Below are positions 1 through 64,000 of a stretch of DNA of 64,000 nucleotides, piece after piece. The position numbers and the translations under genes were made by a program. Within the stretch, counting starts at the first letter, position 1; every line of letters begins with the position of its first letter. The stretch spans positions 48,584,843-48,648,842 of the forward strand of contig NC_065538.1 of NCBI RefSeq assembly GCF_932294415.1, written 5' to 3'. This stretch comes from Quercus robur. Its lineage: Eukaryota; Streptophyta; Magnoliopsida; Fagales; Fagaceae. The notes under the pieces were generated by a model. That model ran no database searches and was not told where the DNA came from. It worked only from the letters and a program-made list of their open reading frames with translations.

Positions 1-857
1 TTCTTCGAAATATGGTGCTGTAATGCTTCTTTAAGGAGTGATCACTTATCATCAAAAGCGGACAGGTAGATTAAAATTCTCTTAAAAAAAAAAAAAAAAA
101 AAAAAGAAAGCGATCACTATAAAGTCACTTCCCAAGTACCTATCTCTTTTGCTTTCCACACAAAGACCATCAACACCGTGTGCGCGGTTCGGTCGGTGCG
201 GTTTTTTTTTTTTTTTTTTTTTTTTTATTTTTTTTATTTTTTTTAATTTTAATTTATCTCCGAACTGATAAAGATTGGTTTTTTCATAATTAGAACCGAT
301 GCACACTGCCTAGGGTTAGTTTTCCAACCTATAGCGGTGTGGTTTTTTGCGGTCAGTTTAGTCAGTTTGGTTGGTTTGAAATATTAAAAAAAAACTGTTT
401 TTTTTTTTAATAATAAAAAAATTGGGCTTTCAAGTTCAATATCAATATATCAACCTGTTCAAAATTTCAAGTAAATACAATTTGTTTTTTATTATTTAGC
501 AACATCAAAAATCTAATAACACATAAAACAGAAGCAAAAGAAAAGTCAAATTAAAAAAAGAGTAAAAATGCCAAATGATATTTTCCTATGTCCAGCTGAC
601 ACACAAAAGCATATTCCAACTCATACTTATACCATAATTACTCATTACTCAATTAGACACTAAAAATATACATTACTCAATCTCAATATATATCAACTCA
701 ATAGAGGCAAAACCTAAACAACTAAAATCAGAATGTAATGCAAATAAAATTAATATCGACTTCCATGTAAAAATAAATAAATAAATAATTTTTTTTGCCA
801 AAGAAATGCTTTACAATGAATATATACTACAACAAATAAACAAATGCCAATGCCTAA
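1..857. other. AT-rich intergenic sequence, no gene seen
   Basis: Low-complexity DNA with long A and T runs (81-105, 200-245). Around 180-360 there are short GCGG/CGGT-rich stretches of a kind common in decayed plant repeats; a similar stretch recurs near 4325. No open frame here resembles a protein, and the short frames are products of the homopolymers. The stretch ends at the 5' terminus of a Helitron. Confidence 0.6.

Positions 858-890
<33 letters not shown>
858..890. repeat. (AT)n microsatellite at Helitron 5' end
   Basis: About 15 AT dinucleotides directly follow the proposed TC terminus of the Helitron. Confidence 0.9.
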
Positions 891-895
<5 letters not shown>

Positions 896-1001
896 CGAAA
901 CTTTTGAAACTCCCACAATTTTCCACATCAGCATTATTTAAAAACAAAAAACAAAAATTCTGATATTTTTTTTCTAAAACCCGATAATAAAAAAGCCACG
1001 A

Positions 1002-1200
1002 GCATCATATATGATCGTTCCTCTGTCTCTCCTCAGTCCTCAGAAACCCTCTTTCTCTCCAAAAATCAAAACCTTCTCCTTCCCCCAAAAATCCAAAACC
1101 ATGGGCATCATATACGATCGTTCCTCTCTCTCCTCAGTCCTCAGAAACCCTCTTTCTCTCCAAAAATCAAAACCTTCTCCTTCCCCCAAAAATCCAAAAT
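1002..1200 (+). repeat. Tandem duplication, about 100 bp x2, inside the Helitron
   Basis: Two near-identical units, 1002-1104 and 1105-1200, each starting GCATCATATA and running through a pyrimidine-rich stretch. They differ by a few bases and a short indel. They look like a duplicated 5' leader of a captured gene. About 150 bp further on (near 1348) a CCAAG|GTTTTC junction resembles an exon-intron boundary. I do not recognise the host gene. Confidence 0.8.
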
Positions 1201-2314
1201 CAAAATCGAAAACTTAGGATGAGAAAGAAGGAAGAGCCACCTTAATCTCCATCTGACAAACCAAGGAAAGGAACCTGGTACAATGATGCAGAAGCCAGAA
1301 TTCTTGACGGCTTGCAAGGCTAACCAGCGGTCGCACTTCAAATCCAAGGTTTTCTTTCTTCAATTATATTGAATTGGGAAATTCTAGCTCTTTATATTAT
1401 AGATTTATGTTGCTGTTGACAAATTGTTTTATTAAATTTGCTATATATGATGAAAAAGCTTGCCCCTTTTTTTTCACCATTGTTTTCTGAAGATGTTTAA
1501 TTGAATGGTACAGTGAATTTTCCTCACAACCCAAGTAGAAAAGGATTATATATAGTATGGATTTGGTGTCATCGAATGGTTGTTTTAATTTCCTAATCAT
1601 TAAGATCATAAGCATAGCTCCCCCAAATAGAAACTATTTGTCTTTTGATGTCACAAGAGTTGTGTTCTTTTATGACTGATCTTTATAATATTTGACTATA
1701 GCATCAATGTTTGGCACTAATTTTCCAAGAGTTGATTTTTTAAAATTTAGCAAAGGGATTGCTGAATAGCAGTTTGTGTGTATAACAGTGACATTCTATA
1801 TGATTCTCGATAGAGACATAACATCTTTTTTAACTATTGATATACCCTGTTGTGATTGATTCATAATAAAAATAATGTTATCAATACATCTATATGTGAT
1901 AGTGATGTTGCTCCAATCACAAAAATATTTAATTGTTGTGAAATATCGAAGTTGTAAAGAATGTAGCTACTGTCATAATCTAAATTTATGATCATTGTTA
2001 TGTAAAATCTCTTTTGTTTATGTCATGGGTTACAATCAAATACAAAATATGTGGCTACTTTCCTGATTTCTTTGAGGTTGCTGCTATAAAGGGAAAAGGT
2101 ACAAGAAATTGCTTTCTTAAATTTCGTTATGGATCATTTTGAAGTTTTTTCTTCCCTTTTGTCAATGTTCAATTGTAGTGTGCTTAGTTTAGGTGCATTT
2201 TTTGGGTGTATTCATGCAATAAAACATTCTTTTTATTCCCATTTAGAAAATGTACACCATGTATTTGACAAAAAGTCTCACTCAAAATTGAAAATTACCA
2301 TTTAAAATTGAAAC

Positions 2315-2599
2315 TTAACAAATAACACTGTTTGAAATCCCAACCATGATAGTGGCAACTTTCTCCCAAATTGTTTTGAGGGCTATGAATAGATCGTAGT
2401 CAACTTGCTCAACTTTTTTCAAGCGGAAGGTTGTAGGTGTAGTTGATTCTGTGGGGTCGGGGTGGAAGATGATCTTCTTGCTGTTTGTGGCTGTTCCAAA
2501 ATTTAGTTGGTCTAGCAGCATGACGTGATGGAATGTGCATTCAACGACCAGCCTTCTTATTTCATTGAACTCATGGATTTGGCTTGGGATAGGGACCAA
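2315..2599 (-). pseudogene. Open frame in Helitron, possible captured exon, unknown
   Basis: A 94-codon reverse-strand open frame with mixed, protein-like composition rather than low complexity. It lies inside the Helitron, so it may be a captured exon. I recognise no domain or motif. No paired exon or splice structure is visible on the same strand. It could equally be a chance frame. Confidence 0.25.
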
Positions 2600-2984
2600 A
2601 AAACATGCGAACTCACTACCATGCTATCATGGGTACTATGGCAATGAAGAAACAGGTTTCGGCCTATATTATGTTGCAATGAGTTCCATTAAATCCTAAA
2701 ATTGAATACTTGAACTTGTGATGAACAATTTTCTGATATAGCTGAGAAGAGCATCATTTTTTGATTTGTATATATAGAGATTTGTCTTATGCACAAATAA
2801 TTGTAAGATGGATTTATATTTGTTTAAGGGAGTAGCCAGCTTGTGCTAACCAGAAGGAACGGAATCACACAATGGGCTATTATGTATATTCTAATATTCA
2901 ACCAAACCCCCTTGGTGTACTGTTATGGCTCAAAATCTGTCTTGCAGGTACTAGCAAGCTTTCAACAAGGAAGAATCTTAACAA

Positions 2985-3463
2985 TTGAAGGAGTACAAGC
3001 ATTCCACTGATCCTAATCCTACTGGAGGTCAATGGCAAATTGTACTTAAACTAGCAGGTGCAAAAAGGAGGGGATTTACTGGTAGTGCTTATGCTTATGA
3101 GGCTAGGAACAGACAAGGTGAAGTGGTGTTTTGGGGAGAAGCTGTGTTGCAAGCTCTGCTGCTGGGGCAGTACATGAAGCTCTGGTGGAAGCCTCTGTCC
3201 AGGCGTGGACCCTTGGTTTTTAGCAAGTTTTGGTACTCAGCAACTGCAGGAAATTAGTTCTACTCTTTAATGGGTTTGCAAAGCCAGATTGGATGGAAAG
3301 AACAATGATGGCAGATCTTAGTCACATGCAACAAACTGGTTTAGTGTTTAAGCTGATTTTTGTTCCTAAGGTTGTCCTAGATAATGTCTGGAATTTAGCT
3401 AAGTTGGCTACTGATGTGCCAACTCACTTCTGTTGGCCTAATATGGTTCAGTTTGTAACTTAA
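2985..3463 (+). pseudogene. RNase H-like (RVT_3-type) domain fragment, frameshifted
   Basis: Two overlapping frames, 2985-3257 and 3230-3463, together read like the RNase H-like domain found in plant non-LTR elements and related host proteins. The first holds the start of the domain and an EAVLQALL-type helix. The second continues with a stretch around residues LSHMQQ and ends near THFCW. A shift between frames and a stop near 3257 show it is not functional as it stands. It lies just before the Helitron 3' end, which is a common position for captured fragments. The family assignment is from motif memory and is moderate. Confidence 0.45.
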
Positions 3464-3678
3464 CTGTATGTTTTTCTTTCTTTACTGGTATCAAAAATTA
3501 TGCTTAAGAAACAAAAGCACATAAGGATGGGTTGTTATGTTTGTTTTAATTACGCCTTTTATTCTAATATGTAATGTTGCATGCTATGTCATTGAAAATA
3601 GACATAGCCTTACATTATTGGTGCTGGACTTATCAATACCTTGAACAAAATAAATATATTTAATTTGTATTTAATTAT

Positions 3679-3706
3679 CCCGTGCATCGCACGGGTTAGT
3701 GACTAG
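3679..3706 (+). other. Helitron 3' terminus hairpin and CTAG
   Basis: A 7-bp stem with a 3-base loop, then TTAGTGA, then CTAG. The next base is T, the expected target base. Confidence 0.8.
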
Positions 3707-4511
3707 TAAGTAGTATAGCAGTACCACAGTAGTTCCACTAAGTACCTCAAAATCCCCTAGTCAAAAAAATATAAAAATAAAAATACAAAAATACTGAAAA
3801 AAAAATATATCGAAAATACTAAGCAATATTTTGAATCATTAGTGATTATAGCTCAAAATATTTCTCAGTGAAGGATTGAAGAGTGATAGCTCTCTCAGTC
3901 TCCCTCAAAATCAAATTGCTGGAAAAAAAAAATGTCAGTACTCGAGTATAGAGAGAGAGAGAGAGCAGCAACGAGGCGAGAGAGTTCTGACTTCTGAGGT
4001 AGGCTATGTGAAAAGAACAAATTATATGCTTGTTAAAATTTGTAACCCTAAAGTAAAACTACGTCGTTTTATTGTTTTTTTTTTATTTTTTAAATAGCCC
4101 TGTTAAACTGAAATGTTCCGTTTCATTTACTCATATATATTAGGAAATAGGAATCATAGATAGATTCATAGCATCATCGTCTTATAGAACTGGACTGAAG
4201 CATTAACATATCGGTTCGGTACAAATATCGGTAACCTGAATTGATTTCCGATTGCATCACTGCACCGGCGTCGGAAAGACCACTAGTCTCCGCTTGCCGG
4301 CCTCGGCTCCTGCGGTCGGCTTCAGGTGCGGTGCGGTTTGGTTTCTCGGCTCTCTTGCACACCCCTGGCACAACCGCCTCACAATTCACACACTTTCAAA
4401 AATTTAACGCAGTACCCAAATATCAATCACTAACCAAACACACCCAAAAACCACAATTCAGAAAACCCAAAACCCAAACCCTCCAATCTTAATCTTTCGC
4501 ACAAACAAACA
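3707..4511. other. Upstream region of the TFIIB-related gene
   Basis: Intergenic. It includes a GA microsatellite (3950-3965), one telobox-like AACCCTAAA near 4041-4049 about 470 bp before the start codon, and a GC-richer stretch (4255-4380) with no convincing protein. The last 120 bases before the ATG are C/A-rich and G-poor, typical of a plant 5' leader. No clear TATA box was identified. Confidence 0.5.
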
Positions 4512-6158
4512 ATGTCAGGCTGCTGCAAACGCTGCCGCAGCAATTCCATTGTCCACGACGACACCTCGGCGAACTTGTTCTGCTCCTCGTGCGGCCTCGT
4601 CTCAGAATTCGACGGTTACGATGCCCAGATCGGAGGTCTCAACGGCCCAGAAGGCACCTTTGTCCGTGTCGGCACTTCAGGTACGGGCACTCAATACTCT
4701 TACAAAGAAACCAAAATCTACAATGCCCAAAACCTCATTGATGACATTGTCTACAAGTTTGCTTTATCTCCTTCCAAATCTAGTGACATCAAGACTATGA
4801 TTGCCCAAATAACCGAAAACGAGTTCGGTCAAGGGCATTGGTTCCCAATTCTAATAGGGGCTTGTGCTTATATTGTTATGCGAAAAGATAACAAGTCTTT
4901 GCCCATTGCCGAGGTGGCTTCGGTTGTAGGATGTGACATTTATGAATTAGGTAGGATGTTTGTGCGTGTGGTGGATTTTTTGGGCTTAAAAGGGTCAGAA
5001 GAGTTTCCGGAGTTTGATATTGTTGTGGCGTTCGAGAGGGCATTGAGGAATTGTGGAAAGTTTTCGGGGTTGGGAAGGGATGTTGTTGAGAGAATGCGGA
5101 AACAGGGTGTTTTTTTGATACAATGTGCGGTGCAGTGGTTCTTGACGACGGGGAGGAAGCCGTTGCCAGTGGTGGCAGCCGTGTTGGTTCTGGTGGCAGA
5201 GTTGAATGAGGTGGATTTGAGGATTGAGGATGTGGCGCCGGAGGTTCATGCTGCGGTGTCAACGTGTAAGTCGAGGTATAAGGAGTTGTTGGAATCGCTT
5301 GTGAAGGTTGCGCAAGTGTTGCCTTGGGGGAAGGATGTTACGGTTAAGAATGTTGTTAGGAATGCGCCGTTTGTGATTCAGTATATGGAGAGGAAGTCGA
5401 TGGGGAAGCGTGGTGAGAAGAGGAAGGGGGTAGAGGAGGAGGAGGAGAAGGGTGGTGGGATTGATTTAGGAGATGCGGTGACTGAGAGTTTGAGGAAAAA
5501 TGTTGAGCATGGTACTAGTGGGAATTCTGTGGAAAATGATTCTCTGTATTTTATGGCTGAAGAGAATAGGGGGTTTGTAAGATCTGGGGGTGAGTCTTTT
5601 GATCAGATGAAGATTTCCCATGAATGTTTATCATTGATGTACACTGAATTTTTGAATGAGATGGGTCATGAAAAGTTTATGGAAGGGAGTGGTGAGGTTC
5701 CTCATAGAAAAGGGATGAGAGGGTTTGAGTTCCTTGCATGTAGGGATTGGTGGGAGGGAAAATCAGAGCTGAGCAAAAAGCTTTTACTCAAGCAAATATT
5801 GGAGAAAGATGTAGGATTAGATGCTCTGCCGCCATCATTTGTTAATGGTTGCAAGGTTTATAAGAGAAGGAAAGAAAAGATAAATGCTGCTAAGTTGCGA
5901 ATCAATAGAATTAAGCATCCATTAGGAACTGATTTGGTTGAGAGTGGTGATATTGGCCTTTCAGAATGTGTAAATGCTGGGAAGAAGAGAAAGAGAAAAC
6001 GAGTTAAAGATATTGATTGGGAAGATTTTATCATTGAAGCTCTTCTCCTCCATGAAGTGAAAGAGGAGGAAATTGAGAAAGGGCATTACAATACCTTGCT
6101 GGACTTGCATGTGTTTAATGGAGGAATTTTGCCAGAGGTTCCTGTGTGGAAGGCATGA
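4512..6158 (+). CDS. PTF2: Plant-specific TFIIB-related factor, PTF2/BRP-like
   Basis: A 548-residue intronless protein of the TFIIB/BRF general transcription factor superfamily. An N-terminal zinc ribbon is visible as Cys5-x2-Cys8 and Cys24-x2-Cys27. Two cyclin-like repeats follow, roughly residues 70-165 and 170-275, with the alternating helices expected of a TFIIB core that contacts TBP-DNA and an RNA polymerase. A linker with an acidic run (about 312-321) leads to a long C-terminal part that is basic around KKRKRKRVK and ends in an acidic, hydrophobic segment. That tail is the feature of the plant-specific PTF2 group, which in Arabidopsis is linked to pollen development. The ATG at 4512 places the zinc ribbon at residue 5, the normal position in this family. 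The stop is TGA at 6156-6158. The superfamily is certain; the PTF2 assignment rests on overall architecture and length. Confidence 0.88.
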   Translation: MSGCCKRCRSNSIVHDDTSANLFCSSCGLVSEFDGYDAQIGGLNGPEGTFVRVGTSGTGTQYSYKETKIYNAQNLIDDIVYKFALSPSKSSDIKTMIAQITENEFGQGHWFPILIGACAYIVMRKDNKSLPIAEVASVVGCDIYELGRMFVRVVDFLGLKGSEEFPEFDIVVAFERALRNCGKFSGLGRDVVERMRKQGVFLIQCAVQWFLTTGRKPLPVVAAVLVLVAELNEVDLRIEDVAPEVHAAVSTCKSRYKELLESLVKVAQVLPWGKDVTVKNVVRNAPFVIQYMERKSMGKRGEKRKGVEEEEEKGGGIDLGDAVTESLRKNVEHGTSGNSVENDSLYFMAEENRGFVRSGGESFDQMKISHECLSLMYTEFLNEMGHEKFMEGSGEVPHRKGMRGFEFLACRDWWEGKSELSKKLLLKQILEKDVGLDALPPSFVNGCKVYKRRKEKINAAKLRINRIKHPLGTDLVESGDIGLSECVNAGKKRKRKRVKDIDWEDFIIEALLLHEVKEEEIEKGHYNTLLDLHVFNGGILPEVPVWKA

Positions 6159-6392
6159 TAGCTGGAATGAACTTTTGTGCCTTTTGCAATTGCACAATCA
6201 AAGAGACATTTTTCAGCCAAAATTTTTGTTCAAATTTATACTGTGAGAAGAATTCAATATTTTTTTTGACACCCAATTTTGTAAATCAGTACATCCATAT
6301 ATATAAGTTTTTTTTGGAAAGATTCGTTCAATATATATATATATATATATATATCTATTTCTGCATATGTTTCTGCAATTTGATGTGGTCGA

Positions 6393-6435
<43 letters not shown>

Positions 6436-6620
6436 TTTTGAAACCACCAATTTCTATGGAGTGACAGGAGACAACAATTATTATGCTTAGTATTGGGAAG
6501 CATTTTCTATATTTTGGCATTGGCATAGGAGTTATTTTTGAAACATTGGTAAGGGACGTGGAAAATGCACTTATATTTTCTGTAAGCCATATAGAGTTGT
6601 CACCATATATTGTTTACTCA
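6159..6620. other. 3' flank of PTF2-like gene with microsatellites
   Basis: Probable 3' UTR and downstream DNA. It contains a TA run (about 6331-6353), a CT run (about 6397-6422) and a short CA run (6423-6434). No gene. Confidence 0.6.
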
Positions 6621-6624
6621 GTGT

Positions 6625-7400
6625 TGTGGCACGCTTAAGCTCAAAGCTCAAAGCCGCAAGCTCTCAACACTTTGGTAGGCGAAAAAAAGAAAGCTCATTT
6701 AATGAAGCACTCTTTAGGCTCGCATTTTTTGAGCTTTTTGAAGAAGCACAAAACATGCCTAGGTACACTTTTTTTTCTTTTTTTTTTTTAATATTTATTT
6801 TATTGCTAAAAAAGATATGGATCATAAAAATTAGTTGCTTGATCTTGGAAGAAATGACATGGACCAATGATTTGCTACACAACTACTATCCTTAGGGTGT
6901 TGTTCTTGTATTACACAAACAATTTTTTTATATGCATGTCATAAGATTCGAACAAAATTAATTGTTGATTGAACCATATACATCATTTGATGACAACTAT
7001 CATGGTTATGTACTTTTCTAAAGCACAGGTGACATATAAAATATTATGTTTAAAATTTCTATGACCAGATTATTTTGATGTTGACCATTGATAATTGTTT
7101 TCAATTTACTATATAAAATTTTAAGAATTGAAATAACTTAGGCACTTATCAATAATAAGAAAAAGAATTGAAATAACTTAGTTAAAATTTGAACTTACAA
7201 ACATTATACAATTGCACTTACCTAAATAGGTAAAATATACAAATTTTGAGTGTTATTATTTTTTAATTATATGTTACGAATATTTCTATTAGAAGTTATG
7301 AGATATAATATTTGAAAATTTTGCACTTTACTTCAATCAGGCGCGCGCTTGTGCTTTGTGCCTAGGCTCCAAGATTCCTATGCACTTGATGCTTTTATAA
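6625..7400. repeat. Decayed repeat with GCGC/CCTAGG-type ends
   Basis: The left part (6625-6770) and right part (7325-7400) carry poorly matched, partly complementary stretches around AAGCTCAAAGC and GTGCCTAGGCTCC. These are typical of an old plant DNA-transposon family. The core between them is AT-rich. No target duplication or open frame could be assigned. Confidence 0.3.
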
Positions 7401-8360
7401 ACTTCATTTTACTCCATTCTTCAGTTTGAAATTAATTGAGTCTCTTTGATGGTTGTCTAGTTCTTCTTTGAGTGGACTTGATGTGTTTCCAACTCTAATA
7501 CTAGATGTGAAGTATTTCTGGCTCAGATTTGAGTTGAAAGACTAGTTTATAGGGGTGCACTTCTGCATTTATGTAACCAAATCCTTGTTTCATTTGTTTT
7601 AGTTAATGTACATGTTGACAGTTAGGGAGCTTCAAGAGCTCTAGAGTTAATTTTCTTCTTTCCCTTTTTCTTTGGGTGATCCTTTAAATTTTTTTTTTTT
7701 TTTTTTTCTTGTTTGATTGTGGAAATGATTGTTTACTTTATAACTAGTATTATGTCTGGATTGGCTAAAATATAGAGGGGGGCCAGACCAACAACCCTTC
7801 AAGTCTTTTTAGATTCATCCTTGATGATATTTATTTTGTGAAACTTATGGGGACCTTTGAGATTGTTTTCACCTGCTCAGGTTGCCATTTGTAGACTTTA
7901 GTGACTGTTATAAAGGAAGAAGGAATGAATACTTAGCATGTCCTTTCTTTCAACTTCTTCTGGAGTCTCTACTTATCTCACCTTGAGATGCTCATCTCTG
8001 ATTCCTCTCATCACCGATGTCATTTTTCTTGGGCTTTCTATTGTTACTGCTGCTCTTTCTCTCTATTCATGAGGTTTTAGTTTTTTTAAAGTTTAAGTGA
8101 GGTTTGCGGTTTGAGTAGGCTGCCACCTGAATAAACTTCAAAGTAACTTTCAAACAAATGCTAATGAGCCTTTTATTTTTCCCTCTCTTCTTTTTAAAAC
8201 TCTCTCTGCTGTTTGATAGTTGGCATCCCAGAATAAAGAAAAAAGTTGATGGATTCAAACCTTCTCAGCTGGACATGATCAGGAAATCCATTTTAGAATC
8301 TTTCTTTTAAGGAAAGAATGCTTATTCTGGTTAAAATATGAGGATAAACTACTTAGCTCG
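7401..8360. other. Intergenic, nothing recognised
   Basis: AT-rich DNA with poly-T at 7689-7708. No protein-like frame and no repeat boundary seen. Confidence 0.5.
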
Positions 8361-8890
8361 TAGGGGTGAAAAACCCTTGGATTACCCGATAACTGGTTTT
8401 GGTGAGTGGGGTCAGTTGCCTGTAGGAGCTTGATTAATAGTGAGGATTCTTGTATAGTATGTTTTGTGATGTGCAACTAATTTGAGTGAAGTTCTCTTAC
8501 GTCATGAAAAAAAAGAAAAAAAAAAATGTTTCTTCTGCATATGTGTATTATTTTCATGATTTCTAGTGCTACCCAACCCAATTTTCATTGCATAATTATC
8601 AATAACCAATGTTTATTTTCTTTAGCCCATAGGGGTGAAAAACCCTTGGATTACCCGATAACTGGTTCTGGTGGGTGGGGTCAATTGCCTGTAAGAGTTT
8701 GATTAATAGTGAGAATTCTTTGTACAGTATGCTTTGTGATGTGCAACTAATCTGAGTGAAGTTCTCTTACGTCATGAAAAAGAAAAAAAAATGGTTCTTT
8801 TGCGTGTGTATTATTTTCATGATTTCTAGTGCTACCCAACCCAATTTTCACTGCATAATTATCAATGCCCAATGTTTATTTTCTTTTAAT
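8361..8890 (+). repeat. Tandem duplication, about 269 bp x2
   Basis: Unit 1 (8361-8629) and unit 2 (8630-8890) start TAGGGGTGAAAAACCC and stay collinear through TGTTTATTTTCTTT, with scattered substitutions and A-run length differences. They sit downstream of the reverse-strand DUF538 gene. The origin of the unit is not recognised. Confidence 0.9.
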
Positions 8891-9086
8891 ATACCACATT
8901 TTGAAACTTCAGTAAAAACAAGATCTTGGTAATATAGTTTTACAGAGGAAAGGAAGGAAAAAGAGTTGCCTACAAGGAAATTCAAGAAGTAGGCCATTTT
9001 TTCTAGCGAAGAAAAAAAAAAAGTAGACCATTTCTTACTGTTTTAGCAACCAACTAGACCATGAACTGCTTGATAGTTGATGTTTA

Positions 9087-9515
9087 TTACCTGCCATCAG
9101 CAAATGTCTCGACTGGAAAAGTTTTGATGATGCCAGCAAGGCTCACGAATTGAATTTTTCTGTTGGGTGGGTCGTCAACACTTATTTGGCTAACTGGAGG
9201 CCACAGCATGAGCTCCTTAGCATTGACTCCCTTTAACTTCTTGATCCGCTTCTTCTCAACATAACCAGTCATTTCAGTATAGTAACTCATGAGCTTGCTG
9301 ATCATTTTGAAATTGTGTTTGAATTTCTTCTTCTGCAGGATCCACATGTACCCAGTGCTCCTCACAAAACCAACTTCAATCACGTCAGCAAGAGGGAGAA
9401 GTCCCTGAGGAAGTCCAAACTCTTCAAGGAAAGACACTGCCATTTGCATCCCATCTTGATGGTCCTTCTTGATGATTGCTTCTTCCTTCTCTGCCATGGC
9501 TGATGGAAATACCAA
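9087..9515 (-). CDS. DUF538 family protein
   Basis: A 142-residue protein of the plant DUF538 family. These are small proteins whose Arabidopsis members include SVB (trichome branching and size), and they are often stress-induced; the molecular role is not settled. Family marks are FLEEFGLPQGLLPL followed by a GY-x-WI-x-QKK strand, an internal YGTE-like YTEM strand, the KIKKLKGV-x-AKELMLWPP segment and the final KTFPVETFA. A second Met at residue 7 (9497) begins MAEKEE and fits homologues better, so the true start may be there. No intron is needed for a full-length domain. The stop is TAA, but the codon overlaps a good donor-like AGGTAATA. The family call is firm; start choice and function are open. 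Confidence 0.87.
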   Translation of the reverse strand: MVFPSAMAEKEEAIIKKDHQDGMQMAVSFLEEFGLPQGLLPLADVIEVGFVRSTGYMWILQKKKFKHNFKMISKLMSYYTEMTGYVEKKRIKKLKGVNAKELMLWPPVSQISVDDPPNRKIQFVSLAGIIKTFPVETFADGR

Positions 9516-9562
9516 TTACCTAAATTTGCTTATTTGATATGGCTACTTTGAGGTTAGGTGTT

Positions 9563-9570
9563 AATTTATA
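9563..9570 (-). promoter_or_regulatory. Candidate TATA box for DUF538 gene
   Basis: TATAAATT read on the minus strand, 50-70 bp upstream of the two possible start codons, which leaves a plausible short 5' leader. No other support. Confidence 0.4.
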
Positions 9571-9631
9571 TTGATATACTACATGCTTGAGACAAATAGA
9601 ATGAAGAAACCAAGATGATCACAATTATATT

Positions 9632-10026
9632 GACCACCAAACTTATGGTTTGCCACTTTTAATTTTAAGTAGCATTTTGTTAATGTCTCAATTGTGATTA
9701 TTTTGGCACATTTAATTTTCTGATGTATGCATTAGAAGCCTCATATGTGAAATTGGTACCTTGCTATTTCTTTTTAACAAGCAGTAATATGAGACTAAAC
9801 TAAAGAGATATCAGTATGTGCTAGAAGCCTCATTGTATTGACCACCAAACTTATGGTTTGCCACCTTTAAGTAGCATTTTGTTAATGTCTCAATTGCGAT
9901 TATTTTGGCACATTTAATTTCTGATCAGTATGCGCTGGAAGCAGTAATATGAGACTAAAATAAAGAGATTGGTACCTTGGTATTTCTTTTTAACAAGCAG
10001 TAATATGAGACTAAACTAAAGAGATA
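9632..10026. repeat. Imperfect direct duplication upstream of DUF538 gene
   Basis: A unit beginning GACCACCAAACTTATGGTTT (9632 and again about 9839) is repeated with its following TAGCATTTTGTTAATGTCTC and AAGCAGTAATATGAGACTAA blocks. The second copy has a partial internal re-duplication of the AGCAGTAATATGAGAC block. It lies in the 5' flank of the reverse-strand gene, so it may have doubled regulatory sequence. Confidence 0.8.
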
Positions 10027-10790
10027 GCCCTCCCTCACCAAAACTCCCCTGCACCCATGGTTTGCTTACAGTCAATATTAAATTTAATGTGGCTGGAAGT
10101 GAAAAGTGATAATGACCTTCCTCACTATTCAATCACGGTAGATGTGTTTTTATTCCATATTTTTTATTAGGATGAGAATTAACAACCTGTACTGGAAGAT
10201 CTTCAAATTTTTCCTTGTAGCACTTTTTATTTGCAATTTCTATACATTAGCCCATTCAATATTAAAACATCCTCTCCTCCATAATCTTGCGATCTCCAAT
10301 TTTCTTGTTGACCCAATTTTGTGCCTCGTTATTAGTTCAGGTTCACTGTTGAGTAGTTTGAGTTTGTGGATTTATGTTCTGTTTGGTTGCTGAGAAAATG
10401 AGAGTGAAGAAGAATAGAAATTGGAGATTCTGGAATATTTTGGGCAATGTTGGTTTTAATCTAAAATATGAAGCCTAACTATAAGCTTTATAAGTGTCAA
10501 ATGGATAGGGAGATTCGTATTTTCTTTCATTTTTCAACAGCTTCTTAGAAACCAAATGGGGTGTTTGAAGTTTTTGGCTTGGTTTCATTACATTCTTGTT
10601 GGTTTGATAAGCTTTTGATTTAATAGATTTTTGCTTAATTTTAAAATTTGCAATTACACTAGCAGTGCTCTTTTCTTAGCTTCAAGAACAGCTTGAAGTA
10701 GAGGTCTAAGGCCTATATAGATGCATCTTTTGCATTTATGTGGTTTGGATGTGTTTTCATGTGGGTACTGACAAAACCTGAATATGTTTT
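10027..10790. other. Intergenic, nothing recognised
   Basis: AT-rich. An open frame at 10142-10393 is hydrophobic and without family resemblance. Confidence 0.5.
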
Positions 10791-10922
10791 TGTGGATGAA
10801 TAGCAAGTGCCCATAATTAAGGGTTGAAATTGAAAATGTTTTCCAATCTTCCAAAATGTGTATGAATGGCAAGTACCCATAATTGAGGATTGAAATTGAA
10901 AATATTTTCCAATTTTCCAAAT
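10791..10922. repeat. Tandem duplication, 66 bp x2
   Basis: Copies 10791-10856 and 10857-10922 share TGAAATTGAAAAT and TTTTCCAAT blocks with about seven differences. Confidence 0.85.
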
Positions 10923-11509
10923 CCAATAGCTTTCATATTATATTGTTCTATAGAATTAATGAATTATTGCATTATGGTCAATGTACATATTTGGGCAGCT
11001 AGAAACTTAGAAGCATGGTTGGATACTTAGTACTGGTCAGGGTATGGTAGGTTGCTAAGGAAATAAGAGGGAAAGAGATGAATTATGAAATTGGCAGTGT
11101 TATGGTCACTTTCAAGTGAAATGTGAATATATAAAGCTCCTGTTTAGGCTGACAAACAATTCATGCTTTTTAACTAATGATGGTGAGAGGAACTTAGCTG
11201 GGGAGGTTAAAAATGAGGCTGTTATATTATTGTATTATGCTGGAACGGATTCAGAAGTAACATATATAATGAAATTCATACTTCTAATTTCAGGGTCATG
11301 GTTTCAGATTTCTAATATTTCCTATTCAGAAGTATTGGATCCTCAAGAAGCAGTCAGGGGTCCCTAATTGAGGTCCATATTCATAATTTTTCTTCCTCTC
11401 ATCAACAGTTATGTATGTTCATTTGAAGATAAAAGATAAACTACATGATAATTACATTAAGGAGATATTAAATTTGCTCACTGTTTCTGAGCTACATTAT
11501 ATTTTGTGC

Positions 11510-11527
11510 AAGCTTAAGAAGGTCTGC
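11510..11527 (+). repeat. LINE target-site duplication, left copy
   Basis: AAGCTTAAGAAGGTCTGC; the right copy at 12404-12421 differs at two positions. Together they bracket a LINE 3' fragment. Confidence 0.7.
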
Positions 11528-12403
11528 TGGTGTGGGAATCAGACTCTGAAGGATTTGTATCCAGAGTTGTTTGCATGCTCTTTAGTTAGTGAGTCCTCAA
11601 TTTCCTCAACGTTGGTTGAGCAACCAACTGTGGTAGTATGGAGCTGGGACATTTGTTTTCATTGAGACATAAATGATTGGGAGTTGGAGTCGGTGAATTC
11701 CTTTTTCAATCTTCTATAGTCCAATATTCCCAGGAGTGAGGGTGGTGACAGACTGACATTCATTCGTACTACAGTTTTTTACATGGTGTTAGTGATATTT
11801 CCTTCCAATGGAAGATAATTTGATGTGTTAAGGCTCCACTGATGGTTTAGTTCTTCATATGGACAACTGTGTGGGGGTAAGATCCTTATGATAATCTCAT
11901 GAAGAGAGGCTTCATGTTAGTTGGTTGGTGCTGTATGTGCTGGTGCAGCAGGGAGTCAGTGGATCATCTAATGATTCATTGCTCAGTTGCTCGTACATTG
12001 TAGAGTCATAATTTTAGTTCTTTTGGGATACAATGAGTGTTATTGAGGACGGTCATGGATCTCTTGTTTGGGTGATGGAGTTGGTTAGGGAAACATCTTT
12101 GGATGACTGGAATTTAGTCCCCTTTTGTCTGATGTGGATCTTGTGGAGGGACTGTAACCAATGTACTTTTTGAGGACATTGGATGTTTGTTGACTTAATT
12201 GCACTTTTTGTTGATTAGGACATTGTTTGGCTGGTTTTGAGCCTGGGGAATTACCCATAGTATTTCCATTGTTAAGTTTGAGGAGTCATTATACTTCTGT
12301 ACATGATTAGTTATTTTTGTAATTTTTTAGGCTTCTTTGTGCTCTCACGAAGTAGTCTTTTTAATAAAAATATTCTTACTTATCAAGAAAAAAAAAAAAA
12401 AAA
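11528..12403 (+). mobile_element. 5'-truncated L1-type LINE
   Basis: Translation in shifting frames shows the end of a plant L1 ORF2. A WCGNQTLKD-x-YPELF stretch starts at about 11530. The zinc-finger reverse-transcriptase domain (zf-RVT) with its C-x-C...DHL-x-x-HC pattern lies around 11930-12010. Several stops and shifts interrupt it. It ends in AATAAA-like sequence (12364) and a poly(A) run (12386-12405), flanked by an 18-bp target duplication matching at 16 of 18 positions. This is a dead, severely 5'-truncated copy, the usual outcome of target-primed reverse transcription. Confidence 0.82.
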
Positions 12404-12421
12404 AAGCATAAGAAGGTTTGC
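12404..12421 (+). repeat. LINE target-site duplication, right copy
   Basis: AAGCATAAGAAGGTTTGC directly after the poly(A) tail; pairs with 11510-11527. Confidence 0.7.
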
Positions 12422-14990
12422 ATTTATTGACATTTCTACTAGAATTATCTCATTTTGACTCAATTAATGTTGCTCCATTGTTTTAGTGCGTCTTGTGGTG
12501 GGAAGATTACTATGGTATGAATATGTTAAGAATGTATATGCTGTGCACATGTTTCTCTGGCATGCATCATCTGTCTGCTTCAGATTTCATTCTGGACTAC
12601 GTTCAAGAATTTTGCATGTTTTCAATATAATTTACAGAAATTTTTAGTTAAAACAATCTATTCCCTTAATAAATGAGAGTAAAAGTTATCATAATCTGAT
12701 AAAATTTATGTCTTAGAAGGAAAATGAAATAGCTTTTAATTTTGGACTCTTTAACTGCAACCTCTATTTGATCTGAATTGTGCTCTATTGCAATTTTTAT
12801 TAGTTATCTGATGGATCTTTTATTCAAAGCTTTTTTTGAGGCTTCAGAACTGTAATTATTGTAGAAGAAAGTCGGATCTTCTTGAATCTCTTCTCCTTTC
12901 ATTTGTAAATGGATTATGGTATAAATATGAAAATTCAGCAACATGTTCAATTTAGTTGGTTATGCCAGTGAGCATATATAACATTCAGCTTTTCCTGTTC
13001 ATATAATTTGCAAAAATTTTAGAATGGGTTCATTTTGTCTATAATTAATGTGGCATGGCTCACTGTCTCCCAGGTTTTCACAGGAAGACCTTTATGGCTA
13101 AAAATGATGAAAAGGCAGGAAGGGCCTTTATGGCTAAAAATTATAGGATGAGAAAGCTTTGGCTGGAGAAATTTTTCAACAAATCCTTCTAATTTGAAGT
13201 TGCTAGATACGTTGTGTGAAACATATTAGTGGTACCATGGTATTGTTTAGGTTATTAATAATTATGGAACACTGATTGACATGTTTTGGAGTTATTATGG
13301 AATAATGTTATATTTTGGATTCATTAGTATTTTGATAATGTTATATTTTGTCCAGATATATTTTGCAGGTTCTGCTGTATTGGTTGAGAAATATTCTGCA
13401 GGTTCCTTCATTTTGAAATAGGCCATTAAGGACAAGATACTCTCCTTGGATTACCTGAACTATCAGGTTGAAATATTGATTGCTGATTCTGAGCTGTCAT
13501 TTAACAATGGGGTGATTGTTAAATGAAAATACTAACAGATACTCTCTCTCTCTTTCTTCATTACTACTGCTTTATTAATTTTTGTAGGTCATTGAGTTGG
13601 TTGCAGAAAATTTTCACAGATTGTGGTTTTGGTGATTTGGCACTTGCCTTCTACAAAAGTAGTAGAAGGAAACCTTTATGGAGGGGCTTGTACCTGGAAT
13701 GGAATGCCTTTACCAAGCAACAATTATATTGAGTTGAATTCTGCTGGTTCATGGTCTGTAGACTGTAGAGTTAGTATTGAATACTGTTATGGTGTAGGGG
13801 GTGAAGGTTGAAACTGGAATGGAATGATTGAAGTAGTTTGACTTAAGGGTGGGAGTCAAAACTCAGGGATTTTAACTTTTCCCTTCCGTCTTCTCTTATC
13901 TTACCAAAGCAGTAGAAATAAACATTGTTCCAGAGGCTACATGTATTGGAATTATGCCAAAGTGATGATTTTGCTAAGTTCATCACGCAGAATAGCAGCT
14001 TAACTCTGCCACTTCTGCCTTTAATCTGGGGAAATCGGGGTTTGGGTTTGATATAGAAAGGGCTAGAGGCAATTACAGTTTGCTAGTGGAAATTATCCAG
14101 AATAAAATTAAGATTTTAATTGACTTATAATTTATTATAATTTATTCACAGATCTGATTTAATATAATCTTTAGATTGATGAGAAAGAGAAAGATTAAAG
14201 GGGCAAGTCAGAGTAATAGAGAGATGGTAAGGAAATCATATGATACCCTGAGCTGTCAATTCTCAATAATCTATCTACCACATACAGTCAATTACCTTGG
14301 AGGTTTATTGGACCAAATAGTCTCATTGAATTGAGTAGGGGCCAAAAGACTAGTTTTGGGGTACAATTGTGCATAATTCTTCTCTGACCAGCCCATTGCT
14401 ACAGCATCAATTGAGCTGAACTATTCATTTTTTATAAGTATAGAATTTATCCAGCCAACTCCAACTTCTTTTTGTTATACCACTCAAATAAAAAATGTGG
14501 CTGGAATTATGATGATGCAAGGATACAACAGTTAATGGTCATTCTGTGGTCATTGTTTTGATTGTATGATACAACCTGGATGCTAGCATGAAACTTACAC
14601 ATTTTTGCCTAAATCAATGAATATATATATATATTCATTGAAAGGTTAATTAGCGATATGCTTAATATAATTGTGTGCTTGTCTCCTTGTTTTGATCAGT
14701 TGCTTATTGCACAAAATTCTGTGCACTAGAAGTTTTCTCTACACAGCTTTCTACAACAAAAAAAGTTTAAAAGATGATTTACAAGCTTCAGCTAAAGCTC
14801 AAAGAAGTGGTACTATAAGTAGATTAACCTTTTTAACCATTGGTGATGTCTCAGTACAATTTATTATAGTATCCCTTAAACGATCATAATCAATGTTATT
14901 CATTATTTTGAACTTGTATAAGTAGATTCAACCTTAGCCATTGGTGGTGATGTCTTAGTACAATTTTAAATTTTTACCCTTTTTTTTTTT
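12422..14990. other. Intergenic, nothing firm
   Basis: AT-rich. Short near-duplicates of CCTTTATGGCTAAAAAT occur at 13088 and 13127. A perfect 26-bp palindrome of CAATGAATATATA and its complement lies at 14615-14640. Short frames at 13523-13811 and 14671-14889 show no family features. Confidence 0.5.
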
Positions 14991-15003
14991 CATTTTACGT
15001 TGT

Positions 15004-15145
15004 GCCAAACACTGGAAAATATTTTACACAATATTTTCATATATACTGCCAAACACTGTAAAATGAAAATATTTTCCTGCAAATATTTTACAGGTAAAAT
15101 ATTTTACCTTTGCAAATATTTTACATCAAAACAAACAGAGCGTAA
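15004..15145. repeat. Short foldback repeat with GTAAAATATTTTAC core
   Basis: Repeated and mutually complementary AAAATATTTTAC blocks within 140 bp form several alternative hairpins. The pattern resembles a small hAT-like MITE, but termini and target duplication were not established. Confidence 0.4.
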
Positions 15146-15149
15146 CTTA

Positions 15150-16190
15150 CAGAAAATGCAGAACTTCTTCTGTAAAAAGTTCTGGCTGTTTTAGAATATA
15201 ATCAGCTAAACTTTGTTCTTAGAATCCATGTATTCTTTCTGCTTTTTGGTACATATGAACACAGGATTTGCACAAAGGCAAAATGTTAGGTGGAGAAGAT
15301 GGTGAAAAGTAATCATGTGCCCAACTCTTAATGATTTAGTTAGGCTCTGTTATGTGGTGTAGAATAGAATGGAATAATGGGTCGTTATTTTGGAAACTTG
15401 GGAGGGAACGTGGATAAGTCACATGATAGTGGTGTTGTACAAATAGTTATACTCAGGAATTTGAGATTGGGATGCAATGTTTAGCTACTAACCTTTTTTT
15501 TTTTTTTTATATGTACAATGTTTAGCTACTAACTAGTCAAATGATCTTATTTTTTGAATTGAACTCATACAAATAAGACTTTCACCTTTAAAATAGTTCC
15601 AGGACTTACCAAAGGAAAGAAACTTCAATTGTGTGCTTTCCTTCATTAACAAACACAGCATCAAACTCAAGTTTTTAGTTTTACTTTTGGAGGGTTCCAT
15701 TTCAAAAAGGATGACAGCAATTGAAGAAATGGCATTAATATATGTTCTTTGTTGATACTGGAACTCTTACCCTGAATCGTCTGGGTGTTGAATCAGAACC
15801 TTATTAAGGTAACAAAGCTGACTCCAAGACTCTTTTCAATCCTACAATTAGTTTGTACAATAGACCTATAGTTATCTGCACATAGAACATCATGATGACA
15901 ACTTTATGTTTATGTTTATTCTTACATGTTTTTGCCATTGAATCCAGTTTGAAAATTTCCCAAAAATTTGGTTAACTAGACAGATGTTAATGATTTAGTA
16001 TGTTGGACAGTTGAGTTGAGTACACAAGTTGTTTACCTTCTCATAAGAGCTTTCATTTTTGCTAATTGATAGGTACTCTGTTACCCAATCTTAAACTTCC
16101 TCCAATTTTAAGTGGTAATCATGCATGAAATTATTTTCCTTTTTATTGAATTCATTTTACATGTCTTTTAGTTTTTAATTCTGTTCTGGT

Positions 16191-16226
<36 letters not shown>

Positions 16227-16380
16227 TGTGGTGATTTTTATAGATTTGCCTTTTGATTTATGGTTTTATTTTCAACTTTTGCAAAGTTTATGATATTTGG
16301 TTTGGTTTCTTTAGGTCAATCAAAACCAGGAATTTCTCAATACAATATAAGCTTTTGAAATTTTTGAGTTCTGAGTCTTC
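15150..16380. other. Intergenic, nothing recognised
   Basis: AT-rich DNA with T runs at 15498-15508 and 16193-16225. No gene or clear repeat. Confidence 0.5.
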
Positions 16381-16439
16381 CGACTTTAGAAGTATGGCTG
16401 AGGGGAGGAGAAAAAGAACATGCTAGATGAAGATTACAG

Positions 16440-16955
16440 TGTTACAAGCAAGATTGGATGTGATTGGGTGTGGTTAATAGGTGCTGTTTATGCTATTGTG
16501 ATGGGGAATCAATAGATCACCTTCTTCTTCACTGTAAGTTTTCTCACGCCTTATGGTGTGAAGCTTTTGCAGTGTTTGGGATCCAGTGGATAATGCCGAG
16601 ATCAATCAGCTCTTTTTTCTTTATGTGGAGAAACTGGTTTGGAAAGTATCTTTCAATCATTTGGAATATGGTCCTAGCATATTTAATGTGGTTAGTTTGG
16701 CAAGAACGCAATACCTGCATTTTTGAAGACAAGGAGAGAACATTAGATCATCAAAAATCTCTCCTCTTTGGTACTCTGTTTCATTGGGCTCGTATTTGGG
16801 GGTGTACGAATTGTATTTCTTTATCTGAATTTTTAGTCTCTATTTCCTTTAGTTCATAATTATATTGTATTTGTTTCTTGTTCAGAGTGTTCACCATCAT
16901 GAACATAATATTCAATTTCTTTTCAATAAAAGTCTTATTACCTATCCAAAAAGAA
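16440..16955 (+). mobile_element. L1-type LINE 3' end with intact zf-RVT frame
   Basis: The 131-codon frame at 16464-16859 reads as the C-terminus of a plant LINE ORF2: paired cysteines (CCLCYC), then DHLLLHC, then a Trp-rich region with WQERN, as in the zf-RVT domain. The following 3' UTR ends AATAAAAGTCTTATTACCTA and a short A-rich tail, closely matching the tail of the copy at 11528-12403, so they are one family. The frame is open here, so this copy is younger or luckier. The 5' boundary and target duplication were not found. Confidence 0.75.
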
Positions 16956-17643
16956 AGTAAAGTTTTGTATACATTGTTTGGGGTTTTTGATCCCTAGTTG
17001 TAACAAAGTTAACAAATTCTTCTCTAAGTAATTAGTTAGATTAATTATGCTTTAGATTTGAATTGAATAACATCACACAAACATGGATCACACATAAACA
17101 ACCAAAATGATGATCCATGAAAACTAATGAAACAAACTATTTCATAGTTAAAACTTAAAACCTAGGGGATTTAACCGTCAATTCTCAAGGTAACAAATCC
17201 ACTTGAATAGAATTGAAGTTTGTATAAAAGATTTAACCCTAAATCTAATGCTACCTCATGTAGTACTTGTTGCACATGAACTCTTCCCTCATGACTTCAA
17301 GAACACCTTTCAAATATTTGTACTAGTAACTTGGATGTAAATTGGATGTCACCAGATCTTTTGAATGAACATAGGTCTTTGGTTAATGCTTGAAGAGAGT
17401 GGAAAATTCCAAATTTGTGTCCATTAATGCTTCAAAAGAGTTTGAAAAATTCTAGATCTATGTACAATTCACTACTCTCTCGTAGTCAAGGAAAATACGC
17501 TCTAGGGCTTGCCTATATAGTGAACTTGATATGCAAGTGCCCTAGATCAAACCGCTGACAGAAAATGCCAAGAATCCAAATTGCATAATTCTCAATCGGT
17601 TGAGATATGTAGTTCAACCGATCGACTTAAGTAACTCTTGACA
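16956..17643. other. Intergenic, nothing recognised
   Basis: AT-rich, no protein-like frame. Confidence 0.5.
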
Positions 17644-18550
17644 TAGTTGTCAATATTGTACGATACACGATACATATCATATGTAAAAAGTTCTGTATCA
17701 TATCAACATATCATAAGTGCTCATAAATCGTACGATGCAATATGTGTATCGTATGAATCATATCGTATCGTACGATACATAGACAAATGCTTTAAAATGA
17801 GATTTTTTATTAAAATTTATACTTTTATTTTAATCTAACAAGTTGTTAGACTTGTTTTAAATACAAAATCATTAGGTTACTTAATTTAACCTAATAAAAT
17901 AACAAATTCCTAAGGTTTTTTTTTTTTTCCCTCTCTTTCTTCTATAAAATTTGGACTACACAGTACACACTTACAATTTACTCTAATATTTACAAATTTA
18001 TTTTCTATACTATGAGTAAGATATTAATTGAAAATATAATTATTTTTATTTATTATTTTCATTATTATTATAAGTCCAAGAAACTAGAATGCCAAGAAGA
18101 ATTTTTTTATTGTTATTATTAAAATAAAAAGAACAAGAAGAGATAGTAAATGTTAATGAAGAAATAAATCTACAAAATAATAAACGTGATGATAGCATTG
18201 ACTTAGATGGGTTGATTAGCCAATATGATGAAAATAAATTAATATTTGGGTCATTTGTAATATATTATCACTTTTGAATTTAAGCAATTTGAATGTATAT
18301 GTTATAAACACGTGCTAGTTTGATTTATTTAGTTAGCTTGTTAAATATTATTATATAAGTGATGAATAAATTAGTCATTAGTTGAATATATTCAAAATTT
18401 ATAATGAATATATCCTTTATATATGTATATCTATAATTTTTTATAGATTTTATAAAGTGTTTGTGTATCGTATGATACACGATACGATATGATACATGAT
18501 ACAGAAAAATAAAAAACCAATTCATTATATGATTCACGTTTTGACAACTA
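17644..18550. mobile_element. Candidate DNA transposon relic with GATACGAT-rich ends
   Basis: Ends in inverted TAGTTGTCAA (17644-17653) and TTGACAACTA (18541-18550). Both subterminal regions are packed with ATCGTACGATAC-type palindromic blocks (17656-17785, 18462-18505) in opposite orientation. The interior is AT-rich with an acidic, fragmentary coding-like piece near 18130-18240. No target duplication was found next to the termini, so the exact ends are uncertain. Confidence 0.5.
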
Positions 18551-19605
18551 CGATTCTCGATAAGTTGATTTAGTGTCGAAACCTTGTGTAATAGCAGTCT
18601 AGTTTCTATTTTTTTGAGTCTTTCACTGTTCTAACCTTGAATTACCTTGTTCAATAACTAACCTCAATACCAATTTAAGAGACAATTTAGATTCTAATTG
18701 TTACAATTGTTTATGGTTTGCCAACCTAAAAGATGGACCTAACATACACCTACTATTGGGAATGAAAATTTTTGTCACATGCATTTGCTTTTTTAATTCA
18801 ATCTCTCTTCTTCTTCATCTTTCTTTCTTTTTATTTTATGATATTGGCCCCAACCACCTACTGCTTCTTTGCTTCTGCTCTTCCTGTCATTGCCTTTAGT
18901 GAGCAACCATGTGTCAACAACCTTTATTTATTTTTGGTTGATGTGAAGATAAGCGATAAGATTTACAACATCACTGTGAAGTTACTTTTTGATTTTTGGT
19001 TGAAGTAATAAATGTTTTCTGAGGTAATTTTTATTTAAGTGTCAACAAAGTTTTCAAAAGTTAGTGTGCACTTTATAAGAGTAGTCAGGGAAAAAAATAT
19101 CGTAATAGTAGTCAGTAGACCGTTGATTTTTTTTTTTTTAAGAGGAAGTAGACCGTTGATATTGAACTCCCAACCCAATTTCCTGCAGAAGTCCTAGTTC
19201 TAGTGACTGAAGTTAATATTAGAAAAAGTTTCTCAAAAAATTAATATTAGAAATGTTATGCAAACAGCCAAACATAAACAGCCAATATTAAGCATACATA
19301 TGCCATTACATACATGCTCATTGCTTAGTTTATTCATTTTCTCTTGACTTTCGCTAGCACCTCAAAGTCTTGTATTTTAACTGATATATTTAAAGCTTTT
19401 TCCATCAGAAATGTGTTTATATAATATAGTTAACTATCACATCAGATCTAGGTATATCCTAATGCATCAAGACATGATAGTACAGAATATGCTGATCTAC
19501 CTAGCATGCTATTCATGCCTAATACCTACTCTAGTTGAAGCTTAATAGAATTATCTTTTTTTGGTGAAAACTTAATAGAATATCTCTCAACATATGAACA
19601 AAGCC
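18551..19605. other. Intergenic, nothing recognised
   Basis: AT-rich. A 78-codon hydrophobic frame at 18772-19008 has no recognisable features. Confidence 0.5.
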
Positions 19606-19608
19606 TCT

Positions 19609-20065
19609 TTAAAGTCTAAATACGCCCTTAAATTTTGGAGGAGGCATTTTAATTTTACACCTTTAATTTTTAGAAATAGATTGTTCACCTTGCAGTTATA
19701 TTTCTTTTGCTTTAGTAACTTCTTTGTGGCTCCATTTATATTTTTGGTTAAATGTCATATAAATTTGTTACACATGTTTAATTCGTCTAATAAAATAATG
19801 TCACGTCATTTTCATTATGTCACATCAATAAATTATTTAAAATTCTTTAAGCTACAAAATGATGTGTGATGAAAATAATATAATATCATTTTATTGGACG
19901 AACTAAACATTCGTGGCAAGTTTATATGGCACTTAATTGAAAATATAGATGGAAGAGTTGCTAATACAAACCAAACATAATTTCAGCGTAAAATCTAAAC
20001 TCTGAAATTTTATGAAGTAAAATTCAAAGACTCCTAAATTGAAGAAGTGTAATTTACACTTTAGC
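19609..20065. repeat. Foldback MITE-like element
   Basis: The left part (TAAAGTCTAAATACGCCC and on) is imperfectly complementary to the right part ending ACACTTTAGCC, over roughly 70 bp. The centre is AT-rich. Exact termini and target duplication not resolved. Confidence 0.4.
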
Positions 20066-20211
20066 CTAAAATAAAATAACTCAACAAATCCGGGTTAAGA
20101 ATTGGTTTAATAATTTGATTTTGCTATAAAAAATTGTAAATCAATCTTATTTTATTTCTTTTCTGCACAACCAAAGAAACATTCTCCATAGAATTGTAAA
20201 ACTAAGTGTCC

Positions 20212-20510
20212 GTTTGGTAAAAATTATTTTTGCCAACTTATTTCTGCTATTATTCATAAGTCTCATTACACTTTTCGGTGTTATTCATGGGTCTCACTGT
20301 ACTATTTCAACTAACTTTTAGCTTTATCTACCGTACTTTCAGTAAAAAAATTTCAGTTTTCAGTTTTATCTATAATACTTTTAGCAAAAAGTACTGTAAA
20401 TAAAGCTAAAAATTAGCTGAAATAGTATAGTGGGATCTATGAATAATACCAAAAAGTACAGTGAGATTCATAAATATTAACAAAAATAAACTGAATAGTA
20501 AAAAAAAAAA
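20212..20510. repeat. Near-palindromic MITE, about 300 bp
   Basis: The left half (AACTTATTTCTGCTATTATT ... TAGCTTTATCTAC) is the reverse complement of the right half (GTAAATAAAGCTA ... AATAAACT) along most of its length. The transcript would form one long hairpin, a classic small-RNA source. The left margin has the GTCCGTTTGGTA start seen in plant hAT-type MITEs. Confidence 0.65.
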
Positions 20511-21043
20511 GGTTGATTTTTTAAGTCAATGTCAAATACACACCAAACACCATGATTCCACGCTTTTTGATGGTACAATCTCCAATTCCAATTCATTGGT
20601 GGCGTTTGGATTTCCACTCCTAAAAAGTTTTAAGAACGAACACTATATTTGTTATTTGATCCTTAAAAGTTTTGTTCGATATTTCAATTTCGTCCTAAGA
20701 GTTTAAAAATTAACAATCAATAAAAGGTGCCTACTCTAAAATGGATGCGGACCTGATCTGTCAACATTGGGCATATTTTCCAAAAGAAAAATATGTTTTG
20801 ATGACTTAAAAAATTACATGGGATGAGCCTAGCTAGAGTGAAAGTTCCTCACCATTGGACCAACTGACACTATGATAGGATGATGTTACGTGGTACCAAA
20901 TTTCTAACACTGAAATTCTAAATCCTCTTGTAAAAGAGGATAGGTGGTCCAAACCAAATAGCAATGCTACGTATACACCCCCCCCCCCCCCCCACCCACC
21001 AAAAAAAAAAAAAAAAAAAGGAAAAAGAAGAAGGAAAAATCGT

Positions 21044-21182
21044 AGCTTCTAGTTAGTTCAACTGATAAAGTCCCTAATGGTTGAATAAGAGATCTAGGGT
21101 TCAATCCCGTCTACACCAAAAATCCGATTAGTGTCTTGGTCTGATAATAAAGAGCTATCATCAGGAATGGATACCATAAGTC
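21044..21182 (+). mobile_element. tRNA-derived SINE
   Basis: An A box-like TAGTTAGTTCAACTGATA and a B box GGTTCAATCC (21098-21107), 40 bp apart, form an internal RNA polymerase III promoter. The tail region CTACACCAAAAATCCG and AGAGCTATCATCAGGA matches the body of a widespread dicot SINE type. It is diverged and lacks a clear poly-A end. Confidence 0.7.
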
Positions 21183-21436
21183 ACCTTCTTCTTGCGCACG
21201 TATCTAGTCCAATATCTGAGACAATTCATGTTAGCCCATTGATCACCACAATTGAAAAGAATAAGATAGTATCTCTCATTTTCAATTTGGGATTAAATAT
21301 TTTCACTAATTCTTCATCTTCCATATTTACTCTCATATCTTTACATTTATATTGTAATATTTATTCATTTTAATTATTTAATATTAAAATGCTCCAACAC
21401 ACCCAAAAAAAAAAAACCCTTGCCAACCTTTTGCGT

Positions 21437-21440
<4 letters not shown>

Positions 21441-21517
<77 letters not shown>
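21441..21517. repeat. (CT)n microsatellite
   Basis: About 38 uninterrupted CT dinucleotides; the overlapping Ser/Leu open frame is an artefact. Confidence 0.97.
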
Positions 21518-21521
<4 letters not shown>

Positions 21522-23148
21522 GTTGTGTCAAAGGCTCTACCCATTTTTAATTTTCCTAAAACCTTCTCTCACTTTCTCTTTTCTCTTATGTGCTCTCCGC
21601 CTCTCCCTAATAATGGATCTCTTTCTTCACTCTCTCTCTCTCTCTTCTAAATTGTGATAACGTTTTGATCCATAAAAGCAAGAAGTACTAACATGTGTAA
21701 AGAGTGTGTAGAAACATGAGGCCTTAACTTTTGATGATAAAAAAATGGTCTTATCAATGAGTGCCCTTAGGGTGCAATTGTTAATAGATCATTTTCTGAA
21801 ATTTTTAATACCACTTTCATGAAAAATATAAAAGACTGTCAAAAAAATTAGTTACTTTTTTTTCTCATAAAAAGATTCTAAAAATAGTTCATAAGCTAAT
21901 GTGCTTAGGGCACCCGTTAACTTTTTCCATAAAATGTAATAAATGTGTGGCTATAGTTTATATCTAATTTATTTAATTAAAAAAAAAAAGGTGTAATTTG
22001 TAGAGGGAGCTATTGGGAACATAAGTACAAAACAATTTTGTAATTGGCGTTGTATCATGTATGTTTGACTTGACCAATCACTAAAAAATTATACTCTATA
22101 ACTTTCTTCTTCTTTTTTGCTTTCTTTATTGTAGCATTTAGTTTTGATGTTTTAAACAATATCTATTTCAACAAAGTTTTTTCTTTTTTGCTTTCTTATT
22201 GTAGTTAGTCGTTTAGTTTTGATGTCTTAAACAATAGTAATACTATTTCCACAATATTTTTCACAACTTCACAATAAATCTTATATATATGGTAAAGTTT
22301 AAATAGTTCGAATCTAGTTTATTATTGACATCACTTTTTAAGTCACCAAGAACAAATTGCTCTCTAGAATTTGTTGTGAAAATATTGTGAATTCAACATT
22401 ACTTTTTATGTATAAAAAAATTAACATTAATTTTGTTGAGACATTGTTGTATCAATAAATTATTAAGATTAATATTATTGTGATTTGTGAGGCACTTTTT
22501 TTTTTTTTTAGCTTTTTGTTTGGGACTATTTTTTGGTACAAAAGATTTATAAGATAGGAAAATAATAAAGCATCCTAAAATTAAATAAATAAATAATGGA
22601 ATGAAAACTCAAAAAAAAAAAAAAAGGAACGAAAATTTAGAATATAGGACGAAGTATCACAACTTTAAAAATCAAGAAATTATTTTAATTGTTATGTAGA
22701 TATAAGATGAATCCTTATAAGTGATATGACTTTTTTTGATTTGTAGATCATGGAAAAGTCACTTACAATGTTTAATTCTTTTATTAAAAAAATACAAATA
22801 ATTTAGAAGCTAATAGTGAAGATTTTAGTATTGCCAACCTCTAATGTTTTAATTTCTAAAAATAATCGAACAAAATTTTGAAAAGACACCATCAATAAAA
22901 TTCAACAAGCTTAAACTTGGCCCCCTAGGTTGGAATTCCGAGTCCGTTTCTACGACTGATATAATTTTTTAAATTACCTACTACTAACAATTCGCCACAT
23001 CAGTAATTGTGAAAACTTTTATCAAATTTTTTTATATCTATAGACTTTTTCCAAACCAAAACTACAATACACGTCTCTGCTGGTTTGATAGCGAGTACTT
23101 ATAATCCACTTTTGGTTGCTTGCATGTAGCTTTTTAAGCTATCTAGAC

Positions 23149-23149
<1 letters not shown>

Positions 23150-23199
<50 letters not shown>
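23150..23199. repeat. (TTA)n microsatellite
   Basis: About 16 uninterrupted trinucleotides. Confidence 0.95.
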
Positions 23200-23201
<2 letters not shown>

Positions 23202-23999
23202 ATGTGCTCATTTAGATGACCCATCAGCCTCTAATTAACATATGAATGAAATTAAATTCAAAGATTCAATAGCTGGTTTTAGACTTTAGGAACGAAATTA
23301 AAAAATATAAAATATAAAATTTAAGGACTAAATATGATTTTTGGCCAATCAATTTTTTTTTATTTCCCTTGGTAATTACACTACTCATGCAACCATGGAT
23401 ACAAGAGGCATAATCTCTCCTAGGGAGTTGACTTCTTGCCTCTGTCTAGGGAATTTTTGTTATGGATAAGTGAAGTTCATCTCATATGAGACGTTATATG
23501 TCAGTATTACACCAATTAATACATATCACCTCCTTTTTAAAATGATTAAGAGTGAGACAAATTCCATCTTTTTTTCTTCTTTTATAAGTATATTCCCCGG
23601 CAATAAAATTAGGCTTTTCAAAAATTTTGTTTTTTGTTTTGAAAAAAAAAAAAAAAAAAAAAAAAACCTTAATTGTTCAACTCTTTAACTACTTACAACT
23701 GCTTGTGCAGCTAACTTGAATTGCAAGTAAGGTCAACCTTTACCTAACTTATTTTTTGAGGGGAAACCTTTTCCAAACTTGGTATTATATTGTTTGTAAA
23801 TACTACAAAACAATAGCAATTCTATAGTTGTGAACCTGGGCAGTGAGTACTTCTCGATCTTGTAAAATTTTTAGTTAGTTATTAAACAACACGTACTCCA
23901 ACTTATCCTCTAAGATCTAAACTCCCATTGGAAATTACCATGAAAAGTTTTGTACTTCTATTGTACGAACTGTTTGTTTAGTTGAGTAAATTGTACAAA

Positions 24000-24000
<1 letters not shown>

Positions 24001-24033
<33 letters not shown>
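24001..24033. repeat. (AT)n microsatellite
   Basis: About 15 AT dinucleotides. Confidence 0.95.
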
Positions 24034-24037
<4 letters not shown>

Positions 24038-25158
24038 AAGTTTAGAGAAAATCCAATTAGATTCTACGATCAAAGTTCAATTTTGCGTTATGTATCCTAA
24101 ATTATTTATTTTTAAAGAGAGTTTTATTTCTTAATTTGGAGTCAAATATTGTGAAACCACATCATAAATATTCATCCAAGTGAGTTATTGCATACAAAAA
24201 TTAACTAAAGAGTCTAGAATTAATTAACATAATTTTTTTTTAAATGGACAATTTGCATTTTCTACTTAATAATATTCTTACAAAACTTTTTAAAGAGTTA
24301 AAAAATATAAGAAATATTATCAATAATATTTAAATTATATATGTAAAAATGATACCATGCATCTTAATGTATATTTTTTAAATATATCCATGCATATGCG
24401 TGAGATTACAAGATATTTAATATAATTAATAAGACTTCAATGTATTAATTTCATTTCAACAAGTCTATCTTGCCATCCAAGCTTTCACATTGGCAGACCG
24501 TCATGGAAATTTTATGCGTGTGTGACATAGTCCTTGAAATAAAGAAAATTATTTTATTTGTTACAGACTTGTTTGTATGTATTGCATATTTCTTTAAAAA
24601 ATTTATTTATCTATTTACACGTACCCTTAAGTTATTGGATGCTGTTTTTGGAATTTCATTCGGAGCATCTTTTGAACAAGGTGATGAGATTGAAGATACA
24701 GCAGTGTCAGACCAAAAAAATACAGAGACCTAAACATGTTTTTAATAATTAAGATGAACACAAAGTTTCCAAGGCAATGACATTAACATGTATTTAATAA
24801 TTATGATGATGAAAGTGATGACGATGACAAGATGACGATTAACTCTCCTATTGAAAATCATTGCAATTTTTAATTTTTATTTATGTGTTTCCCATTGTAT
24901 ATTTGACCCCAATTGAGTCTTCAACTAAGGAATATTTTACTTGCAAATCAAGATAGCTTTTGAGAAAGCTTCCATTCAAATTTCTAAGCATCTGCAATGC
25001 ACTTTCCAATAGCCTACGGGCAAAGTTTTATCACATTGAAGCAAGTTGTAGAAAAGAAATAAAAGATCTATCATCTATTGTGGGGACTGCTTACTCAGTA
25101 AAATATTCTTTCTTATCCCCCTTTGTTTCCGAAAGATGCTCCTAGCTGGCTAGCTCTC

Positions 25159-25165
25159 TATATAT
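25159..25165 (+). promoter_or_regulatory. TATA box of HIPP gene
   Basis: TATATAT in a CTC-rich context, about 100 bp before the ATG at 25261. This gives a 5' leader of about 70 nt, normal for a plant gene. Confidence 0.6.
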
Positions 25166-25260
25166 TGACTGTAATCTCATTCGTTTCTTTTCATTCTTAG
25201 AGTCTCACATATATTCATATATTTCAGCAAGGAAAGTCTTAAGAATTCTCAAATCCTAAC

Positions 25261-27209
25261 ATGTCGGTAAGAAATTTCTCTTAGTACCCTCTTTCTCTGT
25301 ATGTGTTTTTGACATGTCTTTGTCTGTAAGTTAATTTCCATGCACGTAAAAAATCTCATTGTCCCACAATAAGATACTCAAACAGGATTGCTTGAATAGG
25401 TTGATGTAGCAGGGCTGCCTGTACTGTCTGGATTAATTTTTTCACCAAGTAAAAGTTGCGCATACTTATACCTAAGGAAAAAAAAAAGAAAAAAAAAAAG
25501 AGATTTTAAAAAACAGTATATATACAAATAAGTTAAACTAAATCGGTGCACTAGTTTGCAGCTCTTTTTCTACGCGTTCATCTTTTAATTTATGTTCTTA
25601 TTTTTAGTTTGTTTCTGTTGAATAAAACTTCACTCATCCATAAAAGAAAAGGACTTTTATTAATCTAAATCAGTGTACGATTCTGCACTTCATGGGATTA
25701 GCTAGAAATCAAAATCATGCAACCACAAGGCATATGTCAACGTTAAGGACCACTAAATGAGTAAAGCCAATTATGTTTCATGCTATGCAATGTCTTACGA
25801 TGAATTTATGGTATATATTAAACGAAAATACGAACTTTCCTCATTTTTTTATCTGCCAAACGAAGCTAAAACTAGTTGCATACACAACAAAGTCAGATAT
25901 GCCTAGGGGATGGTACTAATTAATATTTGGTTTCTTTTTTCACAGATAATAGAGATGATAGTTCACATGGATTGTGCTGGTTGTGAAAGCAAGATAAAGA
26001 AAGCTCTTAACAAACTAGATGGTATGCTAAACTGGACTTCTGTATTTATTAATTTATTTGGTTTTGTTTAGGAAAAAAAATTCCTAGATGATACGAGGTT
26101 ACATCCAAGATTGATGTGGCGTTGATGGAAGGTTGACATGGTAATATACGTGTAGCCAACTACAGCTCACATTCAAGCCACGTGGATGACTTGGATGTGA
26201 ATAAATGTTCCAACTTCCCACAATCCAACCCAACAAATTCTAGAAATTTTTCCTTTATATTTAAGATGGTCGATTATGACGCAACATCATTTTCACTTAA
26301 CATCATCATCAATATTATTTTCAATGTACATTAATCACAATATTTTTCAAACATCTACACCAGTTACAATCTATTATCTCAATATATTAAAAAAATTTTA
26401 TAAATGTTACTTCTCTAATTTATCGCCTGGATTTTTTTGAGCAAAGATGATAGAATCAATTGGATTTTTAATTGTTACATGTCATAAAATAGGTGCCACT
26501 TAGAAAAATTTGATTACCATAATTGGACTCTTGTTCGGAATTATATTATATTTATAACAAATTAACAATTCATAATATTATAAGTTTTATTAAGAAAATC
26601 AATAACATAAAGATTAAATTGAAATCACTGAAAATTTCAATTCAACACAAACACTTGCTTGTTAGAGACCCCATTAGTCAATGACTCAAATATATAGAAT
26701 GGAAACACCATACCTCTTCATTATTTGGCCAATTCAGAAAATGTTAATGGGAACTTTCAGTGTCATTATCACAAGTATTCTTTTTTTCCTAAATGATTTT
26801 TTTAATAAATGGATCTGCATATATTTCAGGAGTTGATGAAGTTGATATAGACATGTCCTTGCAAAAGGTGACTGTCATGGGATGGGTAGATCAAGAGAAA
26901 GCTCTGAAGAGAGTGAGAAAAACGGGTCGGAGGGCTGAGCTGTGGCCATATCCTTATAACCCACAACATCAAAACTTTATCCAACATAATTACCAGCCGC
27001 AGCAGCAGCAGTACCATCATAAGAGCCAATCAGTAAACTATTATTCAATTCCGTCTTTTTCTTCCTACAAAAACCGCAAAAATGGCTATGATGCCCAAGA
27101 CTATGGTCATTATCAAGTAGTGCCTTACAATTATTCTACAGTCGTCTATGATTCGCAGGCAAGCGCCATGTTCAGTGACGAAAATCCTCACGCTTGTGTT
27201 ATAATGTAA
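25261..27209 (+). CDS. Heavy-metal-associated isoprenylated plant protein (HIPP)
   Basis: Three exons, 25261-25266, 25946-26021 and 26830-27209, all with GT-AG introns, give 153 residues. Exon 1 encodes only Met-Ser. An HMA fold covers residues 3-70 with the metal-binding pair Cys12-x2-Cys15 in MDCAGC, followed by SKIKKAL and the strand VDEVDIDM. A basic motif (KTGRRAELWPYPYNP) closes the domain. The tail is rich in Gln, Tyr and Asn. The C-terminus CVIM is a CaaX box; Met in the last position favours farnesylation, so a membrane-tethered metal or protein partner role is expected. HIPPs bind Cd, Cu or Zn or act as adaptors in stress responses; the ligand here is unknown. The reading phases of all exons agree, so the model is coherent. 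Confidence 0.92.
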
Positions 27210-27850
27210 TGGCAATTGGCACAACAGATATTGTAGTGTTTATTCATGTATGTATTTTCGTCGTTTCTTAATGTACTTTTCCTGAGAATGAAAGACACTA
27301 TATGCTCAATCCTTGTCATGTAGCTTGAACTTTAAAAGCAACAGTTTCAAGGGAGCATTTGTATAGGTTAGTACTTGATAGGATGTAATATATGGTGTTT
27401 GTTTGGAAATTGTTTGTTTTTGATACGATGTAATATATGGTGTTTGTTTGGAAATGGTTTGTTTTTGATAGCTTATATGTATATTGTTTATTAAAAGATA
27501 TAATTTTTGGTAACTTTTATGTTAAAGTGTTAAAAAAAAACTAAAATTTAATTTATTTCTACAAAAATCTAAAAACTAGATTATTTGCAAAAATAAAAAA
27601 ATAAAAAAAATTCCTAAATGCACACCTAATAGGATCACGATCGTACACTTAATATTATTCACATTTCCTAACTCATCTAAGACGCTCATCAAAATTTAGT
27701 TAGCATTACAAAACATGACCAAGAAAAGAAGTCTTAGATAACCTAATCCCATTTGGAAAGGCAAGGTTATGAGAGTAAATAAGAAATATTTGCGTGCCAT
27801 GCCACATTAACGGTGGACACATGACCCAGATATCCAACCAAACCTTCCCC
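27210..27850. other. 3' flank of HIPP gene
   Basis: Includes a short direct duplication (ATGTAATATATGGTGTTTGT at 27384 and 27429) and A-rich DNA. No further gene. Confidence 0.5.
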
Positions 27851-27854
27851 TAAA

Positions 27855-28797
27855 CATGCTCCAAGACCCTAATCGTGGGATATGGCAAAGGTCATGGGGT
27901 AACGGCCAAAGTTCAATATAAACACCCGATACTACTTACGCCAAGGTAAAAGAAACCCGAACACAGTGTTTGCAAAATATATCACCATTGTGATTGCTAA
28001 CCTAAACATTGGAGAAGTTTTGATTGGCAACACATTGATGTCGACTCCAAGCTTTGTGTGATTTTGTTCTTGCAAGTCTTCCAAAACTCTTGTAGAAATA
28101 TGATCGCGAATATTTAGCATCATTAATTGATCATTGTGTGTGGGAAACTTGTAGGTCATATCTACTAGTCCCTTGACACAAAAAGGTTACATGGTCTAGA
28201 CCTGAACAATGGATGCCAGAAGAATCATTTGGCTTCAAAAACTCAGAGCCTTAAGAGATGCCCCTAATAGAATGGCAACTTCAGATTCTCATCAATATTG
28301 TCCAAGAGCTCACTAGGACCAGGCCAAACCAGGAACCAAAGAGAAGGCTCGTACAACAATGTCTCAATAATCATTCCCCTCCCAAGGGGGAAGAGGAAAC
28401 CATTCAAAACAAGAAGTTGAAGTGAGTAGCCCAACTGCTAGCAAGCAGCAGGAAGAGAGCCAATCTCAACCTGCTTCAAGGGTGGAGGACACTGTGGTGT
28501 CACCCACTAGCATGTAGGCACCATATTTGCGAGCCATTAGCTTGCTAGATTTATGGTGGAGCACGACTTGAGATGTTCATCCAAGCATATATGTTGCATG
28601 ATCCAAATATGGGATATGGCAAAGATCATGGGGTGCGTAATTGTCAAAGTCCTATATAAACAATTGATACTACACATGCCAAGGTATGCAAAAAAAAAAA
28701 AATCATCCAACATTATGAATACAAAATATATCACCATTATGAGTGTTAACTTAAGCATCAAAGAAGTTTTAACTAACACCACACCAGTGTCAACTCT
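27855..28797. mobile_element. Decayed retroelement-like pair of direct repeats
   Basis: Segments 27855-28060 and 28590-28797 are diverged direct repeats. Shared blocks are TGGGATATGGCAAAG, TATAAACA...GATACTAC and AAAATATATCACCATT. They enclose about 530 bp with a Gln/Arg-rich, non-open coding-like stretch. This fits an old non-autonomous LTR element, with the second repeat cut by the TRIM insertion at 28798. Orientation and exact ends are uncertain. Confidence 0.45.
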
Positions 28798-29470
28798 TGT
28801 TTGGTATACACGTGTGAGTGAAATCCTACATTAAATAATGATAAGAAAAATAAGTAGTTAATATTACATGGATGAGCTAATAATACCCATAAGGCTTAAG
28901 TTTTTTGGGTCAAGTGGTGTTTCTATATGTTATATTAATTACTCAGTTGGTGACTTCTCAAGGTGTTATTTCTCCAACAAGTGGTATTAGAGCTCATGGT
29001 GTGGTGCACGGCAAAGATAACAAGATTATCGAGGTCCTTTTTGTAGTTGGAGCAAAGACAATATTACGCATAAGGCAAGCCCATAAAACCCACACAAATG
29101 ATCTTGGAAAAAGGCCCAATAAAGGAGTATTGCTAATAATGCTAAATAAACACTGTAGCACGAGACTCCTATGGACATGGATGTGCAGGGTTCCTATGAA
29201 TTAGTGTGTAGGGTTAACATGTGGTTCCCATGAATGATGTATGAGAGGCCCATGGATGACATGCTGATAAAGGAATGAAAAAAGCTCATAAGGTAAAAGG
29301 GAGCAAGTGGGACTTGTCCATGTCCCATAGAGAGGTCCTGAAACTGATAGAGAGGTGAAAATTCACATGTAAGAGGGAGATTGTTAGGTATACACATGTG
29401 AGTAAAGTCTCACATTGAATTAAGGACGAAGGCATGCTTTGACGAGGAGAGGTAATGCCCACCTGCCCCC
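28798..29470 (+). mobile_element. TRIM-type miniature LTR retrotransposon
   Basis: A short LTR (28798-28979, TGTTTGGTATACAC...CCAACA) is followed two bases later by a primer site TGGTATTAGAGC (28982-28993), one base off the usual initiator-Met tRNA complement. An internal region of about 390 bp has no coding capacity. A purine tract (AAGAGGGAGAT, 29371-29381) is then followed by a second LTR start TGTTAGGTATACAC (29382). The 3' LTR aligns for only about 45-90 bp and is truncated. The size, primer site and lack of genes are diagnostic of a TRIM. Confidence 0.75.
28982..28993 (+). other. TRIM primer-binding site, tRNA-iMet type
   Basis: TGGTATTAGAGC, directly inside the 5' LTR. The standard form has C at the seventh base, so one C-to-T change has accumulated. 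Confidence 0.75.
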
Positions 29471-30155
29471 CACAAATATTTTAAAAAAAAATATTAGTAT
29501 ATACTCATTACTAATTTTAGCAATTTGGTTTTATAAAGTTACACTTTGCCCCATTTAATAATATCATTAATTCTTTTAAGAGTAAAGCTATTGCAACAAA
29601 CTTTTCTACAACATTATTACAAACTGTTGAAGTAGCAAATTCATATTGATTCACACTTGGCCCACCACTTACACCACTTTTTTACTTACCAATAACCACT
29701 CACTACATTAGCAATTTGTAAAAACATTTGTAACTCTAGCATTCCTCCTTGTAAAGACCATAAAAAAATCTATAGATCTAAAATTTAAAACAAAATATAT
29801 AATCCCAAAAAATTAGCACAACAACAAAAATTACCAATAGTAAATCTAAAACAAATTAAGTCTAATCAACCAATTTTATTCAAAACAAACAATCTGGCCC
29901 TTTAAAAAATTTTAAATAAAATTATTTTGCTCTTACCTAGTAGCAGCATCAATGTCTCTCTCTCACACACACAAAATTTCAAGCGGCTACGTAACAGTAG
30001 AGTTAGAGATCGGAGTAGCCACACATAACCAACAACAAAATCACCCCCCTTAACTCTAAGTCCTGGCTCCGTCACTGCATTGAATAATTATGATCGAAAA
30101 GAATAAACGGTTAATTTAACATAATTAAACTCATATCCATTGGGCTTACACATCT
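29471..30155. other. AT-rich intergenic DNA
   Basis: No gene. Contains a small CT/CA tract near 29957-29973. Confidence 0.5.
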
Positions 30156-30429
30156 TGTAGATCAAATATGTCTCTATATATTCTATTAACTACTCAACTG
30201 GTCTCCTCAATGTGTTTATCTCCTCCAAAAAGTACTCCAAGCTCACTCGTGTGCAAACTTATGCAACCGTGTGATCACTGGTTTCAGCATAATGTAGATC
30301 AAATATGTCTCTATATATTCTATTAACTACTCAACTAGTCTCCTCAATGTGTTTATCTCCTCCAAAAAGTACTCCAAGCTCACTCGTGTGCAAACTTATG
30401 CAACCGTGTGATCACTGGTTTCAGCATAA
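30156..30429 (+). repeat. Near-identical 137-bp tandem duplication of an LTR-PBS junction
   Basis: Units 30156-30292 and 30293-30429 are almost identical (one G/A difference noted near the middle). Each aligns to the end of the TRIM 5' LTR and its primer-site region at 28918-29010: TCTATAT...ATTA-CTACTCA...CTCCTC and then AAGTACTCCAAGCTCA in place of AAGTGGTATTAGAGCTCA. So this is a diverged fragment of the TRIM family that was later duplicated locally. Confidence 0.8.
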
Positions 30430-31149
30430 TGCATCAAGTGGTTTTATTGGACATATTGCTAGCCCTAGGGTAAGTCTATTACAAGCAACCAAAATTAGAG
30501 TGGCCAACTGGCCATTAAACTTAAAGTTGAATTCGGAGAGTCATATTTAAAAACAAGATCTTTTCCCATAACCTAAATAAGGTAATTTTTTTTAGCTTAC
30601 TTATATGCCCATCCAACCGTCAGTGATCATAAAGATGATGGGGATTGATACACCATTTGGTGAAGATAATAATAAAGGAAGATGTAGATCGATGGCCATT
30701 TTTAAAGTTTATCTCATAGAGTTAATAATGGGTTTTTATTTTAGAAAATTTATAAAGTTAGTGTCTTAGTGATGGTTGGATTTTATATGTTTGGATGCTT
30801 ATAATCAAATAGATTGTTGGTGACTACTTTACAATAATGGTGGGCTATTCCTGCCAATAAAGGATGCTATAAAGTCTCATGGAGACACTCCAGTCCTATT
30901 ATATGCATGCATCCAATGCGCTGCCACAATTTTCGTATTTAATATTTTTAGATATTTAACTTTAAAATAAGTACTTAGAAAAATTATTTTAGAAATTTTT
31001 TATGCACATTACATGGTTGAAATGTACAAGAGAGAAAGATATCCGAATATGGTACACTTGTCATTTTGGGTTTGATATTTAGAGTTTAGGATATTATCTA
31101 TGACTAAAGGTATTTTTTTATATATTTCAATATTATGTTATACTTGTCA

Positions 31150-31240
31150 AAAGCCTTGTAGTTTAACTAGGTGACACCTCTTAGTATTTTTATGACATGT
31201 AGGGTTCAAATCCTCCATTATTATCAAATTATCAAAAAAA
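31150..31240 (+). mobile_element. Degenerate tRNA-derived SINE fragment
   Basis: An A box-like TAGTTTAACTAGGTGAC and a B box-like GGTTCAAATCC (31203-31213), about 45 bp apart, in the order and spacing of a plant SINE promoter. No boundaries seen. Confidence 0.5.
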
Positions 31241-31621
31241 TATTAAATTATACCTTTTTTTTTTTTGGAGAATCAACATTACTTTTTTTTTTTTTAGAAT
31301 CAATATCAAAGAAGTTATTTTTATTATTAATTTTTAAACAATTATTGAATTATTAAAAAAAATAAAAAATTGTTTTCAACACCATATAAGAAGTGGAAGA
31401 GGGGTTTAAAAAAAAAATTAAAACAATAATTAAAAATCCAATTATTGTCATTGATGTGAGTAGGGTTTTTTTTTTGGTTTTTATTTTTTTATTTTTAAGA
31501 AACATGTGGTTGAGTAGTTGGCGTGGTAGAATTGACATTAACTGCTTGTATGCTAGTAAAATAAATAGTGTCCATAGTATGGAGGGTATTTGAAACAGTG
31601 GCAGCTCCAATAATATTTTTT

Positions 31622-31988
31622 AGGGGTCATTCAAATTCGTATGGAAGAGGTTGACAATGAGCTTTTAAATAATATTTTCTTACTTCATCTTGATAACTAG
31701 GATAATAAGATGAGACCTTTTCTCATAACTTATGATTGAATAGAAGATTTTTCAAGTCGACACGAGTTCTCTTAAATATATAGTGCCCATGGTATGGCCT
31801 ATTTTTAGTTTTGTGAATAGTTTTTAGGGGTTCATTCAAATTTGTGGTTGAAGAGATTGATAAGGACTCTTTTTGTAAATAATATTTTTTTTATTTCATT
31901 TTGATCATTAGGATAATAAGATAAGATATTTTCTCGTAACTCATGATTCAATAGAAGATTTTTCAAATTAACACGAGTTCTCTTAAAA
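31622..31988 (+). repeat. Tandem duplication, about 204 bp period
   Basis: Copies beginning AGGGG at 31622 and 31826 share TTCAAATT, TAGGATAATAAGAT and ATAGAAGATTTTTCAA blocks with moderate divergence. Not recognised. Confidence 0.75.
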
Positions 31989-33683
31989 GATGAATTTTAG
32001 GTAGGAGATGAATCTTGTGGTACACATGATTTCCTTGTCAAAAATTTATCTACAATACTAGCAAGAGAATAAAAGATAAATCATAAGTTTATTGGGTATA
32101 TTGTTTCTTACTAGAATGATGATATTAATTATTGTTGCTAAGATTAAATCTTAAAAATCATATATTGTCTCTTACTATAATAAAGTTATTAATCATTGCT
32201 ATAGTAAAGTTATTAATCATTGTTGTTAAGATTAATTATTGTTATTAAGTAAACTTTAATTATTATTTCTTAGAATACTTTGATTTATTATTTATTAGTT
32301 TTGTCTTTACTTTTTTCAATTATTTTATTTAACAACTTAAATCAACTTTGATAACTTATTGATTTTTGTAAGTCATTAAAAAAAATTTGTGTGGTGTCTT
32401 TTACATTACTTTATTAACAATTCAATACAACAATATTTCAATTCCTGTTATATTAGCCCATTGGACTTTGACCTCTTTCCTTGGGTTCTCATGGCCCATT
32501 TACTTTACTTTTACTTCTTGTTATGCTAATGGGCCTACTAGCTATCACTTTATGTCATGTTGGCCCATTGGGATTTTATCTCTTTCCTCAGGCTTCCATG
32601 GCCCATTTGCTTCTATCGTGTTTCTTTCATTCTTTTCCTCCTTCATCTTCCTTCACTATTGGGTTTTTTCTTTTGTTGGGCATTTTGTCAAAAATGGGTA
32701 TCAATACAATACAATCATTAAAAACAAAAAACAAAAATTTTCTTCACTCCCATTGTCCCACACACCACTTCCACTACCTCACATTTAATTGTCTTTTAGG
32801 AGTTACACTTTACTGTTCACTTAATTTTCTTTTTCTAATATATAAGATCTACAAATTAGTAATTTTTGTTGTTGGGCTTACTTTTTTTTTTTTTTTTTTT
32901 TTTTCAGATCTTAGATCAAATTGGTTTATTGTTGGTTTTTTTTTTTTTTTCTTGGTTTAAAAAAACCAAGATAAAGATTGGCATTGAATTGGTTTGTTAT
33001 TGGGTTTCTTTTAGGGTGGTCAAACAAAAATTATATGTAAATTTTTGTTCAAGGCAATGTGGCTCAGCCTTTGATTTGAAACCCAAATCTCCAAATAAAA
33101 GAAAACAAGTTGTGACAAGAGTCAAGACTAGTGAGCACGTTCGTGTCCAGCTCTCTCTATGTTTCCTTAAGCATGTAATATTGCCACCCTTTCCTCCTAC
33201 ACATTTTTTGGTACCCAAAAAAAAAAAAAAAAAGAAGAAAGAAGGAAAGAAAACAATCTATGTCAAGACTATTTAGACTTTACTTTCTTAATTGATATAC
33301 ATTAGAGAATTCTTCTTTTCTAGTCCCAATTCTTTTCATTCATGAAGTAAAAATCATGGACCAACTCTTTCTTCTTCTTCTTTTCCTTTCCTTTCGCTCC
33401 AACAAATAAATGGGCCACCAAATTTGTACACTTTTGAAAGCAAATTAGGCGGGTCGAAGGCCCAAAACCAGCCTTCAAACAACCATGAAAAGTTTCTATT
33501 TATACTACTATTTAAGGGGTTACTTTATTTGAATTGAACATTTTTTTTGTTCCAAAATACCCCTACAGCCTACGTTTAAATATGGGCAAAACTTGATAAA
33601 AATACATCTTTAGCTCTCACTAAAACAATACCTACAAAATAGAACCACTCTCCAGTTGGTTTTCAAATTGCTTTATCCACTTA
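31989..33683. other. Intergenic, repeat-derived
   Basis: Contains a partial duplication (TGGCCCATTTACTTTAC near 32490 and TGGCCCATTTGCTTCTA near 32599) and poly-T/A tracts. The hydrophobic frames at 32387-33276 come from T-rich sequence and match no family I know. Confidence 0.45.
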
Positions 33684-33749
33684 CTAATCTCTAAGCACGC
33701 GCTTAGGGGCTTTCCTATTTTTTTGGTAAATGTTAAGAATTTGAATCAA

Positions 33750-33902
33750 TTATAATTTGAGATTACTACATTTTTCAATTACAAAAAGAAATCTAAGGGT
33801 GTGATGAGCATTATGCCTTTTTAGGTGAAATAATTTTTTCATCACACCTCTTGTTTCCTTTTTTGTGATTGAAAAATGTAGTAATCCCAAATTATAATTG
33901 AT
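33750..33902. repeat. Short inner hairpin of the foldback family
   Basis: TTATAATTTGAGATTACTAC ... GTAGTAATCCCAAATTATAA form a stem around a loop containing GAGCATTATGCC. The same hairpin recurs in the right arm (37690-37850) and, with an insertion in its loop, at 42225-42560. Confidence 0.75.
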
Positions 33903-33997
33903 GCAAACTATTACTTGTAGCTCAATTAGTTGAAATTTCCCTACCCTAGACTATTAAATAGTATTAATTTTTTTTTATAGGAGAGGCTCTCATGTTA

Positions 33998-34031
<34 letters not shown>

Positions 34032-34087
34032 TAATGGGAGTTGTGAAGTTATTTTTAAAATTTTATTAAACTTTTTTAAACACCATG

Positions 34088-34901
34088 AATACTGTAGGGA
34101 TGAAGGGTCCAAATATAAGCATTGGGCCGTGGGCATTGCCCTAGGATGTCAAATAGCCCGAGAACAGATAAGCATTGGCGAAGGCATACAGATTAATGGG
34201 TCGTGGAAGAAGTTTGGTCACAATGAACAAGAGACGTTGTCTGAGGAGAAATACCTCATCAGCTAAGCAGAGGGGAGGTCAAAGGTCTGACCATCCATCA
34301 AAAACAGGGCAATGGGTAATCGTGCTTGAAAGGATAAACATCAGATGAGACAAAAGAGAGTTGAGAAATATCTGAAAAGAAAGCTGCTACCATCGCATTG
34401 AATACTCTGCATCTAACCCTTTTGCCACATTAATGTGAAAGTGATACCTGAACAATAATTTTCAGCCTTACAGCTACCCCCAAAAATTTCAGGAATGTGC
34501 TAATGGAACAAGTATCAAGAAGATTAGCAATTTGACCTACACGTGGAAGGTTTAGATGAAAGAGGGGGAGGGAATATAAAAGAGAAGAACCCCATTACAG
34601 AGGGATCATGAGAAAAACTAGAGAAAAATTACTGTATACTCAAGAACTATAATTTTTGTATAAGTTTAAGAGAAATATATAAGAACAAACCTTCTTTGAA
34701 CTTGACCAAGGAGAATTTTTCTTGTTCAAAACTGTTTGTTTTATTCTTCCCAGTAATAACTAACCTATTGTGATAACTATCCGCCTAACTCAATGAAAGT
34801 TCAGTTTCAAGCCCACTTTCTAACAAATTCATTGTGTTGGGCTCTTTGGGCCATTGACCATCCATTTGGGCTTTGGGAGAAAATCATGTTCTTACAAATA
34901 C
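34088..34901 (+). mobile_element. Solo LTR with AATAC target duplication
   Basis: An LTR of 804 bp (34093-34896) begins TGTAGGGATG and ends TTCTTACA, flanked by AATAC at 34088-34092 and 34897-34901. A TATA-like AATATAAAAG near 34573 gives plus orientation. It carries no internal genes, so it is the product of LTR-LTR recombination. The matching place in the right arm of the surrounding palindrome (37506-37510, GTATT on the plus strand) is empty and has one copy of the target, which confirms the insertion. Confidence 0.9.
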
Positions 34902-36589
34902 CATTTGCAAAGTCCACTTATTCTCAAAGTTAATATCAAGTCACATAATTTTTTATTTTTTGTATTTGGTGCATTTATTCTTTTTTTGATCCCAAGCCCA
35001 AAAGTTTGTTTGTTTTTTTTTTATAAACAAGCGCAATTTTAATACAAAAGTTTCAATTTCCTAAAAAAAATCGAAAAATTAAAAGTATTAATTTTTTAAA
35101 ACACCAAGAATGCTGATTGAGAAGCCACCTATTCTCAAAGTTTAATATCAAGCCACATAAATTTTTTTGGTGCATCTATTATTTTTTTGAACCCAAGCTC
35201 AAAAGTAAGTATAAAAATAAAAATTTTAAAAAAAAATTGGCACAATGCTAGTACAAAAGTTTCAATATCTAAAAAGAAAAAAAATTAAATAGTATTAATC
35301 TTTTTATATGGGAAAGACTCACGATTGTGAAGTTTTTTTTTTAATGAAAGTTATCAAGTTTTTTTTAATCCTAAAATATAGCCACTTAGTACACATCCAT
35401 AACAAAAGTATGAAATATCTAAAATACAAAAAAATATATATATATATTATTATTATTATTATTATTGAATATCGTACTTAATAATGAAGTAGCGACAGTG
35501 CAATACCAACGTTGCCTCCTATATAATGTTTGCTAGCTGTTTTTCTTATTTTTAATCCTTACTCTTTTTCTCTTTATTTTTTTTTTTTTTTTGTCTCTCT
35601 TTTTTTAGGGTCACATATCAGCAATTTTGTTGAATTACATATTGGGCATATTAGATGAGTTCAGATGAGAGACTTTACAAAAATATTGTATGATTCAAGG
35701 CTCATATAAAGTGGTTGTCATCTATCAAGTGGTTATTTAAGACCTTTTTCTGTATTAAAAAAAATTTATCCTACCTATATCTATATTTATCAATTTGTGT
35801 AATTCTACATTGGATTCAATTTATCGTTTTTTGTAATACTAATGTACGTATCATCATTAATTGAAACTTCTCAGTTTAACTTTATTTTTCACAATCACAT
35901 GTCTTCCATATGAAATTAATTATCCCTAACAATTGTTGTGCCTTTCACTGCAAACCTCTTTTCAGTTTTTACAAGAAATATTTTTAAAATTAAAAGATAC
36001 TATTGCTCATGTGCAAGCTTTTCCCATAAAAAAATTAAAACTATTTATTTTTTTATTTTGCTTTTTAGGCATTTGAAACTTTTGTTATGGATGTGTATTT
36101 AATGGCTACATTTTAGGTCTAAGTGGCTACCTTTTAGGATTGAAAATAACTTGATAAATCTCTATAAAAAAAAAATTAATTTACAATCACGAACCTTTCC
36201 CATACTTTCTCTTGGTAGGAATTTGAAGCTTTTGTTATGCTTGTATACTAAGTTAGGACTAAAAAAGCTTGACAATGTGAGAGGCTTTCCCAAAAATAAT
36301 AATAATAATAATAATATTTTTTATAGATATTTCATACTTTTGTTATGGATGTGTAATAAGTGGCTACATTTTAGGATTAAAAAAAAAACCTTGATAACTC
36401 TTGTTAAAAAAAAAATCACAATCATGAGCCTTTCCCATATAAAAAGATTAATACTGTGTGGGGATTTTCCCACACAAGCTGTTTGTCCTCTTTGGGGAGC
36501 CAAGCCCGCAAGGTTTTGTTATCTGCCCTGAGTGTGGTCTTTGGGATTTTCACCTCAGGCACTTTGGCTGATATTGGCTTGACATCCTA

Positions 36590-36632
36590 GTCCTACATCG
36601 GTTGGAGATGCGCCCCACTCATGGCTTATAAG
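36590..36632 (+). promoter_or_regulatory. snRNA-type promoter, copy 1 (USE + TATA)
   Basis: GTCCTACATCG (36590-36600; one mismatch to the plant upstream sequence element RTCCCACATCG), 24 nt, then CTTATAAG (36625-36632). Confidence 0.45.
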
Positions 36633-36655
36633 CCCTTGGAGCAACCATGAGTGTA

Positions 36656-36813
36656 CCACTACTACACATGTGTAGTAGTGGTAGAGGCGTGCCCCTGGAG
36701 GGTAACAAAGTCGTGCGGGTATCATGTGGTGCGAACATAGCAAAGCTAATCCCACCCTTGCCCCAAAGCGGACAATACTCTTTATGGGGCACATCCCCTC
36801 AAAAGCGCCTTTT
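36656..36813 (+). ncRNA. Predicted short Pol III transcript, copy 1
   Basis: A start 23 nt after the TATA element falls at 36656, exactly where a perfect 26-nt palindrome begins (CCACTACTACACA and its complement, 36656-36681). The following 130 bases contain no run of four T until TTTTT at 36810-36814, a Pol III stop signal. This is a promoter-geometry inference; no transcript evidence exists here. Confidence 0.3.
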
Positions 36814-36948
36814 TGTGTGGGGATTTTCCTACACAAGCTGTTTGTCCGCTTTGGGGAGCCAAGCCCGCACAGTTTTGTTCTCGGCCCCGAATGTGGTCTT
36901 TGGGATTTTCACCTCAGACACTTTGGCTAATATTGGCTTGACACCCTA

Positions 36949-36991
36949 GTCCCACATCGGTTGGAGATGCGCCCCGCTCATGCTTTATATG
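36949..36991 (+). promoter_or_regulatory. snRNA-type promoter, copy 2 (perfect USE + TATA)
   Basis: GTCCCACATCG (36949-36959) matches the plant USE consensus at every base. TTTATATG follows after 24 nt (36984-36991). In plant U6 genes this short USE-TATA spacing specifies RNA polymerase III; Pol II U-snRNA genes have about 10 bp more. Confidence 0.55.
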
Positions 36992-37014
36992 CCCTTGGAG
37001 CTTGCATGAGTGTA

Positions 37015-37127
37015 CCACTACTCCGCACACTCGGGGCCGAGAACAAAACCGTGCGGGCTTGGCTCCCCAAAGCGGACAAACAGCTTGTGCGGGAAAATCC
37101 CCACACAAATACTATTTAATTTTTTTT
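37015..37127 (+). ncRNA. Predicted short Pol III transcript, copy 2
   Basis: The predicted start at 37015 begins CCACTACT, as in copy 1. The span to the T8 run at 37120-37127 has no internal TTTT. Its 3' two thirds is complementary to 36814-36898, upstream of its own promoter. The oligo-T lies just outside the element, in the host arm. Confidence 0.35.
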
Positions 37128-37921
37128 CTTTTTAGATATTTGAAACTTTTGTACTAGAATTGTGCCAGTTTTTATTTTTTTAACCTACTTTTGGGCTTGG
37201 GTTCAAAAAAATAAAAGATGCACCAAAAAAAGTTTATGTGGCTTGATATTAAATTTTGAGAATAGGTGGCCTTCTCAATTAGCATTCTTGGTGTTTTAAA
37301 AAATTAATACTTTTAATTTGTTGGTTTTGTTTTTTTAGGCAATTGAAATTTTTTGTATAGAATTGCACCGATTTATAAAAATAAAATAAAATAAAAACTT
37401 CTAGGTCTATGATCAAAAAAAAAAAAAAATAGATGACCCAAAATACAAAAAATAAAAATTATGTGACTTGATATTAACTTTGAGAATAAGTAGACTTTTT
37501 AAACGGTATTTATTGTGTTTAAAAAAGTTTAATACAATTATAAAAATAACTTCACAACTCCCATTACAAATGAAAAAAAAAAAAAAAATCATAACATGAG
37601 AGCCTCTCCTATAAAAAAAATTAATACTATTTAATAGTTAGGGGTAGGAAATTTCAACCAATTGAGTTATAAGTAATAATTTGCATCAATTATAGTTTGG
37701 AATTACTACATTTTCCAATTACAAAATAGAAAACTAGGGGTGTGATTTTATGAAAAATTATTTCACCCAAAAAGGCATAATGCTCATCACAACCCTAGAT
37801 TTCTTTTTGTGATTAAAAAAATTGTAGTAATCTCAAATTATAATTGATTCAAATTATTAACATTTACCAAAAAAATAGAAAAACCTCTAAATATGTGTGT
37901 GAGCGCGTGCTCAAAAACTAG

Positions 37922-38466
37922 TCAATGTTTAACTGTTTTATTGATCTAAGAAACATCACAATTTCTTTGTTACTTATCAAGTTGTCCTAATTTTATTAAA
38001 TAATTTTCTGAAAGGTATTCAAAAGTTCTATCCTTTACTAATGGCAAGTGTTTTGGGGATTTCTCATCCCTCTTTCTTATTTTGTTTTTCTTTTGATAAT
38101 AGATATTGCATTGAAATATAATTACATAATTTAGACATGAAGCTAATCTGTGTTACATTTTTTTTTTTTATATAGGTATCATAGATGCTTTTGTGTGTTT
38201 AAAAGAAGCAACAACATGAAAGAAAATTTTACCTGGTAATCCTAATGTGTAGTGTAGATGAAATAGTCCTATAGATACAGAATTCGGGCTTGAACTTTAT
38301 CAACTTTCTTTTCAAGAATGATGCACTCTCTTAATTAGCTTAGCAAATACTCACAATTTTTTTTTTTTTTGAATAACCGGTTTCTCTTGCTCCTTAATCT
38401 CATCTCACATTTGTTTTTTTTTTTTTTTTTTTTTTTTTCCCTCAAATATATTTGTTTTGAATTTGG

Positions 38467-38505
<39 letters not shown>

Positions 38506-38999
38506 CTACTAAAAAGTATAGATAAAACTTGAGGATAACATGCTAAAAATAATCTCTAAATCCCATGTAAAACACAGCCTATAAAATAGGACAACGGTCA
38601 CGTTGGTTTTAAATCTGAACTTCTTCTATTTATTTCTTTCTCAATTCCTCTTAGTTCTATATTCTTTTTCTCTACACCATCATCATCATTTTTTCTAAAT
38701 TCAAAATCCAAAAAAGAAAAAACCTTTACTTACAAAAACAAAAGTGCAATTCTAATTGTTCCGGTTCAACAGGTATGTTAATATGCATTGCTTTTTTCTA
38801 TTTTGTTTTTATAAAGAAATCAACGGCCTTCTAATTATTTGGAATCTAGGTCTTCTTCATTTTCTTATTTTCTTATGATCATTTTCTTTAAAAAATTTAC
38901 TATGCATTTGTGGGTTAAAGCTTACGACTCACTACTTTTCTTTCCTTTGATTACAATATTACAGTGATTTTCTTTTATTACAATATTATAGTAGAACGC
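37922..38999. other. AT-rich intergenic DNA
   Basis: Contains poly-T (38411-38438) and a long poly-A (38467-38502). No gene. Confidence 0.5.
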
Positions 39000-39163
39000 T
39001 GTGCAGGCGCCTTTTTTTTCTTAGCTTCCAGGCCCAAGGATCCTAGGCCAAATACTTGTGGTTTGGTGGACTAGGCTTGGTTCACCGCAGCTAATAGGCT
39101 GTTTACAAACCAAGTGGTGCACAAGGCAAGGATCCTACAACACATATACACTAGCAAGCAAGA

Positions 39164-39211
<48 letters not shown>

Positions 39212-40357
39212 TGAACAGCAATGATAACAGCAAAAGGAAAACGATGTAACAAGGAAAGAAGAAATACACAATGACTGTTAGGGATCCTCAAGTCAATATG
39301 AAATATTTAATTATTTTCTTAATTATGGATTACAATGTGCTCACTAAGACATGTTACAAGGTCCAAATAAGTTCAAAAATCACAGACTTGGATGGCTATT
39401 CAAGCCTCCAAGACTTGCAAAGTTTGAATTTCTTTGAATCCGAGTATGTTCTATAGTGGCTGTACTGGGATACCGGGGAGTATTTCTCTCTTTTTACTAC
39501 TTTCTCTAGATTTTGATAGAGTTTTCTCAATGATTCTGTTATGGTTCACTACCTGCTGACCTAACCCTTCAATGCTGGCTGTCTTCCCCTTTTATAGTGT
39601 CACGATAGGGTTCCGGGGTACCATCAATTTCTCTCTTTTGCTCCTTTAGGTACCAGAGCTCATGTTGTGTCAGTTACTCAGAGAACTGGCCCTTTCCTTA
39701 TTCCTTATAATTTTCTCTTTTTGGTGCTATTTCCCTGAAAGTCCCTTACTGACTTTCCATTCCGAGGTGCCCATTAGGTAGCTGACCTTAGCCTTTTGGC
39801 TCCTTTCCTTTTCAACTTTTGGCTTCTTTCCTTTTCAGCTTTTGGCTGTCCCTTTTTCTTGTCATTTTTCCCAAATGGTCGGAATCCTTTCCTGCTGGGC
39901 TGAAGGTTTTTTCAACCACTTCCCCTTATAGTTCTTCATTCTGCGTTCCCTGAAGTACCACCCCCTTTGTTCACGAATGGTTACTTCAAGTCTTCTGACT
40001 CCTTATTGTATCACTGGGTGCTTGACAAGGACATGTCTGTCCTTCGTTCCTTGTGCCTTTTTGGTACTTCCTTTAAGCTGTCTACCTCAGCTGTGCTACG
40101 CGTCCCAAGGGTCCCGAGCCTTTGGCAGCTTCTGGGGATCCTGGCCCAGCTCTTTCTGCTGGACTCGCCTTGATCCCCTAATCTTGGTAGGCTAAAATTT
40201 TCCTTCCGTGGATTTTGGGCTTCAAATCTTTTGGGCTGACCATTCTTTTTTTCTTTGTGGTGATTTTATCCCTCTCATGATTACTTGTCATGGGGTTGGT
40301 CCATTGTATTATTTCTTTGGGCCTTGGTGTCATGATTTTTTTGCCCTCAACAAACGC
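38995..40357 (-). mobile_element. Solo LTR with AACGC target duplication
   Basis: An LTR of 1353 bp (39000-40352) with TGTGCAGG...CCTCAACA ends, flanked by AACGC at 38995-38999 and 40353-40357. A TATA box reads CTATAAAAGG on the minus strand (complement near 39590-39600), so the LTR points left. A TA/TG microsatellite (39164-39211) lies in it. Open frames inside are not retroelement genes. Confidence 0.9.
39164..39211. repeat. (TA)n(TG)n microsatellite
   Basis: A compound dinucleotide run within the solo LTR. Confidence 0.95.
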
Positions 40358-40651
40358 AAACTGTGAAATTAGAACGCAAACTATGAAATTTGGGTAAGTA
40401 TCAAATTGTGTAAAAAAACACAAATTATGCAATTTGGATAAATATCAAACTATGTTACTATACTATTAATCAATAAAACTATGAACGTATTAATTAATTA
40501 TATTGCACTTAACTCTATTTCAAAGCATAAAATATATATGTAAAGGAGAGTGATTGACCATTATATACAACCATATTACTAATGTATTTGTAAATAAATT
40601 ATAAAAAATTATAAAAAAAAAAAAAAAAAACCTCTGATTGGATCATTATAG

Positions 40652-41408
40652 GACATTGTAAGGACCTAAAAGTTTGTAGCCCAAGCTCACTTAGAGTATC
40701 GGGTTGTGCCTTTCAAACCTAGCCCAAATCAATAAAATTTGTAAGAGGAGGGAAAGAACAACAACAATGGGCTCTGCCCGAGGACAGCTATAAGGAAGAA
40801 TCAAGTTTGTATTCAGAAGCAAATGAGTATCAGGCTCTACATAAGTGCTCTCGAGGAGATTGAATTTTTATAAAAAGTAGTACTATTCACTTTCTTCTCT
40901 CAATGTTCTTCCTTCTGTTTCTTTTCTCTTTTTTCCCATCCCCTTTCCAATGCTCTCTTCTTTCCTTATATACCTCTACCTCCATCACAACTTCACCATT
41001 CATTTCTACTTAACCTCCCTCATTTTTTGACACTTGTTACCTTTCACATCTGAAGAAGATGGTGGAAGGAATCTGCTTAACTGTGGCTTACACTGTTTAG
41101 GTCATTTTTCATCAATGCGGCTGATAAAGCTGTTGTCTACCATTTAATGCAGATGCAACAGGCTACACCAGGCCAAAAGCTTCCTTACTGCCCACTGACT
41201 TCCACTCTCTTCAGATCCTAGCTCGCACTTAGAATACCATAGAGTACCATGATTCATTTCTTCTCCTCCTCGGGCAGCTTCCTCCCTTGGGCCCGTGGCT
41301 TGTAGCATTTCCATGTCAATGCTACAACCTTTCGACTTCATCCTCGATCTTCGGGCCAATGCTGTGACCTTCCAACTTCATCCTCGGTCCTCGAGCACCC
41401 ACAGACAT
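40652..41408 (-). mobile_element. Solo LTR with GACAT target duplication
   Basis: An LTR of 747 bp (40657-41403), TGTAAGGACC...CACCCACA, flanked by GACAT at 40652-40656 and 41404-41408. A minus-strand TATATAAGG near 40965-40975 sets orientation. Minus-strand text near its start contains CCGAGGA/TCCTCGG-type blocks shared with the LTR at 56465 and with the 3' repeats of that element. Confidence 0.9.
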
Positions 41409-42068
41409 TATTGACTTTGTCACATGTATACTCTTAACCTAATAACTTTTTTTATTATTAGTGATAATTGTTCCATTTTTCTCAATCTCATCTCTTCCAT
41501 ATGAAATTATCCCTAACAATTGTTGTGCTTTTTTACTACAAGTTCTTTTCTTTTTTTCCAAGAAAATACATTTTTTTTAAAATTAAATGATATTATTGGT
41601 GATTAATAATACCTGCTAATGTTAACAACATTTCTTATAATTTTTTCTTTTAAGGATTAAATGTAACTTCATAACTCCCGTTTAAAACAAAAAATCAAAA
41701 CAACTTGAGAGTTGAGATGGTGAGAACCTTTCCTATTTAATTTATTTATTTTGGTTTTTAGGTATTTGAATTTTTTTGTTATGGGTGTGTACTTAGTGGC
41801 TACATTATAGGACTAAGTGGCTATCTTTTAGGATTAAAAAATAAAAAATAAAAAATAAAAAAAAACTTGATAACTCTTGTTCAAAAACAAAATAATTTGA
41901 GAGATTTTCCTATTTAATTTTTTTTTTTTGGTTTTTTAGGCATTGAAATTTTTGTTATAGATGTGTACTTAATTAGTGACTACATTATTGGACTTATCAC
42001 ACCCCTAGGTTTTTTATGTGATTGGAAAATATAGTAATCTCATATTATAATGAATCAAAACTATTAAT

Positions 42069-42109
<41 letters not shown>

Positions 42110-42144
42110 AGAGCCTCTGAGAAGCGCATGAGAATTTCGGAATA
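41409..42144. repeat. Decayed copy of foldback-family arm
   Basis: Motifs of the 33684-37921 arms recur here: TTTTGTTATGGGTGTGTACTT, TAGTGGCTACAT, TTAGGATTAAAAAATAA and AACTTGATAACTCTTGTT. The region ends in GCCTCTGAGAAGCGCATGAG and CTAG. It is AT-rich with a 40-base A run (42069-42107). No gene. Confidence 0.6.
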
Positions 42145-43060
42145 CTAGTCTCTAAGCACGCACTCACGCGTATGCTTAAAGGCTCTTTTATTTTTTTCGA
42201 TAAAAGTTAATAATTTACATCAATTATAATATGAGATTATTACATTTTTCAATCACAAAAAATACCTAAAGATGAGATGAGTGTTTTCTGTCTCTTGTCT
42301 TTTATCTTATAAGAAAGGGAAACAAAATAAGATGAATGGTAGAAATTGAAATTTTTGTAATTTCTACTACATACAGGGAGTGGGAGATAGGGGCAGATGT
42401 AGTCAAGTGGATCAAGGCAGTGGATTGTGAATCCACCATGCGCGGGTTTAATTCCCATCATTTGCCCATAAAAATAAATAACATAACTCCTCTTTTTTAT
42501 GCTTTTGTGGGAGAAATAATTTTTTCATCATAATCCTAGGTATTTTTGTGATTGAAAAATGGACAAAATTTAGCTACAAAATTGGTTATAGCCTAAGGCT
42601 ACAACCTTACTCAATAAAATAAATATTACTACATATTTTGAAAATCTAACCATCATTCGTCATACAACTATTTAATTTTGTGTTAATCGGATATTATTTA
42701 CTCTATGATCTATAAACTTATATTTAATGCATAATTTTAAACTACAAAAACTTACAATTTAAATAATTTATAGATAACATAGCTTTTAATTTTTAATTTT
42801 CTAGAAATTTTGTAATTATGGAAAATATAAAAATAAAATGTAATTCAGTGATGAATTTGTTAAATTCACCTCTAATAAAAAGACATTAAAAAAGATTATA
42901 ATTTTAGGCTACAATTAATTTTGTACCTAAACTTTGTTTTTGAAAAATATAATAACCCCAAATTATAATAAAAGTAAATTATTAACTTTTATTAAAAAAA
43001 AAAAAAAAAAAAGTAGGAAAGTCTCGAAGCACAGACGCTTTATGCATGCACTAAGGCTAG
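42145..43060. mobile_element. Second foldback element, loop invaded by organelle DNA
   Basis: Left end CTAGTCTCTAAGCACGC (42145 on) and right end GCATGCACTAAGGCTAG (to 43060) point outward with CTAG on both sides, A before and T after. Subterminal TGAGATTATTACATTTTTCA and its counterpart around TGATTGAAAAAT form the family hairpin. About 215 bp (roughly 42283-42498) in the loop are absent from the related hairpin at 33750-33902 and contain the trnH-like sequence. Ends are inferred by comparison. Confidence 0.5.
42393..42466 (+). pseudogene. trnH-GUG: Organelle-type trnH-GUG, nuclear copy
   Basis: 74 nt with the tRNA-His anticodon GTG in GATTGTGAATC. Acceptor stem GCAGATG/CATTTGC, D arm AAGTGGATCAAGGCAG and T arm CGGGTTTAATTCCC are all recognisable. 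Against the plastid gene as I remember it there are six differences, all C-to-T or G-to-A and mostly at former CpG sites; one turns the T-loop TTC into TTT. Plant mitochondria also carry plastid-derived trnH, so either organelle could be the source. No CCA or nuclear-type context; treated as a transferred relic. Confidence 0.85.
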
Positions 43061-44187
43061 TTTTATTTTAAAAAACAATAACCATAAAAGTAAACTTTAA
43101 TTAATTATAGTGATCCATCCCAAAAAATAAAAGTAAACATAAATGAGGTGCACACAAGATAACGATGAGCCAAGAATTTAGCCTGCCGTATAACGACGAC
43201 ATCACGACTACAGTAGCAGCCACACATACTTTGCGTTTGCGAGACCATCAAAGGCATGAAATCCCCTTTTTTGTTATGAAAAGTCATTGGACACCGTATT
43301 GTTAGTAAATTACCAAAACACCTCGTCCTTCATTACCCAACAACAAAAACCCATTGGTTGGTGACCCACGGATACAATAGACTTTTAACTTTCAATAGTT
43401 TTTGCTTACATAAAGTTCTTTATTCATTCTAACATCACTCCCATTAATATTTTTATAATAGAAAATGTATCATGTTTTAATTAATTAAGTTTAAATTCAT
43501 AAACATACCATGTATGGTTGTGTAAAATGATAGAATTATTACAATAATTGTATAAATTTATATTAATACTATTCATTTTATATTTAGTTTTGTAATTATT
43601 TCTTTACATATCTCTTAAGATAAAGAAAGAGAATAAATAAATAAAAATTTGCAGCAGTCAATATGAATGTTCTAAAGTACTATAACATGACAAAGAATCT
43701 CCTTTTTTCTTTTTTCTTTTTTTTAATCAAAGAGTTAATTACGTGTCTCATAATATCATTCTGAGTGTATTATTTTGAATAAGCCACATTTCTGTTTGTA
43801 TGTGTGATTTGAAGTAAACGGGGTTGGAGAAGAAATTTCCTGGAAAAACATTTTCCTTTTTTTGTCTCCTAGTTCTCAATCATAGATTTTGCTCTTTTGC
43901 CATCCACATCTTAAAAAACATGGACAAATTTGTCTGCCGAACTCTGAGCCCACCCATAGCCTTAGGCCATATCGTGAACGCAAATAGGGTCCAAGTCCAA
44001 ATCTTACCCTACCTTTACCTTACCTTTTGCCCAACAAAAAAAATTACACCTCATCATCTCTCATTGCCCATCCGTGCAAAACGCAAATAAATGGATTATA
44101 GGAATTATGATTCCCCGCACGAGCACGGCTAGGAAATTGGATTCCCGTTTTTTCTTTTTCTTTTGGTGTTTTTCCCGTTGAGCCTTC
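43061..44187. other. Upstream region of esterase gene
   Basis: AT-rich. The frame at 43824-44090 is not protein-like in family terms. No clear regulatory element beyond the TATA motif. Confidence 0.45.
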
Positions 44188-44195
44188 TATATATA
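44188..44195 (+). promoter_or_regulatory. TATA-like box just before esterase start codon
   Basis: TATATATA, only 23 nt before the ATG at 44219. Initiation at the usual 25-32 bp downstream would leave almost no 5' leader, so either another start site or a downstream Met is used. Confidence 0.35.
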
Positions 44196-44218
44196 GCAAG
44201 TGTATTTACACTAGCAAA

Positions 44219-47200
44219 ATGGCTTCGGCGCCTCTGATTCACGCGCGCTGTGCTTATTCTCCAAGATTTGGTAGTTGTAACCGCAGTAACTACTGTACCC
44301 CATCCTCAACGACCTCTTCTTCCTCGTCCTATTCCTCCTCATCTTCCTCTTCTTCTTCTTCTTCTTCTTCTTCTTCTTCGTCTTCGTCCTTCAATCATGG
44401 CCATGGATTGAGCTTCTCTTCTGGTAACTACCTTTTCTTTTTCATTCATTCGTTTCTTTGTTTCTATTTCGTATTTCTGCAAGTGGGTTTTTGAATTTTG
44501 TTCCTATTTTGTACGTATTTGAATTTTTATAATATGAATGGCATGTCTTCAATTTGTTTGTAATTAAAGTGTTTTGAAAATTTAATTTTCTTAAGTTAAT
44601 TAATCTGGCAACATATGAACTTTCATATTCCAGATTCAAAAACATTAGCTTATAGCTGACAAGTACTATGTTTTTCTTTTATAAGTGAGTACTATGTTAT
44701 TTTTGGACCCTATTGCCATAAACAATCACTAATTTTAATTTAGTATCACCAACGAATGAAAAACATAGACAACAGAGGCGAAGAAAGAGTACTACATATA
44801 TAGTGTATCTAAATTGTCCTTGGTTTGGCAGCTTGCTTTGGTCAAACATTAATAACTAGGAGCAAAAATATATATTAAATAATGTAATATCTTATGTTGA
44901 TGGTTAAGATTAGGTAGTTATGGTACATAACAAAAAAAAAGAAGTGTGTACCATAGAATTCTCAAAATTTGTGTCAATGCTATAGAATTATAATGAGTAT
45001 AATTTGGTGCCGAGAGAAGAATCTGATCAACATTTTGGCATTTATTCCTTCTGTAAATGTAATGGATGCTTTTTTCAATCTTGATTATTAATACCAAGTC
45101 AACTCTTGTATTTGTTATATCATCATACCTTGAGTGATTGTGCTCAGATTTTCATTTTGGTTGAGGATGCTAGATAAACTCGTGCAGGCACAAGTAATAG
45201 TTGGAGACATCAAGGCCTTAAAGCTCAAGCTATGGGTACCACCACCCAGCGGGGAAATGTTGCATCAACCAAGCACATTGTGAATGGGAAAAATGAACCC
45301 GATCATCTTCTTGTCCTAGTTCATGGCATCATGGCTAGGTATATGTTGGACAAAGACTATGCTCAAAATAGCACACACCTAGGGTAGAGATTGAGGAAGT
45401 GAGAGATAAATGGATAACATGCACTATTTTGTATGTGGTATGGTTGTTGTTCAGTTGAAGAAAGAGGTCCATATTTTTAAACTTCATTCTAAATTATGCA
45501 CACTAGCATGCATTAAAATTTTCCTCCTCTAAATTTCCTTCATCATATTCCTTATTTTATTTTTATTTTTTTTTGGTTGATTTTCTCACTGCTAGTTTGA
45601 TATTTTAGTTTCTATAAGTTCAAGAATCTGAATCCCTTTTCCTCCATTAACTACTTTGCTGTGATTTATACTTGCAATGTTTATAGTATGCATAGGAAGC
45701 CCCCAAAAATAATTTTAAAGGAATGAATTGAATGTTGCATCAATGATTCCCATTAGCAAAGTCATACAAGCAGAAAAAAAGAAAGAAGGGGGGATGGGGT
45801 GGATTTTTTACAAAGTGGGTCTATTTAAGTGTTTGCCTGAGTAGCACGCTTTTGACTCAATGCTTGTGTCTGATTCATTGCTTAGATAAAGTATGATCGT
45901 AGGACTAGTGGCATAGGTCAGATTTCATTATAATTCTTTTAGATGCCTTTCCTACTTTGGAAGCCTCTGTACTTGCTGGTGCTCCAATTACTTTTGCTGG
46001 CTTAATCCATTCTCATCTAAAAAAGTATTATTGCTATTAATCTTGTTACATGTGTTCTGCCTCATTAAACTTAAGAATATGCATATTTTGATCTGTTGAT
46101 ACATTGTTAGTCCAGTTAGGTAGAATTTGGTAGCTTGATTAGATGTTAATTGGAAGCAATTTCAATGAAAGATGTAAATTTTATTTGTAAGAAGTAAAAA
46201 GGTCCTTTGAAAGTGGATGGTGAGTTTCTGTACAACTTGATACAAGTTTCAAAATTTCCATATTTTTTCTTCTCTTGTGCACTGTTGGATGTTCTTATAA
46301 GCTATTGCTTCTTTGATTTTCTTACATAAACTATTTCTATTAAGAAATGATTCTCACACTTAGCTGATAGATCAAATGAGTATCAGGGTAGGGTCTTTCA
46401 TAGTTATGTTTCCTACCAATTACTTCACAGTTATGTTTCTTTTGGGCTTTTATCTCTAAAGTGTATCAAGTTGACTGATTTTCTGAGTAGTGCAGCCCAA
46501 GTGACTGGTTATATGTAGAAGCAGAGTTAAAGAAGCGTCTTGGAAGAAACTTCTTAATTTATGGTATGTTCACTCAATCTCTCTTTCCTGTTTTTAATGT
46601 AACTCAACTCAATTCATAAATCCGTTTTTTGGGAGAGCTTCTTTTCATTAATTGAATTGAGTCGAACTAAAAGGTTCAACCATTATATGACATGTGATAT
46701 ATATAACCTAAATTCAGAACAATTGAGCAAAGCTTGGACTATCTTCAGTATGTGATAAGATAGGGGCAACTGACTTAGAGAAGTTGGATGCCATAAAAGA
46801 AGAATGATAATCACACCACTCAAAGGAAGTAATTGTATTTTTAGGGTGTTAATAGGAACAAATGACTGGAAAGAACCAGGTCAGAGTTGGTCTTGGTTTG
46901 AAAATTTTCATATGCTTAAACTTTGTTCTTCATGAACAATGGCGCAAACGTGTTTGCATTGTGACATGAAAACTCTCACTAAGATGTTAGGACTTCTACA
47001 TAAGATTTTCCCTTCAAAAGCCTAGTGTTAGCTTTGTTTTTAATGTGTGCAGCGAGTTCATCTAACACCTTTACCAAAACCTTTTCTGGGATTGATGGAG
47101 CTGGAAAGCGATTAGCAGATGAAGTGAGCCTTCAAATCTTTGCAAAAACTTCTTTAAAAATTCTAGATCCATTTGTGTTTAATATAGGCTATGGCTTTGT

Positions 47201-50200
47201 TTGGAAATGACTTAATTTAGTTGTTATAAATAGGTTATGCAAGTTGTGCAAAAGACAGAGAGCCTGAAAAGGATCTCATTTTTGGCCCATTCTCTTGGTG
47301 GTTTGTTTGCAAGATATGCTATTTCTGTTCTTTATACACCACATGGCTCAAGTAGTGGCAAACCTGATGATCCCAGCAGTTCTAATGTGGAAATTTCACA
47401 AGCAGAATGCTCTTCAAGACGAGGTATGATTGCTGGATTGGAGCCAATCAATTTTATTACCTTGGCAACTCCACATCTTGGGGTGAGAGGAAGAAAGCAG
47501 GTTTGTCTTTGAGAGTATAGCTTATTGCGTTTATTTTATCACAGTTATCATAATCACCCTCTATTGATGCCAATCTGAGCTTTTCTATTCCACCTTCTGT
47601 TTTTCATGTTATGTTCAAATTTTACATTATTCTTACATGTATATGCTCATTTTATTGCACTACTGGGTTTTGTGTGTAAGTGTGTTAATGGAGAAGAAAA
47701 AGTTAAGTTTCATTTCTGTTAGCTGAATTGTTAAAATTTTAGTAATTTTTTAAAATTATATCTCAGTTGTCTGGTTAATACTAGAAAAGTATAGGAGTAT
47801 AAACTTGTAGAAGGATAAAAATGTGTCAATTATAGAAGCTTAATATTTTGTTCCCTGACATTCAAGAGTTCCATAAAGTCAAAATGCTTGAGTTTTTTAT
47901 ATGCTTGTTTGCTTGACCCCTTTTTTTTCATTATTAATTTTAATCCCAATATAGTATCTTTTTTTGAGGACTAGGTGAGTTCCACACGCACTCCAGGTCT
48001 TGAATTCATGACCTTATGGTCCACTCCTTTCTCATGGGGGAAGGAGTTTTCATTTGAGTTATGACTTATTGGCAAATGGTATGATCAATAACACTTATAA
48101 TGGTCCTAAAAAAAATAACACTTATAATGCTGTTAGTTTAAAGCTAAAATTGAAATACACACACATGCACACACACATATATATATATAATAAAATTCAT
48201 AAGTCTATTGATAAGAATGAGGAAACATATCATTATGATGAGGTAACATAATGTGAGTTTAATATCAAAATGTTAATGATAATAATAATTTTAAACTGTT
48301 AAAGAAATCATATATTACTAATAAAGACTCCCTTTGGACCGGTAGTCTACTAGATTCATTAGCAAGAAACCAAAAAGTTAGAAATGGCAGTTCTTTCTTT
48401 TTAAAATTTAAGTGCTTAATGGTCCTATGAGATCCTGTTATCCCTTATGTTGATGATTCTAGAATTTCATAGAAACAACAAATTAATTACTAAAGAGTTA
48501 ATGATTGCTAGTACTAGTATCGGGACTTGTGTCTCCTGAAACCACACAATTCATTTCCCTTTCTTGTTTTGTTTTTTTAAGTATTCTTTTTCTGTTCTTC
48601 TTCAGCTCCCATTCCTCTTTGGGCTTCCAATATTAGAGAAACTGGCTCTACCACTAGCTCCTATAATTGTTGGCCAAACCGGTAGTCAGCTGTTCCTCAC
48701 TGATGGTAAACCCGAGAAACCACCTCTTCTATTAAGAATGGCCTCTGATTGTGAAGATGGAAAATTTATGTAAGTTGTAAAAGGAATTTATAGATGCTAA
48801 AGATATTTACTTCTCTTCCAGTAATCTAATGGTTCTAATCTGTTTCGATTTACAGATCAGCCCTTGGCACTTTTAGGTGTCGCATCCTATATGCTAATGT
48901 ATCTTATGATCGTATCCCACTGCATTATTATTCCTTTCTTAGCTAAATGAGCAGGCTGTGTAAACTTTCTTCTTATTTCTTCTATCATCATTATATCAAT
49001 ATCTTTAACATCACATAGATATGGTTGGTTGGCGCACATCTTCTATAAGGAGGGAGTCAGAACTTTCTAAGGTGAGTTTGTAATTTTTCTTCTTGAACTA
49101 CATCATTCAAGACTGAGAATTCTATTAAGGACTGAGATAGAGAAATTAAAATGCGTATGAACAATTGCTACTATAATTAATGGAGTTGATGTCCTGATGG
49201 TAAGAAGTAGAATGCAAATTTATAGAGACTGTATCATATTGGAAACTTCACTTTAGCAACCCATTCAAGCAATTTTTGTTGTAGCAGCGTTACAGTAGCA
49301 ATTTCCTGATTTTGAAATATATAAGCTAGTTTGAACTACATTAATGGAGTTTGCAAAACTTGGCTCGGCTTAAGAAATGCAGCTTGTAATCGATTGAACC
49401 AAATCCATCTGTTAGACATACAGAACAAAAATATGTCTCAGGCAACAGTGGCAAAGCACTTGTCCATAGGCAAACAATTCATTGTTCTTTGGAATCTTGT
49501 TTGATTGTTGTGAGGTGCATTTTGAGATTTGTGGTGCAAATATATGCAAAGATCTTTCTTTTTTTTGATAAAAAAATAGCATCTTTTCCGGATGCTAATA
49601 TTCTTTTGATCTTTTTATAGAGCTAATAATATCATATCAATTTTTTTCTTGCTAATATGGTAAGGTTTTATACTATTTAAGCCCTTTATAGTTTAGATTT
49701 TATAGTATTTGTTGGTAACAAGCAACTTAAAAATGTTAATTGCAAGAATGTTCTCAAGCTAATTTCTGAATTATTTGAGGATGGAAATTGTTGAAATATA
49801 AACTTTAAGTCGAGAGTCTGCCCTTACATTCATGCATCATCCTGATGTTCTACTTAATTAGAATCCCCCTCGAAGATCTTTGGATGGTTACAAGCATGTT
49901 GTAGATGTTGAGTATTGTCCCGCAGTTCCCTCCGATGGCCCCCAATTTCCTCCAGAAGCAGCCAAAGCAAAGGAAGCAGCACAAAACGCACCCAGCATGC
50001 AAAACACAGTCGATTATCATGAAATTGTGGAAGGTAACATCAATTGGGCATAGAAACTGATAATGTGACAATTATTTAAAGAGATTCTTACTGTGTTACA
50101 TGACAATGAATAATGATAGTTTTAGTTTGTTAAACAGAGGAAATGATACGCGGATTACAGCAATTAGGATGGAAAAAGGTCGATGTCAGCTTTCATTCTG

Positions 50201-50430
50201 CATTCTGGCCCTTCTTCGCCCATAACAACATTCATGTACTGACTCCACCCCACCCAACTTTTTCATTTGGCAATGATTGCTCCTCGGTTTTTAGTTTTTT
50301 TATCTGATAGTTGCCCTGGATTTAGGTGAAAAATGAGTGGCTACACAATGCTGGTGCTGGAGTGGTTGCTCATGTTGCAGACAGCCTAAAACAACAAGAA
50401 TCTTCCTCAGTCATTGCAGCCAGCCTGTAG
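44219..50430 (+). CDS. DUF676-type serine esterase/lipase, probably plastid-targeted
   Basis: Eleven GT-AG exons: 44219-44423, 45188-45338, 46496-46563, 47053-47123, 47234-47500, 48606-48769, 48856-48911, 49019-49071, 49862-50033, 50138-50235, 50326-50430. They give 469 residues with consistent phases. An alpha/beta hydrolase fold is shown by the first strand LLVLVHG (oxyanion His114-Gly115), the nucleophile elbow AHSLGG (Ser185) and a likely catalytic His328 in YDHMVGW. Conserved blocks TLATPHLGV and GSQLFLTDG lie between. The C-terminal part contains WKKVDVSFHS. The first 65 residues are Ser-rich with a long Ser run (about 31-56), few acids and scattered Arg, which suggests a chloroplast transit peptide. 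Substrate not identifiable; relatives are called putative lipases or serine esterases. The exon model reads straight through the family, so it is complete. Confidence 0.92.
44311..44392 (+). repeat. Coding (TCN/TTC)n serine repeat
   Basis: A TCT/TCC/TCG trinucleotide tract in exon 1, frame-preserving and therefore prone to length polymorphism in the transit-peptide region. Confidence 0.9.
47955..48070 (-). mobile_element. SINE fragment in esterase intron 5
   Basis: On the minus strand, an A box-like CATAACTCAAATGA (about 48052-48065) is followed by a B box-like GAATTCAAGACC (about 47996-48007). It lies within intron 5, opposite to the gene. Confidence 0.55.
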
Positions 50431-50475
50431 CAATTAAAGTATATATAGGAATATAAGTGCATCATAACCCCTCCC

Positions 50476-50509
<34 letters not shown>

Positions 50510-51910
50510 ATTGCATTATAGTTGATACTTGTGGAACAGTCACATGATTCAAGCAATAGTACTTCCATTGGTCATTGATACATGTTTCTCAGAGTGAAAC
50601 CACATTGGTTCCTCGCATATATTTCAAACTAGTTTCTTGCATACATGAAATGGGGTGCGCAAGCACACTGTTGCTGACTTGCCAAAGCACTTAACAAAGA
50701 AAACAACTTAATGACAGAAGCGTAATCAAGAGAGTCATGGGAGTAAAATTTTACAGGTTTCCAAGCTTTTTTTTTTTTTTTTTTTTTTTAAATGTTTAGC
50801 CCTATTGCTGACTACATTGGTTTTGGGCAATTATGCGGGAATTTTTTTTTTTTTTGATCTTCCCCTAAGAGGGGTTTATTTAAAATAAAATAAAATAAAA
50901 TATTTATGCAAATTCATTTAACTGAAATATCAGAAGGTCTGACTTTGGGAATTTGCTTTAATCATGATATCATATGAAGAAGCATGCGGCTTAAACTTTG
51001 CGCCACTCATCAGGAACCTTTTTAACTTTTTCTTACTTGTATTTCCTTTTGCTAAAGTCTCTTTACTATTTACGAATCAAAATATGGTTGAAAATGAGGC
51101 ACGCCCTCAACCCTGCAAAAATTATCATTAGGCTTGAGGCCGGGTCAAGTCAGTTTGGGGCTCAAACTGAAACTCGACCCAACCACGTCAAGTGAGGAAC
51201 ATTAGGAATCACCATCAGTCGTGAACGGTCACAATCTTGATAGTTGGCTCTTTCATATGTGGCAGTCAGATTCCATCGAAGCCAAAAATGACGGATGACG
51301 AAGGGTGATGAAGCGTAGATCTATATAGCGAATTGAAGTATTTCAAGTTGAACGCAAGTTAAGCACGTCAACATAAGATTGACCCATTACACTAAATATT
51401 AACTTGAAAAAATTCATGTCATATTCATGGGACATGGCAAACATTGTCACCCTTAATATAGTTGATGTTGATTTATTAGGTTGAAATTGGGTTAATATCA
51501 TGAATTATTTTGACACGTATTGTTTTTGTATATAATTAAAAATTTGATAATGTGATAAAATTTAATTCAATCATTTTATAATGGATAAATACGATTATAA
51601 GAACTTTGTGTGAAATTATCTCTAAAAACTCAGAGATCCCTAATTCCATTATTTGTATAACACTAATTGATTACTTATTATTTATGACCTATGTTATGAG
51701 AATGAAAAATTATGTTGGGGTACTTTAATTAAAAACAACAATATACGTAATTTATTTATTCCCCATTAATTATATAGCCAAATTTTAACCACAACATTTG
51801 TACTCGTTGATGTTTTTTTATTTGCAATTATAACCCTATTAAACTCAAATTTTACATCCATTATTTCTTATTTACTTAACCTATTTATTCATCTTGTAAT
51901 TCACTTCACT
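50431..51910. other. 3' flank of esterase gene, intergenic
   Basis: A CT microsatellite (about 50480-50507) lies in the probable 3' UTR, with T runs at 50768-50789 and 50841-50854 and AAAAT repeats at 50881-50900. No gene. Confidence 0.55.
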
Positions 51911-51912
51911 AA

Positions 51913-52020
51913 GAGAATAAGTTAGGTCCAGAGCTGGCATAAAAGGTGAGATTCACAAGTTAGGTCCAGAGCTGGTATAAAAGACACCTTTTATGCCAGC
52001 AACGGACCTAACTTATTCTC
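51913..52020. repeat. 108-bp hairpin MITE with a third inner copy
   Basis: GAGAATAAGTTAGGTCC at the left and its complement at the right form the stem. A third direct copy, AAGTTAGGTCCAGAGCTGG, sits between them (51957-51975). Flanks TTCACTAA and TTCAGTAA match at seven of eight bases, which points to a hAT-type 8-bp duplication. Confidence 0.7.
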
Positions 52021-52425
52021 ATTCAGTAATCCATTAAATCCTCCTTTTCCACCTGCTAGATGGAGCGTACTTTTTTATATTAATTTTTTACTAATAGAAC
52101 ATACTATTAATGTAATCTCTATATTTAAAAAACAAAATAGAGTATATGATAGTTTTGGCCAAACCATTCATCTCCTCAATTTTTATATTTTACTATTAAA
52201 TCCATGGTTTTTAAAAATTGGACCAAATCGGACTGGCCGGTCTGAACAGTTGAATTGGAAACTAGCCACAGTTTGGTCTAAAAAACCCCCCAAAAACTAG
52301 CCAAAATTGGTCAAAAACCAAATTAAACCGGAAACTAGAGGTAAATCTGATTTTGCCCCATGTCCGGTTTTTAAAACCATGATTAAATCAAGATAATAAT
52401 ATATATTTTTAATGTTTATAGGTAG

Positions 52426-53212
52426 TGTAGGGTCACGATTCAGGGCCCAGGCACAACAAGTATGGGGTTCTGGCCCCAGGAGCCCAAAACAATGAATTTA
52501 TAGATAGTGGGTTACAGAACTAGGCCTAAACGAAGTGTACACTAGCTAAAATTGGGCCATGCAATAATCGAGAATAAGAAAACCCCCCTCTATGTCCGTT
52601 AGATGTTCAATCCGAGGAGATGTGGAGGACGTATATTGGTCCCTGCTCAAAGGCTATGGTTCTTACACTGTTTTTCTGTTCTAAGTTCCCTTGTTCTCCC
52701 TCCTCTTCTTTATGGAGACTCCCCTTTCTTATATAGCCCTTTTGAATTCATCATGACTCTACACTTGTTGATCATCTGGACCTTCACTTGAGTGTCTGTC
52801 CCATCGGACATCCCCCCTAACTTTCTATGAGTTGAGGTAGCCAAGGCAACACTGTTCACCAGTCTTCTCCACATTAATGGAGCCAGAAAAGTAGCTGTCA
52901 TGCATTTAATGTGGCAGCTACTGCCTCATCCTTGGCATCCCATGCTTTCTTCCTTCTTACGGGCTTATGAGACTCATCCTTGTTACTAAGGCTCGTTGAG
53001 GTGGATCCTTCTAGCAGTCAGAGTGCACGTTTGAACCATATTTGGCACGTCCGATGAGACATTTCTCCTCGGACCGCCCTTTAAACATCTCCAGGCCCAC
53101 AAGAATTAGGCCGGGAGCCCCTTTTGGCACCCACGTCTTCTCCTCGAACGTGGTCGAATTCTCCGTATGGGGCCCAACGCCCATTGTATGATCTTGGGCC
53201 TTTGCCCCTACA
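52426..53212 (-). mobile_element. Solo LTR-like element without clear target duplication
   Basis: 787 bp with TGTAGGG at one end and CCCCTACA at the other. Minus-strand CTATATAAGAAAG near 52730 gives orientation. TCCTCGGAC-type motifs relate it to the LTR family at 56465 and 40657. Flanks GGTAG and AGCAG differ at two sites, both transitions, so the duplication may have decayed or the ends may be slightly off. Confidence 0.65.
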
Positions 53213-53335
53213 AGCAGCATTCAAGTGTATGTTTGATAACACATTATATCACCACAATTTTTTCAAAATAAAGTTTTTTAAAATTTCACTTTTTTTAGAT
53301 ACAATTATTCAAATCACCTATTTTTTAAAGACTTA

Positions 53336-53716
53336 GAATGCAAAAAGACCCTTTGGAGTTAGGTTAGTTGCAAAAACACCCCCTAGTATTTTGATTCTTC
53401 CTTATAGCTCCTTTAGATTTTTTTTATCCGCCAAATTAAACCCTACGACTAACTTCCATTAGCTTTTATGAATAGAAAAATCATGTGACAATTAAGTGAT
53501 GCCTAGTAGCAAGAATTAGTTTGTGAATCTTTTTAATATGATCACATGATGGTTATGTGATTTTTTTTGTCCATAAAAGTTGATGAAAGTTAATTTTATA
53601 GTCAATTTGGTGAATATGAAAACCTCAAAGAATTATAACTTATAAAGAAGAATTAAAATTGTGGAGGGTATTTTTGTAAATGACCAGAACTTGGGGGTAT
53701 TCGTGCATTTTGACCA
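53336..53716. repeat. Inverted-repeat element, about 380 bp
   Basis: The left arm, with GCAAAAACACCCCCTAGTAT and TTGATTCTTCCTTATA, is imperfectly complementary to the right arm with TATAAAGAAGAATTAAAATT and GGGGGTATTCGTGCATTTTG. Old MITE; no target duplication assigned. Confidence 0.45.
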
Positions 53717-54148
53717 TTCATTTCAAATTCTATTTTTGGACAAAAAATGCTTTTTTCTTTAATAAATAGTAATACTTATTAGAACACACACGAGTTTGGT
53801 TAAAAAAATATTTTATAAACAGTTATACCTATTGCAACCTTGTTTAGTAAGAAACAGTTGACCACTTGAGCTTGGTTGACCTTGGTTATTATTATTATTA
53901 TTATTATTATTATTTTAATCTTCTTTGTAGGCCAAAGTGTAAATTGTTTGGATAGAAAAGAGAAAACATAATTTTAGAAGACGAAAAAAAAAGTCATGAT
54001 TTTAACAGCATTTTTTAAAAGCCATAAAACAGTAAAATAAAAAATTTAAGTATGTACCTTATTTAATAGATAGTTGAGATTGAGAGTTGAAAAAATGAAC
54101 TTTCAATTTCAATTATTAAATTAAAGAAAATTAAAAATGTAGAAATCA

Positions 54149-54499
54149 TACTCCTTTCGTCCCAAATTGTTTGGCTTGTATTCCATTTTGGGATGTCCCA
54201 AAATTATGTCCTATTTGAAAAGTCAAACACCATTAATTTATTAACATTCCCTTTATGCCCTTAATATATTTGTGGGAGCATTTTTTTTTAATTGAAAACC
54301 TAAATTTTGAAATCCACTATACATGCCATCTTTATTCAAATTATTAAAAAAAATGTTTTAAAATAATTTTTTGATAAATTTGTTTAAGGATAATTTAGGA
54401 ACTTTTAACTTTTTTTTTAAGAGATAAGACTGTTAATAATGTTTCCCTAAATAACTGGGTTTTTCTAACTAGACCAAACAATTTGGAACGGAGAGAGTA
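54149..54499. mobile_element. Stowaway-type MITE, copy 1
   Basis: TA target duplication (54149-54150, 54498-54499). Ends CTCCTTTCGTCCCAAATTGT and ACAATTTGGAACGGAGAGAG are inverted repeats of the common plant CTCCCTCCGTCCC type (Tc1/mariner). Confidence 0.85.
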
Positions 54500-54545
54500 T
54501 AATCAATCAATCAATCAATATATATATATATATATATATAAAAAA
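54500..54545. repeat. (AATC)n(AT)n microsatellite
   Basis: Directly abuts the Stowaway element. Confidence 0.9.
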
Positions 54546-55723
54546 GCATAGACCTCATGCGAGAGTGCGTGAAGTCTTACCAAGTGGAGCTCTAATTTTG
54601 TATCTAGCTTTTTTTTTTTACATTTTTCATTAAGTTTTTTTCACTGTTATACAAAAGTCCACATCAACTTATTTTACTTTTTTTTGAGAATCAATTAATT
54701 GACTAAACTTACACCACACATTTTTCTATTCTTCATGTCTTTTAGCATACCCACTGTTTTAGTATTTTTTAAAAAAAACAAAAAATAATAATAATTAAGG
54801 ACTAATAGTAATAACTAACCAGATAAGACCTTGAAAAAATATAGAAAGACACAAAAATGTTATGAATTGTTAAATAAAACGCATTATTTCACTATATGTT
54901 ACTAAAATAAAACACCTGAGACTGACAAAATATTTGAAAGGGAGAGAAAGAGGAATCTAAGACGTCACTATCTCTATTATACCAACCACCCACTACCATC
55001 AAGACGCTGAAACCCCTACGGTTATAATTTTTTTCTTTCTTTTTTCTTTTTAAAATTAGGGGCTTAAATATGATTTCGGTTTGGGTAATTTGGTTGGATG
55101 GTTTTTACTTTGGGTATATAAGGAAAGAAAATATTTGGTGTGCAATGTAAAGCCATATTTTACCATAATTTAATTTTAAATCATCTATAAGATACATGCA
55201 CATACACTTGCCCACATCATGTTTTAATGCTACACTATCGATGAGTAGAGGATAGTAAGAGAGTTGGGTAACTTTCATTTTATGATATGAAATATGCAAA
55301 CACAATACAAATCAGTTGATTTTCATGGTCCCGTTACTTTTTTGCATTTATCTTTGGTTTCATGATTAAAAAAAAAAAAAAAAATTTAATCTTACCTTGA
55401 GAAGGCTACAAAATCCAGTGAAACTACTAAATTAATTTTTAATATCTCAAAATGTATATTTTTATTTACTCTAATTTAGTTTACTTTTTCTTTATAATAT
55501 ATGTACAACATTATCCAAAACTATCTTCCATAAAATATCTAAATGCATATATTAATTATCTATAGTTGTGTATTAATTATATATATTAAATGAATTTATA
55601 TGATTATTTTTTATAAACTTTATAAAAGAGATAATTATTAGTTGGAATAATAATAAAAAATTTAGAATATGACATTCTTACTCATGTTTAGTTGCTAATC
55701 CTTTAAAATTCCTAACACCTTTC

Positions 55724-55758
<35 letters not shown>

Positions 55759-55815
55759 TGTGTGTGTGTGATGGAATAAATATATTTATTTTGTTATAGC
55801 ATAATGAAATTTTAT
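54546..55815. other. Intergenic, no gene
   Basis: AT-rich, with an AT/GT microsatellite at about 55724-55768. No protein-like frame. Confidence 0.5.
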
Positions 55816-56155
55816 TACCCCCCACCCTCCCAATTTGTTTGTTCTATTTGAAAAGTAAAAATTTTTAAGAGAATATCATTTATTGTCTTGTGTTTCCAAA
55901 ACTATCCTTAAATAAATTTATCATTTTTTTTAAAATTTTTTTTAAGAGTTATTCTTAAGGAGGCAATTAAAAAGATATCCTAATTAAATTTATTTTTAAA
56001 TATTTGTTAGTTTTCTTATCAAATAATTTTGAAAATAAAGTAGACGTATAATAGGAACTTTAGTACATTAATGACTTTTATTTTTAGAATTTGGACAATA
56101 TTTTGGGACATCTCAAAATAGAATAGAGGACAAACAAACTGGAACTGAGAGAGTA
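55816..56155. mobile_element. Stowaway-type MITE, copy 2
   Basis: TA duplications (55816-55817, 56154-56155). The right end CAAACTGGAACTGAGAGAG and internal TTCTATTTGAAAAGT and TTTTGGGACAT blocks match the first copy. The left end (CCCCCCACCCTCCCAATTTG) is diverged. Confidence 0.7.
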
Positions 56156-56464
56156 TCATTTTTTCTTTGAATCATATAAGAAACAATTTTTTTTTTTTAA
56201 ATGTGAGAAACAATTGAAACACTGTATTATGCAACAATTGATGCAATGCCCAACAAAAAGGGGGAAAATTAGTAACACACAATCAAGAATGTTGCAAAAA
56301 AAGTATATATGCATTTTTTTAGTAGGCATGAATCATGCTTATCTATATTAACCATTATATTATGTAATTTTCAATTAGTGAACACATATATATAGTGTGA
56401 TCAAATCACTACACTACTCTTAATGTCTTTCTATTTTGTCTATAAAATAACTAAAGATTATAAT

Positions 56465-57142
56465 TGTGGGGCCCGGCCCAAAAATAATGGGCTATTCCGA
56501 ATTCAGGCCCGTCCGAGGAGCTTCCTGTCCGAAGGGAAACCACATATGAAGCACTACTCAATCCCAATAACGCCAAGGAAACCTGTCCGAGGAGTAACTC
56601 CTCCTCGGACACCACGAATCCCAGACGAGGAACTCTCCAGCTATTTCAGTTCATCCTCCCAACATATAAAATGAATAAAATCCAAAATATCTCATGGAAA
56701 GCTACCACCACATTAATTGCGCCCCAACCACCCCCTTGGCCGCATTAATGAGGAAAAGACACCTGAACAGTACCGCCTTGGCCTCTGCAACTCACAAAGG
56801 GACTGATGAGGGCGTCTGATGGGACAGGTGCTCAAGTAGATGCTTAGATGATCAACAGGTGTAAGGTTGAGATGAGAGGAAGAGAACTATATAATGTAGT
56901 GGAGTCCCTCAAAGAAGGGGACGGAAAAACTGTATAAGGAACTAAAGAAATAGAATCAGGAGAGAGAGATCCATTCATGTGTTTTTATTTCTTTTTGCAA
57001 ACAACACTGTCCATGCATTAGACCGAATAGGTTCACTGAGGCTAAGTTCTTTAACCCATCCTTTACAAACATTTATTGTGGGTTGCGCTTTGGGCCAAGG
57101 CCTGATCAACTGAAGTTGGGTCAGGAAAATCGTGCAACTACA
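56465..57142 (+). repeat. 5' LTR of the Tat element
   Basis: 678 bp, TGTGGGGCCC...CAACTACA. TATA box TATATAAT at 56888-56895. An inverted pair GTCCGAGGAG / CTCCTCGGAC (about 56585-56610) forms a hairpin upstream. Ends two bases before the primer site. Confidence 0.85.
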
Positions 57143-57144
57143 AT

Positions 57145-57162
57145 TGGCGCCGTCTGTGGGGA
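57145..57162 (+). other. Primer-binding site of the Tat element
   Basis: TGGCGCCGTCTGTGGGGA. It begins with the TGG that pairs with tRNA CCA ends and is typical of plant Tat/Athila-type elements. Confidence 0.88.
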
Positions 57163-57195
57163 GAACTAAGGCATCAGCTAGTACAACGGTCGAGC

Positions 57196-58692
57196 ATGGC
57201 AGAGCTAGGCCCGCACCAGGGGGATCCTCACCAAGCTGACTCCCAACGAACACAACCCGCCGAGTCCCAGAGGCAAAATAACCCAACCAACCCAGGCGGC
57301 AGGGGGAATCGTGAGGGAAGCGTGCATACTATCCGGACGAGCCAGAGTCACACTCAGACAGGAAGTCACGTGTCTCAGAGGCGAAATAGTCACCAGGCCA
57401 TGCAGCGAGAGATAGATGACCTAAAAAGGAAGTTACGACGTGTACAGCGAAGACGATCTCCCTCTGACTCAGGCGAGTCTTCTAATGCGGAGGACGTGAG
57501 TTACAGACAAAGGTCAAGGACCCCCCCAAGTGAAACCTTTTCTTACGAAAAGGAACCACGCCCAGTACGGAAGTATAAGAGCCCATCCAGCAAAGGTTCG
57601 GGGAACGACGCCATGAAGAAGGCGCTGGATCAGGTCTCGAGGTCACCCTTCACGAATAGAATCGAAGGGGCTAAGCTGCCAAGACGCTTCAACCAACCGG
57701 TGTTCGCCATCTATAGCAGCAGAACAGACCCGGTAGAGCACGTGAGTCAGTTTAACCAAAAAATGGCGATTTATTCGCAAAACGAAGCCCTAATGTGCAA
57801 GATCTTCCCATCCAGCTTGGGATCGATGGCAATGAGGTGGTTCAACAGCCTGAAGACAAACTCCGTAGGCTCCTACAAGCAGCTCACTCAAGCTTTTTGC
57901 TCCCGTTTTATTACAAACACCAGAGTCCCTCGACCTCTCAGTTCGCTACTATCCTTATCCATGCACGAAGGAGAAACCTTGAAAGCATACTCGGATATGT
58001 ATTGGGAGGTGTATAACGATTTAGATGACAACCATGACAATGTTGCTATCAGCACGTTCAAAAGCGGTCTCCCTACCGAGCATGGCTTAAGGAAATCCCT
58101 CACCGGAAAACCAGTTACTGACGTCCAACAGTTAATGGATAGGATCGACAAGTACAAAAAAGTAGAGGAAGATCAGCTGCAAGGGAGGGGAAAGGAGAAG
58201 GTTATCCACCCCAAAGCAAATGATGTCAGGTCGGAACGTCACAATACTGGTCAGCCGAGGAGAGACTTTCCGCGACAGGCTGGGCAGAGCAACCCGCAAA
58301 CAGTGAATGCCGTGTTCAGAGAGCCAGTACAACAGGTACTGGAGAAAGTAAGGGATGAACCCTATTTCAGGTGGCCGGGAAAGATGGCTGGAGATCCTTC
58401 CAAACGTAACCAGAACCTGTACTGCCACTATCATCAGGACCATGGGCATACTACTGAGGACTGCAAGAATCTGTGGAATCACCTAGATCAATTGGTCCGA
58501 GAAGGAAAGCTACGTCACCTGTTGCACCCATCGAGCGGCCATCCCGACCAAGCAGCACAAGAGCCTCGAAGGGACGTGTCTTTAAGACCCCCCACCGGGA
58601 CGATACATGTCATCCTCGCTGCACCAAGAAGAACCGGGCCACCCATCCCCAGGGTACTAGCTGTTGATCGGCTCCCCTCCGGGGGCAGGTAA
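57196..58692 (+). CDS. gag: gag of the Tat retrotransposon
   Basis: 498 codons. The N-terminal third is Arg/Ser/Gln-rich and disordered-looking. The retrotransposon Gag core, with residues MAMRWFNSL and the FCSRFI motif, lies around residues 170-330. A zinc-knuckle-like CHYHQDHGHTTEDC is near residues 411-424. It forms the virus-like particle and packages RNA. It ends at TAA (58690-58692), but the following protease is in the same frame, so a single Gag-Pol frame was probably cut here by a point change. ATG 57196 is 34 bases after the primer site. Confidence 0.9.
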   Translation: MAELGPHQGDPHQADSQRTQPAESQRQNNPTNPGGRGNREGSVHTIRTSQSHTQTGSHVSQRRNSHQAMQREIDDLKRKLRRVQRRRSPSDSGESSNAEDVSYRQRSRTPPSETFSYEKEPRPVRKYKSPSSKGSGNDAMKKALDQVSRSPFTNRIEGAKLPRRFNQPVFAIYSSRTDPVEHVSQFNQKMAIYSQNEALMCKIFPSSLGSMAMRWFNSLKTNSVGSYKQLTQAFCSRFITNTRVPRPLSSLLSLSMHEGETLKAYSDMYWEVYNDLDDNHDNVAISTFKSGLPTEHGLRKSLTGKPVTDVQQLMDRIDKYKKVEEDQLQGRGKEKVIHPKANDVRSERHNTGQPRRDFPRQAGQSNPQTVNAVFREPVQQVLEKVRDEPYFRWPGKMAGDPSKRNQNLYCHYHQDHGHTTEDCKNLWNHLDQLVREGKLRHLLHPSSGHPDQAAQEPRRDVSLRPPTGTIHVILAAPRRTGPPIPRVLAVDRLPSGGR

Positions 58693-59235
58693 AGGGAGCC
58701 CAAAAGGCCAAAAAAGGGAAGCTCCTTGATGCTGGGATTCTCGGATGAGGATAAAAGAGGAACTATTCAACCTCACGATGATGCCTTGGTGGTCACATTG
58801 CGGATTGGGGGCTTCGATGTGAAAAGGGTGTTAGTAGACTCGGGAAGTGCGGTGGAGATAATGTACCCTGACCTATACAAGGGGCTGAACTTGAAGCCGG
58901 AAGATTTGACAGCTTATGACTCCCCCCTTCTTAGCTTCGAGGGAAGGATTGTTACGCCAAAGGGGCAAATCCGACTGCCCGTACAGACTGGGGCGGAAGT
59001 GGTGGAGGCGAATTTTATCGTGGTCGACGCTTATTCACTTTACACCGCGATAGTTGCAAGGCCATGGATCCACTCCCTAGGGGCCGTGACCTCCACACTT
59101 CACCAAAAAGTAAAATACCCATCCAAAGGACAAGTGGAAGAGATCCGAGGAGATCAGGCCGTGGCCAGGAAGTGTATGGTGGCCGCCATTTTACATCGGC
59201 CCTTAGTCGAGCCCTCGGTCCCAGAGAGCTTATAG
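58693..59235 (+). pseudogene. pro: Retropepsin-like protease segment, same frame as gag
   Basis: Open from the gag stop to TAG 59233-59235; the first Met is at 58726. The aspartic protease active site is LVDSGSAVEIMY, with the flap/strand region following and an IVARPWIH block near the end, as in plant Ty3 elements. The frame is continuous with gag before it and RT after it, so both stops look like interruptions of one polyprotein. The TAG is followed by CAACCA. Confidence 0.85.
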
Positions 59236-59727
59236 CAACCAGCCTCCTCGGCAAGACAAGACGATGGGCCGGCCGAGGAGATAAGGTGTGAAGGTCTAGA
59301 TAAGATTGCTGTCAAAGATGACCCTGAGAAGTTCTTTCAGGTCGGCTCTGAATTGCCCTCTCAAGAAAAGGAGGAACTGGTCAGATTTCTCAGAGAAAAT
59401 GTCGACGTATTCGCATGGGACGCCTACGATGCCCCGGGAGTTGATCCTAGCCTCATTTGTCACCACCTGAATGTCAACCCCTCTTCCACTCCGAGGAAGC
59501 AGCCACCCCGACGCCCTTCAAGGGAACACGCTAGTGCCGTAAGGGACGAAGTGGCGAAATTGAAAAGAGCAGGGGCTATCAAAGAGGTCTTTTATCCCGA
59601 ATGGTTGGCGAACACAGTGGTGGTAAAGAAGAAGACGGGGAAGTGGAGGGTCTGCGTGGACTTCACGGACCTGAACAAGGCGTGCCCCAAGGACCCATTC
59701 CCCTACCCAAAATCGATCGATTGGTAG
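59236..59727 (+). pseudogene. pol: N-terminal reverse transcriptase segment up to frameshift
   Basis: Same frame as gag and pro; the first Met after the stop is at 59353. Contains the WLANTVVVKKK-x-GKWRVC and FTDLNKACPKDPF motifs of the RT fingers. It runs into a stop at 59725-59727 because the C run at 59700-59703 has one base fewer than the reading frame requires. Confidence 0.85.
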
Positions 59728-62549
59728 ATGCAACCGTGGGGCACCCTCGAATGAGTTTCCTGGACGCCTTCCAGGGCTATCATCAGATACCCCTTACGCT
59801 AGAGGACCAAGAGAAAACGGCTTTCATGACGCCCATCGGAAATTATCATTATAAGGTGATGCCGTTCGGGCTAAAGAACGCGGGCTCAACCTACCAAAGG
59901 ATGATGACTCGGATGTTCGAGCCACAGCTGGGCAAGATCATTGAGGTTTATATAGACGATATGGTTGTGAAGAGTAAAAAGGTGTCCGAGCACGTGAAAG
60001 ACCTCGGAACAGTCTTCGCTATCTTAAGGGAGCACCGGTTGCGGCTGAATGCCTCCAAATGTTCATTCGGGGTCGGGTCTGGGAAATTCCTAGGGTACAT
60101 GGTCACCCACAGGGGAATAGAAGTAAGTCCCGACCAAATCAAAGCCATTAACAGCCTACAGACTCCTAGGAACCCGAAGGAGGTGCAGAAGCTCACTGGC
60201 ATGATTGCGGCATTAAACCGGTTCATATCGCGATCGGCGGATCGATGTCGGCCTTTTTACCTCCTGATAAACAAGTGGAAAGAGTTCGAATGGTCGGAGG
60301 ATTGCGTTCAGGCTTTCCAGCAGCTTAAGGACTACCTGTCCCGACCACCCATCATGTCCAGTCCTGAGGCAGATGAGGTGCTGTTTGCCTACATCGCCGT
60401 AGCTCCCCACGCTGTAAGCCTGGTACTTATACGGGATGATAATGGGGTGCAGCGACCGGTGTACTATGTGAGCAAATCACTACATGAGGCCGAGGTGCGA
60501 TACCTACCTTTAGAAAAGGCAATTCTGGCGATAGTGCATGCAACCCGGAAGCTTCCTCATTACTTCCAGGCGCATACGGTCATCGTTCTAACTCAGCTTC
60601 CCCTTCGAGCCGTTCTTCGAAGCGTTGACTACACAGGAAGGATCGCCATGTGGAGTGCTCTTTTGGGGGCTTTTGATATTAAATATATGCCCAGACCCTC
60701 CGTCAAAGGACAGGTCCTCGCAGATTTGGTAGCGGAGTTTGCTGAGCCCTCTATAGAAACAATGACCGAGAAGAAAGACCTGGGTGGAAAATTGGTTGGC
60801 GCAATTTCAGCAGGGGAGACCATGCGTTGGAAGGTCTACGTGGATGGCGCGGCCAACCAGAGAGGATCAGGAGTGGGGATAGTTTTAATATCGCCGGACG
60901 GCGCTGCCATTGAAAAATCGTTAAGACTCGGATTCTCGGCTACGAACAACGAAGCCGAGTACGAAGCCTTGCTTCAAGGGATGGCGATGGTTCAAAGATT
61001 GGGTGGAAGAATAATAGAAGCATTCTCGGACTCCAGATTAGTGGTCGGACAAGTGATGGGCGAGCTTGAAGCTCGAGATACTAGGATGCAAGAGTACCTG
61101 GGACAAGTCAAACGGCTACAGACGAGTTTTGAATCCTTCAGTCTGACGCACATTTCCAGGAGCATAAACACCCATGCAGACTCGCTGGCCACTCTCGCCA
61201 CGTCCTCGGCGCATAATCTGCCGCGAATGATCCTCGTTGAAGATCTATCACAGGCAAGTCCCATCTGCAGAAACTCGGCTCAAGTCCATCAGATCGGAAA
61301 AAGTCCCAGCTGGATGGATCCCATAAAGAGCTTCCTCCAAAACGACATCTTACCGGAGGAAAAACTGGAAGCCGAAAAGATACGCAGGAATGCTCCTCGG
61401 TTCTGGCTATCAGAGGACCACAAACTATATCGACGCTCTTACTCTGGGCCGTACCTACTCTGCATACATCCAGAAGAGTCCGAGTCTTTACTTGAGGAGT
61501 TGCACGAGGGGATTTGCGGAAGCCACACCGGAGGAAGGTCGCTGGCGCACAGGGCACTCACCCAAGGATACTGGTGGCCGAACATGCAAAGAGAGGCCCA
61601 AGAATACGCTAAGAAGTGCGACCAGTGCCAAAGATTCGCCCCGAATATCCACCAATCCGGAGGGGTTCTCAACCCCCTGTCTAGCCCATGGCCGTTCGCA
61701 CAATGGGGCCTTGATATAGTCGGTCCTTTCCCCAAAGCTGTGGGGAACAAGCGATACATAATAGTCGGAACTGATTACTTCACTAAATGGGTGGAAGCTG
61801 AACCCTTGGCCAACATTAGGGACGTGGACGCCCAAAAATTCATCTGGAAGAACATCATCACCCGCTTCGGGACTCCGCGTATACTCATTTCCGACAATGG
61901 TCTGCAGTTCGACAGTAAGAACTTTAGGGAGTATTGCCGCGAGTTTGGAATCATTAACCGATATTCCACCCCCGCCTACCCTCAAGGAAATGGGCAGGTC
62001 GAGGCCGTGAACAAGGTCATAGTGAACGGACTAAAGAAGAGACTGGACGAGGCAAAGGGGAGATGGGCAGAAGAACTCCCCCACGTCTTATGGACTTATC
62101 GGATGACGCCACGACGATCGACCGGTGAGACCCCCTTCTCGATGACTTATGGGGCTGAGGTCGTGCTCCCGATCGAGAACAACTTTCCCACGCTAAGGTC
62201 TAAATTGTTTACCCCAAACGATAACAACGAGTTATTGGAACGGAGTCTGGACCTGGCTGAAGAAAGAAGGGAAAAAGCGATGATTCATATGGCCTATTAT
62301 CACCAGAAGCTGAGACAGGGGTATGATGCTAATGTCAAACTGCGGCCTCTGGGTCCAGGTGATCTCGTGATGAGAAAGATTCTTGGCAGCGCAAAGAACC
62401 CCTCTTGGGGCAAGTTGGGGCCCAATTGGGAGGGACCATACCGTGTCACATCCGTGGCCGGAATAGGCGCCTATTACCTAGAAGATTTGGATGAAAAAGC
62501 TGTACCCCGACCATGGAATGTAAATAATCTCAGAAGATATTGTTATTAA
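59700..62549 (+). pseudogene. pol: RT, dual RNase H and integrase of the Tat element
   Basis: The frame continuing after the 1-base loss. RT palm motifs are FLDAFQGYHQI, MPFGLKNAGSTYQR and the catalytic YIDD (59949-59960). A first RNase H (about 60380-60745) lacks the usual first Asp. A second one begins YVDGAANQRGSG (about 60837), with DSRLVV and HADSLA, and is the active-looking archaeal-type domain of Tat elements. Integrase has an HHCC finger (ending KKCDQCQ, 61613-61633) and the DDE triad in GLDIVGPF, ISDNGLQFD and GQVEAVN. An open frame from Met 59601 reads this phase, but its first 33 codons are out of frame. Stop TAA at 62547-62549. Confidence 0.9.
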
Positions 62550-62616
62550 TGAGAATGGCTTAGCACACGTTTTCTTTCATGACTATCCGCTGCTTGCTGG
62601 TCCACTGACAATATTT
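62550..62616 (+). other. Start of retroelement 3' UTR
   Basis: Short unique spacer between the pol stop and the tandem repeats. Confidence 0.7.
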
Positions 62617-63750
62617 ATAAGTTTTAAACAGAACCTAAGTCCTGCATGGCTCCTCGGACCACAGACTTAGGGGAAGTTAATACTTAAGGCAATCAACCGT
62701 AAGTTTTGGACAGAACCAAGGCCTTGCATGGTCCTCGGACTCAAGCCTATGGGGAAACCAAATACACGAAAGAAAAACCATGAGTTTTGGACAGAACCAA
62801 GGCCTTGCATGGTCCTCGGACTCAAGCCTATGGGGAAACCAAATACACGAAAGAAAAACCGTAAGTTTTGGACAGAACCAAGGCCTTGCATGGTCCTCGG
62901 ACTCAAGCCTATGGGGAAACCAAGTACACAAGAAAAACCATAAGTTTTAAACAGAACCTCAGTCCTGCATGGCTCCTCGGACCACAGACTTAGGGGAAGT
63001 TAATACTTAAGGCAACCAACCGTAAGTTTTGGACAGAACCAAGGCCTTGCATGGTCCTCGGACTCAAGCCTATGGGGAAACCAAATACACGAAAGAAAAA
63101 CCATGAGTTTTAGACAGAACCAAGGCCTTGCATGGTCCTCGGACTCAAGCCTATGGGGAAACCAAATACACGAAAGAAAAACCGTAAGTTTTGGACAGAA
63201 CCAAGGCCTTGCATGGTCCTCGGACTCAAGCCTATGGGGAAACCAAGTACACAAGAAAAACCATAAGTTTTAAACAGAACCTCAGTCCTGCATGGCTCCT
63301 CGGACCACAGACTTAGGGGAAATTAATACTTAAGGCAACCGACCGTAAGTTTTGGACAGAACCAAGGCCTTGCATGGTCCTCGGACTCAAGCCTATGGGG
63401 AAACCAAATACACGAAAGAAAAACCATGAGTTTTGGACAGAACCAAGGCCTTGCATGGTCCTCCGACTCAAGCCTATGGGGAAACCAAATACACGAAAGA
63501 AAAACCATAAGTTTTGGACAGAACCAAGGCCTTGCATGGTCCTCGGACTCAAGCCTATGGGGAAACCAAGTACACAAGAAAAACCATAAGTTTTAAACAG
63601 AACCTAAGTCCTGCATGGCTCCTCGGACCACAGACTTAGGGGAAATTAATACTTAAGGCAACTATTCATAAGTCTTAAACAGAACCTAAGTCATGCATGG
63701 TCCCTCGGACCACAGACTTAGGGGAAATTATTACTTATGATAGATTGGGA
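62617..63750 (+). repeat. Higher-order tandem repeat, 323-bp period of four ~81-bp units
   Basis: Type B units (AAACAGAACCT...CTCCTCGGACCACAGAC) start at 62617, 62940, 63263 and 63586, exactly 323 bp apart. Each is followed by three type A units (GGACAGAACCAAGGCCTTGC...GGTCCTCGGACTCAAGCC). The third A unit in every block has the shorter ending CCAAGTACACAAGAAAAACC. Three full blocks are followed by a lone B unit and a diverged B-like unit (to about 63750). The open frames on both strands here are by-products of the period. Confidence 0.93.
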
Positions 63751-64000
63751 GATTATTACTTAAAGGAAATCACTTTAATGCATGCGCACAGTCTAGCACC
63801 ATCGCAACCCTCAAATGCGCAGCCCAAAAACCCATTTTTATTTTGACCATTTACCTGTATCTACATCGTTGCAAATGTTTAAAAAAGAGCGCTACTGACA
63901 TACATCCATAGTAAGCAAAACGAACATTTTATATCATTAGTCCGAGTACATTAGAAAGAGAGGTCCTTACAAAAGAATGGAAAAATAAGACGACTCTCAT
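63751..64000 (+). other. Distal retroelement 3' UTR to window edge
   Basis: Unique sequence, no match to the 5' LTR start, so the 3' LTR lies further right. No gene. Confidence 0.6.

Follow-up and report, generated by a model that had tools for sequence, protein, structure and literature searches.

A candidate fold-back element of Quercus robur with predicted U6-like Pol III promoters

What kind of mobile DNA would carry a U6-like promoter of its own? The question is raised by a short insertion in the stretch of Quercus robur DNA analyzed here (64 kb in length; hereafter, the window), which the first-pass annotation had described as a compact mobile element with two U6-like promoters and predicted short RNAs. 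We consider it moderately probable that the insertion is a non-autonomous fold-back element with predicted type-3 Pol III promoters and a putative RNA of about 157 nt. The argument starts from features that can be read directly in the sequence, namely, the insertion, its ends, the duplications, the dispersal, the shuffling of modules, the fixed promoter spacing, and the T-run that ends the middle segment (mid). The coordinates of the window copy are collected in Table 1.

Table 1. Features of the window copy, including its predicted promoters and RNAs (positions within the window)
Feature	Position	Strand	Remark
Left target-site duplication	36450..36454	unstranded	AATAC
Element copy L001	36455..37107		653 bp; starts TGTGTGGGG, ends CCCCACACA; direct reading
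Unit A	36455..36668	+	214 nt: inverted end, subterminal part, promoter 1
USE 1	36591..36600	+	TCCTACATCG; one mismatch to TCCCACATCG
Hairpin enclosing TATA 1	36616..36653	+	CACTCATGG..CCATGAGTG
TATA 1	36625..36630	+	CTTATA; 24 nt after USE 1
Predicted Pol III RNA 1	36653..36814	+	would start at GTACC 28 nt after TATA start and end in T5 36810-36814
Perfect palindrome	36654..36683	+	30 nt; head-to-head unit junction; 5' hairpin of predicted RNA 1
Mid	36669..36813	+	145 nt; ends in CGCCTTTT (T4/T5); no Rfam family at curated cut-off
Unit A'	36814..37027	+	repeats unit A in direct orientation (90% identity); other TATA-hairpin type
USE 2	36949..36959	+	GTCCCACATCG; perfect RTCCCACATCG
Hairpin enclosing TATA 2	36975..37012	+	CGCTCATGC..GCATGAGTG
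TATA 2	36984..36989	+	TTTATA; 24 nt after USE 2
Predicted Pol III RNA 2	37012..37127	+	would run through the inverted tail into flanking T8
Right-end inverted copy of unit positions 1-82	37026..37107	+	82 nt
Right target-site duplication	37108..37112	unstranded	AATAC

The AATAC duplications, the inverted ends, and the limits of the element, as first described, were all exact on re-reading, and comparison with the surrounding DNA demonstrates that this segment is the insertion of a mobile element in a host repeat cluster. On both sides (35980-36450 and 37113-37640), the element is surrounded by clustered, diverged repeats of a single AT-rich block, which provide natural empty sites. Three sister repeats in the window lack the element and can be aligned across the insertion point (36016-36085, 37297-37365, and 37584-37635), with empty-site scores of 83, 61, and 63, respectively, whereas none of about 500 random window stretches scored above 36; two further sister stretches that were aligned along with them do not reach across the insertion site. 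The sister at 37584-37635, which crosses the junction by 8 nt only, contains AATAC once, with the same TATTTAAT after it, and the one at 36016-36085 has AAAAC in place of AATAC.

To assess how far the element has spread is to ask about lower bounds, since 40 of the 397 first-look candidates from the search of its own genome (786 Mb) were scored. That search gave at least 151 matches, and those listed were grouped into at least 40 places, 21 of which were read (the window copy and L009 to L028). Related copies with TGT..ACA ends and exact 5-bp duplications, the genome-wide check that had been proposed for this element, were found in 6 of the 21 places. The six duplications are all different (AATAC, AGTAT, AGAGT, ATAAT, ATATA, and ATAGT), and the copies that they bound measure 653, 558, 823, 784, 431, and 362 bp. 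As controls, 18 shifted offsets gave zero to two places each among the 21, and at the same ends duplications of 3 bp were seen in two places and those of 4 or 6 to 9 bp in none. By eye, L011 and L022 have near or differently bounded duplications and stand outside the count of six; the same scan found no duplication in the remaining 13 places. The G+C content is 53% in the window copy and 22% in the flanks (100 nt each) pooled over the six bounded copies. These differing duplications, together with the sister empty sites, back the past mobility of what had been called a transposable unit.

Inverted terminal repeats of 28 to 251 nt (ungapped, with at most 15% mismatch) bound five of these six copies, and one of 7 nt bounds L010, so that inverted ends at the duplication-bounded termini occur together with a target duplication fixed at 5 bp, as in terminal-inverted-repeat and fold-back elements. 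Across the places that were read, a unit may stand alone (L028), face another unit in an inverted head-to-head pair, or be joined to mid, and the order varies widely; L027 is close to one single palindrome of 362 bp. Hence, the mobility and the promoter pair of the initial description stand, while its fixed two-promoter layout gives way to a modular fold-back family with shuffled modules. The window copy itself contains both types of TATA hairpin, CATGG..CCATG in unit A and CATGC..GCATG in unit A'. In addition, a stretch of 44 nt near the end of mid (36761-36804) shows 70% complementarity to 36813-36856, where unit A' starts, and mid may be a diverged inverted half-unit instead of an RNA gene. 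As a whole, the family appears to be a dispersed, non-autonomous, fold-back (long inverted-end) group of DNA-transposon-like elements that makes 5-bp target duplications.

In its sequence, the repeat module is laid out like a type-3 (U6-like) Pol III promoter of plants, in which USE, 24 nt, and TATA are followed by GTACC 28 nt after the TATA start. Both predicted promoters of the first-pass annotation are present (36591-36630 and 36950-36989); the USE of the second copy matches RTCCCACATCG perfectly, as had been claimed, and that of the first copy departs from it by one mismatch. The pattern TCCYACATCG-24-YTTATA, which was fitted to these two copies with its Y letters picked after both had been seen, has six matches with up to three mismatches in the window against 1.66 +/- 1.31 expected, and 0 of 100 shuffles reached six; the element's two promoters are its sole zero-mismatch matches there. 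USE alone at one mismatch is unexceptional in the window (2 found; at least 2 in 14 of 100 shuffles). It is the combination of USE with TATA and its recurrence across copies, rather than USE alone, that is exceptional.

An Arabidopsis U6 promoter has the same 24-nt spacing between USE and TATA. Comparison of this spacing across the oak copies, which had been put forward as a check, revealed that, of 43 USE-like sites in the 21 places (one mismatch allowed), 40 are followed by a TATA-like box exactly 24 nt on, and the other three have no TATA within 56 nt; USE and TATA therefore stand at the fixed, short spacing of a type-3 Pol III promoter. GTACC follows exactly 28 nt after the TATA start in 35 of these 40 promoters and is absent there in 5. 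According to the excerpted text of the sources, the plant USE is RTCCCACATCG and, in snRNA genes transcribed by Pol III, is one helical turn closer to TATA than in those of Pol II (PMC9845283), the USE-TATA spacing determines Pol III recognition (PMC11961915), and the TATA of soybean U6 genes is GTTTATA (PMC4448504). GTTTATA occurs in 14 of 34 oak promoters, and TTTATA in 26 of 34. The promoter alignment (A2) holds 34 of the 40 promoters, without L009 at 994, L013 at 1203, L021 at 451, both of L023, and L026 minus 1074; most of the promoters outside it are truncated or altered, and L023 at 881 looked intact. Because every segment of A2 was excised at a constant offset from USE, the gap-free state of this alignment proves little.

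As the copies are related, the fixed spacing may partly reflect shared descent, and the promoter may then be a passenger, captured by an ancestor as a U6-type upstream stretch and kept by recent shared ancestry, with Pol III transcription being irrelevant. We regard this explanation as doubtful, although part of the evidence fits it. The 34 units that aligned over more than 150 nt, a requirement that leaves the most diverged promoter modules outside the set, are 78 to 100% identical to unit A, and their spacing may simply be inherited. Majority-base conservation in these units is 0.97 in USE, 0.98 in TATA, 0.94 in the linker, 0.92 downstream, and 0.86 upstream; GAGATGCGCC, part of the linker, and ACCACTACTA, which follows the start, are as well kept as TATA (0.98 each), and positions 31 to 50 of the end region reach 0.95 to 0.96. 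Relative to unit A, which is itself deviant in both USE and TATA, the substitution rates are in no deficit in these two elements (0.126 and 0.152, against 0.126 upstream) and are no lower than in some neighboring blocks. Base substitution by itself does not set USE and TATA apart from the neighboring blocks. The distribution of gaps argues the other way: gap letters fall between the USE start and the TATA end in 0 of the 34 units, between TATA and the start in 1, and upstream of USE in 30, in counts where gaps shared by descent enter many times over. Moreover, the most diverged modules (L010 minus 503, L021 at 451, and L026 at 1027) retain the 24-nt spacing.

TATA is also enclosed by a short hairpin. 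Its 9-bp stem is paired in 92.4% of cells (34 of the 40 promoters, 19 distinct rows), compared with 23 to 52% in slid versions, and 9 cells are changed on both sides; in 500 shuffles, none attained this paired share, this count of double-change cells, or the covariation score of the stem. Two other measures are unexceptional, namely, how many pairs contain a double change (2; 130 of 500 shuffles) and how many pair types occur (4; 497 of 500 shuffles). When the arms of 17 distinct rows were scored freely, arms of the same copy gave a mean of 9.7 and those of different copies 7.8 (shuffled 99th percentile, 7.5; maximum, 10). In the L010/L026 type of hairpin, both arms differ in sequence and the pairing is kept. 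Since the 3' arm extends just to the predicted start, the hairpin would be outside the Pol III RNA, and it may act as DNA or may be a by-product of copying between palindrome arms.

Downstream of the predicted starts, both stretches had been described as free of T4 up to an oligo-T, and the first T4 is indeed the T5 at 36810-36814 and the T8 at 37120-37127, respectively; a T4-free stretch of such length is not unusual by itself. Of these two ends, the putative terminator of RNA 1 lies inside the element, as proposed, while the T8 of RNA 2 belongs to the host DNA that follows the right end. Across the family, a promoter stands directly upstream of mid in 9 of 23 mid rows, and the first T4 comes 153 to 159 nt after the predicted start in eight of them and 176 nt after it in the ninth, L011, where the center of mid is replaced. 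The other 14 mid rows start at unrelated DNA (4), follow or face another mid (5), stand behind an inverted unit (2) or a unit fragment (1), are unassigned (1), or represent a tail match (1). Six rows of the first-T4 scan meet a T4 already 2 to 52 nt past the predicted start. Mid ends in at least T4 in all 17 aligned rows that reach its end, and likewise in 3 partial rows outside the alignment, among rows whose selection by similarity up to the T-ending end of mid favors a kept T-run. This alignment (A1) comprises 19 of the 23 rows, without two of L013, one of L017, and one of L025.

The RNA spanning 36654-36814 has a folding z of -4.89, helped by the 30-nt palindrome that forms its 5' hairpin. 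Mid alone is weakly more stable than shuffles (z of -0.03 to -2.65 in 19 rows; -0.03 to -2.11 for the antisense), and RNAalifold on mid gave 23 pairs, 2 of them with changes on both sides, and a covariation term of +0.65. A strongly structured or conserved RNA fold in mid was rejected on these weak z-scores and this covariation term, and our claim is accordingly limited to the layout of promoter and terminator. A known RNA gene in mid was likewise rejected, with no Rfam family at cut-off in the element or in L002 to L008; permissive Rfam scans of 36300-37300 and of 14 loci gave sub-cut-off matches only. Both the weak folding and the scans that returned no RNA family at cut-off are what a passenger promoter would lead one to expect.

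A different origin, which we judge improbable, would be that of a TRIMp3-like element, a TRIM that carries a Pol III promoter and was inserted by a retroelement integrase, its inverted forms arising from aberrant reverse transcription. Units A and A' are direct repeats, and TGT..ACA ends with 5 bp are also compatible with an LTR integrase; TG..CA-type ends with 5-bp duplications are found in plant Helenus TRIMs, as described in excerpts of PMC10886601. However, the repeats at the duplication-bounded ends are inverted over the lengths given above, unit A' stops short of the right end, and by eye no purine tract precedes unit A' in the window. TRIM or TRIMp3 membership was rejected because the terminal repeats are not direct, the ends being inverted in the window copy and in five of the six bounded copies. 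Copies embedded in a longer known LTR had been named as evidence that would overturn the initial description; the six duplication-bounded copies stop at their own TGT..ACA ends, which argues against the view that they are internal segments of some longer LTR element. The 5-bp duplications and inverted ends also speak against a SINE. Finally, that the fold-back itself is functional, with read-through hairpins feeding a small-interfering-RNA or microRNA pathway and USE-TATA incidental or serving only that, seems very improbable: the long palindromes, the z of the RNA that includes the 5' hairpin, and sub-threshold matches to microRNA precursor models are in its favor, but those matches are below gathering scores and look generic to hairpins.

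Returning to a fold-back element with predicted type-3 promoters, we propose the following course of events. A USE-binding complex and TBP would recruit Pol III, with starts near 36653 and 37012. RNA 1 would consist of the hairpin and mid, about 157 nt, and would end at the T5 that immediately precedes the next TGTGTGGGG end. Movement of the element would occur in trans, by some transposase or integrase that recognizes the TGT..GGGG ends. In the step that we prefer, and that is the least certain, Pol III occupancy would hold the palindromic DNA open to the mobilizing enzyme, and modules with an intact promoter would thereby multiply best. Why a DNA element would keep a promoter is a matter of guesswork, whether for open DNA offered to the enzyme or for a useful RNA. 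It is quite unlikely, in our estimate, that the snRNA-type Pol III gene is the amplifying module in the full sense, with the U6-like promoter and the terminated RNA needed for mobility and the TATA hairpin coupling transcription to transposition.

Several other features were noted in the window. On the plus strand at 4512-6155, there is an open frame of 548 aa with a Pfam TFIIB repeat, a TFIIB zinc ribbon, and a BRF2-like C-terminal cyclin repeat at cut-offs; its nearness to the element is probably due to chance. A full DUF538 domain is contained in an open frame at 9087-9512 on the minus strand. ARAGORN placed a tRNA-His (GTG) at 42393-42467 (plus strand), which, as tRNA (42393-42466), is the only Rfam match at cut-off in the window. 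At 57106-62549 (plus strand), LTR-retrotransposon gag and pol are split over several frames, in an order of reverse transcriptase, RNase H, and integrase that we take to be of the gypsy type, and just downstream of these frames a tandem array (62617-63737) has a basic period of 81 nt and a further period of 323 nt at 97% matches. Tandem duplications also occur at 8353-8886, 30156-30431, and 1002-1199, with periods of 269, 137, and 101 nt and 90, 99, and 96% matches, respectively.

If active, the element would be jumping DNA equipped with a small-RNA gene of its own. The family would scatter ready-made U6-type promoters in a plant genome, from which new small-RNA genes might arise and which would be a trap for automatic U6 promoter mining. 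In the open-access literature (titles and the starts of abstracts), we found no plant element with a USE-TATA promoter and no named class of such a design, which, on this coverage, is weak evidence of absence. As far as we know, the Pol III promoters that mobile elements use (tRNA, 5S, or 7SL) are inside the transcribed part and travel with the RNA copy. A DNA element would not lose an external promoter, and the family would represent such a route in use.

Among known systems, fold-back transposons (Drosophila FB, Galileo, Tetris, and plant families) have long inverted ends, repeated inner modules, and structural shuffling, as does the oak family. The lengths of their target duplications differ from the 5 bp found here, and we know of no fold-back family with an snRNA-type promoter. 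Plant MITEs resemble the element in shortness, non-coding content, and inverted ends, but their common superfamilies make duplications of 2, 3, 8, or 9 to 11 bp instead of 5. Plant U6 and U3 snRNA promoters, as given in excerpts of three sources (PMC9845283, PMC4448504, PMC12889822), share with the element the USE (RTCCCACATCG), a TATA at about -30, the short Pol III spacing, a start at G, and an end in a T-run. In contrast to U6 and U3 genes, the promoter here is inside a repeated mobile element, with no U6 or other Rfam RNA at cut-off. The nearest published idea that we found is that of the TRIMp3 elements Cassandra, Helenus, and Ajax, which, in the excerpted text of PMC10886601, are likewise short non-coding mobile DNAs with a Pol III promoter, the plant element Helenus making 5-bp duplications. 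TRIMp3 are LTR elements with promoters derived from 5S rRNA or tRNA (PMC10886601, excerpts), whereas the element described here has inverted ends and a promoter of the external type.
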